Of a DNA stretch of 23,357 nucleotides, positions 1-23,357 are shown one piece after another. Made by a program: the position numbers and the translations under genes. Source of the stretch: a virus; IMG/VR virus record IMGVR_UViG_3300037246_001507, positions 1 through 23,357 of that record; one strand, given 5' to 3'. The notes under the pieces are model-generated. The model worked only from the letters and a program-made list of their open reading frames with translations, was not told the origin of the DNA and did no database searches. Positions within the stretch are counted from its first letter, which is position 1. The number at the start of each line of letters is the position of its first letter.

Positions 1-237
1 AGCGGAATGTGATTTCGCTGTGGTGCCATCGTGTCCACGGCGAAGTAACGAGAACGTGAGGCTCGCCTTGTTACCGACGTTGATGACCTCCATACCGGCG
101 GGATTGTCGTAGTTGATTTCGATGTTGAAATCAACGTCCGGGTATCCCGTTGCCGAGATGACATCGAGCGTTTTCACAGTGTCGTTGATGTCGGCATCGA
201 GCGTGGTGTCGTCCGCAATGTTGGAGTAGTTTGTCAC
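1..237 (-). CDS. Minor tail protein, N-terminal domain only (partial)
   Basis: This gene starts at GTG 237, overlapping the previous stop as GTGA, and is open to the left edge; 79 codons are visible. The protein begins MTNYSNIADDTTLDADINDTV and includes VISATGYPDVDFNIEI and LLRRGHDGTTAKSHSA. This is the same tail domain as residues 1-85 of the 301-residue tail protein (gene at 2288-3193). What follows is outside the window. Confidence 0.7.
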   Translation of the reverse strand, partial: MTNYSNIADDTTLDADINDTVKTLDVISATGYPDVDFNIEINYDNPAGMEVINVGNKASLTFSLLRRGHDGTTAKSHSA

Positions 238-1241
238 GAATCCCTGACCTCAAATCCTGCTTCCAGCGCATTGACATTTGGGGCGGTCCACGCAGATACG
301 GTGTCCGGGTTCTCTTCCAATATCGTTATCTCATGGCCCCAGCTTGCAGGCAAGGCGACAGAGGTCTGGGGGTAGTCGATGCTGTTGGTCCTGAGCACGG
401 TACGTCCCCACTTCGAACCGACATCGGTCTTCTGGGAATACTGCTCGACCTGAACAGCGAGCACTGCCGCACTCGCTGACGGCAGGTCACTCAGCACGTA
501 GAGGTCCTTGTCGCCCTCAAGGGCGGAGCCAACGTAGTCGGCCGTGTCTGGTTCGGGGACCTCATCAACGAGCAGGTAGTTGTTGACTTTGTTGCCATCG
601 GACCCTAAGAGCAAACTGCTGTTGCCATTGTCCTCAGGGGCCAGTGCCCGTATGGCCGAATCGCCCAATGGCCGTGTGTTGTTGTACGTGCCCGACCCAT
701 CAGATATCACGAAGTCGTCGTACCAACCGTCGAGAATGTGACTGGTCTGCGTGCCACCCAATATCCCGCTTGCTGACCCCGGTCGGGTCCCGGTGTTGAG
801 TCCCGATTCGTCGATGACCAAATCTCCGTTGAGCCACACCTTGGCGGTCCCTGTGGAAGCGTGGTAGAAGATTTCGGCCTCCACCCAGTGGTAGGCCAGT
901 GTCGGGAACAGTCCAGAAGTCGTTATGAATGTACCGGCTCCTGTGGTGATTCCGATGTTGTCCCCCGTGTACCACCGGAGGTCCCAGCCGCTCCCCCACG
1001 CATCACGGATGAAGGAGTCGTTGTTCCCAATGCCCCTGATGTTGATGCCGAACGAATAGGCGAGGGTGTCATCAACGAGGGTGACAGTTTTCCAGAGGTA
1101 GGCAGAGATTGTGTCCCCCGCTCTCATCCCCAGACCGCCATGCCTTGCAAATGTCGAATTGACTTCGGGGGCACTGAGCCAAGCAGTCCACCGGTTGGTC
1201 TCAAGCCCACCCTCGAAACCGTTCATGTACATGATTGCCAT
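234..1241 (-). CDS. LamG/lectin-like minor tail protein (paralogue 2)
   Basis: This encodes 335 residues from MAIMYMNGFEGGLETNRW, starting inside the previous stop codon (TAATG). The domain order mirrors its upstream neighbour: strands YHWVEAEIFYHASTGTAKVW and DGWYDDFVISDG, then LGDSAIRALAPEDNGN, LLGSDGNKVNNYLLVDE, DYVGSALEGDKDLYVL and KTDVGSKWGRTVLRTNS. The two are tandem paralogues that have diverged in the N-terminal lectin part. The stop overlaps the next GTG start (GTGA). It probably contributes to host recognition. Confidence 0.7.
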   Translation of the reverse strand: MAIMYMNGFEGGLETNRWTAWLSAPEVNSTFARHGGLGMRAGDTISAYLWKTVTLVDDTLAYSFGINIRGIGNNDSFIRDAWGSGWDLRWYTGDNIGITTGAGTFITTSGLFPTLAYHWVEAEIFYHASTGTAKVWLNGDLVIDESGLNTGTRPGSASGILGGTQTSHILDGWYDDFVISDGSGTYNNTRPLGDSAIRALAPEDNGNSSLLLGSDGNKVNNYLLVDEVPEPDTADYVGSALEGDKDLYVLSDLPSASAAVLAVQVEQYSQKTDVGSKWGRTVLRTNSIDYPQTSVALPASWGHEITILEENPDTVSAWTAPNVNALEAGFEVRDS

Positions 1242-2278
1242 TACAACGCGTTCCTTGCCTCTTGACCGACTTCCATGGCAGAGATTTCGCCCTCTGTCCA
1301 TGTCGATGCAGTGGCCGGGTTCACGCTCCAAATTTTGGCTGTCATGGCGTAACTGGTATTGAGAATGTCAGTGTCGCTCACGTTGTCCGACTGTGCGCCG
1401 CCTGTCGACCCTGTCCTCAACACGTGTCTCATGTACTTGAGACCAACATCGGATTTGGCCCCATACACAGAGGTCTGGATACCGTGCACCGTGTAGGCGG
1501 TCGACCCAAGGTTCTCCATGGCGTAGGTGTCCTTGAAACCTACCGTCTGAGCACCCACATAATCGGTGGCCGATGGCGTGGCCTCATTCACGAGTTCCCA
1601 GTTATCAATCTGGTCACCGTCAGAGCCGAGCATGTCTGTGGTGTTCCCGTCGCCGATGGGGTACAGGCTGTGGACGGCAGTGTCGCCAAGGAAATCGTTG
1701 TTGAAACTGGTGGTGTCATCACACAGGTAGAAGTCATCCCAGTATTGGTCGTCCATGTCCGTCGCTCCGCCCGACCCGGGGAAGAAGACGCTCGCTGAGT
1801 AGGGGGAGGTCCCCGACTGCGTATCCAATCCTGTGTCGGAGAGGACGGTGGTTTCGTTGATTCTTACCTCGTAGGTGCCAACGGTGTTGTCCGATAGGTA
1901 CTTAATCTCCAAGTAGTGCCAGATGCCGAGTGTGACAAGGCCGGTTGCACTGTCGCTGCCAGTACCGAACGGCCCGGTTGCATGTATGCTCCCGTCCCCT
2001 CTCAGCCAAAGACGTACATCAATTCCAGTTTCGCTTCCACGCATGATTATGAAACTTGAGGGGTTAGGACCGATGTCGAGAGGTCGCCACGCCACACCCA
2101 TGATGGTGGTTAGCGGCTGGTCGCCATAGGTGAAAGTACCGGAACGGTTCGCATTATCCCCGGTGTGCATCCCCTTGGTGCCCGTCCGAACGGCACCGCC
2201 TGACCAAGTAGTAGCACTCCACCCGGGATACCCCGCAGTGGAGGAATCATCGAAGGACTGTAGGTGAAGTAATGCCAT
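1241..2278 (-). CDS. LamG/lectin-like minor tail protein (paralogue 1)
   Basis: This encodes 345 residues. AGGAGGACACG precedes ATG. A jelly-roll lectin-like domain covers about 1-200 (LLHLQSFDDSS, IIMRGSETGIDVRLW, WHYLEIKYLSDNTVGTYEV, DDQYWDDFYLCDDT). A shared C-terminal part (LGDTAVHSLYPIGDGN, MLGSDGDQIDNWELVNE, KSDVGLKYMRHVLRTGS) is repeated in the next gene. It is likely a receptor-binding tail protein. The following gene starts in its stop codon (TAATG). Confidence 0.7.
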   Translation of the reverse strand: MALLHLQSFDDSSTAGYPGWSATTWSGGAVRTGTKGMHTGDNANRSGTFTYGDQPLTTIMGVAWRPLDIGPNPSSFIIMRGSETGIDVRLWLRGDGSIHATGPFGTGSDSATGLVTLGIWHYLEIKYLSDNTVGTYEVRINETTVLSDTGLDTQSGTSPYSASVFFPGSGGATDMDDQYWDDFYLCDDTTSFNNDFLGDTAVHSLYPIGDGNTTDMLGSDGDQIDNWELVNEATPSATDYVGAQTVGFKDTYAMENLGSTAYTVHGIQTSVYGAKSDVGLKYMRHVLRTGSTGGAQSDNVSDTDILNTSYAMTAKIWSVNPATASTWTEGEISAMEVGQEARNAL

Positions 2279-2287
2279 CGTGTCCTC

Positions 2288-3193
2288 CTATTGGTAGGCC
2301 CGGAAGAATTCGTAGGTCCCCACTTTACTGTCTATGGTCGAATCCCCCCATGATGAGAACAGGACCCCGGCGTATGTGGGCGTGAAGGTCGTGGTGATGG
2401 TGGAGTTGTCGAACGTAATCCACGACACACCATCTGTCGAGTATTCGAATCCGAACGAGTTGATGTTCCTCCAAGTAAGTCGCATGTGGAGCCATGGCCC
2501 GGTGTGAACGAAGTTCGTGGTCGTCACGTTTGATGCGAGGTTCGTAATCGTTCCCGAGCGTTGGGACACCTCGGTGTCGCCGACTGTGGCGTTGACTTGC
2601 AGTTGACATGCCACAGCATTCGATGTTTGCGAGGTCCCGTCGCTGAGCACCAGCCCAATCATGGTGTAATTTGCCCGGTTTGCCATCACCCTGACCGCCG
2701 TCTCGATTGTGTAGCTGGGGAGCACGCCGAACGGTTTGACAAGGACACACACGTCGTTGCCTGCTTGGTTCTCTGATGTCACAGAGAGCACACCGTTGCT
2801 CTGCGTCCACGTGATGGTGCCTGTGGGCGTGACCTCTACCCATGCAGGGTCAAGTGATGCTGTGTCGAACTCATCGTCGTACGTCGCCCATGAACGGTCC
2901 ACGACCTTGTCGAGCCACCGGTACCTGAAATCCTCACCGAACGCCACATGGTTGACGGGGACCGAGGTGGTGTGTGCCACGACAGACGTACCGTCGAAGC
3001 CTCTCTCAAGGTCCGTGAACACACCACCCGTATTGGTCCCAACCACAACCGCCTCGTCGTCGACCCTGATACCGAACGGACCTTCTGGTGGATACCCGGA
3101 TGGGTTGGTGGCTGTCATCTCGGTCGAGGCTGCTGTCACGGCTGTGGTGAGGGTTGTCTCGACCGCTGTGGAAACGTATCTGCGTAGGCTCAT
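2288..3193 (-). CDS. Minor tail protein with dGT-H domain and ConA-like domain
   Basis: This encodes 301 residues. Residues 1-85 (VSTAVETTLTTAVT, NPSGYPPEGPFGIRVDDE, LERGFDGTSVVAHT) form the common siphophage tail domain ending in a G-DGT-x3-H motif, which also begins the gene at the left edge. Residues about 105-301 look like a concanavalin/laminin-type sandwich (DDEFDTASLDPAWVEV, YTIETAVRVMANRANYTMIG, WLHMRLTWRNINSFGFEYS). The start at 3193 overlaps the previous stop as ATGA. It probably binds a cell-surface glycan. Confidence 0.7.
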   Translation of the reverse strand: MSLRRYVSTAVETTLTTAVTAASTEMTATNPSGYPPEGPFGIRVDDEAVVVGTNTGGVFTDLERGFDGTSVVAHTTSVPVNHVAFGEDFRYRWLDKVVDRSWATYDDEFDTASLDPAWVEVTPTGTITWTQSNGVLSVTSENQAGNDVCVLVKPFGVLPSYTIETAVRVMANRANYTMIGLVLSDGTSQTSNAVACQLQVNATVGDTEVSQRSGTITNLASNVTTTNFVHTGPWLHMRLTWRNINSFGFEYSTDGVSWITFDNSTITTTFTPTYAGVLFSSWGDSTIDSKVGTYEFFRAYQ

Positions 3194-4149
3194 GTCCAAC
3201 TCACTGCCGGTGAGAGTTCCAGTATCGCCTCCACGATAGCGAGAACTGCATTGTCGGGCACGAACAGGCGCACAGTGAATGTGTCTGCTGCCGGGTACCG
3301 TGCGGTCGCTGCGATGGCCGTGATGTCGGCTGTGACACCGAACGAACCTCCGGGGTTTTCTTTGATGGTGTACCACGTGTCTGAGTCGTCGTAGAGGGTC
3401 ACGAAGTCGAGCGTCATCGTGTTTGCTTGGAGCGTTGCGGAGTTGTTCAAGAGGTAGATGTCCCAGTCGAGCGTGGTCCCACGAGGCACGTCACCCCAGT
3501 CCATCGGCTTCGTGAATTCGAGACCCGTCACGTCGTTGACGAACAGGATGCGGTCAGGGGTTTCGCCTGCCGAGATGACACCGAAGATGAACATGGAGCG
3601 CCACTGGATAGGCGTCGGTGAACCGGCCTGCCCCCAGCCACGCACCCGCAGACCTCGCATATCAGGGAACGAATAGATGGTTATACCCGTCCGCCAGTCC
3701 TCTGGGTGCCCGGTTCTAATCATGTTGTTGAGTGGAGAGTTGTTTTGGGCCAACATCAGGGTCCAGTCCCCGTCAATCCCGTTGGTGGTGTTGCCGGAGA
3801 CCTCGATGTAGGTCCCGTATTCCTCAATGCCGGTCCCCCCTGTGTGATAGGTGGGCACGAACCCGTAAAGGTCCCGACGCTCAGGGAAGAGCCAAACCGT
3901 TTCGACCTGACGTGTCAGGATGGATGCACCGGTTATGAAGTCGGCCACGGGGAAACGCCCAGCTCCCCAGTTTCCAGTAATGGCCACGAAATCGAGGTCG
4001 TTGAGTTCCTCCATCCCCGTCACCCCGGCTGCCCATTCGTAGTAGTTCTCGTAGGGCGCACCGTCCTGAGGGTGACGACCAGCGACCACGGTCCCATCGT
4101 TGTGGTAGGCCATTTTGCGTGAGGGAGCGTCGGGCCAGTTACCTGCCAT
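3190..4149 (-). CDS. Putative minor tail protein
   Basis: This encodes 319 residues and overlaps the preceding gene by 11 bases. The protein is rich in Trp, Gly and Tyr; recognisable stretches are GTYIEVSGNTTNG, WRSMFIFGVISAGETPDR, DWDIYLLNNSATLQANT and NPGGSFGVTADITAIA. They suggest a series of beta domains. Location in the tail tip cluster supports a minor tail or fibre role. The stop overlaps the next start as ATGA. No catalytic motif is apparent. Confidence 0.65.
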   Translation of the reverse strand: MAGNWPDAPSRKMAYHNDGTVVAGRHPQDGAPYENYYEWAAGVTGMEELNDLDFVAITGNWGAGRFPVADFITGASILTRQVETVWLFPERRDLYGFVPTYHTGGTGIEEYGTYIEVSGNTTNGIDGDWTLMLAQNNSPLNNMIRTGHPEDWRTGITIYSFPDMRGLRVRGWGQAGSPTPIQWRSMFIFGVISAGETPDRILFVNDVTGLEFTKPMDWGDVPRGTTLDWDIYLLNNSATLQANTMTLDFVTLYDDSDTWYTIKENPGGSFGVTADITAIAATARYPAADTFTVRLFVPDNAVLAIVEAILELSPAVSWT

Positions 4150-4543
4150 GCTCGCCTCTCGCTATCACGGCGTACCAGCCGTCCCCATTGATGCCCGCAC
4201 CTTGAAGTGTGGAGTCGAACTGAAACGCTACGGCATGGAATTGTTCGAGGGCGCTCTCGGGTTTCTCAGCGGCTTCTTCGCCCATCCAATCCAACACCTC
4301 GGTGGCCATCGCAATGGCAGCATGTTCGGAGTCGTTGGCCTCCTCGCCGTCGAGCTTCCTTTGGCGTGCGTCGGCCCAGCGCATCATGATGTTGCCCATA
4401 GCACGCATCTCGACGTTCTCGTCGCTGGCCAGCAGGCTCCCTGCCACGGTAAGCGCAATGACCTCGATGGCTTCCATGCCAGCAGTGACCGGCTCCTCTT
4501 GATAGATGAGCCATTGGCGTTGGTCTTGGCGTAGTTCACTCAA
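4139..4543 (-). CDS. Helical hypothetical protein with TTG start
   Basis: This encodes 134 residues if it starts at TTG 4543, which has AGGAG nine bases upstream and overlaps the previous gene by eight bases. ATG 4480 is the next in-frame alternative. The sequence (MSELRQDQRQWLIYQEEPVT, IEVIALTVAGSLLASDENVEM, ALEQFHAVAFQFDSTLQG) is mostly helical and acidic, unlike its beta-rich neighbours. No family is recognised. It could be a chaperone or assembly factor for the tail fibres on either side. Confidence 0.65.
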   Translation of the reverse strand: MSELRQDQRQWLIYQEEPVTAGMEAIEVIALTVAGSLLASDENVEMRAMGNIMMRWADARQRKLDGEEANDSEHAAIAMATEVLDWMGEEAAEKPESALEQFHAVAFQFDSTLQGAGINGDGWYAVIARGEHGR

Positions 4544-5363
4544 TGGACAGGACTCCTGAGTCGACGAGCAATATCGGGTCGTTCCCGAGAGTGTACGCAG
4601 AAGGGTTGTTCGCGACGAACGCAACCATGGCCCGCAGGAAGTATGAGCCTGAGGGGGCGGAGGCTTGGTAGGAGTATTCGGTGTAGTCGGTGTCCATTGG
4701 TTGGTAGTAGTCCCCGCCACCAACAATGGGTGTCCCGCTTTTGGTGTAATAGAACATGAATGGCGAGATGGTGGGGTCCCCGGCTGCGCCGTTCAAGATG
4801 TTGGCTTCGTAGTCGTAGATGCGTGCCCGTACGGACCACGTGATGAGGTCTCCGGGTTCGACACGAGCCGAGTATCCTCCGGGGAGTCCGGGCGAGAGGA
4901 CCATGAGCGAGAGCGGGTTCCCGAACGCCCCTTTGGACCAGCGCCACCACACCATAGAGAGCTGCCCAAGGAATGGGTTGAGCCGGGTCACGTGCCATGC
5001 CGAATCAGACACGTCCCCTGTCACCCTGTAGGGGGTCCCGAGCGAGACCCATTGGGACTGGTCCCAGTAGCTCAGGCACGAACCGTTCGGCCAGCTCTGA
5101 CGAAAACCACACGAGTCATCGAACGTGGGAAGCGTGAAATGGTCCTCCCCCGTGCGCTCATTCCAGACGTGATGCTCCAACGTCCCGACCGTGTTCCCGA
5201 TGAACAGCTCGACACCGGGGTCGTACAGGATGTTCCCAGAGAGGAGGTGAGCGAAATCGTCGGCCGACCCCACGGTGCCACGAGGTGGGAGATACGTCAC
5301 CGATTTCTTGAACGCAGCGGCAGCCCTTGAGCGGGCAGCGAACCTGATTGTTCGGCGGGCCAT
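4536..5363 (-). CDS. Minor tail protein, probably beta-sandwich
   Basis: This encodes 275 residues. A basic N-terminus (ARRTIRFAARSRAAAAFKK) precedes a beta-rich body with LFIGNTVGTLEHHVW, GSCLSYWDQSQW and YSARVEPGDLITWSVRARIYD, followed by TDYTEYSYQASAPSGSYFLRA. The last two stretches are typical of carbohydrate-binding or jelly-roll modules. It is located among tail tip genes and starts by TAATG overlap. It probably decorates the tail tip and binds a cell-surface glycan. The family is not named with certainty. Confidence 0.65.
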   Translation of the reverse strand: MARRTIRFAARSRAAAAFKKSVTYLPPRGTVGSADDFAHLLSGNILYDPGVELFIGNTVGTLEHHVWNERTGEDHFTLPTFDDSCGFRQSWPNGSCLSYWDQSQWVSLGTPYRVTGDVSDSAWHVTRLNPFLGQLSMVWWRWSKGAFGNPLSLMVLSPGLPGGYSARVEPGDLITWSVRARIYDYEANILNGAAGDPTISPFMFYYTKSGTPIVGGGDYYQPMDTDYTEYSYQASAPSGSYFLRAMVAFVANNPSAYTLGNDPILLVDSGVLSIE

Positions 5364-5548
5364 TAGTTGTTACCAATAATCGCAATAACAAAGGCAATCA
5401 ACACAACCACCACAATCACGGTGATGATGCGGCCAATCCATTTCGTGAAGAATCCCGGTGCGGGACTGGTCCGTCCACAGTAGGGACAGATGATGGCGTT
5501 GGTAGCCACAATCTGCTTGCACGTACGACACGGTTTCATTCTTGCCAT
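5363..5548 (-). CDS. Small zinc-ribbon membrane protein
   Basis: This encodes 61 residues. The cysteine pairs CRTC (7-10) and CPYC (21-24) make an N-terminal zinc ribbon. Residues about 38-58 are a strong transmembrane helix (RIITVIVVVVLIAFVIAII). It begins at the ATG of a TGATG overlap and ends in a TAATG overlap with the next tail gene, so it is a genuine member of the tail operon. The role is unknown; an inner-membrane protein made with the tail tip genes could take part in DNA entry, superinfection exclusion or lysis accessory functions, but nothing in the sequence decides. Confidence 0.75.
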   Translation of the reverse strand: MARMKPCRTCKQIVATNAIICPYCGRTSPAPGFFTKWIGRIITVIVVVVLIAFVIAIIGNN

Positions 5549-6639
5549 CAGAGATTTACCCTCCCCTCTGAGGATGGCCCCTCCCACTGAACGAAGCGTG
5601 ACAGGTCGTGATAGACGGGTGTCACCTCAGGGGTTCGGTAGTAGACGCCCATGCCCTCGCGTATCGGCCACGACGCTGAGAGCAACCTGAGCAGCCTCGG
5701 GTTGATGACTTCGCCCCTGAACGTAATCTCGTTTGTCGAGTCCCAGAACGCCGGAGGGTCATACGCCCAGAACCCGTCACCGATAGCGAACGAACCCTCA
5801 GACATCTCGTTGAAGGCCGTGGCGATGTTGATTTCAGCGATGATGGCGTGGTCCGCGAGCTGGGAGAGAAGGTAGGTTGCGACCGATACTGGGGACCCGA
5901 ACGTCTCAGCCATGATGGTCCGTGTTACGAGGTTGCCGTGGATGTCTCTCTGGGTCGGTGCCGGGATTCTGTCAGAGAACCCGACGAGCACTTTGACATT
6001 GTCAGAGTCGGCTGTGACCACGATTCCTCTCGATGCGTATACGGAACCGTCGAGGCTAAGGAGCATTGACTCCGAGTCGGCTGAGAGGAACTCTGGGTCC
6101 TTACCCGCGTAGCGTGTGACGACCACGTTGGGCACATCGACATTGAACACGTCGCCTTTGAGTCCTGCATCGAGTGTCCCGTTGGGGTTGACCCTGAATT
6201 CGCATCCGAGGGATGAACACACGGTCCTGATGGCGTCGAGGGGGGTCTCCCACTGGTGGACACCTTGGTAGGTTTGGCCGAGCGGTTCGGTGATGATTCC
6301 CTTCGTTATGGAGCCACCCAGTGGGAGCAGGGCGTCGATGGATGCTTCGAGGGTGGCGGATTCAAGGGTCACCTCCAACTCGATTAGTTCACCAACGCCC
6401 TGCTCGTCACCGAGCCACCACGTCATACCTGCCCCAGAGACCACCATGCCTCCGTCAGCGACTTCCTTTGTAAGGAGTGGCCCCACGTACCGTGCAGCGT
6501 TCAGCATGGCTGTATCGCCAAACTGAGTGGGGTCTATGTACTGAGAGGTGACCACGATGTGTCCGTACGAGTCGAGCGTATCCCAGAGACTATCGGGGGC
6601 TGTCGCGGCGAGGATGATGTCCCACGAACCTTGGGACAT
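5548..6639 (-). CDS. Baseplate hub / tail tip (Tal-like) protein
   Basis: This encodes 363 residues from MSQGSWDIILAATAPDSLWD. The WDI-L strand near the N-terminus, the paired domains and the WETPLDAIRTVCSSLGCEFRVNPNGTLDAG region fit tail hub proteins of the gp27/Tal type. I prefer ATG 6639 because GAGG lies five bases upstream. ATG 6657 overlaps the Dit stop as ATGA, and GTG 6663 is also in frame but lacks a spaced ribosome site. The stop overlaps the zinc-ribbon gene as TGATG. No cell-wall hydrolase domain is visible. Confidence 0.7.
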   Translation of the reverse strand: MSQGSWDIILAATAPDSLWDTLDSYGHIVVTSQYIDPTQFGDTAMLNAARYVGPLLTKEVADGGMVVSGAGMTWWLGDEQGVGELIELEVTLESATLEASIDALLPLGGSITKGIITEPLGQTYQGVHQWETPLDAIRTVCSSLGCEFRVNPNGTLDAGLKGDVFNVDVPNVVVTRYAGKDPEFLSADSESMLLSLDGSVYASRGIVVTADSDNVKVLVGFSDRIPAPTQRDIHGNLVTRTIMAETFGSPVSVATYLLSQLADHAIIAEINIATAFNEMSEGSFAIGDGFWAYDPPAFWDSTNEITFRGEVINPRLLRLLSASWPIREGMGVYYRTPEVTPVYHDLSRFVQWEGPSSEGRVNL

Positions 6640-6653
6640 CATGACCTCAGTAA

Positions 6654-7916
6654 TCATCTCCACACCGCCCGTACCCGTTCACCAAGGTTCCCGAGATACT
6701 GGTCAGCGACTCGACCAGCGTCATCGTGCGTGACTGCACTCGACCCAGCGATTTCGAAACCGACTGCAAATTTCAGCCTGTCTGCGGAAGCCACAGAAAG
6801 ACCTCCGTTGGTGGTGTCGGCTGAATGGGTATTGGCACACACAAGGACGTATCGGTTGCCTCCTGCGTCGTTGCCTGTGGCCCTGACGCCAACCGTGGAG
6901 CCACTGGAAAACGCGTTGAACGTCGACCCCGCTTCTGTCGTATCCCTGACGACCTTCATCGTTGAACTGACAGCCACGCCATGATTCCAATTGACATAGA
7001 CGAGTGGGGACCCACGGCGCAAATTGAGGTCAATCGTATGTCGCCCCACGGACGAACCTATCCATTCACTGGACAACCGCAACCGTACTGATTCAGGGTC
7101 GTTGCGGGGAACAGAAATAAATGAGATATTATTTATTGTCCCGTCAGCCGTGTCGTTGAATGCCCAGTCCTTCTGGGACTCATACGCCGAAACTCCGTCC
7201 CACATATCAATCAAGAGCCGACCGGTTGCAGTGCCCGACACTTCGGGTTGGATGCGGATAATGCCGTTCTTGAGCACCCAGTCAGTCGTGGTGTTTGGGA
7301 TGTCCAGCCCTGACGCCAGTTCCCCACCGACCCACAACTCACAAGCCCCGTCATAGAAGGTCCCGGGTACTGCTGCCCAAGAAGCGTCTGGTGTGAAGGA
7401 ACCATCGTTGATAAAGATGGGGACGGTTCCGTTTTCAGATTCCCTTGTGTGGGAGTAAAGCGAAGTGGCTGTATCCCATTGAAAGATAGACGCCCCAACA
7501 GGCAGGCCGACGAACGGCATCGTGTTGAGTTCCGTGATTCCAAAGTCATTGTCCAGCACAGTTCCAGTCAGGTTGGATTGGAACTCGACACGAGACTCGC
7601 CACCGATACGGAACATCGAAATCTCGAACAGGAAAAGGCCACGGCGCAGGTAGGAGGTCTCCATAGTGTCGATGCGTGAATCGGCCAGCAGGTAATACGC
7701 ATTGAAGTGGGAGTCAAGGGTGTACGTGACTGCGATGACCTGACCTTGCTGCTCAAGGAGTGCCGTCCTCAGGTACTTGGTGTTCGCGACAGAGTCGGAA
7801 CGCAGGAACCCCCGGAGGATGAATTCGCGCGAATCTATGGAGCGAGACTCGGCCATCTCCGACGGTTCGTTCAGCAACACATCGAGTCCGACCCGGCCTA
7901 CGGTGAGCACCCCCAT
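6654..7916 (-). CDS. Distal tail (Dit-like) protein
   Basis: This encodes 420 residues, directly downstream of the tape measure, the usual Dit position. The first 110 residues (GVLTVGRVGLDVLLNEP, EFILRGFLRSDSVANTKYLRTALLEQQGQVIAVTY split across strands) fit the Dit/TMP-junction domain with substituted ring residues. The middle (about 165-265) holds an inserted beta domain with FINDGSFTPDASW and CELWVGGELASG, and the C-terminus returns to RLKFAVGFEIAGS. It starts in a TGATG overlap. The protein should form the baseplate ring. The inserted domain may bind carbohydrate, which is inference. Confidence 0.7.
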   Translation of the reverse strand: MGVLTVGRVGLDVLLNEPSEMAESRSIDSREFILRGFLRSDSVANTKYLRTALLEQQGQVIAVTYTLDSHFNAYYLLADSRIDTMETSYLRRGLFLFEISMFRIGGESRVEFQSNLTGTVLDNDFGITELNTMPFVGLPVGASIFQWDTATSLYSHTRESENGTVPIFINDGSFTPDASWAAVPGTFYDGACELWVGGELASGLDIPNTTTDWVLKNGIIRIQPEVSGTATGRLLIDMWDGVSAYESQKDWAFNDTADGTINNISFISVPRNDPESVRLRLSSEWIGSSVGRHTIDLNLRRGSPLVYVNWNHGVAVSSTMKVVRDTTEAGSTFNAFSSGSTVGVRATGNDAGGNRYVLVCANTHSADTTNGGLSVASADRLKFAVGFEIAGSSAVTHDDAGRVADQYLGNLGERVRAVWR

Positions 7917-10900
7917 CAGGCAACCTCTTTCTGGTACTGGACCAGTGCCTCTTGCATCTGGCGCACGATTTCACGTTTGGCAGCCGGGTCCGCAAAGTCC
8001 CACACGCCACGCAGGTTGATGGTACCGATGTTGACGCCGCCCTCGTTGGATACGAACTCTCCGGGGCCACCGATAGGTATGGCGTTCCCTGCCGTGGAGT
8101 AGACGACGCCACCGCGGATACCAGCGAGCACAGCCTTGTTGACCTGCTGGATGAACTTGCGAATCTCCTCGATGGCAAGGTTCTTATCTTCGCCCCCTCC
8201 CCCTCCACCTCCGCCTCCTCCGCCTGATGGCCTCTGCCCGGCGAGAGCGATAGCGTCCTCTCGTGACTGGTCGAACAAGGAACCACTGGTCGTGCCTCCA
8301 CTACCCCCCCTGTCCCTTACTGCCTGTGCACGCTTGGAGTCGGCCTGAGCGGTTGACAACGTCGATTGACCGCGTCGGCCACCGCCACCGCCAGACGGCG
8401 TTCTTGCCGATGCACGAGTAGGAGCAGGCGCAGTTTTCGTACCAGTGCCGCTGATTAAGCCTTTGCCCAGATTGCCCAGTTGGCCGCTTACGACGCTGCC
8501 GATACTGCCAAGGGAACCGCCAGTGCTGCTGATGTGGACCTGAACTTCGGCCACGGTGAGTCTCGGGACTGCTTGCAATGCTGAGGTCAGGATATTGACC
8601 CCAGTGGCTCCTGCTCGTGAAGTGGCATCTACCCCGGTGAAGGACCCTGCGGCTGCTTCCATCGGGGCAGTCACCTTCTTGGCCTCGACACCAGACTCGT
8701 TCATTGCGTCGGTGAACGGCCGGAGTGCCCCCTCTGCCCTGTCGAGCGCAGTAATCATTTCCTGTTCGGCCTCGGCGGGGAGACCGAGCGACTTGATGAA
8801 GTTCCTCTGTGCCTCGAATGCCGCTGGTCCATTGTTGATGGCAATGTCAAACATCTTGCCCATGGCCGAGGACAGGTTTTGGATGGTCGTGAGGTTCACG
8901 TCTTTTTCGAGGGCGATGATGGCGTCCCCGTAGGCTGCTACCCCGGAGACAGCATCGTTGCCCTGCTGAGCCAGCCCGAGGTAGTCACTGAACTTCTGTC
9001 GTGCCAAGTCGGCTGCCTGTCCCGCGGTCATCGTCGACTGTGCGAGAAGCTCTTGCTGGTGGGAAGCCTTTGCAGTCCCGTTGGCCCAGTCTTCCATGGC
9101 ATCGGCCATCTTGCCTATCCTGCCACCTATCCCGGGGATGTGGCGTGCAAAGTCAAGGAACGGTTTTACGAACGTGAGCAGCATCTTGGTGCCCTCTTTG
9201 GCCATGGTCATGACCCCACGTCCCAACTCAGTGAACGCTATGGCCACCTGACCCACAATCCAAGCGAGGGGTTTCATGATGTTCACGAGGACCGTGATGA
9301 GGTCGATGGTGAACTGGATGACGGGACCAAAATCGTTGGCGAGTGATTCGAATGCCTGACCTATCGCCTGCTTGAGGTCTGCGAATCCTTTGACCTTGTT
9401 CGCATTGGCCTCATTGAGCCGGTCCCCTTGATTGGCTGCTGCGACGAGGGCATTCTGGGCCACGGCTGCTTTGGTCGCCTCATCAGCGTAGGGACCAAGG
9501 TCATCGACAGCTTCCTGTATCGCTGCCCCCGACACACCGAACGCCTCTGCTGCGCTGTAGTTTCCACGGGTAACTGCCATGAGGGCTGCGAGTGCAGGTT
9601 CGAACCCACCAGTGAGGTTCTTCAACGAGTCAGCGTTCTTGATTGTTGCCTCTGAGAGGGCATCAGCGTTGGTGCTCTGCAACGAGCGCCAGAAGTTCTG
9701 GGCCGTGGTCGCGGCCTTCCGCAGGTCGTTCGTCAACAGGTTCGCGCCCTCTGCCATTGCTTCCATCCCCGCGGTGACGTTGCCAGCGAACTGGGATGTG
9801 GCTGCGAGGTCCATGAATGTCTTGAACGTCCCAATGAGCGTGGCGAGTGCGGCCACTGCGAGGATGGCCTTGGGTCCGAGGGAACCGATTGATGTGGCCA
9901 TGGAAGCGAGGCCGGTTACGCCTCCGCGCGCGACGGACGCCATGCGTGAGGTTTGTCGTACGAACCCACTGATACGTTTTCCAGCGGCACCGGCTTTCCC
10001 ACCTACCCGGCTAAGGACATCACCCATTCTCCCCGCGGCCTTCGCTGCGGCCTCAGTGGCAGCCCCTCCACGTCCTCCTGCCGTGTCTCTCAGACTTGTG
10101 ACCCGGTCTAATTCGTTCTTCGCTACGGCCATCCTTGCGGCTGCCTGTTTGGCTCCGGGTCCTCCACCAGCGGCAGCACGGGCCAACTCCTCGTATTCCT
10201 TTGTGAGCCTGACAATCACTGCGGACAGTTCGACATAGGAGGCAGCCTCCTTGTCCGCTGTCACGGAGTTCTCCAATGCAACGTTGGCGTGCTTGAGAGC
10301 TTCCTGTGTAAGCCCGGCCTCGGCCCCTTCCGCAGCCGCCAAATCCGCGGTGAGGCCCTTCACTGACGCCGCATATTCCATCGTTGCGCTGGACGCAGTG
10401 AACGTCGCATTGGCCTCCTGCTGGCGGAGGGCGTTCAGGTTTGCCACAGCACCAGCCGCGCCCTCCGTCGTCACGACCATCCTCTGGACCTCATCAACCG
10501 CAGCCTTCTGCGCTTCCTTCATCGTGGCGGACGTGGCAGTCGCAATCTTGAGCTGGTTCGTGTACCCACGGAGCGAATCGACAGAGGTGTCTGTAGCCCG
10601 GGCCTGAGCTTCCTGTGCGTTGACGGTCGCCCCGAGTGCAGACGAGAGTCCGGTCGACGCCGCTGTGAGTTCCCTTTCGCGGTCGGCAAGCGTCCCGTAA
10701 TTGTCTATCTGTTGCTTGGTAGCGTGGTCAAGGTTTGCGAGGTCATTGAGTTCTTTACCGGAACGCCTCCCGCCCTTACCGCGCTCGATGTCACTGAACT
10801 GTTGTGAGATTTCCTTTTGGGTCTTGAGGAGCTTGGCAAGACCGGTGTCATATTCGTCAACCGATTTCTGGGCAGCATCGAACCGGGACTGTGCAGTCGA

Positions 10901-11083
10901 CAGGCTGGAAGCAGTGGACTGTATCCGGGCTTCGAGAGCAATGGCCTTGTTGCTCGTCGTGTCAAGGGACAGGCCCAGCGACTCAACAGCACGCTCGACC
11001 GCTGTGGCTTCCCTTACGGCCGCTGGTGCACCTTCCGCTTTGAACGAAATTTTTGCGGTTAGGTTCGCAACTTCTAGGCCCAT
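7916..11083 (-). CDS. Tape measure protein
   Basis: At 1055 residues this is the longest gene in the window and comes just after the chaperones, as expected. The N-terminal 340 residues are alanine-rich and helical/coiled. Hydrophobic segments lie at about 400-425 and 588-617, which could serve in membrane passage. A glycine run of more than ten lies near residue 965, followed by EDKNLAIEEIRKFIQQVNK. The C-terminus (FVSNEGGVNIGTINLRGVWDF) is short and beta-like, then helical. No lysozyme or peptidase domain is recognised. At the usual 0.15 nm per residue the tail would be roughly 155 nm long. Its stop overlaps the next start (TGATG). Confidence 0.95.
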   Translation of the reverse strand: MGLEVANLTAKISFKAEGAPAAVREATAVERAVESLGLSLDTTSNKAIALEARIQSTASSLSTAQSRFDAAQKSVDEYDTGLAKLLKTQKEISQQFSDIERGKGGRRSGKELNDLANLDHATKQQIDNYGTLADRERELTAASTGLSSALGATVNAQEAQARATDTSVDSLRGYTNQLKIATATSATMKEAQKAAVDEVQRMVVTTEGAAGAVANLNALRQQEANATFTASSATMEYAASVKGLTADLAAAEGAEAGLTQEALKHANVALENSVTADKEAASYVELSAVIVRLTKEYEELARAAAGGGPGAKQAAARMAVAKNELDRVTSLRDTAGGRGGAATEAAAKAAGRMGDVLSRVGGKAGAAGKRISGFVRQTSRMASVARGGVTGLASMATSIGSLGPKAILAVAALATLIGTFKTFMDLAATSQFAGNVTAGMEAMAEGANLLTNDLRKAATTAQNFWRSLQSTNADALSEATIKNADSLKNLTGGFEPALAALMAVTRGNYSAAEAFGVSGAAIQEAVDDLGPYADEATKAAVAQNALVAAANQGDRLNEANANKVKGFADLKQAIGQAFESLANDFGPVIQFTIDLITVLVNIMKPLAWIVGQVAIAFTELGRGVMTMAKEGTKMLLTFVKPFLDFARHIPGIGGRIGKMADAMEDWANGTAKASHQQELLAQSTMTAGQAADLARQKFSDYLGLAQQGNDAVSGVAAYGDAIIALEKDVNLTTIQNLSSAMGKMFDIAINNGPAAFEAQRNFIKSLGLPAEAEQEMITALDRAEGALRPFTDAMNESGVEAKKVTAPMEAAAGSFTGVDATSRAGATGVNILTSALQAVPRLTVAEVQVHISSTGGSLGSIGSVVSGQLGNLGKGLISGTGTKTAPAPTRASARTPSGGGGGRRGQSTLSTAQADSKRAQAVRDRGGSGGTTSGSLFDQSREDAIALAGQRPSGGGGGGGGGGGEDKNLAIEEIRKFIQQVNKAVLAGIRGGVVYSTAGNAIPIGGPGEFVSNEGGVNIGTINLRGVWDFADPAAKREIVRQMQEALVQYQKEVA

Positions 11084-11089
11084 GGGCCG

Positions 11090-11618
11090 TTATCTCCTCA
11101 ACGCTTGCTGCTTCTGTTGCTCTTCCCTCTCCTCACCTCTGAGGATGAAGAATGCCATCCAGTCCGTCATCTCTGTCGACGACATCGTTCTCAACAATTC
11201 TTCCCGTGTCATGCCGAGGGCTTCGGCAAGGACAAGGTGGAATTTGGCCTCAGGATTTCGCCGGAAGTTCCTCCTTGGCTGCTGCAACATCTGACTCGCC
11301 AAGCCCAGAGAGACGTGCGGCAACATCAGCAAGGAGTGAGACAGCGGCCCCAGACTTCGCGTTGATGGCAGCCCTGTCCGCGCGTTCGAATATCTTCTCG
11401 CCCGTTTCGGGGTCGTGGAGGGTGGCGATGAGGAGGTCAGGGAACCATTTCTCCATGTCCACATCACCTGTTGCGGCTGATGCCTTGAGGAGCTTCGCAC
11501 GCTCCTTCGAGGTCATGCCACGAACCTCAATCTTCTTGTTATCCCACTGAGGAACGGGGACGATTTCGCTCTCGATGTCGTCGAATTCCAGTATGGACTT
11601 CTTTAGCTCTCCGGCCAT
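11090..11618 (-). CDS. Tail assembly chaperone frameshift product, G-T
   Basis: The downstream frame (to TAA at 11090) carries PEAKFHLVLAEALGMTREELL and MSSTEMTDWMAFFILRGEEREEQQK, a clear gpT-type C-terminus, but has no plausible own start. It lies in the +1 (equivalently -2) frame relative to G, so a programmed shift is expected shortly before the G stop. Candidate elements are an SD-like AAGGAGGAA at 11268-11276 and the TCC-TGA stop context at 11255-11250. The combined product would be about 175 residues. The exact slip site and direction cannot be fixed by eye. Confidence 0.7.
11250..11618 (-). CDS. Tail assembly chaperone, G product
   Basis: This encodes 122 residues: MAGELKKSILEFDDIESE, then KIEVRGMTSKERAKLLKAS, FPDLLIATLHDPETGEKIFERAD and a C-terminal alanine/glutamate-rich helix. 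This matches lambda gpG-type chaperones that coat the tape measure. The start at 11618 is preceded by AAAAGGAG eight bases away, and that site is inside a perfect inverted repeat (11619-11631). The frame ends at TGA 11252-11250, and a second frame carries on beyond, as in gpGT systems. Confidence 0.8.
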   Translation of the reverse strand: MAGELKKSILEFDDIESEIVPVPQWDNKKIEVRGMTSKERAKLLKASAATGDVDMEKWFPDLLIATLHDPETGEKIFERADRAAINAKSGAAVSLLADVAARLSGLGESDVAAAKEELPAKS

Positions 11619-11631
11619 AGGAGTCTCTCCT
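11619..11631 (-). promoter_or_regulatory. Inverted repeat sequestering the ribosome site of the G chaperone
   Basis: The transcribed strand reads AGGAGAGACTCCT immediately before ATG 11618: AGGAG pairs perfectly with CTCCT across a three-base loop. The Shine-Dalgarno sequence would be hidden in the hairpin, which could limit initiation of this gene. Confidence 0.5.
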
Positions 11632-11691
11632 TTTCTGTTGAGATGAAACCCTTCCTCAATTTGAGCAAGGGCATCGTTCATCGGTATCAAT

Positions 11692-11707
11692 GGCACTCCG
11701 GGTGCTC
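11692..11707 (-). repeat. Conserved intergenic hairpin, site F
   Basis: The transcribed strand reads GAGCACCCGGAGTGCC, with stem GCAC/GTGC and loop CCGGA. It starts seven bases after the stop of the second tail tube gene and is 73 bases before the G chaperone start, farther than in the other sites. One pair is A-T instead of G-C. Confidence 0.65.
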
Positions 11708-11714
11708 TCCTGTT

Positions 11715-12362
11715 TCATGTCGAGTAGAAGACTGGGCCGTCGAACGTCATGTTCAACGACTCGCCAACTAGCCCGTCTGTTGGTGTCTGGACTTGGTCTG
11801 AGGCGATTCTCACGAACCCCTCATACCGCCAGCTCTGGTTCTTGTCGATGTCGAGGGTGACGATGAATCGCTCCTCCACATTGAAGAGGTCGAAGAAGGT
11901 TTCATCGGTCCAGTATTTCGCAACCGTGACCGTGGCTCCGGTCAGGTTCGGCTGCCACTGCTTCCAGCCCGACGACCCGAACTCTGTGACCTCGAACATG
12001 TCGGCCTCGACGTTCAAGGACCACTCTCTACCGCCTGATACTGGGGTGGCTGTGAGCCACTCGATGTCAGCCGTGTACGTCCCGGTCGAGGGGTCACCGC
12101 TCGTCCAGTTGAAGAGTCCTTGAACCGGGTTTACGTTGTATTCACTCGACGGCACCACTGTTGTGGACCCTACGGCCTCCACGTACAGGATTGGTGTCGA
12201 GTCTGGGTCAAAGTACCGGTGTGCTGTGGATGTGATTTGCACCCATCCCGGTACGGTGGTCGACGCGCCCGGGCCGGTGCTCCGCGTGGCAGCCTCGTCC
12301 GTTGACGAAGTTGGCACACCGGATGCGATACGCAGGTTGGCGTCTTTTCCGGCAATGGGCAT
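11715..12362 (-). CDS. Second tail tube paralogue with an inserted domain
   Basis: This encodes 215 residues. Residues about 1-15 and about 112-215 align with the first tail tube protein (MPIAGKDANLRIAS; REWSLNVEADMFEVTEFG; GWKQWQPNL; NMTFDGPVFYST). Between them is about 95 residues of extra sequence containing WVQITSTAHRYFDPDSTP and SEYNVNPVQGLFNW, which looks like an added beta domain exposed from the tube. A good AGGAGGT site overlaps the stop codon of the first copy. It may be a second tube subunit, a decorated variant or the actual major subunit; relative abundance is unknown. Confidence 0.8.
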   Translation of the reverse strand: MPIAGKDANLRIASGVPTSSTDEAATRSTGPGASTTVPGWVQITSTAHRYFDPDSTPILYVEAVGSTTVVPSSEYNVNPVQGLFNWTSGDPSTGTYTADIEWLTATPVSGGREWSLNVEADMFEVTEFGSSGWKQWQPNLTGATVTVAKYWTDETFFDLFNVEERFIVTLDIDKNQSWRYEGFVRIASDQVQTPTDGLVGESLNMTFDGPVFYST

Positions 12363-12372
12363 CGTCTACCTC

Positions 12373-12795
12373 CTAGAGAGTGGTCGAGTACGAGACCGCG
12401 CCGTCGAACGTGACGTTCGCTGAGAACGCAACGATGCCATCGACAGCAGCCTGAGGCTGGATGCCGGTCACCCATGCCGAACCTGTATATCCGTTCTGAG
12501 CCGTGGCATCGACGAGAACGTCGAGTGTCGCGGGGTCAGTGGATTGGTCCAGAATGTGTGACTGCATGGCCTTCATCGTGGTTGAGTTCTCCACGTTGAA
12601 ATAGCCTGAGACGGTGCCTTGTGCACCATTGAGATTGGGCTGAAACTGTTTCCATCCTGACGACCCGAAGGTCGAGATTTCGAACATGTCAGCTTCGACG
12701 TTCAGGGTCCACTCTCGAAGGTCACCGACAAGGGCCGGGGTTCCTCCGGTCGAGGACGAGAACTTGACTGCTCCGCCTTTTCCAGCGAGTGCCAT
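12373..12795 (-). CDS. Major tail tube protein (first copy)
   Basis: This encodes 140 residues. Features are MALAGKGGAVKFSS, then REWTLNVEADMFEISTFG, GWKQFQPNLNGAQGTVSGYF and a final VAFSANVTFDGAVSY, the classic beta-sandwich tail-tube pattern. The following gene shares the NVEADMFE...GSSGWKQ core, so the two are paralogues. The start is five to nine bases after CGGAGGAAGC. A conserved hairpin (12815-12831) lies 19 bases upstream. The protein should polymerise around the tape measure to build the tail tube. Confidence 0.85.
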   Translation of the reverse strand: MALAGKGGAVKFSSSTGGTPALVGDLREWTLNVEADMFEISTFGSSGWKQFQPNLNGAQGTVSGYFNVENSTTMKAMQSHILDQSTDPATLDVLVDATAQNGYTGSAWVTGIQPQAAVDGIVAFSANVTFDGAVSYSTTL

Positions 12796-12814
12796 ATGTG
12801 CTTCCTCCGATTGT

Positions 12815-12831
12815 GGCGCTCATTGGCACTC
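12815..12831 (-). repeat. Conserved intergenic hairpin, site C
   Basis: The transcribed strand reads GAGTGCCAATGAGCGCC, with stem GTGC/GCGC containing one T-G wobble and loop CAATGA. It is 19 bases upstream of the first tail tube gene, right after the Com-like gene. Confidence 0.7.
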
Positions 12832-12854
12832 AAGTTGTTGAACAGTGTAGACGG

Positions 12855-13025
12855 TTAGGTGGACAGGCTCACAGCATACTTATCCCCACACCGAGGACAT
12901 TTGACCTCAAGGGTGGCGAGACCTCTGCGTTCCCACTTGACAATGAGCCTCCCGCAACTGCGACAACGCACGTCATCGAGCTGTGGATACTCGTAGGGGG
13001 CAGTGGACACGGACAGGGTCGTCAC
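12855..13025 (-). CDS. Com-like zinc-ribbon small protein
   Basis: This encodes 56 residues and is not obvious from length alone. It starts at GTG 13025, overlapping the tail terminator stop (GTGA), with AAAGGAG five bases upstream. Two cysteine pairs, CRSC (21-24) and KCPRC (42-46), are separated by a basic beta-hairpin LIVKWERRGL, followed by GDKYAV. This four-Cys arrangement with a C-terminal KCPRC knuckle matches the Com family, known from phage Mu as an RNA-binding activator of mom translation. Here it sits directly upstream of the first tail-tube gene and of a conserved hairpin. The RNA-binding role is inference; it could instead be a structural zinc ribbon. Confidence 0.75.
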   Translation of the reverse strand: MTTLSVSTAPYEYPQLDDVRCRSCGRLIVKWERRGLATLEVKCPRCGDKYAVSLST

Positions 13026-13456
13026 GACATCTCCTTTTGTAGCTGGAAGTCCGCAGTCACAATGTTCCGTTCATTCGCATCACGCCCGGTGTCAACAGGG
13101 GAGTTGACCGGTTCCGCTGATTTCCATGCCGTGGTCCCCGTCGACCCAGTCTTGGCGATGTCGACGTTGACGAGGGCGAAGAAGACATCCCACACGGTTT
13201 GGGCGTTGTTCCGCGCAGGGGTGTACGTGAGGGCGCGCGAGGTGAGCTGTATGCGGGGCTGCTCGACGACAGGGACCGATGTGTTGAGCGCGGCAAGGGG
13301 AGGGGCACCTCCGGGTTCGTACAGCGCCATGGCCACGTCAGGGTCCGGTGGGAGATAGTTGAGGTAGATGGGGATGTCGATACCCGTGGAGCTGCCCTCT
13401 TGGAACCCGGTCGTGTTCGCGAGGAGGTAGGTGAGGGCTTCATCAAGGAGTGGCAT
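13022..13456 (-). CDS. Tail terminator / minor capsid-type protein
   Basis: This encodes 144 residues beginning MPLLDEALTYLLANTTG and containing IPIYLNYLPPDPDVAMALYEPGG, PRIQLTSRA and a long NNAQTVWDVFFALVNVDI helix. This is the usual order in phage tail-terminator/minor capsid proteins, where the PDPDVAMALYE strand is characteristic. The start at 13456 has GAGGGGG six bases upstream; the longer frame to 13552 lacks this and overlaps the 54-codon gene fully. The stop overlaps the next GTG start. It should cap the tail tube and join it to the neck. Confidence 0.8.
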   Translation of the reverse strand: MPLLDEALTYLLANTTGFQEGSSTGIDIPIYLNYLPPDPDVAMALYEPGGAPPLAALNTSVPVVEQPRIQLTSRALTYTPARNNAQTVWDVFFALVNVDIAKTGSTGTTAWKSAEPVNSPVDTGRDANERNIVTADFQLQKEMS

Positions 13457-13607
13457 CAATGTCCCCCTCGAAGAATCTTTTCCACCACTCATAGGACTCA
13501 GGATGCACAACGTGGACCTCGGGTTTGAACACTTCGTTCTTCCACTGCTCAATCGTGGCCCTCATGTCCTCCACCGGGTCCGAGGTCGTGACATCCCATG
13601 CGGCCAT
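13443..13607 (-). CDS. 54-residue hypothetical protein between neck and tail terminator genes
   Basis: This is a short gene found by reading the gap between the neck gene and the tail terminator start. It starts at the ATG of a TGATG overlap at 13607 and runs 54 codons to a TGA at 13443, overlapping the next gene by 14 bases. The protein starts MAAWDVTTSDPVEDMRATIE, continues with a QWKNEVFKPEVHVVHPESY stretch and ends acidic with aromatic pairs (EWWKRFFEGD). Without it there would be an unusual 150-base hole in an otherwise gapless cluster. There is no independent ribosome site, so expression is probably coupled to the neck gene. The function is not recognised. Confidence 0.65.
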   Translation of the reverse strand: MAAWDVTTSDPVEDMRATIEQWKNEVFKPEVHVVHPESYEWWKRFFEGDIDATP

Positions 13608-14068
13608 CAGCCTGCCGCCAGTCGTCTGCGTATCCTGTCAGCGATACGGCCTTCCATACCCTCGGTGGCTTCAAGAACAGGTTTCTCAAGGAACTTCCAC
13701 ATACGTCCGGGTGCGTGACGGAACGCGGTCTCGCCTTCCCCAGCTTCGTCAGGGGGTGGGGTCTGGTGTTGGATGAACGTGTAGGCGGATGCTGCGCCGC
13801 CGTACCCGATGACGATTGCACCATGGGACCCCGTCTGGGTGAGGTTCACGCCCACAGCATCGGCGGAAGACTGCAACTCCCCGAACCGTTTCGGGACAAT
13901 CTCCTTGGACTTGTTGATGATTTCAGTCATCTCTTCGAAGATGGCACCGGACAGCTCATTGAACGCTCCCTCAACGGTCCCGTCGATGACACCAGCAAGG
14001 TCGATGCGGCCACCGATTGGGCCTCCTCCCTTCCCCGTCAAGAGGGTGATGTCCTTCTCGATGAACAT
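13607..14068 (-). CDS. HK97 gp10-like tail completion/neck protein
   Basis: This encodes 153 residues. The recognisable elements are a central LQSSADAVGV...GAIVIGYGG, then AYTFIQHQTPPP, FRHAPGRMWKFLEKPVLEA and a helical GRIADRIRRRLAAG end, the usual layout of HK97 gp10 family proteins that join head and tail. I prefer ATG 14068, five bases after GGAGG, over the TTG at 14089. The stop overlaps a small 54-codon gene as TGATG. It probably sits at the head-tail joint. Confidence 0.85.
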   Translation of the reverse strand: MFIEKDITLLTGKGGGPIGGRIDLAGVIDGTVEGAFNELSGAIFEEMTEIINKSKEIVPKRFGELQSSADAVGVNLTQTGSHGAIVIGYGGAASAYTFIQHQTPPPDEAGEGETAFRHAPGRMWKFLEKPVLEATEGMEGRIADRIRRRLAAG

Positions 14069-14069
14069 G

Positions 14070-14396
14070 TCAGCCTCCGAGGTGAACAACGTTGTGGTGG
14101 ATGCCTTCGTCGTCGAATTGCACAGCTATTGATTGCACGACCCCTGTCGTCCCGTCCGGCAACACGTATTGGCTCAGCTTGTTGAGGCGTGTGGTGGCTG
14201 CCACATACGCGGTGACGTTCGACACCACGTCCTGCCCGAGCTGGTCACGGACGACGACATCCTCATATTCGATGCGACACCGATAGTTGATTCCGGTCGT
14301 CCCGTATGAGGGGTCTCCATAGTTATCGAACGCGAGGAACGGGAACACGACCATGGTCGATGGCATCATGGTGAGGTATTCGGCTTCGAAACTCAT
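14070..14396 (-). CDS. Head closure (stopper) protein
   Basis: This encodes 108 residues. Features are a short N-terminus, then INYRCRIEYEDVVVRDQLGQDVVSNVTAYVAA and a final VQSIAVQFDDEGIHHNVVHLGG. A small beta-barrel of this size, ending in a strand that specifies ...HHNVVHL, is usual for head-closure proteins following the adaptor in siphophages. It begins in an ATGA overlap with the adaptor and its stop is one base before the next start. It should form the ring that keeps packaged DNA in the head. Confidence 0.75.
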   Translation of the reverse strand: MSFEAEYLTMMPSTMVVFPFLAFDNYGDPSYGTTGINYRCRIEYEDVVVRDQLGQDVVSNVTAYVAATTRLNKLSQYVLPDGTTGVVQSIAVQFDDEGIHHNVVHLGG

Positions 14397-14845
14397 GTGG
14401 TGTCACGCGGGTAGTTGTAGGGCGTGTCGGCTCCCGGGTTGTCCCACATGTCGCGATAGAACCATGGCTTGTCGAAGTCGTCCTCTGAGGCAATCTGTTC
14501 CTTGTCGGTCTCGGAGATGCCACCTGAGTACGGCATGATGGCTGACCCCAAACCTTTGCTCGCCTGAGCGTCAAGGGCGTCGGCAAGGTCGAGCCATTTC
14601 TGTGCCCGCTCTGAGTAGGTGAGGGTAAGAGAGCCGACGGTCTTGGACGCCACATTGTCGGTCTGTTGTGCAGAGAGTTGACGTGCGCCCTGTGCGGCTG
14701 CCCTGTAGACGTTGGGCTTCTGCACCACGAGCCACTCAACCTCGGCATCGTTCATCTGCTGGTTGCCGGTAGAAATGTCGTTCAGCAAAAACCGGACAGC
14801 ATCACGGCTCGATGTGGCCGGGTTCCCCGAATACGTGAACGACAT
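14393..14845 (-). CDS. Head-tail adaptor (connector) protein
   Basis: This encodes 150 residues. The beginning FTYSGNPATSSRDAVRFLLNDIS followed by MNDAEVEWLV is typical of the HK97 gp6/SPP1 gp15-like adaptors that form the first ring under the portal. A long alanine-rich helix follows (YRAAAQGARQLSAQQTD) and then LTYSERAQKWLDLADAL. The C-terminal 40 residues are acidic and aromatic. The ribosome site GGGAGGT is well placed. The stop overlaps the head-closure gene as ATGA. Position and sequence agree, so this call is fairly firm. Confidence 0.85.
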   Translation of the reverse strand: MSFTYSGNPATSSRDAVRFLLNDISTGNQQMNDAEVEWLVVQKPNVYRAAAQGARQLSAQQTDNVASKTVGSLTLTYSERAQKWLDLADALDAQASKGLGSAIMPYSGGISETDKEQIASEDDFDKPWFYRDMWDNPGADTPYNYPRDTT

Positions 14846-14848
14846 GAC

Positions 14849-15181
14849 CTACCTCCCAGCGATGTAAATGGAGATGTCCTCCGTGGAGCCAGTCACGACA
14901 AGGTTGGCGCGTAGGTTCGTGAATGCGTCCGCTGACGTTGATGTCATGAAGACGGTTCCGCTGGCTGGTGTGCGGAACGTCGTGGCCGCAAGAATTTCGG
15001 CGAACACGTTTCCGTCGAGTGAACCGTCGACAGCAATCGTTCCCGTGATAGCGGAGGAACTCGCAACTATCTGAGCAGTGATGGTCGAAATCGGTTTGAT
15101 GGACGCTACGTCCGAGAATCCTGTTGCTGTGGTGGGTCCGATGAGCCTGAGTGCCCCGTCCCCGAAGTTTTTCCTAGCCAT
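14849..15181 (-). CDS. Small beta-rich hypothetical structural protein
   Basis: This encodes 110 residues beginning MARKNFGDGALRLIGPTT. The start at 15181 is chosen because GGAGG lies nine bases upstream; it overlaps the previous gene by eight bases. The longer open frame upstream reads as frame noise within the preceding gene. The composition is rich in Thr, Ser, Ala and Ile in alternating strands (ISTITAQIVASSSAITGTIAVDG). It is followed after three bases by the adaptor gene. No family is recognised; a head-surface or connector accessory protein is plausible. Confidence 0.75.
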   Translation of the reverse strand: MARKNFGDGALRLIGPTTATGFSDVASIKPISTITAQIVASSSAITGTIAVDGSLDGNVFAEILAATTFRTPASGTVFMTSTSADAFTNLRANLVVTGSTEDISIYIAGR

Positions 15182-15935
15182 CGGTGTCGCCTCCGTCTTC
15201 CATGGTCCAGTTTCGAATCCAGTAGTTTGTGTCTTCCAGCGCACCAAGGACTTGGTGCAAAGCCGATTGTACCTGATTCGACTGCTGCTCCAACTTACCT
15301 TTGCGTTCGGTGAGTTCATTGAGCCGGTAGAGCATCTTGGACCGCATGGGTCCACCGTCCTCCATGCCGTAGAGGAACGGGGCCTTGAGTAGGTCAGAGG
15401 TATCGGGAATGTAGACGTTGACACCCATGCCGCGTGCCCATCCAATGTAATACTCACACGATGGACGCTGGGACCCGTACTCGGTGTCCTGCGCCATGTC
15501 GACCCCGAAGACCCCGACGTTCTCGCGCCCCTCAATGAGGGCGTGGGCAATCATCCATGAGACCGTGTTCGTAAAGTAGTTGCCGTAGGCGTCGATGACT
15601 TTGTCACGTGGGTAGGGGACTGCGTTGGGAATCTCAGCCTTGTACTTCTCGACATGTTCTGACCACATGACGATGGGGAGACCCGATTCGTTGAGCCACT
15701 TGATGTGCTCCTCGCGGTCCTTCTTGTGGTGCTTGTCGATGTCGTGAAGCTGGTACCAACGTGACCAGTTCTTGTCCGGTGCCATCTTGTGGAGAGCGTT
15801 CATGCCCCACAACTCGGCGTCCGATTCCCACGGTGTCTCTTCCCACGAGGGGGCAAACCCCACGATGTGTACCGTAGGGTTTTGGACCGGCGCGGCTGGC
15901 TTGCTGCTCTTAGAGCGGGTCTTTGTAGCTGTCAT
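15174..15935 (-). CDS. DUF115/sialyltransferase-like putative enzyme in the head module
   Basis: This encodes 253 residues. After a basic, disordered N-terminus, VHIVGFAPSWEETPW and LWGMNALHKM resemble the first Rossmann-like strand of glycan- or pterin-type transferases of the DUF115/GT29-like group. Later, YFTNTVSWMIAHALIEG, VGVFGVDMAQDTEY and GVNVYIPDTSDLLK match the second half, where a G-D motif and a small-residue helix recur. Residues about 198-240 form a coiled coil rich in Leu, Glu and Gln, and the tail is acidic. The ribosome site is weak. Several actinophages encode glycosyltransferases among structural genes that modify capsid or tail proteins, so virion glycosylation is a possible role. 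The substrate is unknown. Confidence 0.6.
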   Translation of the reverse strand: MTATKTRSKSSKPAAPVQNPTVHIVGFAPSWEETPWESDAELWGMNALHKMAPDKNWSRWYQLHDIDKHHKKDREEHIKWLNESGLPIVMWSEHVEKYKAEIPNAVPYPRDKVIDAYGNYFTNTVSWMIAHALIEGRENVGVFGVDMAQDTEYGSQRPSCEYYIGWARGMGVNVYIPDTSDLLKAPFLYGMEDGGPMRSKMLYRLNELTERKGKLEQQSNQVQSALHQVLGALEDTNYWIRNWTMEDGGDTDG

Positions 15936-15959
15936 GTTCCGTGACTATAGGCGGATGTG

Positions 15960-16364
15960 TTAGGTGCTGAACGTCAATCCTGTTGACTGACCAACGACCG
16001 CCCACTCTGTTGCGGATGTCGCGATGAGCGACAACCATTTCTTGCCTGCACCCGTGGAGAAGACGACTGTGTCGTCATCCGAACCAAAGAACGTCGTGTC
16101 GGTTGTGGCCATAACCAAGGTCACTGTCTTCGTTGACCCCACGGTCACGGCGATGGTCTTGGTCACACCAGCACCACCGGGGTCTCCCAGCACCACGTCC
16201 ACGGTGCCAGTGGTGCCACTCTCAGTCGTTGCGGCAGTGATGGGGGTGAACCCAAACGGTTCGATGGTCACGTTTGTTGAGCTGGAATTGATGGCGGTCT
16301 GGACGGCGTCATAGCTGCCCGCAGTGTCGACCTCCTTCAAGTACCTCTTCTGAATTGCTGCCAT
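15960..16364 (-). CDS. Beta-rich hypothetical structural protein
   Basis: This encodes 134 residues, rich in Thr, Val, Ser and Gly, with alternating beta-strand patterns (VTKTIAVTVGSTKTVTLVMATTDTTFF is the core stretch, split by short turns). It starts after a strong GGAGGA site and ends with FSTGAGKKWLSLIATSATEW. No family is recognised. The composition resembles small virion surface proteins such as head fibres or decoration proteins, and it lies among head genes. The gene begins five bases after the previous stop. Confidence 0.7.
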   Translation of the reverse strand: MAAIQKRYLKEVDTAGSYDAVQTAINSSSTNVTIEPFGFTPITAATTESGTTGTVDVVLGDPGGAGVTKTIAVTVGSTKTVTLVMATTDTTFFGSDDDTVVFSTGAGKKWLSLIATSATEWAVVGQSTGLTFST

Positions 16365-16369
16365 GGCGG

Positions 16370-16651
16370 TTATTCCTCCTGTGCCTTGTGCATCTTAGTA
16401 ATGTGTCCTTTGAGATTGCGGTAGGGGCCGCCGTCACATATCGGGCACGTTTCTCCCTCACTCGTGAGGGTGGTTGTTTCACGGCGGGCCTTCGTCGCCT
16501 GATTCGGCGTCACCTGTTGAAGGTGGCTGAGCCTCACCATGGAATCCAACCGTCCGGGGCGAATGGACTCGACGACACCCTGAGGGACGAGGTCCCCCGG
16601 GGTATACGCCTTGCCATCAAGGGTCATTCGCTTACGGACTAGGTACGGCAT
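16370..16651 (-). CDS. Small protein with C-terminal C2H2 zinc finger
   Basis: This encodes 93 residues and follows the capsid gene after seven bases; the ribosome site AAGGA overlaps the capsid stop codon. The N-terminal half (MPYLVRKRMTLDGKAYTPGD, then VVESIRPGRLDSMVRL) looks like a small beta-barrel connector-type fold often found right after capsid genes. The C-terminus holds a clear zinc-binding pattern Cys-x2-Cys-x10-His-x4-His within CPICDGG and GHITKMH. The finger could bind nucleic acid or stabilise a protein contact. The function in the virion is not recognised; a head-tail connector accessory role is suggested only by position. Confidence 0.8.
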   Translation of the reverse strand: MPYLVRKRMTLDGKAYTPGDLVPQGVVESIRPGRLDSMVRLSHLQQVTPNQATKARRETTTLTSEGETCPICDGGPYRNLKGHITKMHKAQEE

Positions 16652-16658
16652 TAATTCC

Positions 16659-17618
16659 TTAGCTCACCGCTGCGGAATAGAAATAACCTAACTCACTCGC
16701 CACGACCTTTTGGTCTATGGCTTCTTCGGCTTCCACCCTGTCCGACTCAATCCATTCCATGCGGAACCTCTTGATGCGGATGCCGTTCTTCCCTGTGCCG
16801 AACAGCCCGCTCCAATTGAATGTGTAGCCAGCGGACACGGTGTTGAGACCGGGACTGGGTGCCACATACATGAGCAGTGCGTTCTTCCCAAGGTTGAATT
16901 CGTACGAAGCCGTCTCGCCTTCCTGAGCGGTGTTCTTGATGGACCACGCGATGTAGGTCTTCTTCACACCGATGAGTGAGGAGATGAGGTCTTCGGACAC
17001 GACGCCCTTCTGGGTCCACTTGATGCGGTCCAGATAGTCAGGATGGTCCTGCAACTGGTCCCACACCTCGGCACCGAGGATGAGCGTGTTGGGCTTCTTT
17101 GCCGTGAGCTTCGCCATGGCAATGACACCGTCGCGCATGTCCCTGATGGGGTCGCTGTTGGCGTAATCGTCCCACTGTGTGAAGTTCGTACCGCCTGTAC
17201 GGTCGGTGCCCCACACGTTGGTCGTGAAATACTGGTTGACCCAAGCCTGTTCACGCCGTTGGAGCATGTGCTCCGTGACGAACTCTGTTGCGTCCCTGTC
17301 CATCGTGATGGGGGAATCCGCATTCGCCCGTACTTGGTCAGAGAGGTTGCGGTGGACGGCGTAGACATCACAGGAGAAGTCGTCCGTTCCGACCGCATAG
17401 CCTGAACCAGCCGACTCGCTGGAAGGGCCTCTGAGCTGGGCATCGGATTTGAACCAATATGCCCTGTCGTAAGTGAAATACTTATCACTTCGGTTCTGGA
17501 CGTTGACCGTCGGAAACACCTTGTCAGCGATGAACTCGCTGGAACTTTGGGTGAATCGAACACTGAGGTCAGTCAGTGCCCTATCGACATGAACGTCGGA
17601 TAGCGTTGGCTGAGGAAT
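16659..17618 (-). CDS. Major capsid protein, apparently starting at AUU
   Basis: As drawn this is 319 residues. The text after the start reads PQPTLSDVHVDRALTDLS, then FTQSSSEFIADKVFP, VNVQNRSDKY and later VWGTD, IRDMRDGVIAMAKLTAKKPNTLILGAEVWDQL, a familiar HK97-fold capsid pattern in actinophages and relatives. In this frame the first stop upstream is 27 bases before the chosen codon. There is no ATG, GTG or TTG until the GTG at 17519, which would remove 33 well-conserved-looking residues. The codon at 17618-17616 is ATT and sits five bases after GAGGT, so an AUU start is the best reading. A conserved hairpin (17638-17653) lies 19 bases upstream. A sequencing error at an original ATG cannot be excluded. 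Confidence 0.9.
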   Translation of the reverse strand: MPQPTLSDVHVDRALTDLSVRFTQSSSEFIADKVFPTVNVQNRSDKYFTYDRAYWFKSDAQLRGPSSESAGSGYAVGTDDFSCDVYAVHRNLSDQVRANADSPITMDRDATEFVTEHMLQRREQAWVNQYFTTNVWGTDRTGGTNFTQWDDYANSDPIRDMRDGVIAMAKLTAKKPNTLILGAEVWDQLQDHPDYLDRIKWTQKGVVSEDLISSLIGVKKTYIAWSIKNTAQEGETASYEFNLGKNALLMYVAPSPGLNTVSAGYTFNWSGLFGTGKNGIRIKRFRMEWIESDRVEAEEAIDQKVVASELGYFYSAAVS

Positions 17619-17637
17619 GGTGTACCTCTTTCGCCTC

Positions 17638-17653
17638 GACGCTCTTGGCGTTC
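17638..17653 (-). repeat. Conserved intergenic hairpin, site E
   Basis: The transcribed strand reads GAACGCCAAGAGCGTC, with stem ACGC/GCGT and loop CAAGA. It is 19 bases upstream of the proposed AUU start of the capsid gene. The outer pair is A-T instead of G-C, a paired change. Confidence 0.7.
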
Positions 17654-17685
17654 ACGGTTTCGTATGTTTCTAAGAATCGGGACCG

Positions 17686-18069
17686 CTAGTTAGTGGAACC
17701 GATGTTCTGTAGGACCATCGTCAGGATGCGACCGGTCGAACCGGACGAACCGAACAGGACGGACCCACGAATCGCGTCGCCAGCGGTACGGACGCCTGCG
17801 CGTCCATCGGTCGTGTTACCGACCAAGTCGCCTGCCGACAGGGTGGACCCCGCTGCGTAGACCTTCGACACACCATCAATCATGATGGATGACGCCTGTC
17901 CGCCAGTGGGCTTGTTTTGGAGAATGCCTAGCACATCACCGTCTCCTGTTGAGAGGATGCTGAGGGCTGCCTTGCCGTCACCATTCACCCCCACGAAATG
18001 GAACTGTGCCGCAGACAAGTCTGTGGACGCTTCCAAGGTGATAGTTCTACCGGGAATCTCATAGGCCAT
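17686..18069 (-). CDS. Capsid decoration-like protein
   Basis: This encodes 127 residues rich in small and beta-forming residues. It begins MAYEIPGRTITLEASTDLS and has a repeated pattern of Gly-rich turns (GVNGDGKAAL, GVSKVYAAGSTLSAGDLVG). Such proteins between scaffold and major capsid genes are usually trimeric head decoration or DUF2190-like proteins. The ribosome site AAGGAGG is five bases from ATG. The conserved hairpin at 18095-18111 lies 25 bases upstream and overlaps the scaffold stop codon. I infer that it binds the outside of the expanded capsid. The family assignment is by feel and context, not by search. Confidence 0.75.
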   Translation of the reverse strand: MAYEIPGRTITLEASTDLSAAQFHFVGVNGDGKAALSILSTGDGDVLGILQNKPTGGQASSIMIDGVSKVYAAGSTLSAGDLVGNTTDGRAGVRTAGDAIRGSVLFGSSGSTGRILTMVLQNIGSTN

Positions 18070-18094
18070 GTTGCCTCCTTACTTATGCCTGTAT

Positions 18095-18111
18095 GGCGCT
18101 CAGAGGCGCTA
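18095..18111 (-). repeat. Conserved intergenic hairpin, site B
   Basis: The transcribed strand reads TAGCGCCTCTGAGCGCC, with stem GCGC/GCGC and a six-base loop. The scaffold stop codon TAG is its first three bases. It is 25 bases upstream of the decoration gene start. Confidence 0.7.
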
Positions 18112-18720
18112 CTGCCTTGTCCGTGACCGTTGTTCCCGGGTGTGCTCGTCGTAGAGTTCCGGGTTGTTCTCCCACGCCTGAGCGTTCGCATCAGCTTCGG
18201 AGAGCTGAGGGTTCGCATCTCGGTAGGACTTCGCGATGGTCTCAATCTGCACGTCAACGTCAGTCGACTTGTTGATGGAAGAGCCAAGCTCTTCGTAGAG
18301 GGTCGCTGTGATTTCCTGCGTCGAGGCGGCCACGAAAGCCTTCTCGAACAGGTCAGCGTCCTCTGGTGAGACATCTGCGAGTCTACGGAGAGCGGGACCG
18401 ATTTCCGCGGGGTCACCGAGTCCATCGAAAGCGCGAGCCTTCGTGATGTACTCCGCGTCTGCGGCGTCGTGCTCTGCCTTGGTGACCTTCTCTTCAAGCT
18501 CTGAGAGCTTGTCAATCTGTCCCTTGATGATGGCAGCGGACTCATCATCGAGGCCGTCGAGGGCCTTCTCAAACGGTTCACGGTTGTCGACCACCGTTAC
18601 GGGGTCGGTCTGGGCCTCTTCGAGACTCTTCGTGAGGTCCTCCACGGAGTCTTGAAGGTCTCCGATGTAGTCCACGATTTCGTCTGGAAGGTCAGCCACT
18701 AGGGCGTCAATTGCGTCCAC
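18109..18720 (-). CDS. Capsid scaffold-like protein
   Basis: This encodes 203 residues and is strongly acidic and helical, with a predicted coiled coil from about residue 15 to 90 (LQDSVEDLTKSLEEA, LSELEEKVTKAEHDA). It then has an ARAFDGL...LRRLADV segment and a C-terminal part with QLSEADANAQAWENNPELY. This architecture and the position right before decoration and major capsid genes are typical of the scaffolds of XkdF-type prohead systems. The start is GTG at 18720, preceded by GGAGGAAACAAC. The conserved hairpin at 18743-18758 lies 22 bases upstream. The stop codon TAG lies within the hairpin copy that precedes the next gene. It probably guides capsid assembly and is removed or cleaved by the protease. 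Confidence 0.85.
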   Translation of the reverse strand: MDAIDALVADLPDEIVDYIGDLQDSVEDLTKSLEEAQTDPVTVVDNREPFEKALDGLDDESAAIIKGQIDKLSELEEKVTKAEHDAADAEYITKARAFDGLGDPAEIGPALRRLADVSPEDADLFEKAFVAASTQEITATLYEELGSSINKSTDVDVQIETIAKSYRDANPQLSEADANAQAWENNPELYDEHTREQRSRTRQ

Positions 18721-18742
18721 GTTGTTTCCTCCGTGTACGGTC

Positions 18743-18758
18743 GGCGTTCCAGACGCTC
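18743..18758 (-). repeat. Conserved intergenic hairpin, site D
   Basis: The transcribed strand reads GAGCGTCTGGAACGCC, with stem GCGT/ACGC and loop CTGGA. It is 22 bases upstream of the scaffold GTG start. Compared with site A, one stem pair has changed from C-G to T-A on both sides. Confidence 0.7.
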
Positions 18759-18768
18759 AGGGGTCGTT

Positions 18769-18792
18769 GGCAGGTAGCGTAACACGCTTGCC
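18769..18792 (-). repeat. Larger inverted repeat in the scaffold leader
   Basis: AGCGT-GTT-ACGCT forms a perfect 5-bp stem (18776-18788), extended by GGCA/TGCC after a three-base bulge. It follows the stop of the 588-residue gene and precedes hairpin site D. There is no T-run after it, so it is not a typical intrinsic terminator. Confidence 0.5.
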
Positions 18793-18807
18793 TGTCTGTA
18801 CAAACTA

Positions 18808-20574
18808 TCACGCGAAAGGTTTGCCGCTGGGCGGCTTGCCTTTTGCCTTGATATCGGTCGCGATGCGTTCCTTTTTCTTGTTGGGAGGAGGCGGTACACC
18901 CGGTTTGGCTGCTGGGAGTCCAGTCGCCTTTGGAGGTGGAATCTTCCCCTTCGGTGTCTCAACGGGACGCTCGCCACCGGGAGTTCCGGGGCCGAGAGGT
19001 GGTCCGCCATCGCTCTTGGGGGGCGAGTCGGGGACCAGCTCATCAGGGGCCAACGCACCTTCGGTCGGAGTCTGGGAAGGGTCAGCCTGACCCGGTGCTG
19101 TCGGCCCTGCCTCAGACTTACCCGGGGCAGGCGTACCGGAGGGGACTGCGCTCTTCGTGTCCGTCGGCTTCCCAAGGACATCTTTCAGTTTTGGCAGTTC
19201 CTTGCCGGACTTGGTGGGAGGGAATGCTTTGCTGAGCGGCGGTCTGTCCTTCAACATTTCGTTCAGCTCAGCCTTCACCTTGCGTGCCGTATCGCCCTTC
19301 CACGTGCGTGCGTTGGAGAGGAAATACGCGACCACGGACGAACCGCTGTCGTAGAAGAACGGTTCATGGATGGAACCCATTTGGCTCATCGCATCGAGGT
19401 ACGGCACCGCGGCGAAATTGACCTTCTTCCAGTCCGACCGAATCTCACTAGCGATGCTGCTGAGAGGTCGACGTGGAGGACTGTCAAACTGGCCCTTGTC
19501 TCGTCCTGTCAGACCGACAGGGGGACGAGAGGCTCCACCACGACCGCCAGCATGGTTCTGTTGGTTGTGACCCTTCCCACCGGGAGTGTGCTTCTTAATC
19601 CTGCTGGCGATATCAGCCTTCAACACTCTGAGGTCACCGGGGAACGAACCATGACGAACCTTCCCCTTTCCCCTGTTCTTCTCTTTGCGTGGCACAATCT
19701 TTCCTGACTTGATGTTGTCGAGATGGGTCTGGCGGTTCTTGTCCTTCTGGTCGGGGTCCGGCTGTTGGAGCCATTCGCCAAACGTAGAGGCGTGTCCACT
19801 GTCAGCACGTCCGACACCGGGTGGATTGTTCTTGGCCTTCTTATTGGCCTGTATATCAATCTCTTCATGAATCTGTTGACGGTTGAGTCCGGGGTTTTCG
19901 GCCCTCACCCTGTCGAACTCTGCCTGTGATGGCGGAGTCGGCCCAATCGTCAGAGGCCCGTCTGGCAACGCGTCCTGTTCGAACTGTGCTTGGTCGATGT
20001 CGTCGTCACCGAAACCACCGACACGGTCGACGGACCCGACTCCGGGCACGTTACGGCGCAAGTGGCCTATCACTGCGCTCTGGGCGTCACGTTCCGACAG
20101 GCCCTCTGCCATCTTGGCCTTCATGGCCTTGTTTGCCGCACCGAAGGCTTGCTTGTATTTGGCCTTTGCTTTTGTACTGAGCGGTTTCTTGCGTCCTCCA
20201 CCAGACCCGGCTTTGCCATGGTTCTGCTGGTTATGGGACTGTCCACCCGGCTCATGCTTTTCGACAGGAGCACTCCCCGCGGAGGTCGAACTCTCAGCGG
20301 CATTCCGCTCAGGGAACGCGCTCCCCTTGGCACCCTTCTTCTTCTTCTTCTTCTCGTCCACGTCCTTGGGCATCGGGGCAATCCCGGTGCGCTTCACAGG
20401 CGGGGGGCCGTTCTTGAGCTGGGTATCTTCCGGGTAGCCCTGCTTCATGTTTTTGGCTATCACCGCGCGAGCGTCGTAACCCTTGTGGATGACGATGTCG
20501 GCGTATTGGTTTGCACCACGGTCTACAAGGTCTACCCGGTCGATATCCAGATTCTTGAGTTTGAACCGTTTCAT
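18808..20574 (-). CDS. Large low-complexity head-module protein with two KHxPGG/HNQQNH motifs
   Basis: This encodes 588 residues. The N-terminus has an LDIDRVDLVDRGAN signature (about 9-22), a form I associate with phage capsid-assembly proteins of the XkdF neighbourhood. A poly-Lys run sits at 75-80. Two near-identical motifs, KHEPGGQSHNQQNHG (106-120) and KHTPGGKGHNQQNHA (328-342), match the one in the RuvB-protease protein. A compact folded-looking segment lies at 373-442 (EIRSDWKK, PYLDAM, YFLSNARTW, KAELNEML). The last 140 residues are Pro/Gly/Lys-rich and probably disordered. It starts by an ATGA overlap with the basic protein and is followed by an 87-base leader with hairpins. It could be a scaffold- or portal-associated polyprotein that the protease cuts. 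No enzymatic motif is recognised. Confidence 0.75.
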   Translation of the reverse strand: MKRFKLKNLDIDRVDLVDRGANQYADIVIHKGYDARAVIAKNMKQGYPEDTQLKNGPPPVKRTGIAPMPKDVDEKKKKKKGAKGSAFPERNAAESSTSAGSAPVEKHEPGGQSHNQQNHGKAGSGGGRKKPLSTKAKAKYKQAFGAANKAMKAKMAEGLSERDAQSAVIGHLRRNVPGVGSVDRVGGFGDDDIDQAQFEQDALPDGPLTIGPTPPSQAEFDRVRAENPGLNRQQIHEEIDIQANKKAKNNPPGVGRADSGHASTFGEWLQQPDPDQKDKNRQTHLDNIKSGKIVPRKEKNRGKGKVRHGSFPGDLRVLKADIASRIKKHTPGGKGHNQQNHAGGRGGASRPPVGLTGRDKGQFDSPPRRPLSSIASEIRSDWKKVNFAAVPYLDAMSQMGSIHEPFFYDSGSSVVAYFLSNARTWKGDTARKVKAELNEMLKDRPPLSKAFPPTKSGKELPKLKDVLGKPTDTKSAVPSGTPAPGKSEAGPTAPGQADPSQTPTEGALAPDELVPDSPPKSDGGPPLGPGTPGGERPVETPKGKIPPPKATGLPAAKPGVPPPPNKKKERIATDIKAKGKPPSGKPFA

Positions 20575-20888
20575 TGCGCTGCCTTCTTCACCTTCTTGAA
20601 GTTCTCGGTGGCTTCACTGGCGACTGCCCGTGCTGCCCGTAGGTCGGCTCCGGCTGTGTCGATAAGAGCTGCGCGTGAGGCAAAGTCTGAGAAGTCAGCT
20701 TTCGCACGGTTGAGGCCACGACCGGCAACGTTGACCTGTTCGTCGGCTGCGTTCATTGCGAGACGCGCGGCATACACGTCATCGTACTGGGGCTTGGGGG
20801 GTGGAGTGGACTTGGCCTTAGGTTTGGCCTTGGCCGTCACGTTCTTGGCTGTGACCTTTTTGGTCGTCGCCTTCTTCTTCTGCGCCAT
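20571..20888 (-). CDS. Small basic Lys/Ala/Pro-rich protein of the head module
   Basis: This encodes 105 residues. The first 40 are dominated by Lys, Ala, Thr and Pro (MAQKKKATTKK, several TAKxK units, a PPPK tract), resembling histone-tail-like or nucleic-acid-binding segments. The rest is an alanine-rich, probably helical region ending in FKKVKKAAQ. The start at 20888 is chosen because AAGGAG stands six bases upstream; an upstream in-frame start (20915) would lie inside the conserved hairpin. The stop overlaps the next gene as ATGA. The function is not recognised. Its place between protease and scaffold, and its charge, would suit DNA-neutralising internal head material or a scaffold accessory, which is inference only. 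Confidence 0.75.
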   Translation of the reverse strand: MAQKKKATTKKVTAKNVTAKAKPKAKSTPPPKPQYDDVYAARLAMNAADEQVNVAGRGLNRAKADFSDFASRAALIDTAGADLRAARAVASEATENFKKVKKAAQ

Positions 20889-20906
20889 CGAAGTCTCCTT
20901 CGTTGT

Positions 20907-20922
20907 GGCGCTCAAGGCGCTC
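20907..20922 (-). repeat. Conserved intergenic hairpin, site A
   Basis: The transcribed strand reads GAGCGCCTTGAGCGCC, a GCGC/GCGC stem with loop CTTGA. It lies 18 bases upstream of the basic-protein start at 20888 and directly before its ribosome site. A further half-like GAGTGCC is at 20932-20938. Sites A and C share TGAGCGCCACAA. Confidence 0.7.
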
Positions 20923-20943
20923 CGTTGTCGGGCACTCTATCAC

Positions 20944-22893
20944 CTACACGGCTTCGAGCTGCGCCCTTCCTTGTATCGAGAACATGGAGCGTTCACCACG
21001 TTCGACCTTGTCCCAGTCCTCTGGGGGTACCCGGAATCCTATCCACCATTTGCCGAGCATGTCCTCTGGGAATCCGCCCTTGGCAATTTTGTCCTCTGTC
21101 ACGATGAGCGATTCGACGAGTTCGCCGAAGCCTTCACCCTTGTGGTCGTCACCCGTTTTACGGTATTTGACAGCGAAGTTGTAGGCCGCTGATTCGAGTT
21201 CTTCGACATCAATCATGTGGCCTTGGTGGTCGACCACTTGGTTGCCTTTGTCGAACGTGACGTTTGCCCATCCGAATACGAGGTTCTGTCTCTTGTCGGA
21301 TTTGGCAATTTCGATGGGTGCGGAGAAGGAGGCGAGGACTCCACCCAACCGTTTCGCGACCTCGAAGTCTCCGAGGTCGTCGCGCCCGTATGTGTCGAGG
21401 TGCATGATGCCAGCTTGGGTCAGGGTACGTCCCTTGGGCGTTCTGTTGATGAAACCTTGCCGGAGGAGGTATGGCTCCACAACAGACGATATGGTGGTCT
21501 CATCGAGTCCTGTGGAAGCTGACAGCGTGTTGATGCCTGCGGTTCCCAAGTCTTGGAGGGAACCCATGACACGCCGGTCCTCAGAGCTAAGGCCACGAGC
21601 GTCGATGTCCCAGAGGTTCAGCACTTTGTCTGTAGTGGCCATGTCGAGTGTGCCGCCACGTGCAGAGATGTAATCGTTGACACGGCGCACGAGACGGTTC
21701 GCGATACGGGGGGTTCCGCGGGACCTGCTCGCGATGGCGTTGGCCACATCCGAACCGATGTCCAGACCCTTCTTCGCTGCTGTCACCTTCACGATTTCGG
21801 CCAGCTCCGCGTCCTTGTAGTAGGAGAGCTGCTCAACTGCGCCGAACCTGTCACGGAGGGGTTTGGCAACACCCTCGGGGTTCGTCGTTGCACCAAGGAA
21901 CGTGATGTCAGGAGTCTTGACCCTGAACGTCCCGCGACCCTCAATCTGAACGTCCATTTCGCCGTCCTCCATGATGGGGAACATCATCTCGTCCACCTTC
22001 TGAGGGAGCGCATGGATTTCGTCGATGAACAGGATGTCACCATCCTCCATCTTTGCTAGGACGCTTTGCAAGGATTCACGGTCCTTGAGTTCTGGCCCAG
22101 TGACAACTTCGATATGGGCACCCATCTCATTTGCAAGGGCTTTGGCCATGGTGGTTTTCCCGAGTCCCGGGGGACCGGAGAACATGATGTGGTCGAGCGG
22201 TCTGCCTTCCTTGCGTGCCGCGTCAACCATGATGCTGAGACGCTCACGTACACGTGACTGGCCTGAGAGGTCCGCAAGGTTCTTGGGACGTTCGACTCGC
22301 CCTCCGGGGCGCTGGGCATCGGGGATGGCGGCTGATGACGCCGGGGGGGAACCGGCTGCCGGTTCAGTACCGGCTCCGCCACCTCCTTGGGTGATAGTTG
22401 CGCCAGTGCCACCGGAGGACGAAGTATCGGGTGCCGACCCCTGTGACCAACTGCCGTGGAGGTCTTGGTCATGGGAGACGCCTCCCGGGGTGTGCTTCTC
22501 AACGGGGGCACCTTCGGTTGGGTCGACAGCGGGGGGAGCTACGACGAGGCCAGATTCGATGACATCGTCTGGGTCGTCCTGACCGCCTTCACCTAGTAAT
22601 TCCATCAGGGTCGGTTTCTCCGACTCGTCGAACTGGGGGGTGGTGTCCTCTTGGGGTCCGATGGGGGTGCCAGCAAACGCTTGGACAAACAGGGCGTATT
22701 CATCCTTGGTGCAGTCGTAGATGGTGCACGCCGATTGAAGCTCGATGCCTGTGCCATCAGAGTCGACAAGTTCGTCGATGAACGGGCTGGCCTCGGGCTG
22801 GACGGGGGTGAGCTGACGTATCTGGTTCAGGGCCTCTTGGATTTCGATTGACCCCTCGGCGTATTGCTGGATGGTCTCAGTGATGGCACCCAT
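20944..22893 (-). CDS. RuvB-like AAA+ ATPase fused to XkdF-like prohead protease
   Basis: This is a 649-residue protein in one uninterrupted frame. Residues 1-130 are unrecognised and acidic. A KHTPGG..HDQ..HG motif lies at 133-147, followed by a Gly/Ser/Pro linker to about 200. Residues about 201-499 read as full-length RuvB: Walker A GPPGLGKTT (240-248), Walker B ILFIDEIH (287-294), sensor 1 GATT (334-337), RDRFG with the arginine finger (347-351), sensor 2 RGTPRIANRL (392-401) and a C-terminal winged helix ending near TPKGR. Residues about 521-649 resemble the XkdF serine protease (GWANV, then DDH with His584, LVES with Ser595, WWIGF, FSIQG). I prefer the start at 22893 because GGAG lies six bases upstream and it overlaps the previous stop as TGATG; the ATG at 22905 has no ribosome site. 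The protease half should mature the prohead. The role of the motor half is unknown, and no RuvA is seen here. Confidence 0.9.
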   Translation of the reverse strand: MGAITETIQQYAEGSIEIQEALNQIRQLTPVQPEASPFIDELVDSDGTGIELQSACTIYDCTKDEYALFVQAFAGTPIGPQEDTTPQFDESEKPTLMELLGEGGQDDPDDVIESGLVVAPPAVDPTEGAPVEKHTPGGVSHDQDLHGSWSQGSAPDTSSSGGTGATITQGGGGAGTEPAAGSPPASSAAIPDAQRPGGRVERPKNLADLSGQSRVRERLSIMVDAARKEGRPLDHIMFSGPPGLGKTTMAKALANEMGAHIEVVTGPELKDRESLQSVLAKMEDGDILFIDEIHALPQKVDEMMFPIMEDGEMDVQIEGRGTFRVKTPDITFLGATTNPEGVAKPLRDRFGAVEQLSYYKDAELAEIVKVTAAKKGLDIGSDVANAIASRSRGTPRIANRLVRRVNDYISARGGTLDMATTDKVLNLWDIDARGLSSEDRRVMGSLQDLGTAGINTLSASTGLDETTISSVVEPYLLRQGFINRTPKGRTLTQAGIMHLDTYGRDDLGDFEVAKRLGGVLASFSAPIEIAKSDKRQNLVFGWANVTFDKGNQVVDHQGHMIDVEELESAAYNFAVKYRKTGDDHKGEGFGELVESLIVTEDKIAKGGFPEDMLGKWWIGFRVPPEDWDKVERGERSMFSIQGRAQLEAV

Positions 22894-23357
22894 CAGGAAC
22901 TCCATATCAATTCTGTTGGACGTTGTTCGGTCTTCTGCCGCTCCACGTTGAGTGGGAACGTGCGGTACCAGTGGGACTCGTTGGCCACGGCGATATATGC
23001 GGTGAAGTTGTCGTTGATTACGTCACTGTCACCTGACCTCATACTCTCGATGAAGGTCTCGGGGACGATGCGTCCGAGTTCGCCTTCTGACCCACCGTTG
23101 GCTGCGCGAGCAAGGGCCGAGACTTTCGCTTCGTCGACCGATACGTCTGCGTGGACGACGGTGAGGCTGTACCCCTCAGACTTTATGCTGTCCATCACCT
23201 TGAGTGTCTTGGCTTGGTCCTTCCCTGTCACGTCGAGGATGATGTTGGTGCCTTGGGCCATGGCAGAGGCTTCCCACACCTTCCTCATCGAGGACGATTC
23301 CTCGTGCACCATGGAAGAGAGTTCGGAACCTGTGACCCCCTCGATTTCTGGTGGGGT
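22893..23357 (-). CDS. Zeta-toxin-like P-loop kinase domain protein, C-terminal part (partial)
   Basis: The reading frame is open to the right edge, so the N-terminus, including any Walker A, is outside the window; 154 codons are visible. The segment PPEI...HEESSSM, followed by NIILDVTG and then a GY-V strand, an alanine/arginine helix and GRIVPE, matches the order of conserved parts in the second half of zeta-toxin/UDP-GlcNAc-kinase-like domains as I know them. About 60 residues of unrecognised sequence follow. The stop TGA overlaps the next start as TGATG, so translation is probably coupled to the RuvB-protease fusion. In phages such kinase domains occur in MuF/portal-region polyvalent proteins, which fits this position before the protease. 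Whether it acts on nucleotides, sugars or host targets cannot be told here. An internal ATG at 23312 is not the likely true start. Confidence 0.7.
   Translation of the reverse strand, partial: TPPEIEGVTGSELSSMVHEESSSMRKVWEASAMAQGTNIILDVTGKDQAKTLKVMDSIKSEGYSLTVVHADVSVDEAKVSALARAANGGSEGELGRIVPETFIESMRSGDSDVINDNFTAYIAVANESHWYRTFPLNVERQKTEQRPTELIWSS

Follow-up and report, generated by a model that had tools for sequence, protein, structure and literature searches.

A complete RuvB motor joined to an XkdF-type prohead protease in a phage head operon

We describe a phage gene whose product carries a complete RuvB followed by a prohead protease of the XkdF type, and analysis of the sequence confirms both parts in one uninterrupted frame. 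The reading that we favor, at roughly even chances, is that it encodes a head protein of the polyvalent type with RuvB as cargo and the prohead protease at its C-terminus, which would be packaged, cut and delivered together with the phage DNA. That enzymes can be attached to head proteins in order to be delivered is already known, and what is new here is RuvB as the cargo and its pairing with this protease; the short tag found ahead of RuvB and the range of XkdF-linked cargo described below also look unreported, judging from an incomplete literature search. If the motor is delivered with phage DNA, virion proteins would start recombination or fork repair before any phage gene expression. Moreover, the swapping of RuvB, UDG, 2H phosphoesterase, ParB-like and Zeta domains beside one head protease and a common tag offers a sequence handle for virion cargo, making the question of injected enzymes testable across many uncultured phages.

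The fusion gene and its place in the head operon

The window analyzed here is an entire linear IMG/VR virus record (IMGVR_UViG_3300037246_001507; 23,357 bases), all recognized genes of which lie on the minus strand and whose head operon, the record being a whole linear contig, comes without its upstream end. The fusion gene (20944..22893, minus strand) is an uninterrupted open frame of 649 codons for amino acids with a likely start at the ATG at 22893, where a GGAG lies upstream and a TGATG overlaps with the stop of the preceding ORF; a further in-frame ATG is found at 22905, and the stop codon ends at 20944. Pfam profiles cover the chain with RuvB_N (6.8e-48, residues 202-356), AAA_lid_4 (1e-18, 359-431), RuvB_C (9e-19, 433-499) and Peptidase_S78_2/XkdF (1.2e-14, 528-645). 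The first-pass annotation had read a full-length RuvB and an XkdF-type prohead protease in one frame, and the domain profiles, the motifs and the structure matches of the RuvB part all agree with it, with the profiles returning the RuvB family rather than another AAA+ family for the first part and a protease for the second. GC3 is even along the whole gene (0.62-0.70), and the codon-usage scores of the RuvB and XkdF parts (0.166 and 0.154, respectively) agree with those of other phage genes of the record.

Directly upstream, the contig end cuts an ORF for a kinase of the Zeta_toxin family, of which the C-terminal part remains (22893..23357, minus strand; PF06414, 1.8e-11). The fusion gene is followed on the same strand by a small Lys/Ala-rich ORF with no family match (20571..20915), a disordered, scaffold-like protein that carries two copies of the tag (18808..20574), the likely C-terminal part of a scaffold (18109..18720; phrog_13547 and phrog_17741), a head protein of the decoration or scaffold type (17686..18069; phrog_673) and the major capsid protein (16659..17519; phrog_1005, 6.7e-74), which is 42-44% identical to capsid proteins of Arthrobacter phages. 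The fusion gene occupies the usual position of XkdF before the scaffold and major capsid genes, and phage record MT835491 shows the same order of XkdF, scaffold, small head protein and capsid; XkdF there is a protein of its own with 156 amino acids, preceded by terminase, portal and MuF (names that we read from the sequences). At another locus with a related capsid protein (L213), a tagged Zeta ORF directly precedes XkdF just like in the record studied here. Near the tail genes at the other end of the window, 234-1331 and 1241-2278 both match phrog_2448 (function unknown) in an apparent tandem duplication.

The RuvB part

Profile, alignment and model show a complete RuvB at residues 200-505 (21379..22296, minus strand), composed of AAA+ large domain, lid and winged helix in the same order as in bacterial RuvB (PF05496, PF17864, PF05491; PDB 7x5b, 1in4, 7pbl), with which it shares ca. 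40-45% identity. Its motifs comprise the Walker A GPPGLGKTT (residues 240-248; 22150..22176, minus strand), DEIH (291-294), GATT (334-337), RDRFG (347-351), RGTPRIANRL (392-401) and the DNA-contact wing RTPKGR (484-489; compared to RTPRGR). The residues of Walker A and B, sensors 1 and 2, the arginine finger and the DNA-contact wing are all present, and an alignment that includes 23 RuvBs of viral contigs shows no variation in the catalytic columns. AlphaFold2 models residues ca. 200-500 with pLDDT 92-98, and Foldseek aligns this model to solved RuvBs with target TM-scores mostly of 0.82-0.94; the best solved relatives of the N-terminal enzyme part are likewise RuvBs (E 5.6e-75). Residues 103-190 and 507-545 fall below a pLDDT of 50, as is the case for disordered linkers. 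By its motifs and predicted fold, the RuvB of the fusion is intact.

Unlike bacterial RuvB, this motor is fused to a protease. In bacteria, ruvA near ruvB is usual though not universal; no RuvA match was obtained among the scanned ORFs of the record, which is a fragment, and the host could supply RuvA. A further difference concerns the presensor-1 hairpin bound by domain III of RuvA (PMC9477746), which in the stretch of residues 308-337 (21883..21972, minus strand) measures 23 residues compared to a constant 26 in cellular-type RuvBs, and this shortening by three residues makes cooperation with the RuvA of the host uncertain. Solo phage RuvBs are similarly variable in the length of this hairpin, as seen across many viral contigs with RuvB (L019-L050), one further viral RuvB (L051:1774-3660) being split after the Walker B region by ca. 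315 intein-like residues. In a maximum-likelihood tree, the RuvB of the fusion sits alone on a long branch, apart from the cellular-type group and among poorly resolved phage RuvBs, a position that makes a recent capture from the host unlikely. Because all motor residues have been kept despite this long divergence, selection on activity seems likely.

The protease part

The XkdF / Peptidase_S78_2 prohead protease domain (residues 528-645; 20959..21312, minus strand) is recognized by its profile, conserved residues and predicted-structure match. It scores 54.9 bits with Peptidase_S78_2 (PF14550) against a cut-off of 24, and its model, with a pLDDT of 73, aligns with predicted viral XkdF proteins as well as the prohead protease of HHTV-2; the comparison to solved structures gave no significant match, so that a herpes-assemblin-like fold is putative here. 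The candidate catalytic residues initially proposed were His584 and Ser595, and only the former stood up to alignments of XkdF domains. While His584 (21142..21144, minus strand) and the serine of an MFSIQG motif, Ser639 (20977..20979, minus strand), are invariant across 33 XkdF domains and also in a wider set of seven, Ser595 is well conserved in close relatives and replaced by Asn in two distant members of that wider set. The alignments indicate that Ser639 rather than Ser595 is likely the catalytic serine. No consensus for cleavage by the protease could be derived.

The profile, the invariant His584 and Ser639, and the gene position before the scaffold and capsid genes are all as in XkdF-type prohead proteases (PF14550). 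However, a typical XkdF is either a short stand-alone protein (ca. 130-180 amino acids) or fused to the scaffold, whereas ca. 520 residues including RuvB precede it here.

Searches for related fusions

Among the matches listed, no second RuvB-XkdF protein was found in our scans of viral, phage and genome collections, and no report joining RuvB with a prohead protease was found in the literature searched (most subscription journals fell outside its scope), in keeping with the initial statement that no phage head protease is known to carry RuvB. Scans of viral contigs with the whole protein, the XkdF part or the RuvB part singly gave no relative, and two scans with RuvB alignments returned at least 44 and 10 loci, respectively, with RuvB or related AAA+ proteins, none of them fused to XkdF among the matches listed. 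Of 35 records from the RuvB scans that we tested, a single one (L049) has an XkdF elsewhere, again among the matches listed. RuvB is absent from the 49 related viral records examined, and the sole match in the genome contig collection is an unrelated AAA protein. Since these scans worked by short patterns, more cases of RuvB-XkdF may exist. We rejected many RuvB matches in the phage collection as phage genes because they look like host DNA, with ruvA neighbors or cellular-type sequences.

What the search for chains with both domains brought up instead are other enzymes joined to XkdF. A 2H phosphoesterase with a C-terminal XkdF is encoded by Arthrobacter phages and by ValentiniPuff, a Microbacterium phage; the capsid proteins of these phages are related. 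The genes concerned (gp18 of Laroye and gp87 of Ottawa, both Arthrobacter phages, and gp7 of ValentiniPuff) lie between the portal/MuF and capsid genes and share with RuvB-XkdF the order of N-terminal enzyme and C-terminal XkdF, but they differ in carrying another enzyme and no tag that we could see. Some 2H enzymes degrade immune nucleotides, so that an early counter-defense role of 2H-XkdF is conceivable. The annotations of such Arthrobacter and Microbacterium phage genes (L139:4520-5641, L141:3043-4182 and L143:2863-4035) name only an RNA ligase, an aldolase or a capsid maturation protease. Two Gordonia phages, Stultus and Lilbeanie, were dismissed as further cases, with a 2H domain in their annotated maturation protease but no match to XkdF. 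Similarly, the "DNA methyltransferase" of phrog_1530 in a Lactococcus phage (L005:4878-5927; named likewise in GenBank) is no methyltransferase-XkdF fusion but a misannotated XkdF protease with a coiled scaffold.

Beyond 2H phosphoesterases, we found XkdF joined to a domain of the uracil-DNA glycosylase (UDG) superfamily (L205, 6516-8522), a rubrerythrin with UDG and XkdF (L200, 3751-5880), ChaB-XkdF (L103 and L113), the C-terminal domain of a superoxide dismutase (SOD) with XkdF (L111, 5341-6408) and the tag followed by a ParB-like part and XkdF (L315 and L256), the ParB assignment being made by eye from an IDGHHRWAA-type motif without a Pfam call. The order is reversed at two loci (L169 and L208), with a Zeta domain following XkdF. 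At the level of sequence, the joining of enzymes to XkdF is not unique to the phage studied here, while the pairing with RuvB is unique within the collections searched.

A short tag shared by head-operon proteins

Pattern searches revealed a tag motif ahead of RuvB, KHTPGGVSHDQDLHGSW (residues 133-149; 22447..22497, minus strand), of which the scaffold-like protein carries two further copies, KHEPGGQSHNQQNHG (20215..20259, minus strand) and KHTPGGKGHNQQNHA (19549..19593, minus strand). Its general form is KH-x-HDQ-x-[ST]-HG-x-[WR]. Among 529,361 residues from loci whose capsid proteins are related, the pattern KH-x(1-7)-H[DN]Q-xx-H[GA] was found 93 times, compared to 0.0 times in 20 shuffles. 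The count over all loci comes to at least 533 tags, spread over 352 ORFs and 132 loci; a single ORF holds up to five of them, and their median spacing is 210 residues. As a frequency this total is biased, because it includes the 120 stretches listed by a scan with the tag's own DNA pattern.

The carriers (L213, L217, L220, L224, L153, L156, L180, L184, L202, L157 and L243-L321) are large head-operon proteins of environmental phages with the tag repeated between domains. Of 93 tagged ORFs scanned, 19 contain an ADP-ribosyltransferase, and GNAT, Zeta and SprT-like domains are found as well; the tags precede or separate such domains as in L157, with a tag at 883 and an ADP-ribosyltransferase at 918-1092. 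A tblastn search with the bare tag gave no match, which carries little weight for a query of 20 residues, and its letters were not found in the same literature search. The tag may be of wider reach than the RuvB-XkdF fusion itself. Tentatively, we suggest that it could be a general signal, for head targeting or as the site at which XkdF would free each domain, in a large modular system through which a single phage lineage fills its heads with many enzymes; RuvB would then be one cargo among others and hence an injected motor, though we consider this somewhat doubtful.

Proposed role as head cargo

The genes for phage polyvalent proteins lie among virion genes, and the proteins are presumed to be injected (Iyer et al. 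2017, PMC5512222). Their assemblin-like peptidase is always C-terminal, ADP-ribosyltransferases and GNAT are among their known classes, and an Sms/RadA branch-migration domain comparable to RuvB as a cargo is known from them (PMC5512222). Like these proteins, the RuvB-XkdF chain has several unrelated enzymatic domains with the peptidase at the C-terminus, is encoded in a head operon among virion genes and has effector-type neighbors; the text of that paper mentions neither RuvB nor the KH-HDQ-HG tag. In giant phage SPN3US, the prohead protease cuts head proteins, many of which are packaged and ejected (PMC10052503). The internal proteins of phage T4 are a similar case, although cargo in these phages is generally not fused to the protease itself.

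It is on the precedents of polyvalent proteins and of SPN3US that we base the proposal of delivered head cargo. Directly visible in our record are the intact RuvB and protease signature, the tag ahead of RuvB, the flexible linkers on both sides of it and the location in a head operon. By analogy, we infer that the chain would enter the procapsid via its XkdF protease and perhaps also the tag, and that at head maturation the protease would also cut the disordered linkers (residues ca. 103-190 and 507-545) to free RuvB inside the head. RuvB would then be ejected with the phage DNA and might drive branch migration or fork remodeling on the incoming genome, alone or together with host RuvA. The first-pass annotation had already listed, among possible roles, a motor that the protease takes along into the head or sets free and that then acts on injected DNA, and the other enzymes found in the same place and the tag before RuvB support this idea, with packaging and delivery themselves as the inferred part. 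Several points speak against delivery: A RuvB hexamer of ca. 200 kDa is bulky for exit from the head unless it leaves as unfolded monomers, the shortened presensor-1 hairpin puts cooperation with host RuvA in doubt, no cleavage consensus emerged for the protease, and only one example of RuvB-XkdF is known, on a 23 kb contig with its upstream end cut.

The main rival to cargo delivery is that RuvB acts in the producing cell at the stage of packaging, tethered to the protease or procapsid near the portal, where it would remove or remodel branched replicating DNA to allow its packaging without ever being delivered; the first-pass annotation had listed such a role too. Phage concatemers are branched, ATP for RuvB is plentiful in the producing cell, the motor motifs are intact and fusion to the protease would put the motor at the procapsid. 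Nevertheless, we regard this as rather unlikely, given that this slot is filled elsewhere by domains without a common packaging function (UDG, 2H phosphoesterase, ParB-like, ChaB and Zeta), that the tag is common to effector-type domains and that the protease usually sits in the procapsid interior. Slightly less probable still is an accident of expression or localization, with RuvB either cut off early to work like any other soluble helicase of the late stage or carried along as a passenger without present role. This would fit the single case found, the frequent XkdF-gene fusions in this lineage and the many solo RuvBs of phages, but is at odds with the preservation of every motor residue over a long divergence and with the tag ahead of RuvB.

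We see very little chance that a bacterial ruvB was joined to a phage protease gene by an artefact of assembly or binning, as one might suspect for one metagenomic contig of which no second copy was found in our scans. The uniform GC3 and codon usage, the single frame with its overlapping start, the tag within the same chain and a RuvB far from cellular ones with a hairpin of non-cellular length make an assembly error unlikely. Only marginally more credible is a structural role in which the ring would serve as a template or plug while the head assembles: RuvB does form hexamer rings, but the hexameric plug suggested early on found no support. Unrelated enzymes that form no rings are found in the same place in relatives, and the residues for ATPase activity and DNA contact are kept.
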